A program made the position numbers and the translations under genes. A stretch of 64,000 nt of DNA from Pseudobdellovibrionaceae bacterium (GTDB lineage Bacteria; Bdellovibrionota; Bdellovibrionia; Bdellovibrionales; UBA1609), in NCBI GenBank assembly GCA_018663505.1, contig JABJQG010000053.1:1-64000 (forward strand), written 5' to 3'. Under the pieces are notes generated by a model. The model did no database searches, had not been told where the DNA came from, and saw nothing but the letters and a program-made list of their open reading frames with translations. Below, in pieces: positions 1 through 64,000 of this stretch. Position 1 is the first letter of the stretch; the number at the start of each line of letters is the position of its first letter.

Positions 1-72
1 ATCCGCCCAAATCCCCGGTGCAACAGTTATAATAAAAACCACAACCAACAAATATCTACTTATTAAAAACAT
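1..72 (-). CDS. N-terminus of a secreted protein, cut by the window edge
   Basis: On the minus strand an ATG at 72 preceded by an AAGGAG ribosome site (about 78-83) opens a frame that stays open to base 1. The 24 visible residues start MFLISRYLLVVVFIIT and end near GIWAD, a typical Sec signal peptide with a cleavage site after an Ala. Nothing of the mature protein is visible, so function cannot be given. The next gene on the same strand (248-958) lies upstream with a 175-base gap. Confidence 0.65.
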   Translation of the reverse strand, partial: MFLISRYLLVVVFIITVAPGIWAD

Positions 73-247
73 GATTATCTCCTTTTTATCTAGAATATAT
101 GAGCAATAACACTATAATTTTAAATTTTCAGCATCTATTAGGATACTAAACAGCTTTTGCTTTGAGTCATATTGACTAAAGCAGCTAGTTCACCATAATT
201 AAGGTTAAATGGAAGGTGGTAGGCCTAAATAAAAATAGAATTACTAT

Positions 248-958
248 CTATTGAGCTTGATTTGATGAACTGGATTGACCAGAGTCATCTGTTGCGAGCT
301 CCATTAAATCCACTGAGGAGCATAGCCTTTCAATACGCAGAATATGTGCTTTATTTCTACTATGTTTGTCATAGTTGATACCAAAACCCGTTCCATTGTC
401 AAAAATCCAGTTCAGTGCAGTTTGATTTGTTGTGTAATTTGTATAACGTTTTTTCCCTTTGTTCACAGTATTACACATATGCGCATGAATATCAGTTTTT
501 CTTCTCACTGTAGAATCAGTTTGAACAAAATGAGTGATTTTTTCTACACCACAGTTTTTATGAAAATCGTAAGTTATAGTTTCACTTTCTTGTATACGAG
601 GAACTGCTTTTTTATCGTATTTAGTTACACGTTGAATCGTGATGGACTTATTAAAGATATCTTTATCTTTACCTCTTTCTTCATTCCTTACAGTTACAAT
701 AGAGTATGGTACTTTTCGAATGGAAATTTTTGGTTTTAGTTCATATCCATTATGTTTTAAATCCTTTTTCTTGAAGTTCATTTTTTCAATTTCACTTTTT
801 GTCTTAATTGCAAAATCGATAATGTATTCATTATTAGGGTAATTATTTTTTTTTAAAATAGCATCAATTGTATCGTCACATTTATCTTGTTGATGTTGAG
901 CAAAAGTAAACTGGAACCCGAATAAAAATACTAATAATACAACTTTGTTCAAAAACAT
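248..958 (-). CDS. hypothetical secreted protein, 236 aa
   Basis: I do not recognise the family. The first 20 residues form a Sec signal peptide (MFLNKVVLLV, cleaved near FTFA-Q), and an AAGGAG site sits directly before the ATG. The mature part is polar and Lys-rich with four Cys (residues roughly 27, 136, 161, 212) that could form disulfides in the periplasm, and the tail is a Ser/Gln-rich run. It lies upstream of the cut-off secreted gene at 1-72 and may be cotranscribed with it. The reading frame is clear; the function is unknown. Confidence 0.75.
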   Translation of the reverse strand: MFLNKVVLLVFLFGFQFTFAQHQQDKCDDTIDAILKKNNYPNNEYIIDFAIKTKSEIEKMNFKKKDLKHNGYELKPKISIRKVPYSIVTVRNEERGKDKDIFNKSITIQRVTKYDKKAVPRIQESETITYDFHKNCGVEKITHFVQTDSTVRRKTDIHAHMCNTVNKGKKRYTNYTTNQTALNWIFDNGTGFGINYDKHSRNKAHILRIERLCSSVDLMELATDDSGQSSSSNQAQ

Positions 959-1045
959 CTCCTTAGTTTACAATACTTCATGACTACTCCCATTTTATCT
1001 TAATGTGATATAAAAGAAAGACTAGATTTATGTATATAAAAGTAA

Positions 1046-1213
1046 GTAGGACTAAAGGATATAGACAAACGATCACCAGAGATGATTTACCTTTATCCTA
1101 TCAGCAAGTCATTTTTACCAAGAGGTTGGGAAATAAACTACGGACCAATAGCTGGATATAGAAATCACCCTCAAGAAAGCCAAATCAATAAAAAACCAGC
1201 TTTACAAATATGA
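1046..1213 (+). pseudogene. possible remnant of a protein-coding gene (55 open codons)
   Basis: This stretch lies in the 400-base gap between 958 and 1363. It reads open for 55 codons (VGLKDIDKRSPEMIYLYPIS, then a Pro/Gly/Tyr-rich stretch such as PRGWEINYGPIAGY) and ends in TGA. It lacks a convincing start and ribosome site and follows an in-frame TAA. The composition looks like real protein rather than AT-rich noise, so a decayed gene end is possible, but chance is not excluded. Outside these codons I see no other feature in 959-1362. Confidence 0.25.
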
Positions 1214-1362
1214 ATTATAAATCTTAGTTATTCATACTGCCCATAGCAGTTACTTAAGTTCAAAGGTCACCTGAAAACTATTCACATTTTTGTAAGTTTT
1301 GTCTTTTTTCCTCATAAATGCTTAGCCATATGTTAGAATTGCGCCATAAGGAGAGAGGCTAT

Positions 1363-2090
1363 ATGTCCATAAAAAAAGGAGATTTTGAAAAGCTAAGTGC
1401 TGATGAGCGTAAAGCCTATATTGATATGTTCACTAATAGTACCATTAAAAAAAAGCCCCTGTATACTTCCGGATGGCCTGATAATAACTGGCGTATAATA
1501 CCTGGACTACTTGGGTTCCCCGTTGAACGGCACTCCCGGTTAATTAAACATCCTTTGATAATTTCAAGTTTTATCATCCTTTTTATAGGTATTTATTATT
1601 TTGCAGCTAATGCGGATCTTCATCAATTTATTAGAAGCTATGGCTTCATTTACTTGGAAACTCATATTATTTTTATATATTTGGCGATGACATTGAAGAT
1701 GACCTCTATTTTAGAAAATTCATAATACTGTTACTTGGCAGTCATGCTTTTGGTCTATTAACACATATCATTATAGATAGCTCCACAGGGGCACCTTTGC
1801 TGGGTGCTAGCGCTGGGATATCTGGGTTATTGGGTTACTATATGGTTCGATTCCCCAAACGTCAGATCAGCTATTTGGCCATATTTCTAATTGCTTATAT
1901 TGGCTGGGTTCACATCCCCGCATTTTTTGCATTTTTAATTAAATTTGGTTGGGAATTTTTCTTTGTGAGTTCTTCACTTGCTAAAGGCAGTAATGTGGCT
2001 CACTGGGCGCATCTTGGAGGATTTGCATTTGGATTTTTGTATGCAAAACTACAAGAGGTGGAAAAATTACCACCTAAGGAAGCGAAATGA
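1363..2090 (+). pseudogene. rhomboid-family intramembrane serine protease, interrupted by a -1 frameshift
   Basis: Rhomboids cleave membrane proteins inside the bilayer using a Ser-His dyad. The first frame runs from ATG 1363 (AAGGAG about 10 bases upstream) to a stop at 1725. The second frame can be read from about 1670 to 2090 and carries the rhomboid hallmarks FGDDIEDD, the catalytic GASAGISG (from about 1800) and the His motif AHWAHLGGFAFG. Joining the two at the run of five T near 1666-1670 by one base back gives one protein of about 242 residues with six hydrophobic segments. The usual oxyanion Asn appears replaced by His (THIIFIYIFG). It may be a pseudogene, a sequencing slip or a frameshifted gene; the shift point TTT-to-TTT would permit tRNA slippage. 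Confidence 0.7.
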
Positions 2091-2104
2091 CGCTTAGCTA
2101 AACC

Positions 2105-2125
2105 AAAAGGTACGGCGTACCTTTT
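2105..2125. repeat. palindromic REP-like hairpin between convergent genes
   Basis: A perfect 21-base palindrome with ten-base arms (AAAAGGTACG / CGTACCTTTT) sits between the convergent rhomboid and barrel genes. Its last bases are part of the TAA stop of the minus-strand barrel gene. The T-run on either strand suits a bidirectional terminator. Its half CGGCGTACCTTTT also occurs in the hairpins around the RAYT transposase at 59 kb. Confidence 0.7.
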
Positions 2126-3104
2126 ATAGCTCTAAGAAGCTGACTACGCTTATGGATAGAGACTTTGTGAGCAAGGAGTTGGAGGCGTTTGCTAGGAAAC
2201 TTTGATCTAAATAGGATGCTGTTAGCGAATAGTTTTTGAAGAGGTAGCTTACGCTTAATCCTGTTTCCCAGTAGTGTCGGGGTTGTGATCCTGAACTTGT
2301 TAATGGACTTAGAGAGGATGTAACTTTTGAGGCATTTTGTTTGGAGTACAATAGAGAACCACCCAATCTTAAATCACCACCTTTGGGGCTGTAGCCTGCA
2401 CCAAATAGCATGGTATGGCCGTCTCCGGGTTCTACACTGAGTCTTTCACCGGGTTTATTAAACTCTCTATTAAACGCCTTGTGGTACTCGGTCATAAATA
2501 GAAAATCATAATTAAAGATGGCTTTCACAAAAGACACACCTACCGAGGTGGTATAAAAACCACTGCCAAAGGAGTCTGTATATAAGGGCTTCTCTGCATC
2601 GTAGCTGGATGATGAACTAGGAAGGGTTTCATCAATAAAAACATAACCCTTAGGACGCCATAAGCTAAAAGAATACTCTGGTAGGAACTCATAGGCGGTT
2701 TGTAAATGGAAATCACCAATGCCACTAGAATTTTCATTTGCAGCTAGGGTTTTATGAGTATTCACTTTATATGGAAGCCTTAAACCCATTTGCCAATAAG
2801 GTGAAAGTAAATAAGTTGCCGACAAGGTTAGAGATTCAGAAACCTCTTGGTTAGTCACATCTCTTTCCGAAATGAGGCTATCTTCGTTTGCATAATGGGT
2901 GACAGCAGAGTTTGCGCCCACTAAGGCTAATTGTGCTCGATAGTCTCCAGTAATAAGCTGAGGTAAACTAGCTCCACCACCACAACAGGAAGCTGCGAAA
3001 AGCGTTTTTGTAAAAGCTGTAAGGAATAATACAAATACAAGTTTAAAGCTTTGTTGTAAAATATCAGAAGAGTTTTCAGGCTGACCTAAAGATTTAAACC
3101 CCAT
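2124..3104 (-). CDS. outer-membrane beta-barrel-like protein with a Cys-Cys-Gly-Gly-Gly start
   Basis: The 326-residue product has an N-terminal hydrophobic export segment (about residues 20-37), then ASCCGGGASLPQ at the start of the mature chain. The rest is alternating, aromatic-rich strands (SATYLLSPYWQMGLRLPY, GAGYSPKGGDLRLGGSLLYS, TGLSVSYLFKNYSLTASYL), typical of an outer-membrane barrel. The paired Cys could bind metal or be oxidised. It is the last gene of a four-gene minus-strand operon (4649 to 2124) and overlaps its upstream neighbour by 19 bases, so an internal start could be the real one. The role is unknown; the company of redoxin and YtkA-like genes suggests metal or redox handling in the envelope. 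Confidence 0.75.
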   Translation of the reverse strand: MGFKSLGQPENSSDILQQSFKLVFVLFLTAFTKTLFAASCCGGGASLPQLITGDYRAQLALVGANSAVTHYANEDSLISERDVTNQEVSESLTLSATYLLSPYWQMGLRLPYKVNTHKTLAANENSSGIGDFHLQTAYEFLPEYSFSLWRPKGYVFIDETLPSSSSSYDAEKPLYTDSFGSGFYTTSVGVSFVKAIFNYDFLFMTEYHKAFNREFNKPGERLSVEPGDGHTMLFGAGYSPKGGDLRLGGSLLYSKQNASKVTSSLSPLTSSGSQPRHYWETGLSVSYLFKNYSLTASYLDQSFLANASNSLLTKSLSISVVSFLEL

Positions 3105-3559
3105 TTGACCTCTTCCACCAATGTGTCTTTGTCATAAAGTTGAAAATGAATGTCCCAGTATCCTTCCATAGTAAAAAACACTTCAGAGAGCTCATAAATT
3201 CCCTCACCAAAATTTTCTACATGAATGGGAAAAGACCCATGACCCATTGAAGGCATCCACAACATGACTTTCAGTTCATAAGCGGTCTCAGTAGGTCGTC
3301 CATCCTCATCGGTGAGCACTAAAAGCACTTTTGATTCTTTAGATATTTGAGGACCTAGTCTCCAGAATTTTTTTAACTTTAATTGAGATTTAGAAAAAAT
3401 AACTTCAGAATGAGATGAATCTATTTTTTGGTTTTTGGAATACTTATCATTTTTGTCATCATTTTTTGATTTATTTAAAAATGGGGAGTCACCGCATCCC
3501 CATAAAAACAATACACCGAATATAATTGGGGGAACGCTTAGCTTTTTAATAAACAGCAT
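3086..3559 (-). CDS. YtkA/FixH-like periplasmic lipoprotein
   Basis: The 157-residue product has a short lipoprotein-type signal (VLFLWGCGDSP, lipid Cys at residue 22) and a polar Lys/Asp/Asn linker. A C-terminal immunoglobulin-like domain follows, with MPSMGHGSFPIHV and the final strand pattern GYWDIHFQLYD. This is the pattern of the YtkA-like/FixH family, whose Met/His residues are linked to copper handling in related proteins. Its ATG overlaps the upstream TGA by one base, so the two are translationally coupled. It resembles the neighbour at 3559-3996, pointing to an old duplication. Confidence 0.7.
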   Translation of the reverse strand: MLFIKKLSVPPIIFGVLFLWGCGDSPFLNKSKNDDKNDKYSKNQKIDSSHSEVIFSKSQLKLKKFWRLGPQISKESKVLLVLTDEDGRPTETAYELKVMLWMPSMGHGSFPIHVENFGEGIYELSEVFFTMEGYWDIHFQLYDKDTLVEEVKWGLNL

Positions 3560-3996
3560 CAGTGTCCCATTCCTGTATTTTCTAGATCCACTTTGTACGC
3601 GGATTGAGACACGATGCTGTCAGCCTGTATTAAACCCACTCTCACTTCCCAGAAGCCCTTCATGCCATGCATGTAGAAACGAGCGTTTTTCGATTCAAAT
3701 ACTCCAGCTGATACTTGTAACCATTCCAATTCGATCCCTCCCCGGTGTGAATGACCATTATCCATGATCATATAAGTATATATATCTAAATCATAATCAG
3801 GTGAAACAAACACCTTTTCTGAATCCCCTTTTTTCCAAAACATAATTTTAAAATGTGATTTCTCATCAACATAAGGTCCATCTATCCAAGTTAAATCTGC
3901 GCAAAGCTCCGTATTTTTAAAATCCATAGGACAATTTTCAGAGGCAAAAAGAGGGTTCCATACAAAAAACAACACCATTAATAATAATTTTTTCAC
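3559..3996 (-). CDS. YtkA/FixH-like secreted protein
   Basis: I place the start at GTG 3996, where AAGGAG lies five bases upstream, rather than at 4023. The Sec signal (VKKLLLMVLFFVW, cleaved near LFA-S) then begins the product at once. The mature domain has two early Cys (ENCPMDF, ELCADL), a HSHRGGIELEWL segment and the closing pattern GFWEVRVGLIQ shared with the next gene. The family fold is copper-linked in other bacteria; binding here is inference. It is the second gene of the redoxin operon. Confidence 0.7.
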   Translation of the reverse strand: MKKLLLMVLFFVWNPLFASENCPMDFKNTELCADLTWIDGPYVDEKSHFKIMFWKKGDSEKVFVSPDYDLDIYTYMIMDNGHSHRGGIELEWLQVSAGVFESKNARFYMHGMKGFWEVRVGLIQADSIVSQSAYKVDLENTGMGH

Positions 3997-4040
3997 AACT
4001 CTCTCCTTATCAGTTCCAACCAAAGTAGCTTAACAGCTTA

Positions 4041-4649
4041 TCAAAATGCGGAATCTCGTTTAATTACACAACCTACTGTTTTAGAATCCTTAACTTTTAC
4101 CTCTGTATTTGTAGAAATTGAAGCTAAAGCATCTTTTAAATAAAACTCACTGGCTCGCCCTGGGTCTCTAGAGTTTGTAGCGCCCCCCTGAAACAAGGTT
4201 TTTCCATTTGCACCAACTATGAATACATGAGGCGTCTTCACCGCTTTATATTCATTGGCGTACTTTAATTCCTTATCCAATAATATTGGAAAATCAATTT
4301 TATATTGTGAGTAAAACTTACGAGCATCTTCCTGGGTCACTTCTTTAGATGAATTAAATCCAATAAAATCAAATTGAGGATATTTTTTCTGTAATTGATT
4401 AAGGTGATCAAAGTGAGCCTGAGAACATGGGCAGCCCGTACTTAAGAAGTACGCCACTATTGGCTTTTTTAAACCTAGTTTTTTTTCGTAGTTGATATTA
4501 CTTGTAAGATCTATGCCTTTAAAAGGCTTTGCTTGGGCAGTAGGTGCGAAAACTAAAAAAAATGCAAAAACTAAAGCAGCAAATACCATCTCATATTTTA
4601 TGTGTTTCCAAAGATGTTTTAAAGTAAATTCATTTTTTCGAGTAAACAT
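4041..4649 (-). CDS. secreted redoxin (AhpC/TSA thioredoxin-fold) with a CPC motif
   Basis: The 202-residue product has a signal/anchor at residues 20-40 ending in AQA. A thioredoxin fold follows: PIVAYFLSTGCPCSQAHF (Cys73 and Cys75), DFIGFNSSKE, the cis-Pro region VKTPHVFIV and NGKTLFQGG. The active site is CPC rather than the usual CXXC, and a late Cys (TVGCVIKR, near 194) matches a class of redoxins that also end this way. It is the first gene of an operon with two YtkA-like proteins and a barrel. A redox or metal-delivery role in the periplasm is inferred from fold and context. Confidence 0.8.
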   Translation of the reverse strand: MFTRKNEFTLKHLWKHIKYEMVFAALVFAFFLVFAPTAQAKPFKGIDLTSNINYEKKLGLKKPIVAYFLSTGCPCSQAHFDHLNQLQKKYPQFDFIGFNSSKEVTQEDARKFYSQYKIDFPILLDKELKYANEYKAVKTPHVFIVGANGKTLFQGGATNSRDPGRASEFYLKDALASISTNTEVKVKDSKTVGCVIKRDSAF

Positions 4650-5041
4650 TTTATCAGTCCCACCTTAATAGCTAAATGCTATTTGATATCCATTACCAGG
4701 AAAACATAGCACAAGTCCTATGCATTTTTCACTCAGTCATTACTACATTTACGAAATATCATTGCTGCAAAACCCATACAAGAAGTAAATATATGATTTT
4801 TCTCATATTCATATTAAATTCAATAGCTTTTTGTCTTTTCTTTCTGTAGCTTAGGCCCAAGAGTTGGAAATCAGTGACTTTAAGGGCCTGGGGAAAGAAG
4901 TTTTAAACAGGTAATTATATTAAAACTTCTATGGCTGGTGAAACCACTTTAACTCTAAACAAGTGAACCCGGTAGCAAATCCACTTCATTTGTTTAAATT
5001 TTAAACTTAATCATGCACTAAATGCTCTTGGAGGGGGATTC
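4650..5041. other. intergenic region between divergent operons, no gene seen
   Basis: These 392 bases separate the minus-strand redoxin operon from the plus-strand flavoprotein gene and must hold both promoters. I find no open frame worth calling, no RNA gene, and no clear FNR-type dyad. The only clear signal is the GGAGGGGG ribosome site just before 5042. Confidence 0.6.
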
Positions 5042-6253
5042 ATGAAACATATTGTAATACTTGGTAGTAACTTTGCCGGCTCAACGGCTGCTTTTGAATT
5101 AGCTAGAAAACTAAAGGGTGAACATAAAATCACCGTTGTTTCCCCATCTACAGATTTTCTCTACGTACCTTCACTAATTTGGGTGCCATTTGGTCGTAGA
5201 AAAGTAAAAAACATTAGCTTTGATATTCGTGGTTTAATGAACAAAAAGGGCATTGATTTTGTCCATGACAAAGCCACAAAGATTAATCCAGGCACCAACA
5301 TAGTAAATACAGAATCTCATGGAGATATAAAGTATGACTATATAGTAATAGCCACAGGCGTGAGTCTATACTTTGATGGCATCAAGGGGCTGGAATCAAA
5401 AAATGAATTCACCCAATGCATAGCTTCTCCTAAAATGGCGGAAAAGGCATACGAAGAGTACAAAAAATTAGTTAAAGACCCTGGGCCTGTTGTTGTTGGA
5501 GCCACCCAGGGGGCGAGCTGTATGGGAGCTGGTTACGAATATCTTTTTAACTTAGAAAAAGAACTACGAAAATCTAAGGTGAGAAAAAAAGTGGATATCA
5601 CCTGGATTACCCCAGAACCATTTTTAGGACACTTTGGTATTGAAGGTATATATGGCGGCAAACGCATGCTTGAGATCTTTATGAAGATGTTCAACATTCG
5701 TTGGATCACTGACGCTAGCATTAAAGAAGTGCAAAAAGATAAAATTATTTTAGATTCCGGGGAAGAGCTTCCTTACAAGCTATCCATGTTAATGCCACCT
5801 TTTAAGGGCGCAGCTCCCATACTTAACTCTCCAGAAATCTGTGACGACAAAGGCTTTATCCCCTGCCACGATACTTACCAACACGTAAAATATTCAAATA
5901 TTTACGCCGCTGGCTTAGCTGTTCAAGTGAAGGCCCCTTTTAAAGAAATGAAAACACCCTTTGGCGTACCAAAAACAGGTTTCCCTTCTGATGTTCAGGG
6001 TAAAATTGTGGCCAATAATATTCTTCATGCCATCACTGGAAAAAGCAAAGAAAAAGCAGAAGCCTTCGGTAAAATCCCAGGAATTTGCATAATGGATGCT
6101 GGTGACAAAGAAGTATTAATCCTAACCAACCACCTATTTAAACCCAGACAGTTCGAAATCATGATTCCAAATGTAATAGCAAGTTTCGGAAAATGGATGC
6201 TAGAAAAATACATGCTCATAAAAAACAAAAGAGGCTGGGCCATGCTCCCCTAA
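5042..6253 (+). CDS. sulfide:quinone oxidoreductase-like flavoprotein
   Basis: The 403-residue product belongs to the SQR/FCSD branch of the pyridine-nucleotide-disulfide oxidoreductase fold. The N-terminal FAD motif is IVILGSNFAGSTAAFEL (residues 4-20), and the second dinucleotide-fold segment is YDYIVIATGVSLYFDG (98-113). An FAD-contact region follows (YSNIYAAGLAV, from 284), and the C-terminus is amphipathic and suited to membrane binding. Cys160 (QGASCMGAG) and Cys349 (IPGICIMD) lie where the two catalytic Cys of SQRs are expected, which supports sulfide oxidation to polysulfide with electrons to quinone. The start has an excellent GGAGGGGG site. It stands alone, just outside the nos locus. 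A related NADH dehydrogenase is the alternative. Confidence 0.75.
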   Translation: MKHIVILGSNFAGSTAAFELARKLKGEHKITVVSPSTDFLYVPSLIWVPFGRRKVKNISFDIRGLMNKKGIDFVHDKATKINPGTNIVNTESHGDIKYDYIVIATGVSLYFDGIKGLESKNEFTQCIASPKMAEKAYEEYKKLVKDPGPVVVGATQGASCMGAGYEYLFNLEKELRKSKVRKKVDITWITPEPFLGHFGIEGIYGGKRMLEIFMKMFNIRWITDASIKEVQKDKIILDSGEELPYKLSMLMPPFKGAAPILNSPEICDDKGFIPCHDTYQHVKYSNIYAAGLAVQVKAPFKEMKTPFGVPKTGFPSDVQGKIVANNILHAITGKSKEKAEAFGKIPGICIMDAGDKEVLILTNHLFKPRQFEIMIPNVIASFGKWMLEKYMLIKNKRGWAMLP

Positions 6254-6278
6254 AAAGGTGCCAGCTCACTTATGGGAC
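6251..6278 (+). repeat. dispersed repeat copy starting at the flavoprotein stop codon
   Basis: The sequence TAAAAAGGTGCCAGCTCACT and the following TATGGGAC begin with the TAA stop of the flavoprotein gene. A near-identical inverted copy lies at 63498-63524, where it likewise begins with a gene's TAA stop (the Fur-family gene). It contains the palindromic core GGTGCC. This looks like a REP-type element fixed at gene ends. Confidence 0.65.
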
Positions 6279-6283
6279 TCATT

Positions 6284-6316
6284 GCATCACTTAAACAAGA
6301 GTCACTTTAGTGATGC
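6284..6316. terminator. candidate terminator hairpin between convergent genes
   Basis: GCATCACT (6284-6291) pairs perfectly with AGTGATGC (6309-6316) across a 17-base loop, followed by TTCTTCTTT. It lies between the flavoprotein gene and the convergent gene at 6324, so it could end transcription on the plus strand. The T-tract is interrupted, so strength is uncertain. Confidence 0.5.
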
Positions 6317-6323
6317 TTCTTCT

Positions 6324-6956
6324 TTAATAATATAGGTGGCTTGAGAATTTCGGCTCTTTCCCGGCTTTTATAGCTTTCTTCCAAGCTTTAATTTTTGGTA
6401 CAGCAGACTTGGAGTCCCAAAACACTAGGCATGTATCAAAATACTCAAGTACAGCTGCCTTCTCACCTTTAAGCAATAGCTCTCTAGCTAGGGTCATATT
6501 TGGACCATATGAATCTAATTGAGGTGAGCCTTTTGTTTCAGAAGCTAGTTTTAAAAAATTCTTTGCAGACTCAATATTCCCTTTAAACAACTCTACTCGG
6601 CCCAAGACAAGGTTTCCATGGTGAATGGCATTACCATAAGCCCAGTCCCCTTTATATATACTTGCAACATTTAAGACTATCTCAGCATAATTATTAATAG
6701 TTTCAATGTTATTGGAATTCAGATTTATTGAGGCATATTTAGTTACCACTGAAGACATATTGTAAAATATTTTCATTGAACGAATCTTACTACTATCATC
6801 ACCATCTTTTTTAATAAGGTGAAGTTCACTTTCAAGAAGTTCTAAATTCTCTTTAATTTGCTCTGTGGTGTAGTTCTGTTTATTTTTTGATCCCATGGCA
6901 TTACACAGTGGAAAAATAAGCATTATATACATAAAAACTAAAGCAAACTTCTTCAC
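6324..6956 (-). CDS. hypothetical secreted helical-repeat (TPR-like) protein
   Basis: I prefer the GTG at 6956 because GGAGG lies four bases before it and the signal peptide (VKKFALVFMYIMLIFPL) then starts at residue 1; the ATG at 6998 lacks such a site. The mature protein is alpha-helical, with repeats resembling tetratricopeptide units (NAIHHGNLVLGRVELFKGNI, SAKNFLKLASETKG, MTLARELLLKGEKAAVLEYF). These usually bind other proteins. No catalytic motif is seen. It is a single gene between the flavoprotein and the nos locus, and any link to denitrification is unproven. Confidence 0.7.
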   Translation of the reverse strand: MKKFALVFMYIMLIFPLCNAMGSKNKQNYTTEQIKENLELLESELHLIKKDGDDSSKIRSMKIFYNMSSVVTKYASINLNSNNIETINNYAEIVLNVASIYKGDWAYGNAIHHGNLVLGRVELFKGNIESAKNFLKLASETKGSPQLDSYGPNMTLARELLLKGEKAAVLEYFDTCLVFWDSKSAVPKIKAWKKAIKAGKEPKFSSHLYY

Positions 6957-7211
6957 AAATCCTCCAATAGAATCAAGATATTTAACAATGATTACCACAT
7001 ACCTATAAAAACAACAGTAATATTAAAAATAAACCGTCAATTGGGGGATTTTAGGTATTTTTTAATAAAAATATTTCATTGTTTTAACTAAATTTCATTT
7101 TAAGAGATTATCAAATCATATCACTCTAAATATTCATAAATCTCTATTTTATGGGAAAACATAGCTATTAAAATTTGAGATCACCACAGTTATCTAATCT
7201 GCAACAAATCA

Positions 7212-8039
7212 TCAAACAATATCACCATGTTTGAATATTTTAAATCCAGCCCAAGAAAGTAACCAACCTAATGACAATGGGTAAAGTAATGAAAATAGTA
7301 AAAATCCATTTCTCCCAATAGCATCTACAATAACATACGCCGCAGGACCAATGGCAGCACCTTCGGTATCGAAAAGCAATATTGCAGCCGTTCTAAATAC
7401 CTGTAGAGGGTTCAATAAGGATATACCAATTATTAATGATTCTGAGATACGGTGCTGTAGCATAATACCAATCAAGATAATATCTAAGAAAATTAGCAAA
7501 ATTAACCATATAGAAAATGCTAAACCCAATGCCCACTCTTGTTTTTTAACAGAACTTGAAATCAACATTCCAAAACCTAAAAAACACCAAGTCAAAGTGC
7601 CAAGTAAAACTGAGTAATAGAGAACCTCCATCCAAATCACATCTAAGCTTTTGATAAAACCCCATGCACTAGCTGCAAGCAAAGCAACAATCACTGGCAA
7701 AAAAACTACAAAAAATTTACCAGCAAGCTTTCCCCAAAAATAAGACGCCAAGGATATGGGCATAGACAAAAAATATTCCACAACATTATTTTCTTTATCC
7801 GCAACCACAGCTCGCACTGTTGAAATCAAAATAAATAAGGGCAATACTGCTACACATAACTGTATATAAGTAATCAACAAACGGCTAAGACCGGTGAATC
7901 CCAACACTCTGGATTCTGTAATACCAAGAGAAAATAACAAAATAATAGCTCCGCCAAACACAAGGCTATAAAGCAAAAACCATTTTGCTCTAAAGGATTC
8001 CCTAACCTCAGCCATACTCACTAACATTAATGTTTTCAT
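7212..8039 (-). CDS. nosY: NosY, ABC-type permease of the NosDFY copper-site maturation system
   Basis: The 275-residue product has six hydrophobic segments and the ABC-2 permease pattern (RAVVADKENNVVEYFLSMPISLASYFWGKLAGK near residues 70-105, a cytoplasmic coupling region). In known systems NosY forms a membrane complex with NosF and NosD that is needed to assemble the sulfur-containing CuZ site of N2O reductase. Its ATG overlaps the nosF stop by four bases (ATGA), a tight coupling. It is the last gene of the nosZ arm. Identification rests on context plus permease features. Confidence 0.88.
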   Translation of the reverse strand: MKTLMLVSMAEVRESFRAKWFLLYSLVFGGAIILLFSLGITESRVLGFTGLSRLLITYIQLCVAVLPLFILISTVRAVVADKENNVVEYFLSMPISLASYFWGKLAGKFFVVFLPVIVALLAASAWGFIKSLDVIWMEVLYYSVLLGTLTWCFLGFGMLISSSVKKQEWALGLAFSIWLILLIFLDIILIGIMLQHRISESLIIGISLLNPLQVFRTAAILLFDTEGAAIGPAAYVIVDAIGRNGFLLFSLLYPLSLGWLLSWAGFKIFKHGDIV

Positions 8040-8785
8040 TTTTGTACCTCAGGTTGGATTGGTGTTGTCATGCCAACGTTTTCCACAGTGGATTGATTGA
8101 AATCATCCACGTCAAAACGCTTGTCACTAATAATTTTCCCACAGTCCATCTCTATCACGCGGTTCACCAAACCTTTTATCTCATCAATTCTATGAGAACT
8201 TAACAACATTACACTTTCTTTGGGCATCCCCTGAAGTTGCTGAAACAATATTTTTCGACCATGAGGATCTAAGTTGGCAGAGGGCTCATCCATAATTAAT
8301 AAGTCCGTTTTTTTTCCTAAGGCCAAAGCTATTAGTAATTTCTGTTTCATCCCACCTGATAAATTATGAAATGGTTTCTTTTCCTCAGGCTCTAAATCTA
8401 ACTGTAAATCCTTAGCCACTTTATATATATTTTCAGCGGAGGAGTCTTTATAAAGAGCCGCTGAAAACTCAACAAGTTCTTTCACCGTCATAGTCAAAGG
8501 CGGTGGCAATTGAGGCACAAAACCCACTCGACCTAATATCTTCACACGATCCGCACGAGGCTTCATACCAAAGATATCTATGGATCCATCATATTTATAA
8601 TGACCTAACATACAGCGTATCAAAGTGGTCTTACCGGCACCATTACCACCAATCAAAGCAATTCGATCTCCCGAATAAATTTCTAATTCACCAATTTGTA
8701 AAACAACCTGCTTTACAAACTGCTTCTTTACCCCAGATAGTTGCGCCACCTTTGTGGGGACAAACTCATTAACAGATGCATGCAT
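8036..8785 (-). CDS. nosF: NosF, ABC ATPase of the NosDFY system
   Basis: The 249-residue ABC ATPase has a Walker A GGNGAGKTT (near residue 47), a Q-loop GFVPQLPPPLTM, the signature LSGGMKQKL, Walker B LLIMDEPSANLDP and the switch His SSHR. It would power NosDFY in maturation of the NosZ copper-sulfur site. The start has AAGGA seven bases upstream. A 203-base gap separates it from nosD, unlike the tight spacing elsewhere in this arm, and this gap is filled by a long inverted repeat. Confidence 0.9.
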   Translation of the reverse strand: MHASVNEFVPTKVAQLSGVKKQFVKQVVLQIGELEIYSGDRIALIGGNGAGKTTLIRCMLGHYKYDGSIDIFGMKPRADRVKILGRVGFVPQLPPPLTMTVKELVEFSAALYKDSSAENIYKVAKDLQLDLEPEEKKPFHNLSGGMKQKLLIALALGKKTDLLIMDEPSANLDPHGRKILFQQLQGMPKESVMLLSSHRIDEIKGLVNRVIEMDCGKIISDKRFDVDDFNQSTVENVGMTTPIQPEVQK

Positions 8786-8810
8786 AAGACATTCCTTTAT
8801 TCACAATATT

Positions 8811-8961
8811 ACCAATTTCATTAAATAACTCTCTCTTTGAACTTGAAGCTTTAGCGCCAAAAGCGAGTTCGGATCGCAGCCCAAAGGGCGAGAACCGCAT
8901 GTCTGAGCCTTTTGGTGCTAAAGCTTCAAGTTCAAAGAGAGAGTTATTTAATGAAATTGGT
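8811..8961. repeat. 53-bp near-perfect inverted repeat (long hairpin) between nosD and nosF
   Basis: The left arm 8811-8863 (ACCAATTTCATTAAATAACT...CCAAAAG) is the reverse complement of the right arm 8909-8961 with a single mismatch, around a 45-base spacer that itself contains CCCAAAGGG. It occupies almost the entire nosD-nosF gap. Open frames run through it on both strands and read GAKASSSKRELFNEIG from either side, simply because of the symmetry. It resembles an inserted palindromic or MITE-like element; no target duplication is obvious. Confidence 0.95.
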
Positions 8962-8988
8962 CGAAGCTCGCTACGGAACCCAACTAAA

Positions 8989-10329
8989 CTAACGAACATT
9001 AGACACCCCATCCTCTTCTTCAACATAGTCTTCATCATCTTCCTCCACATCAAAAGTAAGATCAGAAATATCAAAAAACATATTTTTCTTAGATAATAAA
9101 ACATCAGAGTCTAAGGAAAACACCGGCTTCCTATCATGCAGCAACAAACGTGGCTGAGAAAAAGGAGCCAATCTTGCTAAAAAATTAATAACACTTAGTA
9201 CCGGGGATGCATAAAAAAACTTCACCCAAGGGTCATTTAGCCAAAGCTGGTCTTGATATAGATAGTCCGAGTATTTACCATCACCATAACCATCCAAATT
9301 ACGATCAAATCCTTCATAGTGGCTCCAATAATTGCCCTTCCAAACATTACCCTCGGCATTACCATTCGAGTGAACAACCACATCTTCAAGGTTATCAATC
9401 ACAGCATTCCCTTGAAATACATTTCGACTTAAAGAACTATGAAATACAAAACCTTTTTGATTATAACCCACAGTATTTCCCATAATTAAATTATATGTGG
9501 TGGGTTTATACGGAGACTGGTCTATGTAAATACCTGTGGAACAGTAGATGATCTTATTATTATAGATCTTCATATTATCCACCTCTTTCATACCAATACC
9601 CATACCTGTATTGCCCTGAGAAAATAGAATTTCATTATTTTCAATAGTGGTACTTTGACTATACATTAAAAAAATACCCACAGCACTGTGACTGTATTTG
9701 TTCCTGCGTACCTGCATGCGGCCCGTATACATAAAGTGCAAAGAATAACGATTATTCTTACCCACATTATCTTCAATAATATTATCATAGGAATACCAAA
9801 TCACCATATCCCGAGAATTATGAATTTTATTAAAGCGAAATGTATTATTATTACTGGCCCAACCTCGTATTCCGTCCCCACGCAAGCCTAGATCCACTTT
9901 CTTAGATTGAATATCATTATGAGTGACCAAATTATGATGGGCTTCTTTTAAGTCTATGCCAAACAAAGTATCGTAAATAATATTATGAGTAATTTTATTA
10001 TGTGATGAAGTTAAACGAATTGCCGAATTAATATCATCATGGCTATGACCAGAATTTATTATAATTAAACCGGTTATTGTAACACCATCGGCATTTACAG
10101 TAAGTACAGTGCCTTTATTTTGACCATCAAGAGTTACTTTGCCTTGGCCGTCCAAAATTACGGTTTTATTTATTTCGAAATGTCCATAATAGGTTGTACC
10201 TGCAACAACAGGTACTTTCTCTCCAACAGGGGTAGCATCAATGAGTTCCTGCAGTGGAGATGCTTGGGAAAAAACAGGGGCAATTAAAACAAGAAATTGA
10301 ACTATAAATTTAATTGCCCTGTGGCTCAT
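8989..10329 (-). CDS. nosD: NosD, periplasmic parallel beta-helix protein for NosZ maturation
   Basis: The 446-residue product has a signal peptide (FIVQFLVLIAPVFSQA) followed by repeated right-handed beta-helix rungs with Asn/His ladders (HNKITHNIIYDTLFGI, HNLVTHNDI, NNTFRFNKIHNSRDM, NNEILFSQGNTGMGIGM), the CASH/NosD pattern. NosD is the periplasmic partner of NosF/NosY. The last 20 residues are strikingly acidic (EEDDEDYVEEEDG), not a standard part of the fold. The start has AAGGT about eight bases upstream. It follows the NosB-like gene by 21 bases. Confidence 0.93.
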   Translation of the reverse strand: MSHRAIKFIVQFLVLIAPVFSQASPLQELIDATPVGEKVPVVAGTTYYGHFEINKTVILDGQGKVTLDGQNKGTVLTVNADGVTITGLIIINSGHSHDDINSAIRLTSSHNKITHNIIYDTLFGIDLKEAHHNLVTHNDIQSKKVDLGLRGDGIRGWASNNNTFRFNKIHNSRDMVIWYSYDNIIEDNVGKNNRYSLHFMYTGRMQVRRNKYSHSAVGIFLMYSQSTTIENNEILFSQGNTGMGIGMKEVDNMKIYNNKIIYCSTGIYIDQSPYKPTTYNLIMGNTVGYNQKGFVFHSSLSRNVFQGNAVIDNLEDVVVHSNGNAEGNVWKGNYWSHYEGFDRNLDGYGDGKYSDYLYQDQLWLNDPWVKFFYASPVLSVINFLARLAPFSQPRLLLHDRKPVFSLDSDVLLSKKNMFFDISDLTFDVEEDDEDYVEEEDGVSNVR

Positions 10330-10350
10330 GATAATGACCTTTATTTGCGA

Positions 10351-11142
10351 TTAGTTTTTTTCGCTTAAGGCCTTTCTTTTACTCAAAATTGCTAAGAGCA
10401 TCAAGATAAACATAGCAAATAACATGTAAAAACCAACAGCAGGATAAGAATGGGTACCAAACTGGGCTACTTTTCCATCTCCTAAGACTGTGGGCATAAA
10501 TGGCTTCACTTCAAAAGCCCCGTAGCTATGTAGGTTGTGTCCAAACCAATAAAGCCAATAGGAGTATATCCCCACATAGTAAAAGGGAAACAAGGCCGGT
10601 CCAAGACCTAAAATCCACCAACCTGGTCCACTGTAAAATAAAAATCCAACAAGCATTACTAAGAAAATAAGAACAACAAAAGGCACTAGTTTTCTTAATT
10701 CATAGGCCCCAACGTCCATTGGGTCCATACCGATATAATGATTGATCACGTTCATCTCCACTACTTTTCCACGAAAATCAGTGAGGGTGAAAAAAACTGG
10801 GATGCCCTCTGGATAGCTGGCTTTAGGATATTGTGGAGCCTCCAATGAAACTCGCCACACAGGCAATGTCCAATATCCTGTAACATAACCCATTATGGTT
10901 TTTTCTGGAAAATACTCATACTGTGTTTTACCTAGGTACTTAACAAGTTCTGGTGGTGTATCAATTTTCTCTGTTCCCTCAGGAATAAGCATAGAAAGCG
11001 GCTGAAAGGACATATTCTCTTCGTCAAATTCCACTTCTCCAGTTACAGGGTCGTGATATTCAAAAAACTTCCCTCCAGTGTAGGTAAACAATAATAACAC
11101 TATAGAAATAATTGTAAAAATTTGGCTTTTTGATATTTTCAC
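10351..11142 (-). CDS. NosB-like membrane protein of clade II nos loci
   Basis: The 263-residue product starts at GTG. It has an N-terminal membrane segment (residues 8-22), a periplasmic domain with conserved-looking motifs (VTGYWTLPVWRVSLEAPQYP, GKVVEMNVINHYIGMDPMD), then about four aromatic-rich membrane helices (FYYVGIYSYWLYWFGHNLHS). Clade II nos clusters of the Wolinella type encode a membrane protein of unknown function, NosB, next to nosZ and nosD; position and topology fit. The His and Met in the loops could touch copper or haem, but that is speculation. It lies between the dihaem cytochrome and nosD. Confidence 0.65.
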   Translation of the reverse strand: MKISKSQIFTIISIVLLLFTYTGGKFFEYHDPVTGEVEFDEENMSFQPLSMLIPEGTEKIDTPPELVKYLGKTQYEYFPEKTIMGYVTGYWTLPVWRVSLEAPQYPKASYPEGIPVFFTLTDFRGKVVEMNVINHYIGMDPMDVGAYELRKLVPFVVLIFLVMLVGFLFYSGPGWWILGLGPALFPFYYVGIYSYWLYWFGHNLHSYGAFEVKPFMPTVLGDGKVAQFGTHSYPAVGFYMLFAMFILMLLAILSKRKALSEKN

Positions 11143-11180
11143 TTCAACAGACCCTCTTCAGCTTTAGTTATATATTCAAC

Positions 11181-11921
11181 TTATTTTGTTTGTCTAGAAA
11201 CCCAATCCATAACAGCAACTATATCTCTATCAGTAAAGCCTTTAATTTGGTCAACCATATCTGGGTTTGCATTTCTTCTTTTACCTGCTTTTATCCATTG
11301 AAACTGACGTAAAAGATAATTATAGTTTTGTCCGGCTATTAGTGGGTAGTAATCTTTTGCAATTCCTTCACCTTTCTTGCCATGGCATTTTACACAATTA
11401 TCTTTATAAATTTTAGCTCCATGCTTAAGATCTTTTCCGTCACCCTTTGCGGTTTTGGGACTCATTTTAAGAGTTTGGATATATGCAGCCACATCAGCTA
11501 ATGTTTGAGGACCAGTTTTAGGAGTATCAAAGATATCATCGGTTGCAGCTAACAATGCTTTTACACCAGCAAAAGGGTACATAGTTGGGTTGTCTCGATT
11601 ACCCACACGAATATCAGCCATTTGTTTAATAATCACGCTAGAGTGTTGTCCAGCTAGCTGAGGAAAGTTTCCAGCAGGATCACCGTTACCACCAGGTTGA
11701 TGACAAGCTGCACATACTTCTTCATAAATAATAGCGCCATCTTTTACATTACCCGTTAATTCTAAAGCTTTAATAGCTTCAGCAACTTTAGTTCCCCATT
11801 TTCCACCAAATTGACTTGTAGAGTTTTTATCTTCTTTTTTAGATGAGTCCGTGGTGGACACACAGCCAAAAATGGATGCGGCCACAAGACTTAATACAAT
11901 AAACTTTCCTTTTAATAACAT
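11181..11921 (-). CDS. dihaem cytochrome c lipoprotein of the nos locus (NosC-like)
   Basis: I place the start at ATG 11921 (GGGAG six bases upstream). The lipoprotein signal MLLKGKFIVLSLVAASIFGC then begins the product with the lipid Cys at residue 20; an upstream ATG at 11978 is less likely. Two cytochrome c domains follow, each with a CXXCH haem site: CAACH near residue 74 and CVKCH near 177. Likely Met ligands lie in NPTMYPFAG and NPDMVDQI. Together with the next cytochrome it probably relays electrons from the NosG/NosH quinol dehydrogenase to NosZ, as NosC1/NosC2 are thought to in Wolinella. Confidence 0.85.
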   Translation of the reverse strand: MLLKGKFIVLSLVAASIFGCVSTTDSSKKEDKNSTSQFGGKWGTKVAEAIKALELTGNVKDGAIIYEEVCAACHQPGGNGDPAGNFPQLAGQHSSVIIKQMADIRVGNRDNPTMYPFAGVKALLAATDDIFDTPKTGPQTLADVAAYIQTLKMSPKTAKGDGKDLKHGAKIYKDNCVKCHGKKGEGIAKDYYPLIAGQNYNYLLRQFQWIKAGKRRNANPDMVDQIKGFTDRDIVAVMDWVSRQTK

Positions 11922-12126
11922 TATCTGCTCCCATGATATTTTTTTTAATGAACTATATTTTTTATTTATATGATTCATTTATACATTAAATATTAATATT
12001 ATACATTTTCTTATATTTATATATGTAAAGATCTTTTTATATTTCTCTAAAACTTAGGCATTGTTTATTTATTATGTTATCAATTACGGCCTTTGTTCAA
12101 AACAAAAACGCAGGCCAAGCACACAA

Positions 12127-12528
12127 TTATTTTACTTGAGAAAGATAGTCAGCAATAGCTTGAAGGTCACCCTCTTTAGCTGTGCTATCTACCATCAATT
12201 TAATTCCAGCCATGGCCGGTGACAAATTATTGTTTCTTTTACCAGAAAAGATATCTACCATCTGTACATACAGATAGGCGGAATTTTGCCCCGCTAATTT
12301 AGGGTAAGCCTCAAAACCAGGTTTTGTTTGGCCTTTTCTATATTTATACTTGCCTGTTTTTTTATCTTTACGATCTCGTCTATAGACCATACCTTTTCCA
12401 GCGGCACCATGACATGCAGCGCAGGTTAAAGTTTGGTACATTTCTTCGCCACGAGAGACACCCAGAGCAAAGTTTACAGGAGCCACAAGGGCCCCTAGAA
12501 TGAGTAATTTAAGTATTGATTTCAACAT
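12127..12528 (-). CDS. monohaem cytochrome c of the nos locus (NosC-like)
   Basis: The frame opens upstream, but the ATG at 12528 comes just after the neighbour's TAA, implying coupled translation, and puts the signal MLKSILKLLILGALVAPVNF at the N-terminus. One haem site (CAACHGAAGKG) and a likely axial Met (SPAMAGIK) define a small class I cytochrome. It has an unusual basic insert of about 25 residues after the haem site (RRDRKDKKTGKYKYRKGQ), which could dock to an acidic partner. It is the likely electron donor to, or relay before, NosZ. Confidence 0.82.
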   Translation of the reverse strand: MLKSILKLLILGALVAPVNFALGVSRGEEMYQTLTCAACHGAAGKGMVYRRDRKDKKTGKYKYRKGQTKPGFEAYPKLAGQNSAYLYVQMVDIFSGKRNNNLSPAMAGIKLMVDSTAKEGDLQAIADYLSQVK

Positions 12529-12529
12529 A

Positions 12530-13078
12530 TTATTTACCATCAACCATTTTCTTTGTGAATATGCCACGACTAGCTGTCTTTACAAGATATTGCCAAGCCA
12601 TCTCTTCGTGTTGAGCAGCTAACTGCCATTTCTTTTTAGCAGCAAAAGCCTTAGCTTTTTTTCTTTCAGGATAATGAAGTTTAAACTGTTCTACTGCATC
12701 GTAAAACTGCATGGCAGCTGCTTGATGTAAGATTTTTCGAGTCTTTATGGCTTTTTTAAGTTCAGCTTCTTCCATATCATCTAGGTCATCAATAGTTCCT
12801 TTTTGAACCAATTGCTTTTGGAATCCAACAGCTGAGGCTACAGGATCCTTAACATTACAAATCTTTGTAGATTTAGCCACTAATTTTGGACAAACATAGT
12901 TGATAACACCAGCAATGACGCCAATTGTGTCATTATTCACTTTAATCTTTTTTTCATAGTTAGCTTTATGCTCTGCTGACTTATCTACTTTTTTAGCTTT
13001 TTTAGCCGCTTGAGTATTTACTGTGAAAACCAATAGCGTAGTTAAACTTACAATTTTTAATAAATCTAATATTTTCAT
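12530..13078 (-). CDS. secreted protein of unknown function between nosZ and the cytochromes
   Basis: The 182-residue product has a signal peptide (LLKIVSLTTLLVFTVNTQA) and a very strong AAGGAAAGG ribosome site. The mature chain is Lys/Ala-rich and helical, with two Cys (YVCPKL, KICNV) that may form a disulfide, and conserved-looking IGVIAGVINYVCPK and AAMQFYDAVEQFKLHYPE stretches. No CXXCH or copper motif is visible. Its place directly after nosZ suggests a role in N2O reduction, for example as chaperone or electron-transfer partner, but this is context only. Confidence 0.8.
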   Translation of the reverse strand: MKILDLLKIVSLTTLLVFTVNTQAAKKAKKVDKSAEHKANYEKKIKVNNDTIGVIAGVINYVCPKLVAKSTKICNVKDPVASAVGFQKQLVQKGTIDDLDDMEEAELKKAIKTRKILHQAAAMQFYDAVEQFKLHYPERKKAKAFAAKKKWQLAAQHEEMAWQYLVKTASRGIFTKKMVDGK

Positions 13079-13098
13079 TTTTTTTCCTTTCCTTTAAT

Positions 13099-13121
13099 GG
13101 CTAAGAAGTCATTCCTTAGCC
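13099..13121 (-). promoter_or_regulatory. intercistronic hairpin downstream of nosZ
   Basis: GGCTAAG (13099-13105) and CTTAGCC (13115-13121) form a perfect seven-bp stem with a nine-base loop between the nosZ stop and the next gene's ribosome site. No T-run follows, so it is more likely an mRNA processing or stability element that protects nosZ transcript than a terminator. Confidence 0.45.
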
Positions 13122-13148
13122 ACCCTAATTTATTGAATCAATTTCTTA

Positions 13149-15080
13149 TTACTTAACTAAGAAATAACCCATCATTTCTAAATGAAGTGCAGAACAAAAC
13201 TCTGTACAATAAAAAGGAAAAACCCCTCTTTTATCAGCTTTAAATTTCATAGTCACAGTTTCACCAGGTTCGATACTTGCGTGTACGTTGTAGTTGTCAA
13301 CACTAAATCCATGTACCTGATCCTGTGCTCTTTCCACGTTAGTAATGTGCCAAGTAATATTGTCACCTTTTTTAACTTCAATAACTTCTGGACTAAAGTG
13401 AGATCTAATTGAAGTTGACTTAATGGTAACGTTTTTACCTTTTCTAAAAACACCTTCTTTACCCGCTTTAACATAATGCTTAAAGCTACGTTTTTTATAA
13501 CGTACAATAGGTTTAAGCTTGTCTGCTTTAATCATTTGCGCATAATGAGGCTCACCAAGAGGCAGAGGCATGTCATAAAGCAAATGCATTGGACGACCTT
13601 TAGTAATGTCTATCAACTGGTGATTTTGCGGATGCAAAGGACCAACATTATTAAATCTGTCAATAGATAGTTTATTTAGAGCAACTAAATATTTCCCATC
13701 AGGGGCAACAGTATCACCTTCCGCAGTTACTAAATGACCAATGTTATAATTAATTGGTAATTTTTCGATAAGCTTACCAGAAAGATAATCCCAACGAGCC
13801 ACAGCAGAATCAACATATAAAGAAGTATAAACAATACCTTTTTCTTTATCAAACTGAGTATGAAGTGGTCCAAGACCTAACTGAACTTGCTTATGCAATG
13901 TTTTAGTAAAATCTAATATAGGAATTCCATAATCATCTTTTGAAGCAAATTCTTTTTTGTCTATTAATGCTTTAATTTTTGTAAAATCATAAATAGATGC
14001 ATGAGTATCTAGTTTACCTGCAACAATAATGTATCTACCATCTGGACTCACATCATTACCATGAGGACTTTTAGGTTCAGGGATTAAAAATAATGCATTA
14101 GCCTTTACCATATCTTTCATGGAAATAACTGGGTGACCGTTAACTTTTTTAAATTTTCCAGCTTTATAAAGCTTCTCTGCAGCCTTCCAATTAACCACAT
14201 GCATATAATCTGTATCTTTTGCAGACATACCCGCTTCATTAGCTAACTTATCTTTATACTTAGTGTTTCCTTTACCATATCCACCAACATATCTCTCAGT
14301 ATTAATAGAATTTGTAAAAGACCAACCCGCACTTACACCTTTACCAACATCAGTGATATCCTGCATGTATGGAGGCATCTCAACAGTAAAAGATTTCTTT
14401 TTATTAATTCGACCTTTTTTGCGATCAAATTTCCAGTAAGTCACCCCACCACGATAATGAGTGTTAAACTTATCTAAAGAAACATATTTGTTAGAAAAAG
14501 GCGCTGGGTATTGAGCCGCTTCTAAAACATACTCAGTGTCAGGTGTTACAACCGAACTCCCATGTTCTGATTTAAATATTGGGTTAACAACAATTTGAAC
14601 AGTTTCAAATGTTTTTAAATCAATTACAGCAACACGAGGATTCGCTTTATCATTTAAGAAAACATATTGACCATCATAGTCACCTTTAGTTTCTGACAAA
14701 GCTGGGTGATGTGTATCCCCCCAAGTGATTTTGCGACCACGAATACGGCCCTGCTCTAAAACTTTCATACTATGTGCTTCACCATAGCCATATCCTTGCC
14801 AAGGTTCTGGTGTAAAAACCGCTATGTACTTTAATATTCTCATTGACGGAACACCGTACACTATCATTTGCCCCGATTGTCCACCTGATGAAAACACAAT
14901 ATACTCATCTTTTTTACCCGATGGGTTATAGGTTTTGGCGGCTGCTAATAAATCTTTGTCCGACAGTCCACGTTCTTTTACAACATCTGATAATGATTGC
15001 GCCCAAGCCGTTGTGGTAAATAAAGCTGCCACAACAAAAAGGGAAATTACTTTGAGCATTTTTGTTACTCGAAATTCCAT
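13149..15080 (-). CDS. nosZ: nitrous oxide reductase, clade II (Sec-exported) NosZ
   Basis: NosZ reduces N2O to N2 in the periplasm. The 643-residue product starts at ATG 15080 with GGAGG six bases before. It has an ordinary Sec signal (MLKVISLFVVAALFTTTAWA) and no Tat twin-Arg, the mark of clade II enzymes. The seven-bladed propeller holds His motifs for the CuZ cluster (GDTHHPALSETKGDYDGQY, SPHGNDVSPDGRY). The C-terminal cupredoxin has the CuA ligands Cys625, Cys629, His633 and Met636 (CTEFCSALHLEM). Length and all visible metal motifs are intact, so the enzyme should be functional. Confidence 0.97.
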   Translation of the reverse strand: MEFRVTKMLKVISLFVVAALFTTTAWAQSLSDVVKERGLSDKDLLAAAKTYNPSGKKDEYIVFSSGGQSGQMIVYGVPSMRILKYIAVFTPEPWQGYGYGEAHSMKVLEQGRIRGRKITWGDTHHPALSETKGDYDGQYVFLNDKANPRVAVIDLKTFETVQIVVNPIFKSEHGSSVVTPDTEYVLEAAQYPAPFSNKYVSLDKFNTHYRGGVTYWKFDRKKGRINKKKSFTVEMPPYMQDITDVGKGVSAGWSFTNSINTERYVGGYGKGNTKYKDKLANEAGMSAKDTDYMHVVNWKAAEKLYKAGKFKKVNGHPVISMKDMVKANALFLIPEPKSPHGNDVSPDGRYIIVAGKLDTHASIYDFTKIKALIDKKEFASKDDYGIPILDFTKTLHKQVQLGLGPLHTQFDKEKGIVYTSLYVDSAVARWDYLSGKLIEKLPINYNIGHLVTAEGDTVAPDGKYLVALNKLSIDRFNNVGPLHPQNHQLIDITKGRPMHLLYDMPLPLGEPHYAQMIKADKLKPIVRYKKRSFKHYVKAGKEGVFRKGKNVTIKSTSIRSHFSPEVIEVKKGDNITWHITNVERAQDQVHGFSVDNYNVHASIEPGETVTMKFKADKRGVFPFYCTEFCSALHLEMMGYFLVK

Positions 15081-15097
15081 ATTTGCCTCCGTTAATC

Positions 15098-15117
15098 ACG
15101 AGAACTCATATTCTCGT
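15098..15117 (-). promoter_or_regulatory. operator-like dyad just upstream of nosZ
   Basis: ACGAGAA and TTCTCGT form perfect seven-base arms around CTCATA, 18 bases upstream of the nosZ start. This position suits either a repressor/activator operator or a 5' UTR hairpin that could mask or protect the leader. It does not match the FNR/CRP consensus. A lone TTGAT half-site lies at 15151-15155 in the same 180-base divergent spacer, with no proper partner half. Confidence 0.45.
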
Positions 15118-15260
15118 TAAGTTAATTAATTATTCTCTGAGCCTTAGCCCTTGATTATGAATACCAACGATATTACTCTTTATAAATCTTAAGTCAGCTA
15201 AGTATTTTTTATTTAATTAGGTTTAGTCACCGCAGCACAATTTCTCTTAAGGAGATCCCA

Positions 15261-15761
15261 ATGTCTATTCTTACAAGTGTAAAAAAAGTCACAACTATTA
15301 GCTTCAATTTTAAGCTCTTCTTTAGTTTGATAAAAAAACTGATATGGATCAGTTTTTTTATTTTAATTTCATGTACAGCAAAAATAAATTTGGATGAGGA
15401 ACCTAAAATTGTCTGGGACAGGGAGCACTGTACTCACTGTCACATGGCTGTAAGTGACAGAAGATATGCAACGCAAATCCGTGACAGCAAAGGTAAAACA
15501 TATTTTTTTGATGACATAGGTTGCGCCGTTGAATGGACACAAAAGCACTCTGATATAAAAGTACATAAAACATGGATTAGAGATAAAACTAAAGACAAAT
15601 GGCTTGATAGTAAGCATGCTCACTGGACCAGCGGCGCACAAACGCCTATGGGTTATGGCTTTGCCGCTTCTGAAAAAGCGTCCGAAGGCTCATTCTCTTT
15701 TGCTCAACTCAAAAGCACCATGAAAAATAAAAACAAAAAACAAAAAAGTACAAACAAGTAG
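15261..15761 (+). CDS. nosL: NosL, copper(I)-binding lipoprotein
   Basis: NosL delivers Cu(I) to the maturing N2O reductase. The 166-residue product has a hydrophobic signal ending FFILISC with the lipid Cys at 38. Next come the NosL copper motif CTHCHM (Cys57, Cys60, His61, Met62), the FFDDIGCAVEW segment and a late GYGFAAS, all typical of the family. The N-terminal stretch before the signal is longer than usual (about 20 residues). It opens the divergent plus-strand arm, and AAGGAG lies before the ATG. Confidence 0.93.
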   Translation: MSILTSVKKVTTISFNFKLFFSLIKKLIWISFFILISCTAKINLDEEPKIVWDREHCTHCHMAVSDRRYATQIRDSKGKTYFFDDIGCAVEWTQKHSDIKVHKTWIRDKTKDKWLDSKHAHWTSGAQTPMGYGFAASEKASEGSFSFAQLKSTMKNKNKKQKSTNK

Positions 15762-15771
15762 GTTTAAATAA

Positions 15772-16656
15772 ATGTCTGAGAAAAAAACTAAAACAACAGG
15801 CCTACCTCGACGTGCGTTCCTAAAAGGGTCGTCATATGGAATTTTAGCGGGTGCAACTTTGTTGAGCGCAGCGGGAGCCTTCACTTTAAAAAATAAAAAA
15901 CCATTGTTACGGCCACCAGGTGCGCTTAAAGAAAGTACATTTCTTGCTTCTTGCATAAAGTGCGGACAATGTTTACAGGTATGCCCTCCCCAAGTTATTG
16001 AACTCGCTGGTCTTGATCAAGGCTTTGGCATTGGTACTCCTTATATTACCCCCAGTAAAGGAGCCTGTATTTTATGCAGTGGCTTGCCCTGTGTGTTATC
16101 TTGCCCCACTGGTGCTCTTGATCATCATATCTCTGAAGGCAAGGAAGCTCATATGGGGTTAGCAGTAATTTCATCTCCTAACACCTGTCTTTCCATTAAA
16201 GGTGAAAGCGATATCCCTACTCGCATTTCCAGAATTGAAAACACTCAGGGGCATGAAAAAGAAATACAGCTTGGTTATTTACTGGATAGTTCTTTAAAAA
16301 AACTTGATGGACAACAAAAAACACTTTGGCTAGAAAAGTTTAAACTTTCAGAATTTAACAAAGACTCGCACTTAGTCATAAGCAAAACCACCCTCCACCA
16401 GTCACAGCTTTGGATTTGGGTTAAAGAGTTCCTACTAACGTCGTCTCTCAGTAAAGAAGCTTGTACTATTTGTTTATCCGAATGCCCTATTAAAGACGAA
16501 GCTCCAATTGTATTTAAAAGCAAAGAAGCTTCAAACACGGCTGCCATACCCATTATTCAAAAATCCTGTGTAGGCTGTGGTATGTGTGAAATGCTCTGTC
16601 CCACGGAAAAGACTTCAATAACAATTATTCCTCAAGCTAAGTGGAAGGAGAGCTAA
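15772..16656 (+). CDS. nosG: NosG, NapG-like periplasmic polyferredoxin
   Basis: The 294-residue product has a Tat signal (PRRAFLKGSSYGILAGATLL), so it is exported folded with its clusters. Four Cys-rich sites follow: CIKCGQCLQVCPP, CILCSGLPCVLSCPTG, CTICLSECP and CVGCGMCEMLCP, matching the four [4Fe-4S] clusters of NapG. In clade II nos systems NosG and NosH are thought to oxidise menaquinol and pass electrons to the cytochromes. It lies 10 bases after nosL and two bases before nosH. Confidence 0.88.
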   Translation: MSEKKTKTTGLPRRAFLKGSSYGILAGATLLSAAGAFTLKNKKPLLRPPGALKESTFLASCIKCGQCLQVCPPQVIELAGLDQGFGIGTPYITPSKGACILCSGLPCVLSCPTGALDHHISEGKEAHMGLAVISSPNTCLSIKGESDIPTRISRIENTQGHEKEIQLGYLLDSSLKKLDGQQKTLWLEKFKLSEFNKDSHLVISKTTLHQSQLWIWVKEFLLTSSLSKEACTICLSECPIKDEAPIVFKSKEASNTAAIPIIQKSCVGCGMCEMLCPTEKTSITIIPQAKWKES

Positions 16657-16658
16657 GT

Positions 16659-17513
16659 ATGGCAAATCCCGGGCTCCGTAAAGTCTCTATAAAAGAAAAT
16701 AATTCTCCATACAAGTGGCACATCATCCGTTGGTCCTTTGTTTTACTCATTAACTTTTTCTTTTTTGCTTCGTTTTATTTTGATATCCAACTGCTAGAGG
16801 GAACCCTAAGTGGATCTCGGCTTTTTGGCTTCCACTTAGCCGACCCCTTTGCCGCTATTCAAACAATGTTCGCTAGCAAGGTATTTAACACAAACTTAAT
16901 AATTGGAGCAGTAACTATCGGAGTTTTCTATTTACTTTTTGGTGGCAGATCTTTTTGTTCATGGGTTTGTCCCTTTCATTTTATAGCCGAAATGAATGAT
17001 TACCTTAAAAAATATTTAAAGAATAAAAATATATTACAATTTAAACAACATACATTTGATCGCAAACTGAAGTACATAATCTTTTTCCTATTTATTGCCT
17101 TGGCTACACTTAGCGGTCTTACTATTTTTGAGATTATTAACCCAGTATCTGCCTTAAGCCGCGCTTTTGTTTATGGCCCCGGAGTTGTCTTAATTTTTGT
17201 CATAGGTCTTTTAGTTTTTGAACTTTTGTTCAGCCGTAGAGGTTGGTGTCGTTTCTTCTGCCCAGTGGGCGTTTCCTATATTCTTCTAGGCTTTATATCT
17301 CCTTTAAAAATACATTGGAACAATGAGAAGTGCAGTAACTGCAAAGACTGTCAAAAAGTCTGCATGGTACCACACGTTCTTACTGAGTCGGTAAACAAAG
17401 GGAAAACCACCTTTGTTGTGTCCGGTGAGTGCACTCGATGCGGACTATGTATTGACGCCTGTGATGACGGGGCATTAAAGTACAAAACTAAATACTTAGA
17501 CAAACTGATCTAA
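16659..17513 (+). CDS. nosH: NosH, NapH-like membrane ferredoxin
   Basis: The start is ATG 16659, with AAGGAG in the end of nosG; the frame opens slightly earlier inside nosG. The product has about four membrane helices. Two CXXXCP motifs characteristic of the NapH/NosR/RdxA group follow helices (FCSWVCPFH and WCRFFCPVG). Two [4Fe-4S] sites lie at the C-terminus (CSNCKDCQKVC, CTRCGLCIDAC). It would anchor NosG at the membrane and take electrons from menaquinol. Confidence 0.88.
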   Translation: MANPGLRKVSIKENNSPYKWHIIRWSFVLLINFFFFASFYFDIQLLEGTLSGSRLFGFHLADPFAAIQTMFASKVFNTNLIIGAVTIGVFYLLFGGRSFCSWVCPFHFIAEMNDYLKKYLKNKNILQFKQHTFDRKLKYIIFFLFIALATLSGLTIFEIINPVSALSRAFVYGPGVVLIFVIGLLVFELLFSRRGWCRFFCPVGVSYILLGFISPLKIHWNNEKCSNCKDCQKVCMVPHVLTESVNKGKTTFVVSGECTRCGLCIDACDDGALKYKTKYLDKLI

Positions 17514-17536
17514 CCCTAATTCAAAGAGCTCATATT

Positions 17537-18070
17537 ATGAAAAAAATTTTTATTTCTACATTGTTATGTTTTACAGCCTTGGTTTCCTCTTCACTCTGGG
17601 CCAAACCAGAAAATATTGTTCATGCTCAGCTCATTCCTGTAGAAAAAAGAGTTAAGGCCCCTAATTTTTACTGGAGCAAAAAGGTGAATTCACAATCCTT
17701 AAATGGCCAGATTGTATATATTAACTATTGGGCCGAATGGTGCAGTCCCTGTAAAGAAGAAATCCCGTTCCTTATTCAATTACGTAATTTCTATAATTAC
17801 CCTGTGTTTAAAATGATTTTTGTAAATACAGACAAAAAAGAGAAACTCAAGGAGGCTAAAAACTTTTGGTTAACAAAAGGGAAGAAGGCCCCAACTTTAT
17901 ATACCAGTGAATTTAAATTCAAAAATGAATTTAATGTAAAACGTATTCCTGGGCACATTATTTTAGATAAAAAAGGTCGCATTGCTTTACAGTTTTTTGG
18001 CTCTATTAATAACCAAAAAACAGCCACTAATATTAAAAAATGGGTGTTCGGCCTTATTCAGGAAAAATAA
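17537..18070 (+). CDS. TlpA-like periplasmic thioredoxin of the nos locus
   Basis: The 177-residue product has a signal peptide (ISTLLCFTALVSSSLWA) and a thioredoxin fold with the active site WAEWCSPCKEE (Cys69, Cys72), a cis-Pro region VKRIPGHIIL and a GRIALQFFG strand. TlpA-type proteins reduce Cys pairs in the periplasm; likely clients here are the CuA Cys of NosZ, NosL, or apocytochromes. It closes the nosL-G-H arm, 23 bases after nosH. The specific client is inferred. Confidence 0.85.
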   Translation: MKKIFISTLLCFTALVSSSLWAKPENIVHAQLIPVEKRVKAPNFYWSKKVNSQSLNGQIVYINYWAEWCSPCKEEIPFLIQLRNFYNYPVFKMIFVNTDKKEKLKEAKNFWLTKGKKAPTLYTSEFKFKNEFNVKRIPGHIILDKKGRIALQFFGSINNQKTATNIKKWVFGLIQEK

Positions 18071-18170
18071 ACTCCGGAAAGTGATCAATTCTTCAGACAT
18101 AAATATCTGAAGATATTGCTCTCATGGAGATGCTGAGGCCCCCATCTCTATTTGGCCAATAGAGCGCTCA

Positions 18171-18860
18171 CTAATTAAATAGATTTAAAAACATATCCAG
18201 TAAGTTATCATTTACTGTTTCAGGCTCTCCATGGTTACTTGGGTCGGCAGCATACATTTTAAAAAGCTTAAGCACCTGTATATCCGTATATACAGGCTGA
18301 TTCCCTGGAGGAGAATAGCAGTCGCCTGCCTCTTTGCTAAAAACATTAAAACAAAAGGGTATTTTTAAAAAATCTTCTAAATTCATTTTATACGGAGAAA
18401 ACCACACAAATTCCTGGTCAATTACAAACCCCAAACATGACCGTATATGAGTCTTGTCCGGCGAGTAAAATTTAACAAATATATTTTCACTATTAACAAT
18501 GACCTCTTGCATACAGTTTTCTAGTTCATAAGAAACATGCTGAATTAGAATATTTCTAAAATACAAATACCTATTAAAAACAAATTCTAGACTTTGAATT
18601 TTCAATTGGTCATCTTTCGATTTTAAATTGTAATTTCCATGAACTAAAGGATGTATTTTATGATTAAATTCTGTCAAAAAGTTCAATTTTTGTGATGCTT
18701 TACTTTCATGAGTATATTTCAACTGATGGATTATTTGATTTTCCTCATAGTTCAATGCGTCCACAATCAAGAGTTCTTCCATACCTGAACTCAAAGCCAA
18801 TGGAGTCACAACACAGCTTCCCAGCACAATGAGAGTAAAAATGACGAACCTATTCAACAT
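18171..18860 (-). CDS. hypothetical lipoprotein/secreted protein, 229 aa
   Basis: I do not recognise this family. The N-terminus (MLNRFVIFTLIVLGSCVV) is a signal peptide, and LGSC could serve as a lipobox with Cys16. The mature part is mixed helix and strand with Cys in NCMQEV, RSCLGF, PFCFNV and GDCYSP, enough for two disulfides. It is a single gene convergent with the nos thioredoxin, with no clear partner. Confidence 0.7.
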   Translation of the reverse strand: MLNRFVIFTLIVLGSCVVTPLALSSGMEELLIVDALNYEENQIIHQLKYTHESKASQKLNFLTEFNHKIHPLVHGNYNLKSKDDQLKIQSLEFVFNRYLYFRNILIQHVSYELENCMQEVIVNSENIFVKFYSPDKTHIRSCLGFVIDQEFVWFSPYKMNLEDFLKIPFCFNVFSKEAGDCYSPPGNQPVYTDIQVLKLFKMYAADPSNHGEPETVNDNLLDMFLNLFN

Positions 18861-19186
18861 TTTGTATTTCTTTCCATTCTATTTAAGTGATTCAAACAGA
18901 ACAACTTCAATTTTTGGACCAACCTGAACTTAATTACAGGGTATTCAGCTTATTTTTTCGTAGATAACGTATGCGAATTGCCCTTAATTGACAAGCACAA
19001 TCAATCTTGAGCAAAGGACTAAACTTCATTATTGTAATAGTTTTTCGGTGCCCCCTCATAAACATTGTCTGGCACACAGATCAAAGCACCTCAATATGTG
19101 CTCCCAACCTGAAAAACCCATGGCAAGGTGCCACATTCATATGAAAAGCAAGGCTAATCCTACTGTACACAGAATATCAAAACTAA
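18861..19186. other. 326-base gap with no gene seen
   Basis: No frame here has start, ribosome site and protein-like composition together. A short perfect palindrome, TGGCA-AGG-TGCCA, lies at 19121-19133 and shares the GGTGCC core of the dispersed repeats at 6251 and 63498. It must hold the promoter of the minus-strand gene ending at 18860. Confidence 0.5.
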
Positions 19187-19717
19187 CTACCTAATAGAAA
19201 AAGATTTTTCAGGCATAACTTTGAATTTTTTCAAATAGGCCCAAGAACCAAAAAACACAACCGTAAATAGAGCTGAAGATAATAAACTCATATGGTAAAA
19301 CGGTAGGGCTGCTACATAAGAGCTAAGCAGGCCTCCCATATTTTTTGGGTACAGCCCCATGTTTAACCAAACTTCAAAATTTGTTACCAGAAAGAAAAAC
19401 AAGGGAGCCGATCCTGACATCACAGCAAGGTTAACCAATTTAATTTTATCCTTTTTCACAACTAATCTACTCATCATGCTTATGGCTAGAAAACAAAACC
19501 AAACCACATATGCTGAGGCATGGATACCCACCATCGAATCAAAAACAATTAACAAAATCATGGGCAAAATTAGTAACCATTGATTCTTAGAAAAATAGGC
19601 CCCGGAAAAAATCGCCCAGCCAAACAATGGAGAAAAATTAGCAGGCATTGGCAAAAAACGTGTCAACATCACAAGCACTGAAATTAAGATAAAGCTAAAA
19701 TATAGTTTTTTATTCAT
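19187..19717 (-). CDS. DUF6580-like integral membrane protein
   Basis: The 176-residue product has five or six hydrophobic helices. It opens with the pattern LTRFLPMPANFSPLFGWAIFSGAYF, which I associate with the DUF6580 membrane family of unknown function, a size similar to small-molecule uptake S-components. No energising ATPase gene is nearby. It is divergent from gpmA with a 90-base spacer. The family assignment is from memory of the N-terminal pattern, so moderate. Confidence 0.7.
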   Translation of the reverse strand: MNKKLYFSFILISVLVMLTRFLPMPANFSPLFGWAIFSGAYFSKNQWLLILPMILLIVFDSMVGIHASAYVVWFCFLAISMMSRLVVKKDKIKLVNLAVMSGSAPLFFFLVTNFEVWLNMGLYPKNMGGLLSSYVAALPFYHMSLLSSALFTVVFFGSWAYLKKFKVMPEKSFSIR

Positions 19718-19806
19718 AATACACCTTCTTTATTAAAAATACCTTTACAAAGGTATACCCAATTTGCTCTACTTTGTAACTTAAATTTTCAAAAAGCTGA
19801 GGCAAT

Positions 19807-20490
19807 ATGTATAAATTAGTATTACTAAGACATGGTGAAAGCCTGTGGAATAAAGCCAACCTCTTTACCGGCTGGACGGATGTTGAACTTTCAGAAAAAG
19901 GCTATCAAGAAGCAAAAAACGCCGGACAGCTACTTAAACAGAAGGGATTTAGTTTTGATGTGGCCTTCACATCAGTTTTAAAGAGAGCTATTAGAACACT
20001 ATGGATTACTTTAGATGAAATGGACCTTATGTGGATTCCGGTTAATCGCCACTGGCGCTTGAACGAGCGGCATTATGGGGCTCTGCAAGGCCTTAACAAA
20101 GCTGAAACTGCTGAAAAATACGGCGACGACCAGGTATTTACTTGGAGACGGAGCTACGACACCCCTCCCCCGACACTTGAAGAGTCTGATTCTCGTCATC
20201 CAAAAAATGACCCTCGCTACGCTCATTTAAATAATTTACCCGGCACAGAAGCACTCCTTCAATGTAAAAATCGTGTTTTACCCTATTGGAATGAGCATAT
20301 TGTCCCACAGATTAAAAATGGGAAAAATGTAATCATTGCCGCTCATGGCAATAGCCTTAGAGCTTTGGTAAAACATTTAGATGATGTTTCTGACGATAAA
20401 ATCACACAGCTTAACATTCCCACAGGCTCTCCCCTGGTTTATGAATTAGATGAAAACCTAAAAGCCATAAAACACTATTACTTAGAGTAG
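19807..20490 (+). CDS. gpmA: 2,3-bisphosphoglycerate-dependent phosphoglycerate mutase
   Basis: This glycolytic enzyme interconverts 3- and 2-phosphoglycerate. The 227-residue product has the phosphohistidine motif [10 protein letters not shown] (His9), [13 protein letters not shown], the ERHYGALQG segment with the catalytic Glu, RRSYDTPPP, and the second His in [10 protein letters not shown]. Length is normal for the family. Its last 13 bases overlap the end of the convergent pterin-synthase-like gene, so there is no room for a separate terminator. Confidence 0.96.
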
Positions 20491-21320
20491 TAAAACTCAT
20501 TATTTACAGTCTCTAACAATTGCACTTCATGAATTTGAACATTTCTAAGAGGTATCGCTCTTAGTTTATCATATATAAATTTTGAAAGGTTCTCACCGGT
20601 GGTGTTTTCAACAAATGCGTTAATTATTTTATGATTGAGTCGGTCTTTGAGTTGAGTGTTCAGAAGTTCGAGTAAATATGAATCTGCCATGACTGAGACT
20701 AAACCGTTTAACACTCGTCCCTTAAAAAGTACTTTTACCTCGTATTCATGACCATGAAAATGAGAGCATTTTTTAAACAAGCTTTGGTTTTCTGCTTTAG
20801 ATAATTGTTTGTTTTCATGTTTATGAACACAGCTCAGCTTTACTACAGAAGATTTTAAAAACGCTACCTCTTCTAAAGCTAACTGCAGCATATTCTTATG
20901 TTGCAGACTATTGAGTTTTACTCCTATTGGCCCCTCAACCACATCAATAGACTCCACCTTAATGTCCAACTTATTATGCTCTATATACTCACTTAACCAA
21001 TGGTATAGTCCTAGACAAATCAGCTCGCCCGAGAGCCCTGACTTTGACCTATCACACACAGACTTTAACTGAGGATAGGAGGGTAATTCGCTTAAAACCT
21101 GAATAAAATTAGCCTTATTAAATTTTGAATTTACTGCATTTGACAAGCTCTCCCAATCCGCTCCACTCACCTGCGGAGAGCCACAAAATAATCTTAGCTT
21201 TAAATGTACAGATTCAACTAATAGGTTCTGGGTTGCTGCACCCTCAAAGTCCTCGTGCATAAACACAAGGTTAAATCCTAACCCCTTAATATAACGTTTG
21301 AATTCTGAGTTCATTATCAT
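20478..21320 (-). CDS. two-domain 6-pyruvoyl-tetrahydropterin synthase/QueD-like protein
   Basis: The C-terminal half carries the PTPS/QueD zinc motif [13 protein letters not shown] and a late [11 protein letters not shown] ... IHEVQLLET segment with the family's catalytic Glu region. The N-terminal half (to about residue 130) looks like a second, degenerate copy that has lost the His motif; single-domain QueD is about 120 residues. It could act in queuosine or pterin synthesis. I chose ATG 21320 (AAGGA upstream) over a TTG at 21350; the exact start is uncertain. It is convergent with gpmA. Confidence 0.75.
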
Positions 21321-21463
21321 AGAAATAGCATATCCTTGTAATTTTAACAATATGACTTATTTCCCAAAATGCCTATTGAAATTTTTACCTAATCACTCCA
21401 TTATGGTCGCAAATCAAATCTGGGGGGACTGATTTCTCCCACTATATTGACAAAGGATCCGCA

Positions 21464-23146
21464 ATGTCTAGTTCTGAAAAATCTTGGCTAAAAAATTACA
21501 ACCCTAATGTGCCTCAAGAAATTGATGTAAATTCTTATGCTTCTGTCACCGAAGTTCTAGAGGAAAGTTTCACCAAGTATAAAGATAAAACAGCCTTCAT
21601 CAATATGGGAAAAAAACTTTCCTACACCGAGATCGACGAGCTCTCTAAAAAATTCGCAAGTTTTCTACAAAACAAAGCCCATTTAAAAAAGGGTGACCGC
21701 ATTGCCATACAGATGCCAAATATTTTACAGTTTCCAGTGGCTTTGTTTGGTGCCCTACGCGCAGGACTTACTGTTGTAAACACAAACCCTCTCTACACCA
21801 CTCGAGAAATGAAACATCAGTTCAAAGATGCAGGAGTTAAAGCCATCGTTATCCTTGCCAACTTTGCTTATAACCTTGAAGAGGTTATAAGTGAAACTGA
21901 AATTGAAACCGTAGTAGTTACAGAACTTGGCGACCTTTTGGATTTTCCTAAATCAATACTCATTAACAAAGCTTTGAAACATGTTAAAAAAATGGTCCCC
22001 GACTTTTCTCTTCCTGGACACATCAAATTTAATACTGCTCTAAAAGAGGGCGCTAAACTTGAATTCCAAAACGTATATACTTCACATGATGATTTAGCAT
22101 TTCTACAATACACTGGCGGAACAACTGGTGTGGCAAAAGGGGCCATGCTCACACATAAAAACATTATTGCAAACATGTTACAAATTGTTGCCTTTATGGA
22201 TTACAGACTTAACGATGGTAACGAGTTGGTCTGCACTCCCTTACCTCTTTACCATATCTTCTCTCTCACAGTAAACTGCATGGCCATGATGCATTTTGGA
22301 GCTTCCAACTTGTTAATCACTAATCCTAGAGACATCCCTGGGTTTATTAAAATATTACAAAAAAATCGCGTTTCTATTTTTGCTGGCCTAAATACTTTAT
22401 TCAATAGCCTTATGAATCACCCTGGTTTTACAGAAATCGATTTTAAAAGTTTAAAAATTACGGTTTCCGGTGGAATGGCTTTACAAACAGCAGTGGCCAA
22501 CCGCTGGGAAGAACTCACTGGAAACAGAGTGTCTGAAGGTTACGGTCTTACGGAGTCCTCCCCAGTAGCAAGTTGCAACAATGTAGATGGCTCTGCATGC
22601 ATAGGCTCCATTGGTGTACCCGTTCCCTCCACTGCTATTAAAATTGTCGACGATCAAGGCAATGAAGTTGTTGACGGCGAATCCGGAGAACTCCTCATTT
22701 ATGGACCTCAAGTGATGAAGGGTTACTGGCAACGTCCCGACGAAACAGAAAATATGATTACAGAAGATGGTTGGTTAAAAACAGGTGACGTAGCCATTTT
22801 CAATGAAGAAGGATATTTTCAAATTGTAGATCGAATGAAAGACATGATTTTAGTTTCAGGCTTCAATGTATTTCCAAACGAAATCGAAGATGTCCTTGCT
22901 CAACATGCACAAGTTGTTGAGGTGGCGGCCATAGGTGTCCCCGATGAAAGATCTGGTGAAATTGTAAAAGTGTTTATTGTTCCTAAAGACAAGACTCTCA
23001 CTAAAGATGAAATCATCGCACATTGCAAAGACAACCTTGCCGGTTATAAAGTTCCAAAACTAGTAGAGTTCCGAGAGGATCTACCAAAATCAAACGTAGG
23101 CAAAGTACTGAGACGCGAACTCAGAGAACCAACTGTACAAGCATAA
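21464..23146 (+). CDS. fadD: long-chain fatty acid-CoA ligase
   Basis: The 560-residue AMP-binding enzyme activates fatty acids to acyl-CoA. It shows the P-loop YTGGTTGVAKGAM (near residue 215), the adenylate motif GYGLTESSPVASCN, GWLKTGDVAIFNEEGYF with the ATP-binding Asp, the hinge DRMKDMILVSGFNVFPNEIE and the catalytic Lys region PKSNVGKVLRREL. Length and order match FadD. It is a single gene ending in a clear terminator. Fatty acid degradation of host or environmental lipids is the likely use. Confidence 0.95.
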   Translation: MSSSEKSWLKNYNPNVPQEIDVNSYASVTEVLEESFTKYKDKTAFINMGKKLSYTEIDELSKKFASFLQNKAHLKKGDRIAIQMPNILQFPVALFGALRAGLTVVNTNPLYTTREMKHQFKDAGVKAIVILANFAYNLEEVISETEIETVVVTELGDLLDFPKSILINKALKHVKKMVPDFSLPGHIKFNTALKEGAKLEFQNVYTSHDDLAFLQYTGGTTGVAKGAMLTHKNIIANMLQIVAFMDYRLNDGNELVCTPLPLYHIFSLTVNCMAMMHFGASNLLITNPRDIPGFIKILQKNRVSIFAGLNTLFNSLMNHPGFTEIDFKSLKITVSGGMALQTAVANRWEELTGNRVSEGYGLTESSPVASCNNVDGSACIGSIGVPVPSTAIKIVDDQGNEVVDGESGELLIYGPQVMKGYWQRPDETENMITEDGWLKTGDVAIFNEEGYFQIVDRMKDMILVSGFNVFPNEIEDVLAQHAQVVEVAAIGVPDERSGEIVKVFIVPKDKTLTKDEIIAHCKDNLAGYKVPKLVEFREDLPKSNVGKVLRRELREPTVQA

Positions 23147-23168
23147 TAAAAAGCTTGTGCAGTTTTTT
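23135..23168 (+). terminator. Rho-independent terminator after fadD
   Basis: GTACAAGC (23135-23142) and GCTTGTGC (23153-23160) form an eight-pair stem with one G-T wobble over a ten-base loop, followed by AG and six T. It begins within the last codons of fadD. Confidence 0.85.
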
Positions 23169-23180
23169 AATACCATATTT

Positions 23181-23672
23181 TTATTCTTCATAACTATATT
23201 CCTCAATTAGCTTTCCCTGCATTTTGTATGCAGATTCTCCGTGCTGACTTTCTGAGGTTTCCAACCTTAAAACGCCCGTGACCCATGCCGGACTAAAGCC
23301 TTCATCCATGGGAATTGGGGTGTCAAGTTTAACATAAACAATAAGGTTTGGTGGCGGAGGTGGAACATGAACACAGGACTGCGCATCAGGAACAAGAAGA
23401 AACTCACTAAGAACGGAATAATTTCCAGATAGAGGGACTAAAAAACCTGGGATTTTTACAAGCTTCCCATCTAAGTCTTTAACCTCTTGTGGTGCCCTAC
23501 CCGACCTATAATCTAACTTTTGCAGGAGATCCCATTGAACGGCGGGGATTTTAATTGATTGAGCGTATTGAAATGGGGTGCCTTTGTTATTCTTTGTATC
23601 CCTATATTTCAATACACCTAATATCACCACAAGCAATGAAAAGAAGATTATGGCACCTTTGTATTTTAACAT
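23181..23672 (-). CDS. DUF3299 protein of a zinc-uptake-type operon
   Basis: The 163-residue product has an N-terminal membrane/signal segment (GAIIFFSLLVVILGVL) and the DUF3299 hallmarks VKIPGFLVPLSG, SEFLLVPDAQSCVHVPPPPPN and an ending around MQGKLI. DUF3299 proteins accompany DUF2796 proteins and an ABC pair in the Zrg zinc-acquisition operon of Vibrio. The same four-gene order is seen here, with this gene last, 10 bases after the permease. The biochemical role is not known. Confidence 0.85.
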   Translation of the reverse strand: MLKYKGAIIFFSLLVVILGVLKYRDTKNNKGTPFQYAQSIKIPAVQWDLLQKLDYRSGRAPQEVKDLDGKLVKIPGFLVPLSGNYSVLSEFLLVPDAQSCVHVPPPPPNLIVYVKLDTPIPMDEGFSPAWVTGVLRLETSESQHGESAYKMQGKLIEEYSYEE

Positions 23673-23682
23673 ATTTAACTCC

Positions 23683-24948
23683 TTAGTTTTTAACTATTAA
23701 ACCGTCAGCCAATGAATTTCTATAAGCCATCCAGGCTGGTATGAGACTTGATAACAAAGAACCTAGAAAAATTGAGCTTATAAAAAAATAATCATTCCCT
23801 GTTGGAGTAAAAAGCCCCAGTGTAATTCCCATTTTAGACTCTAAAAGAGGACTAAAAGTCAAAAGCCCTACATACAAAATAATTACTCCAATGAGTACAC
23901 CAATTAGAGTCAGTAAAAAAGTTTCTGTAATAAGAACTAAAAAAATAAATCTCTTTTTTGCCCCAATAGATCTAAGGATGGCCATCTCTCTTCGTCGCTC
24001 ATTAAGAGTTGCTAAAAGGGATATAATCAACCCCATTAAACTTACGATATAGACCAAAATACTCACCACAAAAAGTGCACTTTCTGCAAGTCCAATGGTT
24101 CCCCATAGACTTCTTAAGGTGACCCCAGGTAAAATAGCCAATAGAGCCTCGTTTTCATAATTATTAATTTCTCTTTGGATTTTAAAAACGGATAAGTTAG
24201 ATTTTAACTTTACAAAAAATGCTGTTACCTCTGCTGGCTCTAGTTTCATTGAATTAAGTTTAGTAGACAGAATCTCTTCTCCTACCCTAGGGGGACCTCC
24301 GTCCAACCAATCTATATGAAGAGCCGTAATCGCCTTTAAGGAGACATGCACTGATTTATCAACAGGAGTACCTGTTTTCTCTAATATTCCAGAAATTATA
24401 AACGGTTTATCAGCATGTTCTTGAAAGCTCACATCTCCAGACCCGTGAGAAAGGGTAATTTTATCTCCCACTTTATATCGAAGGCGTTCCGCAACATCCT
24501 TACCTATCACAACATCAAAAAGCTTTTCAAATTTTCTACCTTTGTCAAATGCAAGCTTTCGGTCACCTGCATATTTATAATACTTAAAGTAGTTTGAATT
24601 AGTGCCCACAACTCGATGTCCTCTATGCGAGTCCCCAAGTGAAATTGGAATAGTCCAATCCACAAGCTCGTTCTTTTTCAATTCATTAAATGATTGATAA
24701 GAGATATTATTTGTGGCATTTCCAATCCGGAAAACAGAATAAAGCAAAAGACTAACCGGACCACTTCTCGCTCCCACGATGAGGTCAACGCCTGACACTG
24801 TTGATTCAAAACTTTTACGAGCACCTGATCGCACTCTTTCTATTCCTAATAGAAGAGTAACGCTCAAAGCTATGGAAAGAATGGTGAGAAAAGCTGTGGC
24901 TTTTCGATTGAGTAAGCTACCTTTAGCAATTTTTAATAGTTTCATCAT
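23683..24948 (-). CDS. ABC transporter permease, FtsX/MacB type (Zrg-like operon)
   Basis: The 421-residue product has an N-terminal helix (FLTILSIALSVTLLLGI), a large periplasmic domain with a MacB-type core (VGARSGPVSLLLYSVFR, VVIGKDVAERL) and three C-terminal helices with the FtsX-family stretch NERRREMAILRSIGAKKRFI. It pairs with the LolD-like ATPase upstream, whose stop overlaps its start by one base (TAATG). In this context it most likely serves zinc uptake with the DUF2796 protein. Confidence 0.85.
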   Translation of the reverse strand: MMKLLKIAKGSLLNRKATAFLTILSIALSVTLLLGIERVRSGARKSFESTVSGVDLIVGARSGPVSLLLYSVFRIGNATNNISYQSFNELKKNELVDWTIPISLGDSHRGHRVVGTNSNYFKYYKYAGDRKLAFDKGRKFEKLFDVVIGKDVAERLRYKVGDKITLSHGSGDVSFQEHADKPFIISGILEKTGTPVDKSVHVSLKAITALHIDWLDGGPPRVGEEILSTKLNSMKLEPAEVTAFFVKLKSNLSVFKIQREINNYENEALLAILPGVTLRSLWGTIGLAESALFVVSILVYIVSLMGLIISLLATLNERRREMAILRSIGAKKRFIFLVLITETFLLTLIGVLIGVIILYVGLLTFSPLLESKMGITLGLFTPTGNDYFFISSIFLGSLLSSLIPAWMAYRNSLADGLIVKN

Positions 24949-25673
24949 TAGATCAACTCCTTTTCCATTGGCTCAAGAGTATTTGCTTTATTAATTTCAG
25001 ATAATAAATATTTTTGATCAAAATCTTTTGCAAGACTCAAGTCATGGCTAACGAATATAAGAGTTGTGCCAAATTTTTCACATTCCTGAAAAAGAAGTTT
25101 TAAAAAACTACTTCTGATATTAGCATCCAGAGCTGATGTGGGCTCATCAGCAATAATTATTTCTGGCCTCCCCATGAGAGCTCTAGCTGTTGCTACTCGC
25201 TGTTGTTGCCCCACACTTAACTGTACAATTTTTTTATTTTTCAAAATATTTGGGTTTAATTTCAATTCCTGTAAAAGACGTTCAGCCTCTGCATTTAGTG
25301 ATGAGGATACTTGCAAAACTCTACCTAATTTAATTTTGGAAAACTCACAGGCGATGGTCACATTATCCATAGCACTAAAGTAAGGAAGTAGATTAAACAT
25401 TTGAAAAATAAACCCCATATGATCACCACGAAACTGATCCCTTGCTTGCTGATCCCACTCAGTGAGTTCCTTGTTTAGAATCCTTATCTTTCCACTTTGT
25501 GGAGTTAATACTCCAGCAATAAGATTTAAAAAGGTCGACTTACCACTTCCACTGGGGCCATGTAGAAATATTTTTTCCCCCTTTCTCACTTTAAAAGATT
25601 CAATATCTAGAAGTAGCTCTGCGGAATCCGGCCAGCTGAATTTCAGGTTTTCAACATTTAAAATGATATCCAC
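24948..25673 (-). CDS. ABC transporter ATPase, LolD/MacB type (Zrg-like operon)
   Basis: The 241-residue product has Walker A HGPSGSGKSTFLN, Q-loop FIFQMFNLLPYFSA, Walker B IIIADEPTSALD and His switch FVSHD. The signature is LSVGQQQRVATARAL, with Val where Gly is usual (LSGGQ), a tolerated variant. It starts at GTG immediately after the TAA of the DUF2796 gene, so it is translationally coupled. It energises the following permease. Confidence 0.88.
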   Translation of the reverse strand: MDIILNVENLKFSWPDSAELLLDIESFKVRKGEKIFLHGPSGSGKSTFLNLIAGVLTPQSGKIRILNKELTEWDQQARDQFRGDHMGFIFQMFNLLPYFSAMDNVTIACEFSKIKLGRVLQVSSSLNAEAERLLQELKLNPNILKNKKIVQLSVGQQQRVATARALMGRPEIIIADEPTSALDANIRSSFLKLLFQECEKFGTTLIFVSHDLSLAKDFDQKYLLSEINKANTLEPMEKELI

Positions 25674-26252
25674 TTATTGCTCCAATCTAAAATTTGCAGA
25701 GCTTTGTTTTAACTCTTGGGTAAACTGCCCTTTAGGTGTGATAGCTCGTGCCTCTAGTTCTTCAATACCAGAAAATTGCTGGAATGCTCTTACATGTATG
25801 GCTTTAATATTGTCAATTTTTTTACAATGAAATGAGTACTCTACGTGAAACTCTGAATGCTCTTCAGCTTCGTCACGGTGTTGGTTATGATTTCCAGAAC
25901 TCTCTTCTTTCTTTTTTTCCAGTAAATCAGCTTTTACCTCTGCTTTCTTAGCAAGGCTACATCCCGCTGATGCGTCCAGTTTAATAATTAATTGAGGTTT
26001 TCTAAATATATCAACAGCTTGTTTCACCTTACTTTTTTGTTTATCAGTTTTGGCTTGATGCTCAAAACCAACAATATTATAAGCGGGAACCTCGATCTCG
26101 ATCATTAATTTATTTCTTTCAATTGCTGCATTGAGCTTTCCATGACCATGTATGTGTGCTTCATGGTGGCGTTTTTTATGTTCTTTTTCTGTAGCACAAA
26201 GGATTGAACTTGAGAGTAATAGGAATATAATGATTATATTTAACTGAGTCAT
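25674..26252 (-). CDS. zrgA: DUF2796 (ZrgA-like) periplasmic zinc-binding protein
   Basis: The 192-residue product has a signal peptide ending at ILCATEKE, then HKKRHHEAHIHGHGKLN, the His-rich start typical of DUF2796. A central Glu/His-rich loop (SSGNHNQHRDEAEEHSEFH) and the closing IKAIHVRAFQQF complete it. ZrgA of Vibrio cholerae binds zinc and works with an ABC pair and a DUF3299 protein, the same set found here. It is first in the operon; Zur-type control is likely, but I cannot point to a box. Confidence 0.85.
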   Translation of the reverse strand: MTQLNIIIIFLLLSSSILCATEKEHKKRHHEAHIHGHGKLNAAIERNKLMIEIEVPAYNIVGFEHQAKTDKQKSKVKQAVDIFRKPQLIIKLDASAGCSLAKKAEVKADLLEKKKEESSGNHNQHRDEAEEHSEFHVEYSFHCKKIDNIKAIHVRAFQQFSGIEELEARAITPKGQFTQELKQSSANFRLEQ

Positions 26253-26432
26253 TTTAATTCTCCTGTAGATTTTACGGTTTATTGAACTTTATTACTAACC
26301 CCTACATATGAAAAGGCAGGAGCTCTAAGGCGGTTGATTGTAACCAATTATTTGAGAAACACTGTTTCGAAGAAATAAATAAAAACTTCTATAAAGTATA
26401 AAATATCAAACACTGATCTTACATATTATCTA

Positions 26433-26456
26433 TAAAAAAGGATTAATTGTTAATCC
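26433..26456 (-). terminator. Rho-independent terminator, minus strand
   Basis: On the minus strand GGATTAA-CAA-TTAATCC (26440-26456) forms a perfect seven-bp stem with a three-base loop and is followed by six T. It lies about 55 bases downstream of the small gene at 26513-26785 and would end its transcript before the zinc operon. Confidence 0.8.
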
Positions 26457-26512
26457 ACCATAACAATGAGTGAATCTATTGCTGGTAAAGTAGAGAATCC
26501 TTTTTTGTACAA

Positions 26513-26785
26513 TTAACTAAATAACGGAGGAGCTCTTGGAGATGACTGGACAAGAAGGTTTGTCTTAAATACTAAAACACTTGGCGTAATAGTAAGTTTG
26601 AATTCAAATGGGCTAGAAATTTTAATATGGTTATCACCTGGCTCTATACCAGGCGAATGCGTTTGAAGTTCACAAATAACACAGTTATGTTGGGTGTGGT
26701 CTTCATCTACAAGTGTGTGTGACAATCCATGGAACTGGATTGCCATAAGTGAAAAGAAAAGGGCATATTGGATTAACCTACGCAT
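26513..26785 (-). CDS. small secreted protein with HXCXXC motif (DUF2946-like)
   Basis: This small product (about 90 residues) has a signal peptide (LIQYALFFSLMAIQFHGLSH) and the motif HNCVICELQTHSPG, then a short strand-rich end. This resembles the small DUF2946-type proteins often found next to metal uptake or efflux genes. The His/Cys cluster could bind zinc or copper. I prefer ATG 26785 to the TTG at 26812, but no strong ribosome site supports either. A palindrome GACCTAGGTC lies about 100 bases upstream of this ATG. Its closeness to the zinc operon supports a metal role. Confidence 0.6.
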   Translation of the reverse strand: MRRLIQYALFFSLMAIQFHGLSHTLVDEDHTQHNCVICELQTHSPGIEPGDNHIKISSPFEFKLTITPSVLVFKTNLLVQSSPRAPPLFS

Positions 26786-26887
26786 ATATCGTTTGTATGC
26801 TTTTTGGAGCAAAATAGGAAGCTCTTTTACTGTATTATAATTAAGCTTTCTTAATTTCCCCTGAGGGTTTACCAGCCTCCTGACTAA

Positions 26888-26897
26888 GACCTAGGTC
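26888..26897. promoter_or_regulatory. GACCTAGGTC palindrome in a divergent promoter region
   Basis: A perfect ten-base palindrome between the small metal-motif gene (minus) and the gene at 26981 (plus). The same palindrome, extended to AAGACCTAGGTC in one orientation, occurs at 34481-34490 upstream of the porin gene. Two copies in two intergenic regions hint at a shared operator, but a ten-base match can also be chance. Confidence 0.3.
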
Positions 26898-26980
26898 CTA
26901 CAATGTTATTACCGAGACTCTTAGCTTATTCACATAGAGTTTTTGTTGCACAGTGCGCATTAAAAACTTTAAAATAAGTT

Positions 26981-28396
26981 ATGCCAAAAGATACAATGAG
27001 TCCCATAAGAAAAGCCCTTCAGATTAACCTAGATGACCAAGTCTATGGATCCTTTGCCGAAATCGGCGCAGGACAGGAGGTGGCTCGTCATTTCTTTCAG
27101 GCGGGCCGCGCATCACATACCGTTGCTAAATCCATGTCGGCTTATGATATGAAATTTAGTGATGAAATTTATGGTCGTGAAGATAGCGGACGCTATGTTG
27201 TGGAATCACGACTTCTAAAAATGTTAGAAAAGGAATTTTTATTGCTCAAAGAACGTCTACTAGAAAAACGAGGTGATGAAACTTGCTTTTTTTCCTTTGC
27301 ATCTACAGTAACCACTTCATCAAACACCAAAGGAGCACGATGCCATGGTTGGATTGGTGTTTGCTACCAGCTTCGCCCAGGAGGACCAACAAATAAAATT
27401 ATCTTACATTTAAATATGAAAGATAAGTTTCGTTTACAACAACAAGAAGCCCTTGGTGTTTTAGGTGTAAATCTAATACATGCCGCATTTTACCGTTATG
27501 AAAAAAAAGTAGATCTCATAAACTCGCTTACTGATAACCTTAGCCCCGACCGTGTAGAAATAGATATGATTCGATCTGAAGGTGTTGATTTAAAGCATAT
27601 TGATAATCGATTATTATCACTAGAGCTTGTTCGACAAGGCTTTACCGACGCTGTCCTGTTTGCCCCTAATGGAAAAGTGGTACAGGCTGCAGAGGCACTA
27701 CATGGCCAAGCCGTTCTACTACAGCGTGGGACATTCCGTCCAGTAACAAAAACTAATATGCTACTTATAGATCACAGTTTAGAGGAAATAAAAAATGATA
27801 ATCTAGAAAAAAAGCCCATGGCCATTTTAGAGCTCACCATGCATTTACTAAACACCTCTACAGATCCTTCCGCAACTGTGACCATTGATCAAAAAGATTT
27901 TTTAGATCGTGTTGAGACACTAACTCTTCTTGGTCACCACGTACTTATTTCAAATTTCTTTTACTTTTACCAACTCAAAGAATACTTAAGACGCTGTACT
28001 AAAGAAGAAGTTTATATGACTATTGGAGCACCACTACTGGATAAGTTATTCAATAATGAATACTACAAAAAGCTACCTCACGGAATCCTTGGAGCTTTTG
28101 GTAATTTATTCGATAGCAAAACTAAACTTTTGGTTTTTCCTTATAAAGATAATGACATCTGTCTAACTTCCCAAGCCTTTTCTCCAGAACCATCCCTCTA
28201 TCACCTTTATAAGCATCTATTTGAAAACAAGTTTATTAAAGATATTTCTAATTGTGACAACATCGACACTACTGTTCACTCTTCCAATATCCGACAAATG
28301 CTAGAAGAAAATGATCCTAATTGGGAGGATCTGGTTCCCGACATTGCACGGGATCATATCAAAAAAAAGAAGCTTTTTGGTTTAGGTGAGAAATAA
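26981..28396 (+). CDS. conserved protein of unknown function, 471 aa
   Basis: The protein opens with SPIRKALQINLDDQVYGSFA and continues EIGAGQEVARHFFQAGRAS. I recognise this as a conserved start of a widespread soluble protein family that databases have often mislabelled (for example as a TonB receptor); its function is not known to me. No signal peptide or membrane helix is present, so it is cytoplasmic. The middle has a segment LELTMHLLNTSTDPSATVTI and the end is basic (DHIKKKKLFG). It is followed after two bases by a membrane protein, so the two form an operon. Confidence 0.85.
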   Translation: MPKDTMSPIRKALQINLDDQVYGSFAEIGAGQEVARHFFQAGRASHTVAKSMSAYDMKFSDEIYGREDSGRYVVESRLLKMLEKEFLLLKERLLEKRGDETCFFSFASTVTTSSNTKGARCHGWIGVCYQLRPGGPTNKIILHLNMKDKFRLQQQEALGVLGVNLIHAAFYRYEKKVDLINSLTDNLSPDRVEIDMIRSEGVDLKHIDNRLLSLELVRQGFTDAVLFAPNGKVVQAAEALHGQAVLLQRGTFRPVTKTNMLLIDHSLEEIKNDNLEKKPMAILELTMHLLNTSTDPSATVTIDQKDFLDRVETLTLLGHHVLISNFFYFYQLKEYLRRCTKEEVYMTIGAPLLDKLFNNEYYKKLPHGILGAFGNLFDSKTKLLVFPYKDNDICLTSQAFSPEPSLYHLYKHLFENKFIKDISNCDNIDTTVHSSNIRQMLEENDPNWEDLVPDIARDHIKKKKLFGLGEK

Positions 28397-28398
28397 AT

Positions 28399-29082
28399 AT
28401 GTCTAGTTTTTTAAAGATTTTAAATTTAACTAAAATTGCCCTCCTCCTTTTACTCAGCTTTAGTATGGTCGCACAAGACGACGACGGTCTTCAAGAGTTA
28501 CAAAATATCCGTAATCAGCAAATGAAACAAGCTGGAGACCTGCAGAAGTATGTTCAAAAAATGCAAGAGGAAGGTAAAATTCCAAATACAAATGCTGATC
28601 CTTCTCGCCAACAACAACCTCAAATGGGTAACGTACCTCAATTTACTAATGAAAAAGATATCTTTGGTAATACCGAAGGGGGGGCGGACCCTTTAGCAGA
28701 TAAGCTGGAGGGCATACAAAAAGGTCTGGGGCTAAGTGACGAAAATGTAAACTCTGGAAAACAATTATTTGCTAAATATATTAAACCCATTCTTAATAAA
28801 GTTATATCCATTGTCCAGAATCCTAATGTGTTAGGGAGACTCATGGAAATGATGGAACTTAATCGACAAAAAAAAATGTACCTTTTTCAATTTGGATTTA
28901 TTGTTTTTATATTCTTTTTTAGAATATACATAAATGGAAAAGCAAAAAAATGGACACAAAAACTAAAAAACTTTTTTATTGTCTTTGCTACATATATTTT
29001 TGGATCTACCTTAGTCGTACCCATCATTGTTTATAGAGGCTACTATACTCGACTACTGAAAGCCATATACGAGGCCCTCTAG
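28399..29082 (+). CDS. hypothetical membrane protein with a Gln-rich periplasmic part
   Basis: The 227-residue product has a signal-like helix (LTKIALLLLLSFSMVA), a Gln/Asn-rich polar stretch (QELQNIRNQQMKQAGDLQKY to about residue 90) and a short helical region. Two membrane helices lie near the C-terminus (FQFGFIVFIFFFRIYI; FFIVFATYIFGSTLVVPIIV). I do not recognise it. It starts two bases after the conserved gene at 26981 and is probably cotranscribed; the pair may act together. Confidence 0.75.
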   Translation: MSSFLKILNLTKIALLLLLSFSMVAQDDDGLQELQNIRNQQMKQAGDLQKYVQKMQEEGKIPNTNADPSRQQQPQMGNVPQFTNEKDIFGNTEGGADPLADKLEGIQKGLGLSDENVNSGKQLFAKYIKPILNKVISIVQNPNVLGRLMEMMELNRQKKMYLFQFGFIVFIFFFRIYINGKAKKWTQKLKNFFIVFATYIFGSTLVVPIIVYRGYYTRLLKAIYEAL

Positions 29083-29097
29083 CTCTGCTTATTGTAA

Positions 29098-30600
29098 TCA
29101 GGAGCTTTCGACGAACTCTGATAACGCCTGCACTAATTGTCCATTTCCACCCGGCTCTAAAAGTACACCTGTGGGAATATCTTTCCACGCATAAATATCA
29201 AAGTGTATCCAAGGCACTCCCTTAACAAAAACTTCTAAAAATAAGGCTGCATTCATTGCTCCACCAAATCCATTTACACTATTAACCATATCGGCTTTAA
29301 TGGAATTGAATTTAGCTCTATGAGGTTGGTAAAGTGGCATACGCCAACATGGTTCTGCACTTTCATGCAACGCCCGATCCATTTTTTGTGATAGCTTATC
29401 ATCATTAGAAAAATAACCAGCAACATCAGTGCCTAGGGTCGCCTTGATTGCTCCAGTGAGTGTAGCCACATTAATAACATATTCCGGTTTTTCTTTCTGA
29501 GTCACTGCCACATCTAGTACATCAGCTAAAACTAACCGCCCTTCTGCATCAGTGTTATCAACTTCAATGGAAATGCCAGATCGTCCTACATAAATGTCAC
29601 CAGGCCTAAATGCATCTCTGGAAATGGAGTTCTCACAAATACCTATATAAAAATCCATAGCTTTTTTGGGCTGAGTCATTCCTACCATATGTGCGAGGCC
29701 CATTACCGAAGCCGACCCGCCCATATCTTTTTTCATATTTCTAATTCCACTAGAGGGTTTTATGTTTAACCCCCCTGTATCAAAAGTCACACCCTTACCA
29801 ACAAAAGCAATGGGAGTGGATTTTTTTGCAGGCCTATACGACACCTTTACCATCACAGGTGGATGTTTTGCCCCCTGGCCTACTGCAAGCATCAAACCCA
29901 TGTTTTCTTTTTTTAATCGTGCTTCATTCCAAATTTCAACATCCATATTTTTAAACTGTACAAAATGAGCTCTTGCCCATTGAGCATAACTTTTTGGTGT
30001 TAAATGGTTTGTAGGCAGATTCACTAGGTGGCGAGCTACATTTACTCCTGTACCCACTGCGCTTGCGTGTAAAATCTCTTTCTTAGTCACTTGTCCTTTT
30101 TCTTTAGACATAGTGACCTGTGGCTGCTTAATTCGACCTGAGTCTTTAAAGCTATAAGCGCCAATTTCTAAACCAATAAGCATGGCCTGGATATCTTCAG
30201 ATTTTGCATCAAACAAAACTACGTTATTAAAATCTAATCCTCTTTGAGCCTTAACCACGGAACCCATTTGATCCCTTACTAAACCATAACGGCTTGGTTT
30301 TAGAGCCCCCCTGTGGTTCGTCTTAAATAACTTAGATTCTCGATTTTCAAGGAGATAAAATCTAACAACATGTACAAAGCCTCTTTCATTTTGAAAAACT
30401 TCAAATACTTTTTTAGATTCTTTAAGCAGTTGTAGCTGCCAGGGTTCCAATACTTTTTTTAATTCTCTATTTTGCTTTAAATTATTTTTATGAAAGAAGT
30501 AAAACGAAAAAATGCCAGTCCCTTTAGAACTGGCATTTTTTTTATTAAATTTAAAACTTTCTAACCACGGTTTTTCAACTTGTTTTAAAGTTCGAATCAT
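29098..30600 (-). CDS. M17 leucyl aminopeptidase family protein
   Basis: The 500-residue product has an N-terminal M17 domain and a catalytic C-terminal domain. The metal/catalytic motifs are GKGVTFDTGGLNIKPS with the essential Lys, KKDMGGSASVMG and NTDAEGRLVLADVL. It removes N-terminal residues from peptides in the cytoplasm using two metal ions. It follows the FKBP gene by 20 bases. The odd point is a terminator-like hairpin inside its codons 21-31; the ATG at 30600 has AAGGA about 11 bases upstream and no later Met precedes the domain core, so I keep it. Confidence 0.9.
   Translation of the reverse strand: MIRTLKQVEKPWLESFKFNKKNASSKGTGIFSFYFFHKNNLKQNRELKKVLEPWQLQLLKESKKVFEVFQNERGFVHVVRFYLLENRESKLFKTNHRGALKPSRYGLVRDQMGSVVKAQRGLDFNNVVLFDAKSEDIQAMLIGLEIGAYSFKDSGRIKQPQVTMSKEKGQVTKKEILHASAVGTGVNVARHLVNLPTNHLTPKSYAQWARAHFVQFKNMDVEIWNEARLKKENMGLMLAVGQGAKHPPVMVKVSYRPAKKSTPIAFVGKGVTFDTGGLNIKPSSGIRNMKKDMGGSASVMGLAHMVGMTQPKKAMDFYIGICENSISRDAFRPGDIYVGRSGISIEVDNTDAEGRLVLADVLDVAVTQKEKPEYVINVATLTGAIKATLGTDVAGYFSNDDKLSQKMDRALHESAEPCWRMPLYQPHRAKFNSIKADMVNSVNGFGGAMNAALFLEVFVKGVPWIHFDIYAWKDIPTGVLLEPGGNGQLVQALSEFVESS
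30507..30541. terminator. terminator-like hairpin inside the 5' coding region of the aminopeptidase
   Basis: A perfect 13-bp inverted repeat, AAAAAATGCCAGT (30507-30519) and ACTGGCATTTTTT (30529-30541), has a nine-base loop. On the minus strand it gives a GC stem followed by six T, the form of a Rho-independent terminator, placed 60-95 bases into the coding sequence and about 80 bases after the FKBP stop. It may end part of the FKBP transcripts or act as an attenuator relieved by translation. Confidence 0.75.
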
Positions 30601-30620
30601 TTTTAATCTTGTCCTTTAGA

Positions 30621-31388
30621 TTATTTTTTTGGTTTTTTTCCTTGTGCATCCATAGCTTTTTTAATGTGCTTTTGTAGGTCTAATTTCTTACCTGCAGCAG
30701 CCGCATCTACGATTTCTAATAGCTCTACATCAAAAAGTAAAACAGAGTTTGGAGGAATTCCTGGGCGACCAGAAGGGCCATAAGCAATATCAGCAGGAAT
30801 AGTTAACTGCCACTTAGAACCAACAGGCATAAGTAATAGTGCTTCTGTCCAGCCTTTTATAACGCCATTTACAGGAAACTCAGCAGGTTTATTTCTTTTG
30901 TAAGAGCTATCAAATTCTTTTCCAGAAGTTAATGTCCCTTTGTAATGAACCTTTACTGTGTCTGTAGCTTTAGGCACAGGACCGCTTCCTTTTGTGATGA
31001 CTTTATAAAGAAGTCCACTATCTAATTTAGTAACACCGTCGGCTGTTGCAGCTTTAGCTAAAAACGCAGCACCATCAGTTTTATTTTTCTCGCCATCTTT
31101 TTTACGTTTTTCCATGCGCATTTTTTGCATATTAGTCATAGCTTCTTGCATTTCTTCACGAGTCATTCGAGAGTCTTTACCTTCTCTAGCTTCTTCAATG
31201 GATTGAGCCATCATTTTAATATCCACGTCTACTTCTTGAGCTTTTAGGTTTTTACCAATCTGCTGCCCAATAGCATAAGAGACTTTTTGCACATCCGTTT
31301 TTGGGTCACTTGCTGGTAAGCAAGAAATTAGTGTTGTTGTAACAAACACTACTGCTGCTACTTTTAATGCTGAGTTAATTGACTTCAT
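30621..31388 (-). CDS. FKBP-type peptidyl-prolyl isomerase lipoprotein (Mip/FklB-like)
   Basis: The 255-residue product has a lipoprotein signal (AAVVFVTTTLISC, lipid Cys23) and an N-terminal dimerisation domain (VSYAIGQQIGKNLKAQEVDV to about residue 95). The C-terminal FKBP domain follows (TDTVKVHYKGTLTSGKEFDS, FPVNGVIKGWTEALLLMPVG, IPADIAYGPSGRPGIPPNSV) with its binding-pocket aromatics intact. It folds proline-containing envelope proteins. The Lys-rich tail (KKLDLQKHIKKAMDAQGKK) is unusual. The aminopeptidase gene follows in the same direction. Confidence 0.93.
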   Translation of the reverse strand: MKSINSALKVAAVVFVTTTLISCLPASDPKTDVQKVSYAIGQQIGKNLKAQEVDVDIKMMAQSIEEAREGKDSRMTREEMQEAMTNMQKMRMEKRKKDGEKNKTDGAAFLAKAATADGVTKLDSGLLYKVITKGSGPVPKATDTVKVHYKGTLTSGKEFDSSYKRNKPAEFPVNGVIKGWTEALLLMPVGSKWQLTIPADIAYGPSGRPGIPPNSVLLFDVELLEIVDAAAAGKKLDLQKHIKKAMDAQGKKPKK

Positions 31389-31806
31389 AAGTAAAGCTCC
31401 TTCAAATTCCTGTTTAAGTTTAAATATTTAGCTATTAAAATAGATTAATAATCTTTTGTAAAGGGAAAGCTCTAAGTGCATAATTTCAGATGCAAACAGT
31501 CATGCCCCATCACACACAATAGCTCAATTGGCGAGCACACAAGCCCTCTCCATTGACCATTACACTTTGAAATTTTATGGAACATTGATCACACCTACAA
31601 CCCCTCAAACGGGACTACTGCTTCACAAGTCAAAGCAGCGTATGACATTAACCGTATAAAAATAGCTTAACTCTTCTATTGTAGAAACTCTTGAATAGTT
31701 ATTTGTTTTACAAAGTGCCCATAATTGACTGATTTTTCACAGTTTTCTTGGTTTAAAGGGAGCTGAAGCAGGCCTTAGCTGGCATAAATCTTGTAAGAGT
31801 TTTAAT
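31389..31806. other. 418-base gap, possibly with a decayed coding fragment
   Basis: Promoters for both divergent flanking genes must lie here. No intact gene is present. At 31557-31670 on the plus strand an open stretch of 37 codons reads LHFEILWNIDHTYNPSNG then TTASQVKAAYDINRIKIA and a stop, protein-like in composition but without a start; it could be a remnant or chance. Confidence 0.35.
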
Positions 31807-32472
31807 ATGAGAAAATCGAAATTCAGCATTCTAATTTCACTTGTATCTGTACTGATGCTGTTTTCCCTTACGTCTTGGTCTGCAAGCGATGCGCCTGTGT
31901 CCACTTCTGACTCAGCTAAAAACTCTCAAGAGTCAAACGACATGGGACTCTTAGAGCAAACCTATGCCCATAAAGTCATCGAAGCCCCATATACTCACTG
32001 TGTGACTCAAGCAGATAATTACACCCAATTTCGTACTTTAGATATTTATTGCACTACATATGACCCCTCCAAAAATCCCCACCTTAAGGCAGAGTTCACT
32101 GTAAAGTTTGGTAACAAAACCGTTTCTTTTTATGCCGAAGACCATATTGAATCTACCAATGAGGGGTACTACGCATATAGCTTTAAACTCAGGCACTACA
32201 CAGGTTTTCAGGGCAAAAAGTGGAATAATAGTATTTTTGAAATCACATACGCTCTAGATAGTAAGTTAATACAAGATGGGTTTAGCCCGTGCCGTTCTTC
32301 AAGAATTCCTTCTTCTCCTAACAACCCTGACACCCTATCTGATGACTCCTGCAAAGTAAGTGAAGCCAACGATACCTCTTGGACTTATTTTGAGCGTTTA
32401 CCTCAAGAAGAAAATCGTAGTCAAAGCAGAGTATTACCTAATGATAATACTCCTGAACTTGAATCAAACTAA
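31807..32472 (+). CDS. hypothetical secreted protein, 221 aa
   Basis: I do not recognise the family. It has a clear signal peptide (ILISLVSVLMLFSLTSWSA), then a Ser/Asp-rich linker of about 30 residues. A strand-rich domain follows with Cys in THCVTQ, IYCTTY, SPCRSS and DSCKVS (two likely disulfides). The C-terminus is polar and disordered-looking. It has no operon partner. The Ser/Asn/Asp-rich ends suggest a surface or secreted role. Confidence 0.75.
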   Translation: MRKSKFSILISLVSVLMLFSLTSWSASDAPVSTSDSAKNSQESNDMGLLEQTYAHKVIEAPYTHCVTQADNYTQFRTLDIYCTTYDPSKNPHLKAEFTVKFGNKTVSFYAEDHIESTNEGYYAYSFKLRHYTGFQGKKWNNSIFEITYALDSKLIQDGFSPCRSSRIPSSPNNPDTLSDDSCKVSEANDTSWTYFERLPQEENRSQSRVLPNDNTPELESN

Positions 32473-32605
32473 ATAATTATTATTGAGCATAAAAAACATT
32501 AGTTAAACTCCACAAAATCCTATAGCTAAAATGAAAAGCCTCATTACTAGGGGAAATACTTAAAAAGCCCATTGTAGATGGCGACAGAGAGCCTCGAGCA
32601 ATTTC

Positions 32606-33067
32606 TCAAATTTTAATTACAGGGTTTTGCCTTTTGCAGGTTTTGGAATCAAAAGTTTTCTCAACAGGCTCTTCTGGCATATAAAGCTCTGTGGATTCGC
32701 TAATTTCTAAATCCAACTGGACCGTCAAAGCCATTCTTGTGGTCTCCACAAAACTACCCATATAGTCCTTACCGTAATAAAGATCTCCTCTAAGAGTCCC
32801 TTTAAAAGCTGTTTTTTCACAATAAGCCCTATAAGTAGAATTTCTTCTTGGTCCCTGGTCGGGCACTAAAATCACCTTGTTGTCCGCAAGTATTCCCTGT
32901 TCTGGAAACTCCACATCATAATAATAAGTGCTTCCATTTTTTTCGTTTTGTCGCATTCTCACTAATGTAGATGCACCGTTGTCTTCACAAAGAAAATCTC
33001 CTGAAATATTTGGACATGCCCACAATATATTCGGCAAACAAAAAAACATAAAAATTAAAAATTTCAT
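32606..33067 (-). CDS. hypothetical secreted protein, 153 aa
   Basis: I start it at ATG 33067, where AGGGGAGAGGG precedes the codon and the signal peptide MKFLIFMFFCLPNILWA begins at once, rather than at 33118. The mature chain starts CPNISGDFLCEDNGAS and has further Cys (RAYCEKT, SKTCKRQ), giving two likely disulfides. A pattern of strands follows (YYYDVEFPEQGILADNKVIL), suggesting a small beta-sandwich. Family unknown. Confidence 0.75.
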   Translation of the reverse strand: MKFLIFMFFCLPNILWACPNISGDFLCEDNGASTLVRMRQNEKNGSTYYYDVEFPEQGILADNKVILVPDQGPRRNSTYRAYCEKTAFKGTLRGDLYYGKDYMGSFVETTRMALTVQLDLEISESTELYMPEEPVEKTFDSKTCKRQNPVIKI

Positions 33068-33278
33068 TCCCTCTCCCCTTGTTTTTAATGATATTAGAGT
33101 AAAACAAAAGGCTATCACTTATTTGTGGCTGGTCAATGGTGCTAACGCGGCTCAACTTTTTTCTTTTTTCTCAAGGCATACCTTTCTTCTTCCTCTAATT
33201 CGCTTCCTATGGTCTAGGCGCATACAATCCTGTTCCCAAAGTCGCGTTAGCCCACTCTGAGCTTCAACACTGGACAAT

Positions 33279-33312
33279 AAAAAAAAGCCCGGGATAACCC
33301 AGGCTTTTTTAC
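33279..33312. terminator. bidirectional terminator after the porin gene
   Basis: GCCCGGG (33287-33293) and CCCAGGC (33298-33304) pair over ATAA with one mismatch. The stem is flanked by an A-run upstream and a T-run downstream, so it can work on both strands. It ends the minus-strand porin gene, about 35 bases after its stop. Confidence 0.85.
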
Positions 33313-33337
33313 TTTTGAAACAATTAGTTTCTAGGAC

Positions 33338-34408
33338 TTAGAAATTAGCAGCCCATTGAATTGTCATTCCAGATTTAGCATCATCAGAACCAGCAACTAC
33401 CGGACCTGTTGTAGCATCACCAGTTGCATAAAGAGTGGCTGTGTAATATTCAAAAGTGATATTACAACCTTCGTCTTTATTAAAACCAACGGCTAATAAA
33501 GTTTTAGAACTAGGTAAACTTAAAGCTAATGCCTCAGCAGTCATTTGTTGAGCTACACCAAAAGTAAATTTGTCCATTTTATGGCTAACTTCAATAGATG
33601 TTGCTGTAGGAGTTGCATCAACTGCCGCTCCAGCATTTGCGGTAAATGTAGAAATATTCTCCATTTGACCTGCCATCATATGCTCAAAGCCAACAGAAGT
33701 ATTTCCAAAAGTTGCATCTACACTAATTGCAGTTGCAGCAACTTCATTCTCAGTTCCAACAGTAAAAACAGACCTGTTAGTTTCAGCAAAGTTACTTAAC
33801 ATACCAACATTTGTGTTTACTGTAAAAGAATCACCTTTAAAAGCGTGAGAAAGAAAAAGACCATTACCACTGACTGTGTCAGCACCATCAGTTTCTGTCT
33901 TATTTTTGTCTCCATTAAAAAGGTACAAGCCAAAAGATAATCCTGCGTCTTTTAGGTGATAAGCTGCCTGAATAACATTTTCAGTAGTCTCACCAAACTC
34001 TAAAGTTAGAGGGTCAGAAACCATCACTGTGTTATAAGTACCAAATGGAACAATTTTACGGCCAAGGTTCATTTCTAAAGCGCCGTCCAACATCTTTCTA
34101 GTTAAATAAGCTTCTTCAACCCACTGCATATTAGTGTCAGTACTTGCGTCTGCTCCCTTATCTTCAAACAATAGAACCATAGTTCCTGTTAAAGTTGGGT
34201 TAACTTGAGCTTTAATACCAAGCTGAGCTGTAGCTAAAGCTATATCACTTTTTGCTCCGGCATCTTTATCGTAAGTGTCACCAGATGTAGTGCTTAATTC
34301 TACTTCAACTAGTCCTTCTACTGTTACTTTTGATTCTGCGTTTACTGATGCAGAAAAAATCAGGGCTGCCGTTAGAGCAACTAATTTTGTCGTCATTGTT
34401 GTTTTCAT
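33338..34408 (-). CDS. LbtU-like outer-membrane porin
   Basis: I take ATG 34408 (AAGGAG six bases before) as the start. The signal peptide is TKLVALTAALIFSASVNA. The mature chain of about 335 residues alternates polar and aromatic residues throughout, with the early VTVEGLVEVELSTTSG and ALEMNLGRKIVPFGTYNTVM segments and a final strand ending in AANF with a terminal Phe, the usual barrel signal. The pattern fits the LbtU family named for a Legionella siderophore porin; the true solute is unknown. Low Cys, high Thr/Ala. Strong terminator downstream, so it is probably highly expressed. Confidence 0.8.
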   Translation of the reverse strand: MKTTMTTKLVALTAALIFSASVNAESKVTVEGLVEVELSTTSGDTYDKDAGAKSDIALATAQLGIKAQVNPTLTGTMVLLFEDKGADASTDTNMQWVEEAYLTRKMLDGALEMNLGRKIVPFGTYNTVMVSDPLTLEFGETTENVIQAAYHLKDAGLSFGLYLFNGDKNKTETDGADTVSGNGLFLSHAFKGDSFTVNTNVGMLSNFAETNRSVFTVGTENEVAATAISVDATFGNTSVGFEHMMAGQMENISTFTANAGAAVDATPTATSIEVSHKMDKFTFGVAQQMTAEALALSLPSSKTLLAVGFNKDEGCNITFEYYTATLYATGDATTGPVVAGSDDAKSGMTIQWAANF

Positions 34409-34480
34409 GTTGTTCTCCTTATTAATGTTTATTAACATGCGTACACTTAATTTAAATTTTACTTACCAAATAATTGTCTC

Positions 34481-34490
34481 GACCTAGGTC
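34481..34490. promoter_or_regulatory. GACCTAGGTC palindrome upstream of the porin
   Basis: Second copy of the ten-base palindrome found at 26888-26897. It lies 73 bases upstream of the porin start, a spacing like that of the first copy from its minus-strand neighbour's frame start. Shared regulation is a guess. Confidence 0.3.
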
Positions 34491-34700
34491 TTCTTTGGCA
34501 ACCTTAAAAACACTAATCTAACAATAATCATGTGCTTTAGCTTAGCATTTACGCATTCTTTTAAACTTAGTGCCTCTGTGTTGATTTTTTAACCACCAGA
34601 CTGCACTAAGGTGCAAATTCACTGAACTATTTATGATTTTAACGAAAGCTTTGTACTTCATATTCACTTTCCTGAATAATAAATACTCATAGGAGACAAT

Positions 34701-35084
34701 GTGGATCGAGAGCAGATATTGATTGTGGATGAAGATGAAGCTGTACATAAAGAACTTAGGGATCTCATCGCCTCAAAGTTTCAACTAGAATGTGAACACT
34801 GTTTTGATAAAGATGATGCCATAAGCTTGTGCAAAGAAGATGTTTACAAACTCATTATTGTGGATCCCCTACTTCCTAGCACTTATGACGGCGAAGACTT
34901 TATTAAGGAGCAACGCCAGTTTTATAGCATTAACGAAAAAACACCTATGATTTTATTTACTGAAGATATCGATTTTGTAAAACGGATCACCGAAACGTAC
35001 CAAAACATTCACCCCGAGACAAAACAAGGGGCCTTTAGCAAAATACTAGCACCCATTGAACAGGCACTTAAAGAAAAACGCTAG
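34701..35084 (+). CDS. single-domain response-regulator receiver protein
   Basis: The 127-residue CheY-like domain has the acidic start ILIVDEDEA (phosphate pocket), the phospho-acceptor Asp in LIIVDPLLPS (near residue 54) and a switch-region Thr/Ser in MILFTEDID. The usual conserved Lys near the end appears replaced or shifted (FSKILAPIEQ), so signalling may be altered. It starts at GTG with AGGAG six bases upstream. No output domain and no kinase adjacent. Confidence 0.8.
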   Translation: MDREQILIVDEDEAVHKELRDLIASKFQLECEHCFDKDDAISLCKEDVYKLIIVDPLLPSTYDGEDFIKEQRQFYSINEKTPMILFTEDIDFVKRITETYQNIHPETKQGAFSKILAPIEQALKEKR

Positions 35085-35237
35085 TGCAGCTACCCTAACA
35101 AAAAGGTCTGCTCAAACAAATTAATTAGTGCAATAAGATACCGATGAAGAATGCAATATTCTGGACATAATCAAATGAGCTGGATTTTACTAAATAGCTC
35201 AAAAGTCTTACTGCCGTGATAATTCTGAACAGTTAAT

Positions 35238-35609
35238 TTAGTTTGGATTCGTGTCAGAACACCAAGTCATACTTACATCACCATACTGACAAGAGCGCTC
35301 CCACTGCTGCTCAAATTCGCCTCTATGCGACTGACAACTAACACCGTCCACAATGGCCCATGCTGTACAGTTACTTCGTAAATTGTTGGGATTTATATTG
35401 TTACAAAATTTTTCCTGCCCACAGTTAAAACTGGGACTCTTGGGATGACAGGGCTCCTGACATTGCCGGCTCCATGCTTTGGCCTCTAGATCGGCAAAAG
35501 TACAAATGTCCTTATCCTGTAATGCCCATTCCGTACATCGTGAAACCTCAAATGCTGCCCATATGTTAACGCTCATAATTATTGCTAAAACAGAAAAAAA
35601 TATCTTCAT
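35238..35609 (-). CDS. small secreted Cys-rich protein with an internal repeat
   Basis: The 123-residue product has a signal peptide (IFFSVLAIIMSVNIWA) and about twelve Cys. Two units resemble each other: CTEWALQDKDIC ... EAKAWSRQCQ and CTAWAIVDGVSC ... EQQWERSCQ, so the mature protein is an internal duplication held by disulfides. A similar C-x-EW pattern is seen in the lytic enzyme at 46464 (NCNEWRELDEP). Function unknown. Confidence 0.75.
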   Translation of the reverse strand: MKIFFSVLAIIMSVNIWAAFEVSRCTEWALQDKDICTFADLEAKAWSRQCQEPCHPKSPSFNCGQEKFCNNINPNNLRSNCTAWAIVDGVSCQSHRGEFEQQWERSCQYGDVSMTWCSDTNPN

Positions 35610-35799
35610 TAAATCCCCCCCAGGTTTGTTATTATATATGAGGAATTCTCACTGAATTATATACAGCCTGCGTTAGTAGATACAATTTCTCTTTTAATGA
35701 CTGCGGCTTAGATATGAATGTTTATTTTCGCTTTAAAACTCACTAGACATGGAATTACTAAAATGATAACTTCTCGAGTTCATTGACCATTTTCTATGC

Positions 35800-35888
35800 G
35801 GAGAGGTGGCCGAGTGGTTGAAGGCGCACGCCTGGAACGCGTGTGAGCTCAAAAGGCTCCCAGAGTTCGAATCTCTGTCTCTCCGCCA
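35800..35888 (+). tRNA. tRNA-Ser(GGA)
   Basis: The acceptor arm GGAGAGG pairs with TCTCTCC before a G discriminator and an encoded CCA. The D-arm GGCCGAGTGG, the anticodon loop CTGGAAC with GGA at 35834-35836, a long variable arm (typical of tRNA-Ser) and the T-arm GAGTTCGAATCTC are all present. It reads Ser codons TCC and TCT. Confidence 0.97.
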
Positions 35889-36161
35889 TTTTTCCTTTTA
35901 ACGCGAAAGCTTTCATTAGGGTGTCAGTCATCCTAAGTTTCAACGATTACGAATATATCTACAGATTTCCCAGGTAATTTTTCAGATATAAAAAACGCGA
36001 CCACAAATTAAACTTTATAATATATAAGATGATTAAATAGTTGAGTTAAATATCCAAGCTCACTCCCTGTATTTATTACATTTACCTGTTATTTCCCATT
36101 TTAGCTGATAATAACCTACTGCTTTGTTAACCTGGCTTTTCTATTTCATTATAGGGGGAAT

Positions 36162-36848
36162 ATGAAAAGATATGATTTCTTAATTCTAATAATAATCTTA
36201 TTGACCTCACTCATTACACAAGCAACAGCTCTTCCTTCTGGTGAGATACAACATGATATAAAAATACTGGATGGGTCAGTTGCATTTTGCTTTGACAAGA
36301 ATGATGCCTATGAGAACCGATCGGGAGTCTATTCTGGTACAACACCTATGTTGGAAGTTGATGATAATATATTGATACTCACCATTAAAATTAAGTTTAG
36401 CCAATGCACCAACGATCTCGGAGATTACCAGTTTTCACAAAAATCTCCGTATAAACAATTTTATTACAACTATCAATTACCAGGCTCTGGTGTAATTAAC
36501 AAAACCCAAATCACTCCCAAATTTGTTAGCCTACGTATTGGCAAGGATGGGCAGTACGCTGACTACTTTGAAAAAGCACTTGGACTTCAACCTAAGCAAA
36601 TCCTAAGGCTTAAAATTCCTATGGAATATGTTTTAAACAAGCAATCCTTTCAAAACTACAAAGCAGGTAAGGATATAATCAGCGAACTTGATTACTGGAT
36701 TCACCGTATTATTCACTTTAAAAACCTAGATACTCAATTTGAACAAACTGATATTAAACCTTACGGTATTCGTCGCATTCGTTTTGCAATTAAAAACATA
36801 AACGACGTTCAAGAGATATTTGTTAAATATGACCAAGCTCAGAGGTAA
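36162..36848 (+). CDS. hypothetical secreted protein, 228 aa
   Basis: The signal peptide (FLILIIILLTSLITQATA) follows a GGGGG ribosome site. The mature domain is strand-rich with repeated basic/aromatic patterns (QFYYNYQLPGSGVINKTQIT, FVSLRIGKDGQYADYFEKAL) and two Cys. I do not recognise the family. It stands alone downstream of tRNA-Ser, a common site for acquired genes, but I found no repeat of the tRNA end to mark an island. Confidence 0.75.
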   Translation: MKRYDFLILIIILLTSLITQATALPSGEIQHDIKILDGSVAFCFDKNDAYENRSGVYSGTTPMLEVDDNILILTIKIKFSQCTNDLGDYQFSQKSPYKQFYYNYQLPGSGVINKTQITPKFVSLRIGKDGQYADYFEKALGLQPKQILRLKIPMEYVLNKQSFQNYKAGKDIISELDYWIHRIIHFKNLDTQFEQTDIKPYGIRRIRFAIKNINDVQEIFVKYDQAQR

Positions 36849-37044
36849 ATATTTAGAGTATTTTTTCGATGGCCCTTTAGATGAAAGCAGATATTGAATT
36901 AATAGCTAAGCAGTAGCAAAAAAACTCATTTTTCTGAAGTTCAAATCTAAGTAAATATCTATGATTAACTGCTACACCTCTTACCATAGCCAATAATTTA
37001 CAATTATTATTGAACAAAAATCTGCCCTTATCTGGGGCTGTGGT

Positions 37045-37068
37045 CTATATTGCTAAATAGCAATATAG
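37045..37068. repeat. perfect 11-bp inverted repeat downstream of the beta-helix gene
   Basis: CTATATTGCTA and TAGCAATATAG are exact complements around AA, only two bases past the stop of the minus-strand gene at 37071. No T-run follows on either strand, so it may be an mRNA 3' end stabiliser or a protein-binding palindrome. Confidence 0.7.
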
Positions 37069-37070
37069 CC

Positions 37071-38306
37071 CTACTCTCCTTCTTTTGATGGACAATAATT
37101 GTTATAGGCTGCTTTTAGGTTGCTATAAAATTCACTCATATCATCATGAGTAGCAAAGGCTAACCCTACTTTTACTTTTTTATCTCTAAAATAGGCAAGA
37201 GCTCCTCTTTGGTCATAATTGTAACTCAGCTTATCATTCTCAAAGTGTTTATCGTTAAAACTGACTTCTTCCGCCGCAATGGCCATGTAGTAAGCCTTAA
37301 CTTTCGTTACATTTTCATTACTGTAATATCTTTCGGCACGGGCATAGTGCTCCCCAATATAATCATCAAGGCTCTTTAAGGATGCATCTTGAGCTTTTAT
37401 AGTATTAAATGAAGATCTGTCTTGGTAACTCAAATTATCAGTTTTCATAAGCACACTTAAGTTTGGCTTATATATTTTAGTGTCATAACGTAGGTTGGTT
37501 TTAACCTTTTTAGTAAGATTGCCATGTTGATCTTTACCATAAAAGTAAACAGTACACGGGTCTTCGCTTGAAATTTTCATGCGGGCCACTCCTGAGCTCT
37601 TTACCCATATACTGCTTGCAGTATACTCCAACCTCAATGCTCCCACACCATAGCCATGTAAGCTATCTTTTGCTTTTGTTAAATAGGCCCTGGCTTTTCT
37701 ACGTTTTTCTTTAATTTTTTCAGATTTAGCATTTTGCCTTTGATCTTTTTCTGCTTGAGCTTGCTGATTTCGAGCTCTTTGCCGTCTTTTACTCTCAGCT
37801 CGGCGCTCAGCTAGTTTAGCTTGATGTTGAGCATCCAGGTCAGCTTGAGAAAATTCAGGAGCATAATGCTTTCCTTGAGTTAAAATTTCATCTTGAGATT
37901 TGTACCACCCCGAAAGTTTTGCCTCTCCGCGAATCTCAGAATTCACAACTTGTACTTGATCCTGAATGCGAGCTGATCCATGAACTTGTGATTCTCCAAG
38001 AATAACAGCATTCCCTTTAATTATTGCTCGTCCGTAGACCTCAGCATTTCCCTTAATCACTACACGGCCAAGCACTCGTGCACGATCATACAATTGCCCA
38101 TTTTCACAAACAGCCGCTGTTTTTGCTAAAAATAGGTCGTCATTGTCATCAACATACGCCGTGTGTGCCACAAACCCACCTTGTTGAGGATTTCTTCTGC
38201 GATAATTAGTATAATAATAGCCTTCTTCTCCTGGACAAAGTGAACTGGTGGCGGCAAAAACCTCCTGAACCATTAAAACAATTAAAATCAATAATATGTG
38301 CTTCAT
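37071..38306 (-). CDS. secreted protein with left-handed beta-helix-like repeats
   Basis: I use ATG 38306 (AAGGAT upstream), which puts the signal MKHILLILIVLMVQEVFA first. Residues about 65-140 show repeating hexapeptide-like rungs (GRVVIKGNAEVYGRAIIKGN, AVILGESQVHGSARI, EIRGEAKLSG), as in left-handed beta-helix proteins. Then comes a charged, probably coiled-coil stretch (AERRAESKRRQRARNQQAQA to about residue 210), then a globular C-terminal domain. The helix rungs may form a fibrous or ligand-binding part on the cell surface. Family otherwise unknown. Confidence 0.75.
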   Translation of the reverse strand: MKHILLILIVLMVQEVFAATSSLCPGEEGYYYTNYRRRNPQQGGFVAHTAYVDDNDDLFLAKTAAVCENGQLYDRARVLGRVVIKGNAEVYGRAIIKGNAVILGESQVHGSARIQDQVQVVNSEIRGEAKLSGWYKSQDEILTQGKHYAPEFSQADLDAQHQAKLAERRAESKRRQRARNQQAQAEKDQRQNAKSEKIKEKRRKARAYLTKAKDSLHGYGVGALRLEYTASSIWVKSSGVARMKISSEDPCTVYFYGKDQHGNLTKKVKTNLRYDTKIYKPNLSVLMKTDNLSYQDRSSFNTIKAQDASLKSLDDYIGEHYARAERYYSNENVTKVKAYYMAIAAEEVSFNDKHFENDKLSYNYDQRGALAYFRDKKVKVGLAFATHDDMSEFYSNLKAAYNNYCPSKEGE

Positions 38307-38595
38307 ATTTAGTATCCTTACTGTGAACAAATAATAGAAAAACAATACGGATTATATCACACATACTTTAAGAATCTTAAAAAATTCATTAAAATGAAAA
38401 AAAGGTAAAAAAAACGGTTTCCATTTCAAAAAAATACACTGTCACCTCCAGTAAGTGAATGTTGAATGCCAGAGCACCTGCTAGCCACTTTAGTGCAACT
38501 CATATATAGCTGTAGAAGTGACCAATGCTGACTCTGATGCTGGCCTATATCAGCCTAAAATGGTTTAAACGGTACTTTTATTTTAGCCTCTAAAA

Positions 38596-39246
38596 TTACA
38601 ACTTATTCTGGGGAAGATTCTTGTTTAGTAATAAACCAGCCCCGAGCAGCGTGGCCTTATAATAAGAATTACAATGTTTATAATCCTTAAGTGAGACCAT
38701 GCGCACCACCGTTCCAATAATTAGGTTTTGGATAGACATCGCTGTTGCCTCCACATTACCATTTTTTTTTAATTTAATACTTGTAGATAGGATAGTTTTA
38801 AATCGTTCAAGACCTGTTTTTAAAAGATGTGAGTTAATTTTATAAAACTCATCATTCACACCCGCTAGATGGTAGACTATTAAAAAGAAATTTGCAGCCT
38901 GAGGGTGCGCTAAAAGCCACTGGAATGTACCTTGAATTACTGCCGCAACTTTTTCTTCTAAATCCATTTTCCCATCTAGGGCCTGCAACGTGAACTCTTG
39001 TCCCTGCCTTCCTAAAACTGAAAATAACTCTAATAATATTTCATCAGTATTTTTAAAATGATAAATAATAAGTGATTTAGCCATCCCTGTTGCTCTGGAA
39101 ATTTCTGAAATACTTAGCTTTTTAACTCCATGACTTACAACTATGTTTAGAGCCGATTCTAATATTAATATTTTTTTTGTCTCTGCTTTGGAAAGAGGGG
39201 TTTGGAGAAAACGACCCCAGGCTAAAGATTTTGGAACTTTTATCAT
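38596..39246 (-). CDS. TetR-family transcriptional regulator
   Basis: The ATG at 39246 has GAAGGAG seven bases upstream; an earlier TTG is unlikely. The N-terminal helix-turn-helix is clear (ILESALNIVVSHGVKKLSIS, EISRATGMAKSLIIYHFKNT), the TetR hallmark. The C-terminal ligand domain (about residues 65-216) is unassigned. TetR proteins usually repress a neighbouring gene, but none is adjacent on a shared promoter except the lipoprotein gene at 39449 (divergent, 202-base spacer), a reasonable target. Confidence 0.88.
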   Translation of the reverse strand: MIKVPKSLAWGRFLQTPLSKAETKKILILESALNIVVSHGVKKLSISEISRATGMAKSLIIYHFKNTDEILLELFSVLGRQGQEFTLQALDGKMDLEEKVAAVIQGTFQWLLAHPQAANFFLIVYHLAGVNDEFYKINSHLLKTGLERFKTILSTSIKLKKNGNVEATAMSIQNLIIGTVVRMVSLKDYKHCNSYYKATLLGAGLLLNKNLPQNKL

Positions 39247-39448
39247 TTTAGTCTCCTTCAATTACTTATGCTGAACCCTCATCATAAGTATTTCTAAATT
39301 CTCTTTCAGTATAAATATAAACACTGTATAAATTTTACAATATTATGACGAATGTTAGATAAAACATTACAACTGATCTAAAAAATGCGACGAAAGTCAT
39401 AATTGAGGCTTAGCTCAATTAATAGACAAAAAATACCTGGAGGTAAAT

Positions 39449-40006
39449 ATGAAAAAGAGTATATTAATCGGAATGGCTATCATGGGATTAACACTAGCTT
39501 CTTGTGCAAAGAAAACTCATCATCCCACAACAGTAAAAGAAGATCCTGTAGCAAAACAAGATCCAGAAAAGAGTCAGGAGGAGCCTGAGACCAATATCAT
39601 TAACAAAGTTAAGGATCCTGTTTATATGCAAATCCCAGGTATTAGTTACTTGTGTACTTACCAAGAATTTTATTTAGATGAGCCAGTTGGAGAACCTCAG
39701 CAAATGGCTTTAGCCCTTCTTGAGGGAAAAATAACATTTTATTTAGGCAATGAAGATTTAACCGACTTTCAGCAACTTAATCTTTTTGAGTCAAATGAAA
39801 TAGTTATTACCGAATTAGACTTAACCCAGGACCATAATAAGAGATATTTTAAAGCTAAAAGAAAAATTCAAATCACTGAACATCGAAAATATGATTTTCG
39901 CTTTAAGTTTTCAAGAAGACGGAATGCTGGAAGATTAGAGATTAATGGCAAACAGGCGTTTAAAGCTAATAACTGTATTGATTTAACTAGTGATATGACT
40001 CTATAG
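39449..40006 (+). CDS. hypothetical lipoprotein, 185 aa
   Basis: The signal peptide and lipobox MKKSILIGMAIMGLTLASC give the lipid Cys19, after a GGAGG ribosome site. A Lys/Glu/Pro-rich linker follows to about residue 50, then a strand-rich domain with a Cys pair (SYLCTYQ, NNCIDL). I do not know the family. A decayed copy of its last 27 codons lies at 41645-41725, which shows this 3' end was part of a tandem duplication with the next gene. Confidence 0.75.
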   Translation: MKKSILIGMAIMGLTLASCAKKTHHPTTVKEDPVAKQDPEKSQEEPETNIINKVKDPVYMQIPGISYLCTYQEFYLDEPVGEPQQMALALLEGKITFYLGNEDLTDFQQLNLFESNEIVITELDLTQDHNKRYFKAKRKIQITEHRKYDFRFKFSRRRNAGRLEINGKQAFKANNCIDLTSDMTL

Positions 40007-40057
40007 ATTTAATGGTTTTCCATTAGGAGGTCTTTATCATATGTCACACATATGACT

Positions 40058-41461
40058 TTACAAAATAGAGGCCTTTGAAAATATATTTTTGCAAGCACTA
40101 CTGGTTGAACTGTAATTTATTGTATTTAAGTAGAACATGTCATATGTGTCTGGGTAGACTAAATGTGAGGATCCTGAGGGATCCCTTAGATGGAACTGCC
40201 CTGGATATTTTTTACGAAAATCAGGATCCCCCTTCTGTCTTTTTTCAACTGCTTCAACTATTCTTTTGGGTAAGCTTTTAGCATCTATGTATTGAATATC
40301 CTTATCAGAGAGTTTCTTGCGATCTATCCTTATAGGTCTACGGAAAGGATAACTTTTTAGAGTTTTAAACACCTGGCTCTGCATATGGATCTCATTAAAT
40401 TTCCTAGCAGAAATAGCAAGGATGTACTCTCCACTTTTTTTTAGATCCTGAGGATAGAATTCAACATGAAACCCTAAGGTCTTAAAAAGTCTTTTTCCCA
40501 CGGCATCTGTATGTGCGTACAGAGTGGTTTCTAGCAAGTCTGCATATTGTAGATGCTGAGCCAATGTCGCTACCATTTCAGTAAAACTAACAGCACTTTT
40601 GTGTGCCTCCCTACCAAAACGCTTTATCTCAACCACTCTACGCTGATTGAATGATCTTCCTTTTAATTTTATCTGCGGAAACTCAACCTCAATTGGAATT
40701 CTGGCGTCTAGAAACAATCTATTTGGTGACCCATCTATAGTTAAAAATCCGGCCATAAACTCTTTTGTAACTAGGTCCGAATAAATAAAGAAAAACATTC
40801 TTTCAAAGGGTAAAATTTTATTCTCAGATTCAATCTGTTCAATAAAATTTTCAGAGAATACTTTACGAGATTTATGCTCTTGCTGTTGTTTAAAGATTTT
40901 TGTAATTTCATTTAGAGCAAAATTTATAGTAGAAGCATGCCAACTGTGCATGGTTTTTAAGACCGATGCTCCACCGTCACCAAAACTTATATTCGCACTA
41001 TTTTTAGGTGCAAAATGAGCTTCTTTTTTAGGTAATTTGCGTTTTATCTTTTTGGACCATGGGAAGGTAAAACTTTCCATTTTAACCTTTGATAGATCTA
41101 TCTCGGTATATCCGCTTTCAGCCAAAATAGTTTTCCTCTCATCATAATTTTTATCATATAGCATATTTAAACCATTCCAAATAGGTGCACCATATTTTGG
41201 ATTAGTAGACATTTCATTGACTACACCTAAACTTTCAGTTTCTGTTGGAGTAAAGGAGTGGTATAAGGGATTTGTTGTGCTTGTTGGTAAAATGGCACCT
41301 ACCCTGGTGAGTACTGGAACCCCCTTTATTTCTAGGGTGAAGGACTCTTTCTCTCTAGAGTTATTGAAATTCACCATCTCAACTGATGAAATACGTTGAC
41401 CTTTTTCAGCAGAAAAAGCCAATGGAGAAGTCAGACAAAATATAAAAATCAATAATTTCAT
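40058..41461 (-). CDS. secreted GNAT-like (acyl)transferase, copy 1
   Basis: The start at 41461 is the one shared with copy 2 (MKLLIFIFCLTS); no strong ribosome site is seen for either candidate. After the signal peptide the N-terminal 180 residues are unassigned. The C-terminal part looks like a GNAT/FeeM-type N-acyltransferase fold: VVEIKRFGREAHKS, FTEMVATLAQHLQYADLLET and the acetyl-CoA-site pattern HTDAVGKRLFKTLGFHVEF. Most GNAT enzymes are cytoplasmic; a signal peptide makes this unusual, and autoinducer-type synthases share the E-x-x-RF element. About 470 residues. Confidence 0.7.
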   Translation of the reverse strand: MKLLIFIFCLTSPLAFSAEKGQRISSVEMVNFNNSREKESFTLEIKGVPVLTRVGAILPTSTTNPLYHSFTPTETESLGVVNEMSTNPKYGAPIWNGLNMLYDKNYDERKTILAESGYTEIDLSKVKMESFTFPWSKKIKRKLPKKEAHFAPKNSANISFGDGGASVLKTMHSWHASTINFALNEITKIFKQQQEHKSRKVFSENFIEQIESENKILPFERMFFFIYSDLVTKEFMAGFLTIDGSPNRLFLDARIPIEVEFPQIKLKGRSFNQRRVVEIKRFGREAHKSAVSFTEMVATLAQHLQYADLLETTLYAHTDAVGKRLFKTLGFHVEFYPQDLKKSGEYILAISARKFNEIHMQSQVFKTLKSYPFRRPIRIDRKKLSDKDIQYIDAKSLPKRIVEAVEKRQKGDPDFRKKYPGQFHLRDPSGSSHLVYPDTYDMFYLNTINYSSTSSACKNIFSKASIL

Positions 41462-41644
41462 AGAGATATTTAAATACATATTGCAGGTGTTGTTTTATCA
41501 CCAAAGAGAGAACGGTTAGTGGGTTATTATTGTTAAAAACAATTATATCATGGGTTGCTGAGGCCTCTGGATATTTTTAGGTATATTGAAAATAAGTAAT
41601 TATACGACATAAATTGCAAAAAAAATACAATACTTTGACCTTGT

Positions 41645-41725
41645 GCTGGAAAATTAGAAATCAATATCAAACAGGTGTTTAAAGTAAACAACTGAGTTGA
41701 TTTAAATAGTGAAAATACTTTTTAG
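41645..41725 (+). pseudogene. decayed 3' end of the lipoprotein gene (duplication scar)
   Basis: The 27 codons read AGKLEINIKQVFKVNN, stop, VDLNSENTF, stop. They align codon by codon with the end of the lipoprotein at 39926-40006 (AGRLEINGKQAFKANNCIDL...), with the Cys codon turned to TGA. The flanking text between gene and transferase (GGTCTTTATCATAT ... GAGGCCTTTGAAAATAT) is also shared. Confidence 0.9.
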
Positions 41726-41776
41726 ATTTGATAGCTTTTCATTTGGTGGTCTTTATCATATACATCAAATGTGGTG

Positions 41777-43117
41777 TTACAACACGGAGGCCTTTGAAAA
41801 TATTTTTTTACAAGCATTCTTACTGGCTGAACTGTAATTTATTGTATCTAAATAAAACATATCATATGAGTTTTCATAGACTAAATTTGAGGATCCTGAG
41901 GGATCCAGTAAGTAGAATTTCCCTGGATATTTTTTTCGAAAGCCTAAATCCCTTTTCTGTTTTTCCTCAACGGCTTCAACAATTCTATTGGGTAGGCTTT
42001 GAGTATCAAAGTATTTGATCTCCTTATCAGGGAGTGCAGTACGATCAAGATTTAAAGGTCTACGAAAAGGATACTTTTTTAGAGTTTTAAAAACCTGGCT
42101 CCGCATATGGATCTCATTAAATCTCCAAGCAGACATTTCAAGGATGTATTCTCCATTTTTTTTAAGATCCTCAGGGTAGAATTCAACATGAAACCCCAAG
42201 GTCTTAAAAAGTCTTTTTCCGGCGGCATCTGTATGTGCGTACAGAGTGGTTTCTAGCAAGTCTGCATATTCTAGATGTTGAGCCAATGTCGCTACCATTT
42301 CAGTAAAGTTAACAGCACTCTTATGTGGTTCACGACCAAAACGTTTTATCTCAACAACTCTCTGCTCGTTTATAGCTCTTCCACTTAATCTTAAGTGCGG
42401 AAATTCAACCTCAATTGGAATACGATTATCTGATAATATTCTGTGTGGTGACCCATCTATGGTAAGGAAACCAGCCATAAACTCATTTGTAACAAGGTCT
42501 GAATAAATAAAGAAAAGCATCCTTTCAAAGGGTAAAACTCTATTTTCCGATTCAATCTGTTTTATAAATTTCTCAGAGAATACTGTGCGTGCTTTATTCT
42601 CTTTTTGCTGTTTAAAAATATTGGTAATTTCACTTAGAGCATTGTTGACCAAAGATCCATACCATTTATAAATAGTCTTTGCGCTATCATATTTAATATT
42701 TGTTATCTCTCCGTATTTATACAGAGCAAAGTGCGAATCTGGTTTTGGCTGCATCCATGAAGGCCAAGCAATAGTATTAACTTTAGCTCTTCTCTTTTCT
42801 CGATTTTGTTCATTTAGCACATTTAAACTAGTCCAAATAGGCGCACCATATTTTGGGTTTATAGAAGTCTCATGTACTACGCCAAGAGTTTCAGGATCTG
42901 TTGGAGTAAAGGGGGATTGGCTCAAATCTAATATGCCTGTTGGTAAAATAGCACCTACCCTGGTGAGTACTGGAACCCCCTTTATTTCTAGGTTGAATGA
43001 TTCTTCAGTTATAGAGTTATTGATATTAACCATCTTAACTGATGAAATTCGTTGACCTTTTTCAGCAGACAAAACCATTCGAGAGATCAAGCAAAATATT
43101 AAGATTATTAACTTCAT
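41777..43117 (-). CDS. secreted GNAT-like (acyl)transferase, copy 2
   Basis: This tandem paralogue of the gene at 40058 is similar along its whole length (for example VVEIKRFGREPHKSAV, HTDAAGKRLFKTLGFHVEF, LLDPSGSSNLVYENSYDMFY). The main divergence is around residues 110-150, where an insert/deletion has occurred. The signal peptide is MKLIILIFCLISRMVLSA. Both copies look intact, so both may be used, perhaps with different substrates. The start is chosen by alignment to copy 1. Confidence 0.7.
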   Translation of the reverse strand: MKLIILIFCLISRMVLSAEKGQRISSVKMVNINNSITEESFNLEIKGVPVLTRVGAILPTGILDLSQSPFTPTDPETLGVVHETSINPKYGAPIWTSLNVLNEQNREKRRAKVNTIAWPSWMQPKPDSHFALYKYGEITNIKYDSAKTIYKWYGSLVNNALSEITNIFKQQKENKARTVFSEKFIKQIESENRVLPFERMLFFIYSDLVTNEFMAGFLTIDGSPHRILSDNRIPIEVEFPHLRLSGRAINEQRVVEIKRFGREPHKSAVNFTEMVATLAQHLEYADLLETTLYAHTDAAGKRLFKTLGFHVEFYPEDLKKNGEYILEMSAWRFNEIHMRSQVFKTLKKYPFRRPLNLDRTALPDKEIKYFDTQSLPNRIVEAVEEKQKRDLGFRKKYPGKFYLLDPSGSSNLVYENSYDMFYLDTINYSSASKNACKKIFSKASVL

Positions 43118-43389
43118 AAACAAATTCAACTACATATAGCCGATGTTGTGTAAACTTCCAAAAAGTAGAAGGTTAACTGGTTATTTTGGTTTTTTATAAT
43201 TTAATGATTATATCATGGGTTTCTGATTCCTCTGGAAATTATTAGACAAATTGAAAAGATGTCATTAAATTACAAATATTTCTAAACAAAGCACAATACT
43301 TTGACCTTATCATTTGCCTTTAATGCTCTGATTTTCGTGTGTTTTTACCTCAGGGAATCGGTTAAATTAAAACTCAAAGTACTTCAATA
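43118..43389. other. spacer upstream of copy 2, right boundary of the duplication
   Basis: The first part is similar to the spacer upstream of copy 1 (TTATATCATGGGTT shared). Similarity ends at CAATACTTTGACCTT (43294-43308), which matches 41628-41642, the junction of the two units. No gene is seen. Confidence 0.6.
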
Positions 43390-43548
43390 CTAAAATAAAT
43401 TAATTGGTGGCTCTGGTAGATCAAAATACTGATATCCACCCCCTATATCTAAAACCACATTCGACCCATTTGTTCCAAATGGTCCGATTTTATCACCATA
43501 ACCTACCGAAGCATGAATACGGCCCAAACTTCTGAATTGGTTTATCTT
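43390..43548 (-). pseudogene. 52-codon in-frame tail after the histidine kinase stop, probable gene remnant
   Basis: Directly after the kinase TAG, in the same frame, 52 codons read KINQFRSLGRIHASVGYGDK, IGPFGTNGSNVVLDIGGGYQ, YFDLPEPPINLF and a stop. The Gly/Tyr-rich, strand-like text ending in Phe resembles the C-terminus of an outer-membrane barrel, not a kinase. It is either the decayed end of a lost gene or, less likely, a readthrough extension. Confidence 0.5.
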
Positions 43549-44910
43549 CTAATTCGTATCACCAAGCGGTAAGAGCACCACAAAGCAAGTGTTCTCGCAG
43601 TTCTCATCAAGATAGAGGTCACCCTTATGATCCGTCATTATTCCTTTGCTGATACTTAATCCAATTCCCGTTCCTTTCCCCACCTCTTTAGTACTAAAAA
43701 ATGGTGTGAATAATTTTTCAATGACTTTTGCTTTTATTTTTTCTCCGTTATTTTCTATTTTGATCTTAACTATCTGTTTATTTTTCTTACCAGAAATACG
43801 AATCCAAGTTCCGCCATGTTCTTCCATGGCATCAACTGCATTATTTATTAAATTTAATATTACTTGTGAAATCTGAACGGAATTAACATTCACTTTAAAT
43901 TCATCTGGTAAATCAATTATTAATTCAATGTCTTTGTTACGTAGCTTTTCACCGCACAAATCTAGTGTCTGATCTAAAATCTCTTTTAAAGAAGATATCT
44001 CCCTAATATCCACTTGTTTCTCACTAGATATTGTTCTTAAGGACTGAACGATTCGATGCATCCTAAAAGTCATTTTTGAAATTTTCTCTACATATGTTTT
44101 TACTTTTTTACGATCAATATGTTCTTTTTCCAACTGATTAACTACAATCTTTGTAGCCCCTGAAATAACCGTTAGTGGATTACTAATCTCGTGTGCCACA
44201 CCAGCAGACATAACACCAATTGCCGCCAACCTTGATGAGTGGACCACTTCTTTTTGTTTTTCAACAAGCTCTTTGTTCGCATTTCTTAAATCTTTTAATA
44301 TCTCAGTTTTATCTATGTTGAGAGTAATAGACTTTACAATTGTCTTGTTAAAAAACATAGACTCATTAAGCATAATTGCTAAATAAACAAGACTTAATCC
44401 AGCAAGGACTTTAATCTCAACTTCTGGTGACTGTATGAAAACATATGTCACTGGTAATAAGTTTATACATTGATAGCTAAAAGATATTTTTAGTGAAGCT
44501 GCATATATAAATGCACCAGCTGCGGTCAGTGCAGCACAAATAGTTGTAACATATAATTTAACTGACATACTTTCTCTTGAAAAATATTCTATATAAATAA
44601 TTCCCCAAAAAATCGCAATGATTATATTTATAACCCAATAATAGTTTTCAAATTTCAAGGCCATAGGTAAAGATATGGGATTTCTTTTTTTAAAATTCTC
44701 ATAGTACATGGTGTAAACTAATCGATTAAATGAAATAAAAATTAACGTATAAAAAACGGAGTGACCGAACCCATCCATCTCACCGGGTTTAAAAAGTAGA
44801 TATGTAACTACCGCAGTTATAATATACGCAACTGACATTACATTACTTGCAGATAATAAGTAATCTACTCTTTGTACATCTAATTCAGTTTCGTATAATT
44901 CAGCATCCAT
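43549..44910 (-). CDS. membrane sensor histidine kinase
   Basis: The 453-residue product has about six membrane helices in the first 200 residues with short loops and no large sensor domain. A coiled linker follows, then a HisKA domain with the phospho-His in SAGVAHEISNPLTVISG (near residue 235). The HATPase domain has N-box NLINNAVDAMEEHGG, G-boxes and FFSTKEVGKGTGIGLSISKG. It should sense a membrane or intracellular cue. No response regulator is adjacent, so its partner is elsewhere. Confidence 0.92.
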   Translation of the reverse strand: MDAELYETELDVQRVDYLLSASNVMSVAYIITAVVTYLLFKPGEMDGFGHSVFYTLIFISFNRLVYTMYYENFKKRNPISLPMALKFENYYWVINIIIAIFWGIIYIEYFSRESMSVKLYVTTICAALTAAGAFIYAASLKISFSYQCINLLPVTYVFIQSPEVEIKVLAGLSLVYLAIMLNESMFFNKTIVKSITLNIDKTEILKDLRNANKELVEKQKEVVHSSRLAAIGVMSAGVAHEISNPLTVISGATKIVVNQLEKEHIDRKKVKTYVEKISKMTFRMHRIVQSLRTISSEKQVDIREISSLKEILDQTLDLCGEKLRNKDIELIIDLPDEFKVNVNSVQISQVILNLINNAVDAMEEHGGTWIRISGKKNKQIVKIKIENNGEKIKAKVIEKLFTPFFSTKEVGKGTGIGLSISKGIMTDHKGDLYLDENCENTCFVVLLPLGDTN

Positions 44911-45043
44911 AAGAACGTAATATCTAAGTTGTTTTTAAATTATTTAATATCTTGTTTTCGGAATATTTAGATTTTAAGTTTAGAAAAAGGCAAAACCGTA
45001 AGTCTAACACACCCTTAGACCCGAAAGCCAATTATTGAACGTG

Positions 45044-45271
45044 TTACAACTCTAAAAACGTTTGGTAAAATGACCAAACCATGGAGTTAAATAGAAATAA
45101 AGACAATAAGGACCAAGCAAATACTTTGTAAAAACGCTCAACCTTAAGGGCTTGTCTAGAATATTCTGTGGAAAACACAAGACCTCTGTATTGAGTTAAA
45201 CTTTGTATTAAGAAAAAACAAGAAGTACAAAAAAATGTGACCGCTAAAACGGAAATGATCATTGATGACAT
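45044..45271 (-). CDS. small two-helix membrane protein, 75 aa
   Basis: The product has two hydrophobic helices (MIISVLAVTFFCTSCFFLIQ and FAWSLLSLFLFNSMVWSFYQ) around a basic cytoplasmic or periplasmic loop (TEYSRQALKVERFYK). The ribosome site is weak. The frame looks coding because residues cluster as helices, but no family is known to me and no neighbour explains it. Confidence 0.5.
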   Translation of the reverse strand: MSSMIISVLAVTFFCTSCFFLIQSLTQYRGLVFSTEYSRQALKVERFYKVFAWSLLSLFLFNSMVWSFYQTFLEL

Positions 45272-45385
45272 ACATCTTTATCGGCACTCCTATTCTTATA
45301 ATGAGACACTACAAGAAAACAAGACGTTTAGCTGGATATCTGTCCCCTAAGGTGTTGTTTTTTCTATTCCATAGACAGTGGTGGC

Positions 45386-46333
45386 TTGTCAAAATATCAT
45401 ATGTATATGAATGAAGATTACTTTCGTATTCGGATAAACTCCATACATCCAGCACAGCCTGTTCCTTTTGATATTTATATTTATATAAATGGAAAGTATA
45501 TTCATTACCTAAGAGATGGTGACAGTATTACAAAAGAAAAGCTCAAGAAATTTGAGAGCAAAGCCCCTGAATCTTTTTTTATCTTGTATGAACACAAAGG
45601 TAAATACAAAGACTATGTACATGACCTTATAGAGAGTGACAAAGTCAGTCCTCAAGAAAAGGCGTTAATACTTCGAGAAAGCTCTATTGCACTAGTAGAA
45701 GAACTCTTTGAATCTCCAAATGTAGAAAAAGCACTCAATGACTCTAAAGTAATTATTTCTGATTTTATTAATTTTATGGGAGAGGAGCCTGAGGGCATGG
45801 CAGATCTTATTGGTCTATCCTCTCATGATTTTTACACCTATAATCATTCTTTAGATGTAAGTATTTACGCTCTTGGCTTGGGGCAAGTGGTTGGCTACTC
45901 TAAAGAGGACCTTAAAGTTCTAGGAGAGGGCTCGCTGTTTCACGACATTGGAAAAAGGAATGTATCTGCAGATATCATATGCAAGGCTGGCCCGTTAGAT
46001 GAGAACGAGTGGGCAGAAATGCAAAAACACCCAGAGTTTGGCTTAGCAATTCTAAATCAGTATGACGTCTCCGACGCTATCAAAGCCTGTTGCTTTGAAC
46101 ATCACGAAAGCTTCACTGGCAATGGCTACCCACAAAAACTTCATGCCGACGAAATACACCCAATGGCTCGCATAGTTGCCATCACAGACACCTATGATGC
46201 CTTAACTACAAAAAGAACTTACAATCAGCCCATGTCCCCAGAAAAAGCATTGAAGTTTATAAAAAATAAATTAATCTCAAGATTTGATCCTGATTTAGTG
46301 AACGCTATGTATTCGGTGCTGTTTCAGCTATAG
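45386..46333 (+). CDS. HD-GYP domain cyclic-di-GMP phosphodiesterase
   Basis: The 315-residue product has an uncharacterised N-terminal domain of about 130 residues. The HD-GYP domain follows with a complete metal/catalytic set: HDIGK (near residue 190), KHPEFG, CFEHHESFTGNGYP (the GYP) and ITDTYDALTTKRTY. It should hydrolyse c-di-GMP, linking to the PilZ receptor at 57318. It begins at TTG (45386) in this frame; a downstream ATG at 45401 is possible. It stands alone. Confidence 0.9.
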   Translation: MSKYHMYMNEDYFRIRINSIHPAQPVPFDIYIYINGKYIHYLRDGDSITKEKLKKFESKAPESFFILYEHKGKYKDYVHDLIESDKVSPQEKALILRESSIALVEELFESPNVEKALNDSKVIISDFINFMGEEPEGMADLIGLSSHDFYTYNHSLDVSIYALGLGQVVGYSKEDLKVLGEGSLFHDIGKRNVSADIICKAGPLDENEWAEMQKHPEFGLAILNQYDVSDAIKACCFEHHESFTGNGYPQKLHADEIHPMARIVAITDTYDALTTKRTYNQPMSPEKALKFIKNKLISRFDPDLVNAMYSVLFQL

Positions 46334-46463
46334 TTTTTTCCACTGGACTCAGCAATTCCCACTCTCTCTTTCTAGAAAACAACTCAAACAGTCCTTTGTC
46401 CATAATACATTCTAAGAACATAATATCACTAATATTTGGGGTTAAAAATGACGAATAAACCCT

Positions 46464-48377
46464 ATGCTTTGGAAAGTCTTAAGAATAGTTTTCATAAATA
46501 TTACTTTGCTATTATTGACCTCAACAATAAATGCAAAAACTTTAAAAAAAGCAACACTTTTAAAATGGACGCAGGTATATAGCATACCTGGATATGACTA
46601 CAGTTCCTATAACAAATTCATAAAAACAGAAGACTATACAAAATTAAAAGCCCTCAACTTAGATGATTTAATCCCGCAACAAAAGGGTCTGCTTAAAAAA
46701 GGAGTTAAAGTAGAAATAATTGAAGAGAGCAATGATTATCTGCATGTTCGTTACAAAAAAGATAAAAACTCAGAGTACACACAAGGCTGGGCCACGAAAT
46801 CTGTATTTAAAATTCCAAAAAAAAAAGCTAAGACAAAGGCTGTTCCTTTAGCACCACGTACTATACCAAAAGCAAAGATTCTTCCGGTGGCTTTACCTAA
46901 GAAAAAGTTGCCTAAAGCCAATCCACAGAAAAAGAATAGGGATACAAAACCACAATACAGCAAAAAAAATAGTTCCAAGCACCAAGGCCCCTGGAGTGCA
47001 AGAAAAAGTGCATGCATGGCACCTCCTGGAATAGTCACACAAACAAATTGTAATGAATGGAGAGAGTTAGATGAACCAGCTTTTGAAAGCGAGCTCGATA
47101 AAATTTGCAAGGGCATTGAAAAGTTTTGTGGCTTAGAGGCAAACCAATCCTCAAAGCAGAATAGCTCACAAATTGTATCAAATATAAATGAAATTCCCAT
47201 TGAATGTATAAATGCAAGCTTGATAAAGGGACTCCAGCTTAGCGAAGTCAGAGGAAAAAAAGCAACCGATGGTACAGAAAACTTTGTGAAATGCGATACC
47301 CCTACATCATCTATGAAAAATAGCCAGAAACCATGTCTTACAAATAATCTCATCCGTTACACTCATATTATGATGAATATGGCCGTTAAGTGTATTAACA
47401 CATCTGAGCCACAACTCCAAGCTAAGGAACTTTTATCTGTAATCAACCATGAATCTCGATTTATTCACAATGTTAATAATCCAGGCGGCAAAGGAGTTAT
47501 GCAACTCACAAGTATAGCTATAAAAGATGTGACTCTAAAAAAGGGAGCTTCATTTAGTATTTGGGATGAAGTGAAAAACAACAAGGAGTGTCAAGCCTTT
47601 AATGCTCCCGTGCAAAACATAATAGACTCAATGAACTCAAGTAAAACCTATCGAGCCTGTCAGGTTTTGAATCCAAAAGATGGGGTTAAGGCCAACATAG
47701 CTATTGGTCTTAGTCTGTTTAAACAATACCTAACAAGAACACCACTGTTATTAAACAAAAATATAATTAGTTTTACATCTAAAAAAGAAAAACATGCAGC
47801 ACAAGCTAAGCTTACAAGACTCATCTACAATCGAGGAGAAGGCCCTGTGGCAGCGGCTCTTCGTACAATAAAAAAGCGTAATGATCGCACAGCTAAAGAT
47901 ATTATTGAAGAGGTCCAATGGCGTATGGGAGAAATCGCAGAAGAATATGGTTATAATTATTCTGGAGATATCGAAAGAGATAAAGCAATTTTAGATAATG
48001 ACTATAATAGTAATTACAATAATGAACGTCAAAAATTATTAAATAAATTACCAAAATTAAAAAGTAAAAGAGTTAATTCTTCCAGTAAAGTTGATCAATT
48101 TATATATAAAAGTATTTCTTCTAGCAAGCTTGATAAATTAATTGATAAAACTCGACGGTACAGTGGCGCAATACTATATAGTGACTCTCAAGATGAGCTT
48201 AATGAAATCTCACAAGCATATAGAAAATCTGTAAAATCATATTTTAAAATTGATGATAGTTTGGTAGATTCCACAATTGAAAAACTACAAAAATTCTACT
48301 CAAATACAGAATCATTAGTTATAGAGGAAATTGAAGACAAACAAGGAGTTTTAAAGTGCAATCGTCATATAAAATAA
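46464..48377 (+). CDS. secreted lytic-transglycosylase-like protein with SH3-like N-terminal domain
   Basis: The 637-residue product has a signal peptide (LRIVFINITLLLLTSTINA) and a bacterial SH3-like domain (LLKKGVKVEIIEESNDYLHV to GWATKSVFKI). A basic Lys/Pro linker (about 120-170) and a Cys-rich patch (SACMAPP, TNCNEW, KICKGIEKFCG) follow. An SLT-type core then has the catalytic-Glu motif VINHESRFIHNVNNPGGKGV and MQLTSIAIKDV. The tail is coiled and charged. It should cut peptidoglycan in the periplasm or in prey. The gene at 48356 overlaps its end. Confidence 0.8.
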   Translation: MLWKVLRIVFINITLLLLTSTINAKTLKKATLLKWTQVYSIPGYDYSSYNKFIKTEDYTKLKALNLDDLIPQQKGLLKKGVKVEIIEESNDYLHVRYKKDKNSEYTQGWATKSVFKIPKKKAKTKAVPLAPRTIPKAKILPVALPKKKLPKANPQKKNRDTKPQYSKKNSSKHQGPWSARKSACMAPPGIVTQTNCNEWRELDEPAFESELDKICKGIEKFCGLEANQSSKQNSSQIVSNINEIPIECINASLIKGLQLSEVRGKKATDGTENFVKCDTPTSSMKNSQKPCLTNNLIRYTHIMMNMAVKCINTSEPQLQAKELLSVINHESRFIHNVNNPGGKGVMQLTSIAIKDVTLKKGASFSIWDEVKNNKECQAFNAPVQNIIDSMNSSKTYRACQVLNPKDGVKANIAIGLSLFKQYLTRTPLLLNKNIISFTSKKEKHAAQAKLTRLIYNRGEGPVAAALRTIKKRNDRTAKDIIEEVQWRMGEIAEEYGYNYSGDIERDKAILDNDYNSNYNNERQKLLNKLPKLKSKRVNSSSKVDQFIYKSISSSKLDKLIDKTRRYSGAILYSDSQDELNEISQAYRKSVKSYFKIDDSLVDSTIEKLQKFYSNTESLVIEEIEDKQGVLKCNRHIK

Positions 48378-48856
48378 TTTTTTTCATCTTATTTTTGTTT
48401 TATTCATACACCATTGCCGCTTCTTCTGTTAATAAAATTCGACAATTGGCAACTTCAAGCTCCTCCGAGGCTCAAAAAACATTTGATGATTACCTCCTTC
48501 ATATTGAAAAAGAGCAAGACCTCAACAAAAGATACCATATTACTTTAAAAACATATGCATTTCTAAAACATCAAGTTGATATAGAAAAATCTAAAAACTC
48601 TGAGCATGTAACTAGAGACTCCATGCACTGGGCCTCTTACGAAATTAGTTTTGATATATTTGTCAAAAAAGGAAAATTAAAACAAGTTCAAAAAGATAAA
48701 TTAAAAATCAAACAGGCTATTGCTCTTATGTGGAGTGGTAGCAGTTTCTCAGGAAACTCTTGGAGTGAATATGCACTCACTGCTTTTAATATACTGAGTT
48801 TATTAACTGATGACCCTGAAATGAAAAACTTAGAAGAGTTCAATATTCAAAAATAA
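48356..48856 (+). CDS. secreted protein coupled to the lytic enzyme, 166 aa
   Basis: It starts at GTG 48356, 22 bases inside the lytic-enzyme gene, with AAGGAG eight bases upstream, so the two are coupled. The signal peptide (IIFFILFLFYSYTIAA) is followed by a mainly helical domain without known motif. Placement suggests a regulator, immunity or partner protein for the transglycosylase, but there is no direct evidence. Confidence 0.75.
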   Translation: MQSSYKIIFFILFLFYSYTIAASSVNKIRQLATSSSSEAQKTFDDYLLHIEKEQDLNKRYHITLKTYAFLKHQVDIEKSKNSEHVTRDSMHWASYEISFDIFVKKGKLKQVQKDKLKIKQAIALMWSGSSFSGNSWSEYALTAFNILSLLTDDPEMKNLEEFNIQK

Positions 48857-49010
48857 ATATCAAATATTCGAGACACAATATTTCATTGTTGTATAAAATT
48901 GATACAACTGAACAAATAAGAGACGTTTTATATTAATAATTCCAGCCTAAAGTATCCTTTCCAGTGAGCCGATTAACAATTATAAAAAAATGTAAAATAA
49001 GGATTTAATT

Positions 49011-49439
49011 ATGAAAATCACTTTAAGCTTACTTGTCCTCTCAACATTATTTTTCTCTACACCTATCATGGCCGAGGACAAAATCCTGGATATACACTCG
49101 CAAAAAGCCCTACAGCAAACCACCGAACTTTTAAATAATGCTCAACAAAGGGAAAATGCCATTAGTGAAACCCAGGCTGGCAAAGATAACCATGCGGCTA
49201 TTTTAAAGCTTAATGGTGGAGATAAGCAAAATACTGATGACATTTACCAATTAAGCTCTCAAATTTTTAAGGACATAGTTAAAAAATCAAATGGAGATGC
49301 TAATAAAATGCAAGAACTGCTTCTTGAAGCTCAAAAAAATCCAGAAGCATTCGCAAGCTCTCTATCAAATAGTCAAAAAAATCAACTAAGAAATATCTCG
49401 TCCGACATTGAAAAATCTAAACCCATGAGCGGACATTAG
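49011..49439 (+). CDS. small secreted helical protein, 142 aa
   Basis: The signal peptide is ITLSLLVLSTLFFSTPIMA, and the mature part is Gln/Asn/Lys-rich and helical (TTELLNNAQQRENAISETQA). No Cys, no motif. It lies 154 bases downstream of the lytic-enzyme pair, probably with its own promoter. Family unknown. Confidence 0.7.
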   Translation: MKITLSLLVLSTLFFSTPIMAEDKILDIHSQKALQQTTELLNNAQQRENAISETQAGKDNHAAILKLNGGDKQNTDDIYQLSSQIFKDIVKKSNGDANKMQELLLEAQKNPEAFASSLSNSQKNQLRNISSDIEKSKPMSGH

Positions 49440-49656
49440 TATCCCATTTTTCTTATATCGTGAGAGTTTCGATGCTGTATATGTCTTTAACTGAATCTAT
49501 TCTCTCTCGATAGTGAGAAATACCTATAAATCTCATTTAACATTCACTATAAAACATCTTTTTTTAATTAATCTTTTGTTAAGAAACATTAACTAGCCCC
49601 TATTAAGTTACTATAATAATATTAAGAAAAGAGTAAATAAAAAGTAAGGATATTTC

Positions 49657-49998
49657 ATGGAAAAAGAATTAGATATTGAATTAATGGAATCGTATGAAGA
49701 CAATAATCTTATAATGTTTTTAGTAAATAACTTTAAAGATAATGTCCCCATTGAAATTAATAAATTAATTATGAACGTTAAACAAAACAATGAAAAAGAA
49801 TCCCTTAGGGTTGCTCATAAACTTAAAAATCTTTTTCTAAACGTTGGATCTCATCAGTCTGCCGAATTGTGTCAAGAAATTGAAGACAACTACAAAACAA
49901 TTAATAAAGACACTGTTGAGAATCTCGAACATCTTTTATATTATGAATACAAATCCACACAAAAAACATTAAATCACTACCTAGATAGCAGGACATGA
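49657..49998 (+). CDS. HPt (histidine phosphotransfer) domain protein
   Basis: The 113-residue all-helical domain has the HPt core VAHKLKNLFLNVGSHQSAEL followed by CQEIEDNY, where the phosphorylatable His is in AHKLKN (near residue 53). The neighbours are a receiver protein (50278) and a kinase (50680), so a phosphorelay is likely. AAGGA lies before the ATG. The usual Gly after the Lys (AHKLKG) is Asn here. Confidence 0.8.
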   Translation: MEKELDIELMESYEDNNLIMFLVNNFKDNVPIEINKLIMNVKQNNEKESLRVAHKLKNLFLNVGSHQSAELCQEIEDNYKTINKDTVENLEHLLYYEYKSTQKTLNHYLDSRT

Positions 49999-50277
49999 TG
50001 AAAAATAGATACATTACAAGAACAATTTGATTAACAATTTCCTTAGGTTAGATATAAAACTATGTAAATTCTTATTTTATCAAAGAAAAATAATCTACTA
50101 ATAGATGGTAATTGTGTAGATTATTACACAATTATTTAACCAAATCTTTATGATTTAAAAAAATTTAAAAGTAAATGTAAATAATATCATAGTGAACTTC
50201 AAAAATATTCAAAATGACCTAAGGTTGGAGATGAATACATCAGAATATATGATATTAATTTTCCTAGGAGAAAAAAA

Positions 50278-50655
50278 TTGAAATACGTTGTACTTGTTGA
50301 TGACGAAAAAGTAATGCAAATAATTATTAAAATGCAATTCAAAGAGAAACTAAGAAAGAATATTTTTGGTATTTTGTTTTTCAGCTCTGGAGAAGAGTGT
50401 CTGAACTACATAAAAACGAATACTGACTTAGAAATATCACTAATCATTACAGATATAAATATGCCGAAAATGGATGGCTACGAGTTAGTTAAAAATATAA
50501 AATTATTTTCTCCAGATCTATATATAATTATAATGAGTGCATATAATGACGAAAATCATGTATCAAGGGCATTTTTAGCAGGAGCCAATGATTACCTGAC
50601 AAAACCTTTAAATTTCAAGCAACTACTAACTATTATTGAAAAAACAGCCTCTTAG
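50278..50655 (+). CDS. single-domain response regulator (receiver)
   Basis: The 125-residue domain has the acidic pocket VVLVDDEKV, the phospho-acceptor Asp in IITDINMPKMDGYE (near residue 61), the Ser switch IIMSAYND and the conserved Lys in DYLTKPLNF. All key residues are present. It begins at TTG with AGGAG eight bases upstream. Only 24 bases separate it from the hybrid kinase, so they are cotranscribed and form a likely pair. Confidence 0.9.
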   Translation: MKYVVLVDDEKVMQIIIKMQFKEKLRKNIFGILFFSSGEECLNYIKTNTDLEISLIITDINMPKMDGYELVKNIKLFSPDLYIIIMSAYNDENHVSRAFLAGANDYLTKPLNFKQLLTIIEKTAS

Positions 50656-50679
50656 TAGAGATAGTTAAAAGGATTCTAA

Positions 50680-53574
50680 ATGGTCTATTTCTCACCAACA
50701 ATGGTAGTAGTTTTCATATTCCTTTATATACTTTTTCTTTACTATATTGCAAAATTAGTACAAACAAAAGTTAAGCTTAAACAATACGTAAAAAATAACC
50801 CATTTATCTACGCACTATCCCTATCTGTTTTTTGTTCGACTTGGACATACTATGGGTCAGTTGGTAAAGCTACAAAATCTGGATCACTATTCTTATCAGT
50901 TTATATAGGGGCTATAATGGGGATTGTATTCTGGCCGCTTGTGTTAAAAAAATTAATTTTCCTTAAAAACCGTTATCGAATTACAAGCATAGTAGATTTA
51001 CTAGTAGTAAGGTATGGGAAATCTCAGATTGTAGCCATTGTGGCTACATTAATCGCAACTCTAGGAACTGTTCCTTACATTGCTTTGCAGCTAAAAGCTG
51101 TGGCTAGCACTTTCGTATTACTTACATACGAAAATCATCAAGCGGAGTTATTAACATTTGCTTACGAAACAGGTATCTGTTTTTTCGTATCCTCACTAAT
51201 AATTATTTTCACAATAAAATCTGGAATACATAAATTAGATTCAACAGAACAGCACCCTGGCATGATAGCTGCACTTGTTACAGAAGGCCTAGTTAAACTA
51301 ATTACTTTTTTAATTGCTGGAGCGGCAATCACATTTATTTTAATGAATAATAAAATATTATTTTTCGAAAAGTTATTATCTATTTTTAAAACAAATTACA
51401 ATTTCTTGGCAGAAACAAGTAATTCGAATACTGACATTTGGATAACCTATCTAATACTATCTGCATCTGCAATTTTATTTCTGCCTAGACAGTTTCACTT
51501 AGCTGTGGTTGAAAATACAGATGTTAAACATATTAGTAAAGCAATGTGGGTACTGCCACTTTATTTTGTCCTTATAAATATATTTGTAATTCCTATTGCA
51601 TTAGCTGGAATTAAATATGGTCTTGTTGAAAATTATCCCGACAGCTTAGTTCTGACTCTTTCACAAATGACAGGGGCAAAATCAATATCTATTCTCACTT
51701 TTATTGGTGGATTCTCAGCTGCCATCGGCATGATTATGGTTTCAACAGTTACAATATCAAATATAATCACCAATAATATATATTTACCGTTAACAAGTCA
51801 TTTTCAAAAGTACAATATTTTAAATCGAAATATTTTAAATGCAAGAAGAGTAATAGCAGCCCTATTAATTTATACTTCTAGTTTATTTGCACTAGTTGTA
51901 GGTAACAAATTTGCACTTTTTTCAATGGGAATGATATCTTTTTCAGCTGCCTTCCAGTTTGTACCATCTATTTTAGGAGGCTTATATTGGGATAAAGGAA
52001 ATAAGTATGGGGCAATAACTGGCTTAAGTCTAGGTGGTTTAGTTTGGTTTTTTACAATTTATTATCCTGCTTTAATTAAAAGTGATTGGATTAGTTCAAG
52101 TATATTAGAAGAAGGTTTCTTTGGCCTAAGTTATTTAAAACCTCATATAATTTTTGGATTTGAAGGGGTTAAGCATTTGCCTCAAGCAACTCTATGGTCA
52201 TTCTTATTTAACTCAGGGGGATACTTTATTGGATCACTACTTGGTAAATCCTCAGAGCAGGAAAAAATTATAGCTTCTGATTTTACAAGTAGCTGGACTG
52301 AGCATTGGAGTATTGTAAGTGAAGATAAAAATAACCAAAATATTAAGTTGAGACCCAAAGTCACTAAAATTTTACGAATTCTTAACAAATACTTGAATAC
52401 ACTCTCATCTGATTTAATATTAGTTAAACTATATAGCAAATGTGGAATTGATGAAAAAGTAGATAAAATTAGCATTACACAGTTAAGTTTATTATGTGAA
52501 GAGTTCGAGATTAATTTATCTGGAATTGTAGGCTCCATTACAGCACATATTGAGATGACAAAATCCGATCTATTACTTGATAATGGAAAAAAACAGCTCT
52601 CCATTCACTACGCTGAATTACTTTCACAGTTTTGGCTCTCACCAAAAGCTTTTCGCAAGAAAATTGAATATCATGTAATAAGAGATCAGAAGATTCAAAA
52701 ACAGGTAAAAAGCTTAGAGATTGCAATTAAAAATAGGACCCAAGAGTTAGAACTTAAAAACATTGAGCTTTTATCAACTCAGGAAAAAATAATTCAACAA
52801 GAAAAATTAGCATCCCTTGGCCGTTTAACTGCCAGTATCGCACATGAAATCAAAAACCCACTAAACATAATTAATAATGCTTCATCAGCTTGTCTAAACT
52901 TTTTTGACAAAGAACTACCTAGACACATTCGTGATATTAATTCAGACGGTAGAAAGCTAAATACTGAACATTTTCTTGAAGATATGAGTGATGTTAAAGG
53001 GTGCTTTAATGCAATCTTAGAAAGTGGTGAACATGCCGACAGAGTTGTAAAAAGTATGCTTAATCATTCTACAAAAAAGGTACCGATGCTTTCAAAGCTT
53101 CATTTACCATCAATTTTAAAAAACATACTTACAATTGCAAAATATTCATTTCTGAATAAAACGACTCGGAAAATAACTATTATAGAGAATGTTCAAGATG
53201 TCAATGAATCATATTTTAACAGAGAAGAATTTGAGCGTTTAATATTAAATGTTTTAGAAAATTCTATTGATACATTAGTTAATAAAATAGCTATAAATGA
53301 TAACTTCAAACCTACTATCAAAATTGTATTTAGGCCTTATCAGCATGTTAAATGGTTTCTAATAATACAGGATAACGGTATGGGGATTTCTGAGGAAATC
53401 CAAAATAAAATTTTAGAACCATTTTTTACAACAAAACCAACTAACGAAGGCATTGGCCTTGGCTTATCAATGGTAAATGACATTGTAAAAACTAATAATG
53501 GTGAAATTTTGATTAAGTCAAAGCTAGGTCGATTTACACGCTTTGTATTTATTTTCCCTTTCAATCAATACTAA
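50680..53574 (+). CDS. SLC5-type transporter-domain histidine kinase (CbrA-like)
   Basis: The 964-residue product joins an N-terminal sodium/solute symporter domain of about 13 helices (STWTYYGSVGKATKSGSLFL, SIVDLLVVRYGKSQIVAIV, QFHLAVVENTDVKHIS) to a linker with coiled coil and a histidine kinase. The H-box is LGRLTASIAHEIKNPLNIIN, the N-box NVLENSIDTLVN and the G-boxes DNGMGISEE and EGIGLGLSMVNDIV. CbrA-type kinases sense or move a small solute (His in Pseudomonas) and control metabolism. The cognate receiver and HPt genes lie just upstream. Confidence 0.92.
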   Translation: MVYFSPTMVVVFIFLYILFLYYIAKLVQTKVKLKQYVKNNPFIYALSLSVFCSTWTYYGSVGKATKSGSLFLSVYIGAIMGIVFWPLVLKKLIFLKNRYRITSIVDLLVVRYGKSQIVAIVATLIATLGTVPYIALQLKAVASTFVLLTYENHQAELLTFAYETGICFFVSSLIIIFTIKSGIHKLDSTEQHPGMIAALVTEGLVKLITFLIAGAAITFILMNNKILFFEKLLSIFKTNYNFLAETSNSNTDIWITYLILSASAILFLPRQFHLAVVENTDVKHISKAMWVLPLYFVLINIFVIPIALAGIKYGLVENYPDSLVLTLSQMTGAKSISILTFIGGFSAAIGMIMVSTVTISNIITNNIYLPLTSHFQKYNILNRNILNARRVIAALLIYTSSLFALVVGNKFALFSMGMISFSAAFQFVPSILGGLYWDKGNKYGAITGLSLGGLVWFFTIYYPALIKSDWISSSILEEGFFGLSYLKPHIIFGFEGVKHLPQATLWSFLFNSGGYFIGSLLGKSSEQEKIIASDFTSSWTEHWSIVSEDKNNQNIKLRPKVTKILRILNKYLNTLSSDLILVKLYSKCGIDEKVDKISITQLSLLCEEFEINLSGIVGSITAHIEMTKSDLLLDNGKKQLSIHYAELLSQFWLSPKAFRKKIEYHVIRDQKIQKQVKSLEIAIKNRTQELELKNIELLSTQEKIIQQEKLASLGRLTASIAHEIKNPLNIINNASSACLNFFDKELPRHIRDINSDGRKLNTEHFLEDMSDVKGCFNAILESGEHADRVVKSMLNHSTKKVPMLSKLHLPSILKNILTIAKYSFLNKTTRKITIIENVQDVNESYFNREEFERLILNVLENSIDTLVNKIAINDNFKPTIKIVFRPYQHVKWFLIIQDNGMGISEEIQNKILEPFFTTKPTNEGIGLGLSMVNDIVKTNNGEILIKSKLGRFTRFVFIFPFNQY

Positions 53575-53611
53575 AAGAAATGCAAGTATCAGATATATTT
53601 CAGCCCGAAGA

Positions 53612-54040
53612 TTAAAATTTCTGACCCAATAAAGCCTTATAAGCTGTGGCATAGTACTTCATTTGCTTAACCATTGCTGTTAAACCATTGGACCGATTTG
53701 CTGAAAGATGAGTATCTAAACCAATTTCCGAAATAAAAGAGGTGTCTGTGTGAAGCACTTCATCAGGAGTCTGATTAGAGTATATTTGAATTAACAAATT
53801 TACTAAACCCTTTGCAATTAAAGCGTCGCTATCAGCCTCAAATACAATTTTCTCTTCATCATTAAGGTTAGCGACTAGCCACACCTGAGATTGACAACCA
53901 TTCACTAAATTATCCTTGGACTTTTGATCTTCATTCAGATTACCGCCCTCTTTGCCCATTTGGATTATTTTTTTATAACGATCTTCCCAATCAGACATAC
54001 TTCTAAAATCATTTATAATTTCCTCTAAAGACTGTGACAT
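53612..54040 (-). CDS. sufE: SufE-family sulfur acceptor
   Basis: SufE takes persulfide sulfur from the Cys desulfurase SufS for Fe-S cluster assembly. The product of about 142 residues shows the active-site Cys in NLVNGCQSQVWLVA (near residue 50), the start NDFRSMSDWEDRYKKII and a SufE end (GLTAMVKQMKYYATAYKAL). It follows the tricorn-like gene directly; I choose ATG 54040 (AGGTGG before it) over a GTG six bases upstream. Clusters made here would serve NosG/NosH, among others. Confidence 0.9.
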   Translation of the reverse strand: MSQSLEEIINDFRSMSDWEDRYKKIIQMGKEGGNLNEDQKSKDNLVNGCQSQVWLVANLNDEEKIVFEADSDALIAKGLVNLLIQIYSNQTPDEVLHTDTSFISEIGLDTHLSANRSNGLTAMVKQMKYYATAYKALLGQKF

Positions 54041-54046
54041 ATCCAC

Positions 54047-57000
54047 CTACCCTTTATGTTCCATTTTTAATGGAGGATTAGTTTTAAATTCTGCTAAAGC
54101 TACTTCTATTCCCTTATCTAACTGAGGATCTCTTCCTTTTGCACAGTCCTCTGGCATAATATCAATTTCAATATCAGGCTCTGTACCATAATTTTCCAAC
54201 CCTGGCCCCACATCTTTATAAAATGCAGCAAACTCAGGCTGTGAAGTGGTTGTCCCTTCAATTAACATATTTCGTGGCCAAATACCAACCACTCCACCCC
54301 ATGTTCTTTTACCGATAAGCTTTCCTAGCTTCATAAGCTTAAAGCCGTGGCTAAACATATCTCCATCACTGCCAGCCATTTCATTAGTTAAACACACCAT
54401 AGGGCCTCTTACAGCACTGGTGGGGTAGCTAAACTTTGAAAACCATCTTGATTCATCCCAACCAATTTGGCGTTGGGCCAAAATTCTTAATATAAACTGA
54501 GAAATAGATCCACCACCGTTATAACGAACATCCACAACCATCCCCTCGTAATCTAACTCGGAGTAAAAGTTTCTATTAAACTCCGAATATCCCTGAACAT
54601 ACATATCTGGAATATGGATGTAACCCAACTTCCCTTTTGATTTTTCATGCACATAAGCTTTATTTTTCTCTACCCATTGCCTGTATAATACCTTTAAGTC
54701 TGTTGAAATAGGTTGCACCACAACCTCTTCAAGACTTTTTTCTTTTCTTCTAAAAATTTCCAAGCATACATTTGTATTTACCTTATTTTCTAGAAGCTCT
54801 TCTATGGAAACTTCTCCAGTAAAAATATGACCATCTAATCCTAAAATTAAATCACCTGGCTTTAATTGAACACCCGTTTTATTTAAAGGTGAGTCTAGTT
54901 CTGATATCCAGCTCTCACCTGAATAAATCTCAAGAATTTCATACATATTTTTTTCTGCAATAAATTTAAGTTTCGCGCCCAGCTTACCTACTTTATTGCC
55001 ATTGGTGAATCTATAATAATCTCCACCGTATTCATAGGCATGGGAGGTTCTTAATTCTCCTTGCATTTCCCAAGCTAAATCTGAAAACTCACTACGTGTG
55101 TTTATTTTTTCTAAAAGTGGAAGATAATCAAAGTATACACTTTCCCAATCTACACCATTCATTTTAGTATCCCAAAAATGTTCTTTCTGCAGCACCCAAG
55201 CCTCTTGGTACATTTGCTGCCATTCCCAACGTGGGTCCACATATATTTGCAAATGGTTGAGATTTACCCAACCATCTTTTTTATCAGCCTTCATACCTTC
55301 ATGCGGCTTAGAGTCCGTGGGCACTAACCTTAATCCGTTCTCTGTATCAATTAAAATCCACTGCAAATCTTCGCTCAAATTAAATCCATAAGAAGAGCCT
55401 TCGTACACATCAACATTGTTAGAATTAAAGTTATAACAATAGAGGTCCGTCTCCCCATTACCTTCACCCCAGTTACTGGGCCAAGGGTCATAATAATCAT
55501 TGGAAATTCTTGTATAAAACAGTTTGTCTTCCACCGCTCTTAAATAAGCATAGGAACCTTGTGGTATATCCAGCGCTCGTACACGATGCTCGATACCATC
55601 AAAATCAATTTTAACATGGCTGAGCTTATGCTTCTTTTTTTCTTTTTCTTTTTTCTCTGCATCCTCGTCTTCGGGCTCAAAATGTAAATGTTGCTGTAAA
55701 AGCTTATCCCTCTCCTTAGTGAGGTTCACCATATATATTTTTTCTGGCCTAGAGATCATTGGCTCGTAAGGGTGTTCGTTAAATTCTGGTAAGAACTCTC
55801 GTTGTCCCACAAAAAACAGATATTTTCCTGTTGGGTCAAAGGTTGGGCGACTATCTGCCAAGAATGGTTTTAGTAAAAAACGTGAAGTCTTGGTTTTAAA
55901 ATCATAAACTTTTATACCAATACGGTTCACAGATTCTGATGTTGTGTAAGCCAAGTAGGCTCCATCCGGATTCCAGGTTAAATCAGAAATAAAAAAATGG
56001 GCGTTTCTTTCGATGAGTGTTCTTTTTCTTTTTTTAACATCAAGTAGCCATAGCTCGCTGCGTTCATTACATACAGCCACAAATGGTTTCACTGGGTGAG
56101 GAACTATTTGTTTAATCTTCCCCCAATCCGTATTGGGAGCAATAATTTGTTGCTCATTAGTCAAACTGTCTATGACAACAATTTGCTCTTCCATGTTTTC
56201 GTTGAGAGCTATGGATACAATTTCTCGATCAGTAGCCCAGGTGGCTTTTTTGTAGCGAGTTTGTAAATCACCTAATCTTTTTGATTTCTGACTCCATGGA
56301 GTGGTTACATAAATCTGTCCACGAGTGGTTAACAAAATTCGGTCGCCCTTATGTGCAAGATTATAATGTTGCATATAGCGCTCGCCGTCTTCAAAACGAC
56401 ATACGGATTGCTTAAAATGACTACCCACTTTTATTTCAATTTTTTTACTTTCATTAGTTTTAATATTCAGTTTAAAAATATCTCCACCACATTGGTAAAC
56501 AAAATGATCTCCAAAGCTTTGAAAGTTTCTTACATAATAATCTTGTTGAAAGCTATGAGCTTTTACTCGTCGCCCGTGAATATCAGAAGAGTAAATCTGA
56601 GCACGGTCTTCATGGTCGGAGATGAAATACACACGGTCATTATGAAGCTTTGGGTTACAAAAGTTGGACTTCAATTTTTTTAAAATTTCTTTAAAATCCT
56701 CTTTTTTATTTTTAATAAAAATTTTGCCAACTGTTCCTCCACGGTAGCCCTTCCAACGTGCCGGGTCTCCCATCTCACGGCCAAGTAGAGAAACACCATT
56801 TTGTGTTTCAAAAACTTGACCCTTGCCGTAGCTAATGGGGGTCATCTTGAAAGTTTCCACATTAATTTCAAACAAAGTGGTCACACGTCCAATTGATGTA
56901 GAATTTTTATCTGAATGCACTATTAAAGTAGTTGCGTTCTTCCACCCAGAAATCCCAAGACGTCCACCACAGTAAGTAAGGCGCTGTTGAAAGCCCCCTT

Positions 57001-57217
57001 CTATGGGCATAAGATAAATATCGTTTTGTCCAGTCTCACTATTAATAAAAGCAACAGCCTGACCATCCGGAGAAATAAACGGAGAAGTACAAATCCCCTC
57101 ACTAGTGGTTAATCGCTGAGCCTGACCTCCCTGCAGAGATACTTTCCATAAATTATCATCGGTAACAAAAATAATAGTTTCATCGTGTAAACTAGGCCAA
57201 CGTAAATAAGCACTCAT
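54047..57217 (-). CDS. tricorn-like protease with S41 catalytic domain
   Basis: The product of about 1,056 residues has an N-terminal beta-propeller of WD-like repeats (SPFISPDGQAVAFINSETGQ, ISPDGQ..., LTWNPDGAYLAYTTSES), a second propeller, a charged KKEKEKKKHK linker near 550 and a PDZ domain (KPGDLILGLDGHIFTGEVSI). The S41 peptidase core includes the catalytic Ser in EMAGSDGDMFSHGF and the RYNGGGSISQF loop. Tricorn degrades oligopeptides. No signal peptide is seen, so it is cytoplasmic. The start at 57217 (GAGGAAG upstream) fits better than 57256. Confidence 0.9.
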   Translation of the reverse strand: MSAYLRWPSLHDETIIFVTDDNLWKVSLQGGQAQRLTTSEGICTSPFISPDGQAVAFINSETGQNDIYLMPIEGGFQQRLTYCGGRLGISGWKNATTLIVHSDKNSTSIGRVTTLFEINVETFKMTPISYGKGQVFETQNGVSLLGREMGDPARWKGYRGGTVGKIFIKNKKEDFKEILKKLKSNFCNPKLHNDRVYFISDHEDRAQIYSSDIHGRRVKAHSFQQDYYVRNFQSFGDHFVYQCGGDIFKLNIKTNESKKIEIKVGSHFKQSVCRFEDGERYMQHYNLAHKGDRILLTTRGQIYVTTPWSQKSKRLGDLQTRYKKATWATDREIVSIALNENMEEQIVVIDSLTNEQQIIAPNTDWGKIKQIVPHPVKPFVAVCNERSELWLLDVKKRKRTLIERNAHFFISDLTWNPDGAYLAYTTSESVNRIGIKVYDFKTKTSRFLLKPFLADSRPTFDPTGKYLFFVGQREFLPEFNEHPYEPMISRPEKIYMVNLTKERDKLLQQHLHFEPEDEDAEKKEKEKKKHKLSHVKIDFDGIEHRVRALDIPQGSYAYLRAVEDKLFYTRISNDYYDPWPSNWGEGNGETDLYCYNFNSNNVDVYEGSSYGFNLSEDLQWILIDTENGLRLVPTDSKPHEGMKADKKDGWVNLNHLQIYVDPRWEWQQMYQEAWVLQKEHFWDTKMNGVDWESVYFDYLPLLEKINTRSEFSDLAWEMQGELRTSHAYEYGGDYYRFTNGNKVGKLGAKLKFIAEKNMYEILEIYSGESWISELDSPLNKTGVQLKPGDLILGLDGHIFTGEVSIEELLENKVNTNVCLEIFRRKEKSLEEVVVQPISTDLKVLYRQWVEKNKAYVHEKSKGKLGYIHIPDMYVQGYSEFNRNFYSELDYEGMVVDVRYNGGGSISQFILRILAQRQIGWDESRWFSKFSYPTSAVRGPMVCLTNEMAGSDGDMFSHGFKLMKLGKLIGKRTWGGVVGIWPRNMLIEGTTTSQPEFAAFYKDVGPGLENYGTEPDIEIDIMPEDCAKGRDPQLDKGIEVALAEFKTNPPLKMEHKG

Positions 57218-57317
57218 ATTCTTCCTCTCAAGGTATGGACACACTTCTGTGCCCATACTGTGTCATTTTTAAATTCAAAAGCTTCTCAGCTGTAATGATC
57301 TGATTCTGAGGGTGAGA

Positions 57318-57620
57318 TCAATTACTATAAGATTGCAAAAAATCTTCTAATTGTTTTTTTAGCTGAGGGTTAACAGCGGTAAATTCTAAACCAATTTTCA
57401 ACTTATCTAAACGGATAAATTTTCCGGGTATAACAAGTCCTTGTACTACAACTTCACCATCAAAACTGGTTAGTAGATCATCTGGAAAATCTGTGCATTC
57501 CAAAAATGCTCCAGACATTGACATGTCTAATATATTGGCCTTAATTTCCCAAGGGTTCAACGTACAAGGGGCATCTATCTTAACTCTTGGTTCTCTGGTG
57601 GATGGAACGTCATTGCTCAT
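57318..57620 (-). CDS. PilZ-domain c-di-GMP receptor
   Basis: The 100-residue PilZ domain has an N-terminal Arg-rich segment (REPRVKIDAP) and the consensus DMSMSGAFLEC, both used to bind c-di-GMP, then a standard six-strand core ending in GLEFTAVNP. The first Arg motif (R-x-x-x-R) is only partly conserved (TREPRVKI). It likely reads c-di-GMP that the HD-GYP enzyme at 45386 destroys. It lies between the tricorn-like gene and aroC, on the same strand. Confidence 0.88.
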   Translation of the reverse strand: MSNDVPSTREPRVKIDAPCTLNPWEIKANILDMSMSGAFLECTDFPDDLLTSFDGEVVVQGLVIPGKFIRLDKLKIGLEFTAVNPQLKKQLEDFLQSYSN

Positions 57621-57735
57621 ATTGGTTTACCTTTATTAATCTAAATTACTTTTGTCTATCTTGCTAAATTTAGCTCACAAGTTTTTACTTGTATATATGA
57701 AACTCAAACTATTGGGGGTTTAGCATTTGAGGAAC

Positions 57736-58818
57736 TCAAACCCGATCTAATCTTTTCCAAAGAAGATGATCAGCAATTACTAACCAGGTCATAGACTCCA
57801 CAACAGGCAATGCTCTTAGTACCACGCATGGGTCGTGACGTCCTTTTTTGGCAATATCCAGAACGCTAGATGGTGGTTTAAAAGCCACTTTGAAATTTAA
57901 TAGCTCCCCAGTGGTAATCCCGCCACTATCTCCACCATAACTTTTGGAGTTTTCTTGTTTATGCAATTCAGATCCCTTTGCAATGGCATTTTGAAAGCCA
58001 TCACCAATCTCAAAACCCGAAGTAGAACCAATACTTAACATAGCAGAAGCTAAATCAGCTTTAAATTTATGAAAAACAGGTTGTCCCAAGCCTTTGGGCA
58101 AACCTGTAACTTGCACTGAAGCTACACCACCATAGCTTTCACCCAATTCTTTAGCTTGAATAAGTAAGTCTCTTAAATTACGAATCTTTTTAAATTCCTC
58201 ACTCGTTAAATCAGAGGGATTATCAGAAGTATTTTTTAAATTAGATTTTTGTTCAATTAAGGCCGTAAAACTACTTTCGGCCCCTTGTGCACTCAGGGAA
58301 GCCTCAAACTCTTCCATAGAGGCAAAAACCAAATCATAAATAGCAGAAGGAAAGCATTCTATTGAAACCCCAGGTAAGGATTGCTTAACAAACATCTCTG
58401 CAACAGAGCCAGCTAACACACGTGCCAAAGTTTCTCTCCCAGAGGATCTACCGCCACCTCGGTGGTCCACATGATCAAATTTAGCTTTCCAAACATCATC
58501 GGCATGACCAACTCTTGGCTGAGTTTTTATGTCATCATAATCTGCTGAGCGTTGATTTTGGTTTTTCACAACCATTGCAATAGGGGTACCAAGAGTCACA
58601 CTCTCAAAAACACCGCTGAGAATCTCTGGCAAGTCTTGCTCTTTGCGATCACTGACTAACATAGATCCACCAGGAGCCCGTCGCTTCAAATTAGAAAGTA
58701 ATAACTGTTCATCCCACTTAACACCAGAAGGACACCCATGCACAACAACACCCACGCCGTCACCATGGCTCTCACCAAAGCTACTCAGCTTAAATAAATG
58801 TCCAAAATCATTAGCCAT
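57736..58818 (-). CDS. aroC: chorismate synthase
   Basis: This shikimate-pathway enzyme makes chorismate from EPSP with reduced FMN. The ATG at 58818 begins MANDFGHLFKLSSFGESHGD, the standard family start. The FMN/phosphate motifs DHRGGGRSSGRETLARVLAG, SYGGDSGGITTGELLN and GRHDPCVVLRALPVVESM complete it. About 360 residues is normal. A GTG at 58833 could extend it by five residues. It is divergent from the RAYT gene. Confidence 0.95.
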   Translation of the reverse strand: MANDFGHLFKLSSFGESHGDGVGVVVHGCPSGVKWDEQLLLSNLKRRAPGGSMLVSDRKEQDLPEILSGVFESVTLGTPIAMVVKNQNQRSADYDDIKTQPRVGHADDVWKAKFDHVDHRGGGRSSGRETLARVLAGSVAEMFVKQSLPGVSIECFPSAIYDLVFASMEEFEASLSAQGAESSFTALIEQKSNLKNTSDNPSDLTSEEFKKIRNLRDLLIQAKELGESYGGVASVQVTGLPKGLGQPVFHKFKADLASAMLSIGSTSGFEIGDGFQNAIAKGSELHKQENSKSYGGDSGGITTGELLNFKVAFKPPSSVLDIAKKGRHDPCVVLRALPVVESMTWLVIADHLLWKRLDRV

Positions 58819-58838
58819 AAACCCATTTAACACACACA

Positions 58839-58871
58839 GTCACAAAAAGGTACGCCGATACTTTTTGCGAC
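58839..58871 (+). repeat. RAYT-associated hairpin, left copy
   Basis: This 33-base element ends in TGCGAC and begins GTCAC. Its reverse complement matches the right copy at 59583-59615 with two mismatches, so the two flank the RAYT gene as inverted repeats. Each is itself an imperfect hairpin (outer arms GTCGCAAAAA / TTTTTGCGAC). The core GGTACGCCG is also half of the palindrome at 2105. Confidence 0.85.
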
Positions 58872-58947
58872 CACCAGCGTCGTCACCTCCAATAATCAGA
58901 AACTCTTAAGCGTAGTCGTCCGGCACAAATGTTGAACTTACTTTAGC

Positions 58948-59583
58948 ATGGCTAGAAAAAAGATGATTATCACCCATGAATACCCCTACCACATTGTGGC
59001 TCGCTCAAATAATAAAGAGTGGTTCTACCTCCCCATTAATGACTGTTGGGAAATCTTTTCGTTTTTACTTATAAAAATTAATCTTAAATTTAAATTCCAA
59101 ATCCACTCTTTTATTTTAATGAATAACCACTATCATCTTATTGGTACGGCTTCCGAACATTTCCCCTTGCCACAAGTTATGGAGTGGTTTCAAAGGTCAG
59201 CAAACCGGATAATTAATGATAAAGCTAAACGAGTGAACCACCTTTTTGGAGGCCCGTACCGAGCAACTCTAATCAATGGAGAAGCTCAATTTTATCAAGT
59301 GACCAAGTACCTTTATCGGAATCCTATTTCTGCTAAACTTACGTCCAAAGTTGAAGACTATCCCTATACAACTATCGTACCCACCAATATCCCCCTATCT
59401 TCACCCTCAACAGGAATTGCGGCATTTTTACCAAAAAACTATGATCAATTATTAATATATTTGAATGAAAGCTATACATGCCAAGAGAAGGAGATCCTTG
59501 ATGCTGCCATAAAAAAATCTATTTTTAAGGTTTCCTCTCGAATATCAAATGAGCTAAAAGATAAACTGATTTTTTGCATGTAG
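58948..59583 (+). mobile_element. REP-associated tyrosine transposase (RAYT, Y1/HUH)
   Basis: The 211-residue product is an IS200-like Y1 transposase of the RAYT branch. It has the HUH metal motif HSFILMNNHYHLIG and a likely catalytic Tyr in TKYLYRNPIS (near residue 120). The N-terminal YPYHIVARSNNKEWF pattern is typical. RAYTs move or maintain REP hairpins, and this one is bounded by inverted hairpins; its stop codon TAG overlaps the right hairpin. It is a probably domesticated single gene rather than an insertion sequence. Confidence 0.88.
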
Positions 59584-59615
59584 TCGCAATAAGTATCGGC
59601 GTACCTTTTTGCGAC
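59583..59615 (+). repeat. RAYT-associated hairpin, right copy
   Basis: GTCGCAATAAGTATCGGCGT, then ACCTTTTTGCGAC, is the inverted match to the left copy. It starts with the last G of the RAYT stop codon. The ends pair as a hairpin with a TCGGCG loop region and could also terminate transcription before the next gene at 59637. Confidence 0.85.
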
Positions 59616-59636
59616 TCATGATGTTAGGGTGATTTT

Positions 59637-60428
59637 ATGGATAAGGCATTTTTTATTTCTATTCCGCATTCGGGGGAACAAGTTCCTGAAAAGACACCTT
59701 GGCTGCATGGACTGAGTGAGCCACACCTTATGAGAGATGTGGACCGCTTTGTGGATGTGCTCTACCAGCCAGCCATTGATAAACTTGAACTCAATTCTAT
59801 AAAAACCCAGTGGCATCGTTATGTCACTGATCTTAACCGACTTCCTGGGGATATCGACGAAACTGCGGTTATTGGAGCTCCTAATAAAGTGGGCACCTTC
59901 CCTATTGGTCTTCACTGGACCAAAACAACTCAAGACGAACCACTTATCACTGAACCCATGAGTTTTGAGTTACATCAACAGCTTCTAGACAAATATTTTT
60001 ATCCCTTTCACGAGGACGTAAAAAAAATATACTCTTATTACTTCAAGCAAGGTCATAAAAAAGTTTACCAATTGGACGCCCACAGCATGCCTTCCTGGGG
60101 CACATCTGCACACAAAGATCCTGGAAAGGAGCGGCCCGAAATAGTCATTAGCGATTTTCATAGTGTCAGCTGCGAAGAGTCTTACAAAAATTTAGTTATA
60201 ACGGCTTATGAAAAAGCCGGTTTTCAAGTGGGTTATAACTTTCCCTATGTGGGTGGTCGAGTGACGCAAACTTATGGCAAGCCAGATGTAGGGCAACATG
60301 CCATACAGGTGGAAATGCGCAGAAACCTGTATATGAATGAAGAAACAAAGCAACTTGAAGGTCAAAAATCTAAAGAAATTCAATTAAAAGTCTTAGAAGC
60401 AATATCCCACATCCGAAAAAATCTCTAA
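59637..60428 (+). CDS. N-formylglutamate amidohydrolase family protein
   Basis: The 263-residue product belongs to the HutG-type N-formylglutamate amidohydrolase/peptidase family. It has ISIPHSGEQVPE with a zinc-binding His at the start, RDVDRFVDVLYQPAIDKL, TDLNRLPGDIDETAV, YQLDAHSMPSWG with the DAHSM motif and HAIQVEMRRNLYM. In His degradation it releases formate from N-formylglutamate. No hut genes are nearby, so the substrate is uncertain. It follows the RAYT element. Confidence 0.88.
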   Translation: MDKAFFISIPHSGEQVPEKTPWLHGLSEPHLMRDVDRFVDVLYQPAIDKLELNSIKTQWHRYVTDLNRLPGDIDETAVIGAPNKVGTFPIGLHWTKTTQDEPLITEPMSFELHQQLLDKYFYPFHEDVKKIYSYYFKQGHKKVYQLDAHSMPSWGTSAHKDPGKERPEIVISDFHSVSCEESYKNLVITAYEKAGFQVGYNFPYVGGRVTQTYGKPDVGQHAIQVEMRRNLYMNEETKQLEGQKSKEIQLKVLEAISHIRKNL

Positions 60429-60536
60429 GAGTTGTCTTTTGTGCATTAAAAGTGCTAAGGCTTATATCGTATTAAAATAGATCGTAAATAGTATTTATAA
60501 TTTGAACTTACTTAATTGCGTACTTACGGAGATATT

Positions 60537-60860
60537 ATGGCTAATTTAGAGCTCACTGACTTTCAAAGAAAAACATATGAGTACTGCTCAAAAATACCCA
60601 AAGGCAAAGTGACCACTTACAAGCACCTGGCAATAGCCATGGGAAAACCAAAAGCTTTCCGTGCTGTTGGCAATGCGCTTAACAAAAATCCATTTGCTCC
60701 CAAAGTCCCCTGCCATAGAGTTGTTTCAAGTGACGGAACCCTTGGCGGCTTCGCCTATGGATCAGAGAGTAAGATTAAAATCTTAAAAAAAGAAGGCGTG
60801 GATGTTGCGGACAATAAGGTTATCAATTTTCAAAACAAAGTTTTTAGTTTTAAAAAATGA
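60537..60860 (+). CDS. O6-alkylguanine-DNA methyltransferase (Ogt/MGMT)
   Basis: The ATG at 60537 with ACGGAG is the start; an upstream frame start at 60516 lacks a site. The 107-residue product holds only the C-terminal methyltransferase domain: IPKGKVTTYKHLAIAMG, the active-site PCHRVVSSDGTLGGFAYG and a C-terminal KILKKEGVDV. The presence of Cys in PCHRV argues for a true suicide repair enzyme rather than an alkyltransferase-like protein (which has Trp there). The next gene overlaps by four bases. Confidence 0.9.
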   Translation: MANLELTDFQRKTYEYCSKIPKGKVTTYKHLAIAMGKPKAFRAVGNALNKNPFAPKVPCHRVVSSDGTLGGFAYGSESKIKILKKEGVDVADNKVINFQNKVFSFKK

Positions 60861-61477
60861 TTTCAAAAGAGCTTTTAACCTCAATTGAAAATCAACTGAG
60901 TGAGCATCTCAAATCTCAAGTTTATCTTTTTAGTAGCTACAATACCACAAGTACCCAATGGCTGAGTCAACATGAACTTGATTTTTACAACAGTATCGCT
61001 CCCCTAGCTAAAAAAAAATCATGGTTAAATAGTCGTTGTGCATTAAAAAAAGGTTTCGACTCTCTTCAAATAAATTCAAAAATACTTGATCTAAAGTTCC
61101 CTAGTCCAACCTGTTCTTTAACTCATTCTAAAGATTTTTCATTAGCCGCATTTACTCTTGATAATGAAAACAAAGGCATTGGGGTTGATCTTGAATTCGA
61201 CAGATCACCTAAACTCAATGGAGCTAAGTTTTTTCTAACTAATGAAGAGCTAGAAGCATACAATCACGTTGAAGACTTAAATAAAAAAAAAGAACTATAC
61301 CTTAAAATTTGGACAATTAAAGAGGCCTGCTTTAAAGCCTTTCCTCATAACAAAAACAAACGACTGAAAGACTTTCCATTAAACCTTGATTTTCCATCAG
61401 TGGGCTTGGCAAATAACTCCATAAAATATGCATTTATTAAGTTTGATAACATTTTTCTTAGCACGGCTATTTTTTGA
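60857..61477 (+). CDS. 4'-phosphopantetheinyl transferase
   Basis: The 206-residue product shows the Sfp/EntD-type motifs IGVDLEFDRSP (Mg-binding Asp and Glu) and KIWTIKEACFKAF, with the Lys/Glu pair that activates the acyl-carrier Ser. It loads CoA-derived arm onto carrier proteins, perhaps for lipid or secondary metabolism. It overlaps the methyltransferase by ATGA, so the two are translated together. No carrier protein or synthase is in the window. Confidence 0.87.
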   Translation: MISKELLTSIENQLSEHLKSQVYLFSSYNTTSTQWLSQHELDFYNSIAPLAKKKSWLNSRCALKKGFDSLQINSKILDLKFPSPTCSLTHSKDFSLAAFTLDNENKGIGVDLEFDRSPKLNGAKFFLTNEELEAYNHVEDLNKKKELYLKIWTIKEACFKAFPHNKNKRLKDFPLNLDFPSVGLANNSIKYAFIKFDNIFLSTAIF

Positions 61478-61550
61478 AAATAAGAAAATTAATAATTTAG
61501 TATTTAAGAAGGTTAATGCTTTTTATAGCCCACTGCATCCGCAAAAGATA

Positions 61551-61575
61551 CCTGGCACCTAGCTGGCACCTAGCT
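61551..61575 (+). repeat. short tandem repeat with the GGCACCTAGCT unit
   Basis: Two direct units of GGCACCTAGCT lie back to back after CCT, just downstream of the metalloprotease stop. On the other strand they read AGCTAGGTGCC, sharing the AGGTGCCAGCT core of the repeats at 6251 and 63498. This is probably a degenerate copy of the same element. Confidence 0.5.
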
Positions 61576-61587
61576 TCCTGACTTATT

Positions 61588-62697
61588 TTATAAAGCAAAT
61601 ACTCTATCCGCAATGGCATCTAGTTCATCTGGATCAAAACCATTCTTTTTAAGCTCTATAATTGCTTCATTTATATTTGTTATATATTTCCCAGCAAGTG
61701 CATGCCAAATATCTTTAAAAATCTCATCGGAGGTTTTATTTTTACTACCACTGACAACTAAGTTCCAAAAAAATGATCCAAGCCTTGTTTCATTTGCAGT
61801 TCCCTTACATACTTCAAGCAACTCTGTTTCATAGGATATTGTATCTGGAATATTAACAAAAGGAATTAATAATTCAGTTTTTGGATTGAGTAAGTAGATT
61901 AGGTTGTGAAAATAAGCATTTTGATCTTTCGGGTCTAAGAAAAGCCAAGCTGAAAAGAAATTAGCCATACCTTCTGTAAAAGCTAGTTTTTCATTAACAC
62001 ACTCAGTTCCTGAGTGACGTCCACCGATTTTTTTATTAATACCAGAATTCATAAAAACATAGTGGCCAATCTCATGCCCTATAAGTTCGTTCCAGCGGTT
62101 TTTAACTATTTCAGAATCAAGAGTAATGGTGCTAGCATGGGAATCTAGACCAACTGATAAATTATAGATTGATCTTGTGGCAGACCAGCGCATTGGAATT
62201 TTTTTCCAAGATTGCGGCCCCATTATTGAAATCATTCTTGAATGCACTTTTCCCAAAAGGTTCCAAAGCCAAAGCGCCCCCCCTTCTTCTGACTCTCCGG
62301 GTACTGTCACAAATCCATCACCACCACAACTAGCCTTAAAAACAAAAGAATCTACTTCCCCACGATCTAAATTGAAAATACGAAACAACTTATTGTCCAT
62401 AGTAGCTCTAAAAATTAAGGGTTTTGTAGATGCTGTGCAGTTTAACAAAAGCAGCCCTTGACTATCTGTTTCAAGGAAAATGTCTGGTTTTAATTCTTGA
62501 GTAATTATAAAGGGAAGACGGACGACAGGAATACGTATCCCATTTTCTATATAACTTATCGATACTTTAATCTTCATTTTCTTATTAAGAAGGCGGCTCA
62601 CATCAGTATTAGGAGTTCCTAACTTTAGAGCATAAGAATTACTGCTTAACAACACCAATATCAGTTTAAAAAATAAAATTCGTATTATTATTTTCAT
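61588..62697 (-). CDS. secreted zinc metalloprotease-like protein (HExxH)
   Basis: The start is ATG 62697 (MKIIIRILFFKLILVLLSSN signal), with AAGG upstream. The N-terminal 130 residues are strand-rich. The gluzincin-type site is WNELIGHEIGHYVFMNSG (His-Glu-x-x-His) followed about 30 residues later by EKLAFTEGMANFFSAWLF with the likely third ligand Glu. It should cut proteins in the periplasm or outside, as expected of a predator. The family was not pinned down. A 507-base gap lies upstream. Confidence 0.78.
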   Translation of the reverse strand: MKIIIRILFFKLILVLLSSNSYALKLGTPNTDVSRLLNKKMKIKVSISYIENGIRIPVVRLPFIITQELKPDIFLETDSQGLLLLNCTASTKPLIFRATMDNKLFRIFNLDRGEVDSFVFKASCGGDGFVTVPGESEEGGALWLWNLLGKVHSRMISIMGPQSWKKIPMRWSATRSIYNLSVGLDSHASTITLDSEIVKNRWNELIGHEIGHYVFMNSGINKKIGGRHSGTECVNEKLAFTEGMANFFSAWLFLDPKDQNAYFHNLIYLLNPKTELLIPFVNIPDTISYETELLEVCKGTANETRLGSFFWNLVVSGSKNKTSDEIFKDIWHALAGKYITNINEAIIELKKNGFDPDELDAIADRVFAL

Positions 62698-63204
62698 ATA
62701 TTTAACCTTCATCCAATAAATGATTTAGCAGCAACTATGGCATGTTATTATTGGTCATACACGATTAGGTCTACCATGTGGTATTTAGTGATGGTGATTT
62801 TATTTCGAACCATGTAAAATTGAAAAAAATGAGTTAAAAAATATCACTATTTTTGTTTCAGATTGTAAGCCTGAAGAATGACAGTATTTCTGAGGGAACA
62901 ATGTGTTCATTGACTCCTTTTACAATCACATTCATTCATTTCTGGTTACTCTAAAAATCATAGAAACATCTTCCTATACATTTAACGTCAGACACCTATC
63001 TTTTTGTAATTTTTTCATGAGAATCGCCCCCAATGGGCCTCAAGTTATGTTAATTTCTAAGCATTTATACAATTTTTGTTTTTCGTGAAAATAAGATATT
63101 TAGGTTATTGAATAAATTATAACATCAAAGGAAAATACACCCTTAATTCTTAAACTCGAATATACATATGTATAATTTGGCTAACATTGACCTAAGGATT
63201 TCTA
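62698..63204. other. 507-base gap with no convincing gene
   Basis: Two short open frames here (up to 61 codons) have no ribosome site and AT-rich random composition. No RNA gene, repeat or dyad stood out. The region must hold promoters for the metalloprotease and the small lipoprotein. Confidence 0.5.
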
Positions 63205-63396
63205 ATGAAAGTATTGTCGATTTTACTTTTAATAGCTTTAACCATATCAAGTTGTAGATCAAACAACGAGACTGATTCTATAACAATTGATCCCTCCAAC
63301 AATACTCTAAAACTTGCACGTGAAATGAATGTGGATCTTGGTGATGTATTAGTAGGATTAACAGTTGGAAGTAATGAAATATTTAGGCACTGCTAA
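63205..63396 (+). CDS. small lipoprotein, 63 aa, possibly truncated
   Basis: The signal and lipobox MKVLSILLLIALTISSC give Cys17, with AAGGA before the ATG. The mature part is only 46 residues (SNNETDSITIDPSNNTLKLA), ending in FRHC. The short length and lack of a folded domain suggest a truncated gene or a small surface peptide. It is next to the GGTGCC-type repeat at 63498. Confidence 0.5.
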   Translation: MKVLSILLLIALTISSCRSNNETDSITIDPSNNTLKLAREMNVDLGDVLVGLTVGSNEIFRHC

Positions 63397-63497
63397 CTTG
63401 AAGTTAAGCAAAACTAGTTTTCAACGAATTACAGCAGCTACACTGACCATGAGGTCAGTTAAAAGAAGTATCACACATATAATTTATTACGCAGCTC

Positions 63498-63524
63498 GTC
63501 CCAAAAGTGAGCTGGCACCTTTTA
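63498..63524 (-). repeat. dispersed repeat copy at the Fur-gene stop codon
   Basis: On the minus strand it reads TAAAAGGTGCCAGCTCACTT then TTGGGAC, the same element as at 6251-6278 with two differences. The leading TAA is the stop of the Fur-family gene. It therefore shares the pattern of starting at a stop codon. Confidence 0.65.
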
Positions 63525-64000
63525 GGATTGGCAGTTGGTGCAGAGGCCGTAGAGTTCTAGGAGGTGGCCGGTGAGTTTGAAGCCGTATTGTTTAGCTACG
63601 TATTCTTGCAGGCGCTCTATGTCTTCGTTTTCGAATTCTACTATGGATCCGCAACTATTACAGGTGAGATGGTCGTGGTGTTTGGCAGAGTGGAGTTCGT
63701 ACCTTGCTGGTAATCCTCCAAGTCTCACTTCGGAGGCCAACCCTTTCAGTGCCATTTGCTTTAAAAATCGATAAACAGTGGCGAAACCAATCTCTGGGTT
63801 TGTTAGTTTTACCTGATCAAAAACCTCTTGGGCAGTCATATGTGCTGACCGCTGAGAGAAAGTTTTTAAAATTGCTAGCCTCTGCTTGGTGACTTTCACG
63901 CCCATCTCTCTAACAAGTCGGCTAAGGTCCGCCTCGGTGAGGGATTCCCTATCAAATGTTAACTTATCTTGAGCGACTTTAAGACCTGAGCTGAGTTCCA
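63522..64000 (-). CDS. Fur-family metal/peroxide-responsive regulator (start beyond the window)
   Basis: The frame is open to the window end. The ATG at 63905 has no proper ribosome site, and the 31 residues before it (for example EADLSRLVREMGVKVTKQRL) fit the family's N-terminal helix, so the true start lies outside. Visible parts are the winged helix (TKQRLAILKTFSQRSAHM, GFATVYRFLKQMALKG), the metal sites HSAKHHDHLTCNSCG and the last CTNC. It is of PerR/Zur/Fur type; the exact metal cannot be told. It could control the zinc operon in this window. Confidence 0.9.
   Translation of the reverse strand, partial: ELSSGLKVAQDKLTFDRESLTEADLSRLVREMGVKVTKQRLAILKTFSQRSAHMTAQEVFDQVKLTNPEIGFATVYRFLKQMALKGLASEVRLGGLPARYELHSAKHHDHLTCNSCGSIVEFENEDIERLQEYVAKQYGFKLTGHLLELYGLCTNCQS

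Follow-up and report, generated by a model that had tools for sequence, protein, structure and literature searches.

The window analysed here is a stretch of 64,000 nt of contig JABJQG010000053.1 (GCA_018663505.1) from a Pseudobdellovibrionaceae bacterium, and all coordinates are window positions. The gap between the nosD and nosF genes is occupied by an inverted repeat (8811-8863 / 8909-8961) whose 53-nt arms are 98% complementary, with one mismatch, around a 45-nt loop. The first-pass annotation, made from the window alone, had described a near-perfect repeat that fills this gap with arms far beyond chance, and our repeat search bears this out: from the base composition of the window, the expectation for such a repeat is ~1e-21. 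The repeat region folds as RNA at -94 to -99.5 kcal/mol (z ~ -16 relative to shuffles). The readthrough mentioned in the same annotation corresponds to a 111-aa ORF (8769-9104, minus strand) that passes through the element. The nosD transcript would include the minus strand of the element, and on physical grounds the hairpin could plausibly lower nosF/nosY expression or act as an RNase site. We do not consider the element to be an intrinsic terminator, as inspection of the window sequence revealed no T-run beside it.

The description of the repeat as 53 + 45 + 53 masks its real anatomy, which is a 73-bp conserved core with a 39-bp, copy-specific perfect arm on each side (Table 1). The core takes in 14 bp of each of the 53-bp repeat arms, and its inner stem holds inherited G.T wobbles and a bulge.

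Table 1. Coordinates of the palindromic element, its neighbouring genes and a transposase-domain gene in the window.
Feature	Position	Strand	Remarks
Whole palindromic element	8811..8961	+	151 bp; orientation set by conserved core
Left outer arm	8811..8849	+	39 bp; private to window copy; perfect complement of 8923-8961
Conserved core, subfamily 1	8850..8922	+	Inner stem, conserved internal loop (GAGTT / ATGTCTGA), apical hairpin GCCC-AAA-GGGC
Core inner stem, 5' strand	8850..8863	+	TTTAGCGCCAAAAG, 14 nt
Core inner stem, 3' strand	8909..8922	+	CTTTTGGTGCTAAA; bears the single G.T mismatch
Right outer arm	8923..8961	+	39 bp; private to window copy
nosD	8989..10329	-	PF05048; ends 27 bp before element
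nosF	8036..8785	-	ABC ATPase (ABC_tran); begins 25 bp after element
Y1_Tnp (IS200-like) domain protein	58948-59583		211 aa; one of several in genome; no flanking core

An initial search of the host genome returned dozens of copies, which on alignment all had a core of ~73 bp and differing flanks. Using a covariance model built from the aligned cores, 44 intact copies were identified. An assembly artefact such as a chimeric fold-back read can be rejected, since 44 differently flanked copies share one core and relatives are present in several independent assemblies. Three subfamilies of cores can be distinguished, between which the apical hairpin shows compensatory changes (e.g. CGG/CCG to CAG/CTG and TC/GA to GC/GC). 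As the subfamilies differ in length by 2 bp, the frame of a hypothetical peptide-coding core (MRFSPFGLRSELA...) is not kept between them, and we reject this possibility. Four own-genome loci (L025, L026, L028 and L030) are nested, with one core within the loop of another and pairing in the inner as well as the outer arms; in L030 the outer core has diverged strongly but the outer arms still match at ~98%. The arm-pair and position counts given below for this genome are from its 35 simple copies.

Comparison with related genomes revealed two congeneric sites that are filled in one genome and empty in another. G048 carries a copy at the lspA stop codon before lgt, where G047, G019 and G046 have a short gap without the element, and G047 carries a copy directly after a stop codon at a site where the gap in G048 is ~20-30 bp and empty. 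In the genome under study, one copy resides within hypF and is open in frame, while relatives have only ~4-10 residues at that point. At the level of sequence comparison, the two filled/empty sites and the hypF copy indicate insertion of the entire palindrome in one piece. No target-site duplication was obvious by eye at the filled/empty sites, around which the genomes are only ~78-80% identical. No occupied orthologous site common to two close species was found, so no arm pair could be followed directly. The only other family member with a nosD match, a distant one (NosD 28% identity), has a nosD-nosF gap of 25 bp that contains no palindrome. The first-pass annotation had suggested searching for further copies in the host and for absence from related nos loci; the 44 host copies, the palindrome-free gap of this one relative and the congeneric empty sites support the palindromic or MITE-like insertion it had envisaged. 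Its interpretation as a whole is partly supported.

Copies are often located 0-60 bp past a stop codon. Simple ORF calls around the 35 copies gave 19 -E-, 6 +E+, 7 convergent and 2 divergent settings, and 1 copy inside a gene. The excess of -E- over +E+ settings (p=0.015), in the former of which the transcript would carry the minus strand, is part of a position bias that may reflect insertion tolerance or an orientation preference.

The main point of our analysis, which could not be seen from the window, is that each copy has arms of its own. In this genome the outer arms are 25-58 bp long, unlike between copies and near-perfect complements within a copy. Watson-Crick pairs account for 98.6% of the 1503 arm pairs in the 35 simple copies; the 21 exceptions comprise 7 wobbles (G.T or T.G), 4 A.C or C.A pairs and 10 others, and the difference between 7 wobbles and 4 A.C types is not significant. 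The core stem, in contrast, keeps G.T pairs at 11%, and the scarcity of wobbles in the arms favours copying at the DNA level over step-by-step compensation in RNA. When all arms were joined by N spacers into one query, a search with limited sensitivity for short arms, the only genomic matches returned were the arms themselves.

Within subfamily 1, between-copy identity is 92% for the cores and 40% for the arms (30% when shuffled, z=22.7). Core identity and arm identity correlate (r=0.70, with 0 of 5000 permutations as high), from which we conclude that the arms are inherited and not copied from the target. The pair L001/L002 has cores that are 98.6% identical and arms that are 69% identical; on the basis of these values the arms change many times faster than the core, and in concert. 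Alignment A1 has a covariation score of 0.733, compared to 0.159 for shuffles. At single pairs UA, AU, CG and GC are all common and freely interchanged, mirrored changes of every kind are observed, and in A1 pairs swap by transversion about as frequently as by transition. Identity at the outer arm ends of own-genome copies is at background level, leaving no conserved terminal inverted repeats. Between-copy similarity drops to background more than 20 bp out along the arms, a drop that is partly caused by the ungapped comparison itself.

Relatives of the element were found in 19 of 47 genomes of the same family (Bdellovibrionales), with up to 43 matches per genome, and named matches to the core pattern were from a Bdellovibrionales MAG. 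The part that is constant across relatives reads AAAA-NN-GAGTTCG-[hairpin]-CGCATGTYTGA-NN-TTTT; the apical hairpin and the arms are genome-specific. In G044, G013, G054 and G055 the arms of different copies are still alike and carry mirrored differences, and G044, G013 and G055 each have an arm consensus common to their copies. Single-arm and mirrored variants are about equal in G055 (48 versus 41), although slips in the alignment may have raised the single-arm counts there and in G013. Nearly all changes are mirrored in our own genome, whose copies have diverged further. Taking divergence as a proxy for age, this difference fits an order in which an arm mutates before the change is mirrored. 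Correction is not uniform, as 25 of 28 G055 copies retain a G.G mismatch adjacent to the core. None of five element loci from three genomes matched Rfam at gathering score, and the window copy gave weak chance matches only. A phage or plasmid origin was rejected, as the core pattern had no match in IMG/VR and none in phage or plasmid collections.

Several relatives are accompanied by further structures. At L149-L168 in G044 an additional outer inverted repeat (GTTTGAATTTTGCGGTTTT) lies outside the inner palindrome; the larger form has outer repeats GTTTGA..GCGGTTTT, as if the inner palindrome were riding inside a larger MITE. The arms of L185, L187 and L188 in G018 extend up to 119 bp and contigs stop exactly where an arm does, which is probably an effect of the assembler breaking on long palindromes. 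The flanks of L190 and L200 in G048 contain other long near-perfect palindromes with different cores beside the elements. A ~590 bp segment beside L133 (G013) and L226 (G054) is inverted between these congeners, which suggests recombination between palindromes. Two loci from different genera, L039 (G000:C48:55793-55905) and L155 (G044:C173:5920-6048), share an orientation and a gene setting: each has a monothiol glutaredoxin gene region on one side and, on the other, an HNH gene, beyond which is a topoisomerase VI B-like gene; this common setting is either chance or a very old shared site.

Considering these data together, we think it probable that the palindrome is a dispersed, mobile, non-coding (MITE/RPE-like) element of Bdellovibrionales, inserted in its entirety and in most cases directly past stop codons, whose arms are re-copied at the DNA level. 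Its many copies carry a structured conserved core at the tip of a long stem, unit insertion is seen at two congeneric sites, and the arms have common ancestry and diverge far faster than the core yet are still complementary. We propose that when replication meets the hairpin, the nascent strand may fold back on the conserved tip stem, so that the distal portion of one arm is the template for its partner, a form of template switching or quasipalindrome correction. Mutations in an arm would thereby be mirrored and complementarity restored. Synthesis primed in this way at the tip stem would copy distal arm sequence but leave the tip untouched, which matches the wobbles and bulge of the core and the G.G mismatch in G055. 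Replication template switching creates and maintains perfect hairpins (PMC8794818), and it has been proposed for nematomorph mitochondrial palindromes (PMC6649704). The weakest step in this scheme is the core, which may be conserved as the recognition site of a putative mobiliser or host factor. Two points count against re-copied arms in a mobile palindrome: a conserved core beside near-saturated arms needs an extra assumption, either selection at many copies, faster arm mutation or core-to-core gene conversion, and no mobiliser emerged from the candidates examined (Y1, RVT_1).

Fast arm divergence with a conserved core would also be expected if the arms were made anew at each transposition, with one arm and the core serving as the mobile template, the 3' end of the core folding back to prime the second arm, and error-prone copying under selection on the core only. 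This would explain why perfect arms start only beyond the core, in whose stem G.T wobbles and a bulge are retained. However, no candidate polymerase follows the element consistently: RVT_1 was undetected in G048 and G007, which have 18 and 13 copies, respectively, and occurs in element-free genomes. Furthermore, arms in our genome (G000) are more diverged than those of G055 and yet have fewer mismatches (1.4% versus ~7%), the opposite of post-birth decay if divergence reflects age, and we consider this explanation unlikely. A reverse transcriptase partner was rejected more generally, as RVT_1 in 11 of 19 carriers versus 8 of 28 non-carriers is too weak an association and the domain is missing from near-complete carriers. 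Selection for pairing of the long stem through compensatory substitutions, as in a functional structured RNA or mRNA 3' element, is improbable in our assessment: the arms have very few wobbles and no significant excess of G.T over A.C, transversional and transitional pair swaps have similar frequencies, locations and core variants differ from genome to genome, hypF itself contains a copy, and given copies are absent from closely related species. In favour of such an RNA are the conserved internal loop, the compensatory apical hairpin changes and the tendency of copies to lie past stop codons such that the transcript contains the minus strand (19 -E- versus 6 +E+).

The overlap of arm ends with gene ends in L015, L016 and L024 raises the question of whether the arms are inverted duplications of the target flank, made when the core inserts and the flank is copied back. 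The background similarity of distal arms beyond 20 bp fits as well, with the ungapped comparison as a contributing cause. However, the arms of subfamily 1 have a consensus in common (z=22.7) and diverge in step with the core, arm consensuses are present in G044, G013 and G055, and the filled/empty sites leave no space for a native arm. For whole arms this origin is largely refuted, and we hold it to be very improbable; arm ends may still extend into the flank. Least credible, in our judgement, is a REP-type element mobilised by an IS200/Y1 (RAYT) transposase. The element is extragenic, has many copies and a hairpin that would be recognised at its tip, and the genome has 10 Y1_Tnp matches, with one gene in the window. 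However, no core was found beside the Y1 genes examined, and Y1_Tnp was undetected in six element-rich carriers of 14-34 copies (G043, G015, G054, G055, G013 and G001).

Among known systems, Rickettsia palindromic elements (RPEs) are similar in being palindromes of ~150 bp with tens of dispersed copies, sometimes in frame in genes (PMC10969869), and a palindromic repeat of ~100-150 bp in many copies is also what we observe. RPEs, however, frequently insert in frame in genes and encode a conserved peptide, whereas only 1 of the 35 analysed copies is in a gene and the core frame is broken between subfamilies. RPEs are also reported to lose arm identity with age (PMC6649704), unlike the Bdellovibrionales arms, which remain perfect even as those of different copies diverge from one another. 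MITEs (Correia, ERIC and similar) are likewise short, non-autonomous, intergenic palindromic insertions that can nest in each other, but their defining feature is a conserved set of terminal inverted repeats that match an IS, whereas in our genome the termini are the least conserved part of the element and the centre is conserved. REP/BIME/REPIN sequences with RAYT are extragenic hairpins in many copies; REP stems are mostly 6-9 bp with a terminal GTAG/CGTC tag (PMC3733652), and the Bdellovibrionales element has no such end tag and no RAYT association was found, either as hairpins flanking a Y1 gene or as Y1 in the six carriers. The coding palindromes of nematomorph mitochondria also keep long near-perfect arms despite sequence change, for which conversion or template switching has been proposed (PMC6649704), but they do not form a dispersed family with a common core. 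The element works like a MITE/RPE-type dispersed palindrome but lacks the terminal repeats of MITEs, the insertion habit and peptide of RPEs and an association with RAYT. The most fitting name is a new family of palindromic elements in Bdellovibrionales whose arms evolve in concert. We found no earlier description of this family in the open-access literature, the coverage of which was incomplete.

Covariation that keeps a long hairpin perfect is usually taken as a sign of selection on RNA structure. We suggest, tentatively, that the conserved tip is a self-priming hairpin through which every round of replication or transposition rewrites one arm from its partner, such that the arms are the fast-evolving, self-correcting part of a selfish element and not a sequence-specific end. 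If true, this would be a mode of element structure not described for the REP, MITE or RPE families. The copies form a natural series across related genomes of varying divergence, with a common tip and different arms, that allows mutational arm-to-arm copying to be told apart from selection, and each genome provides dozens of marked palindromes for measuring template switching. They represent a previously unlisted repeat family, without an Rfam match, in relatives of predatory bacteria.
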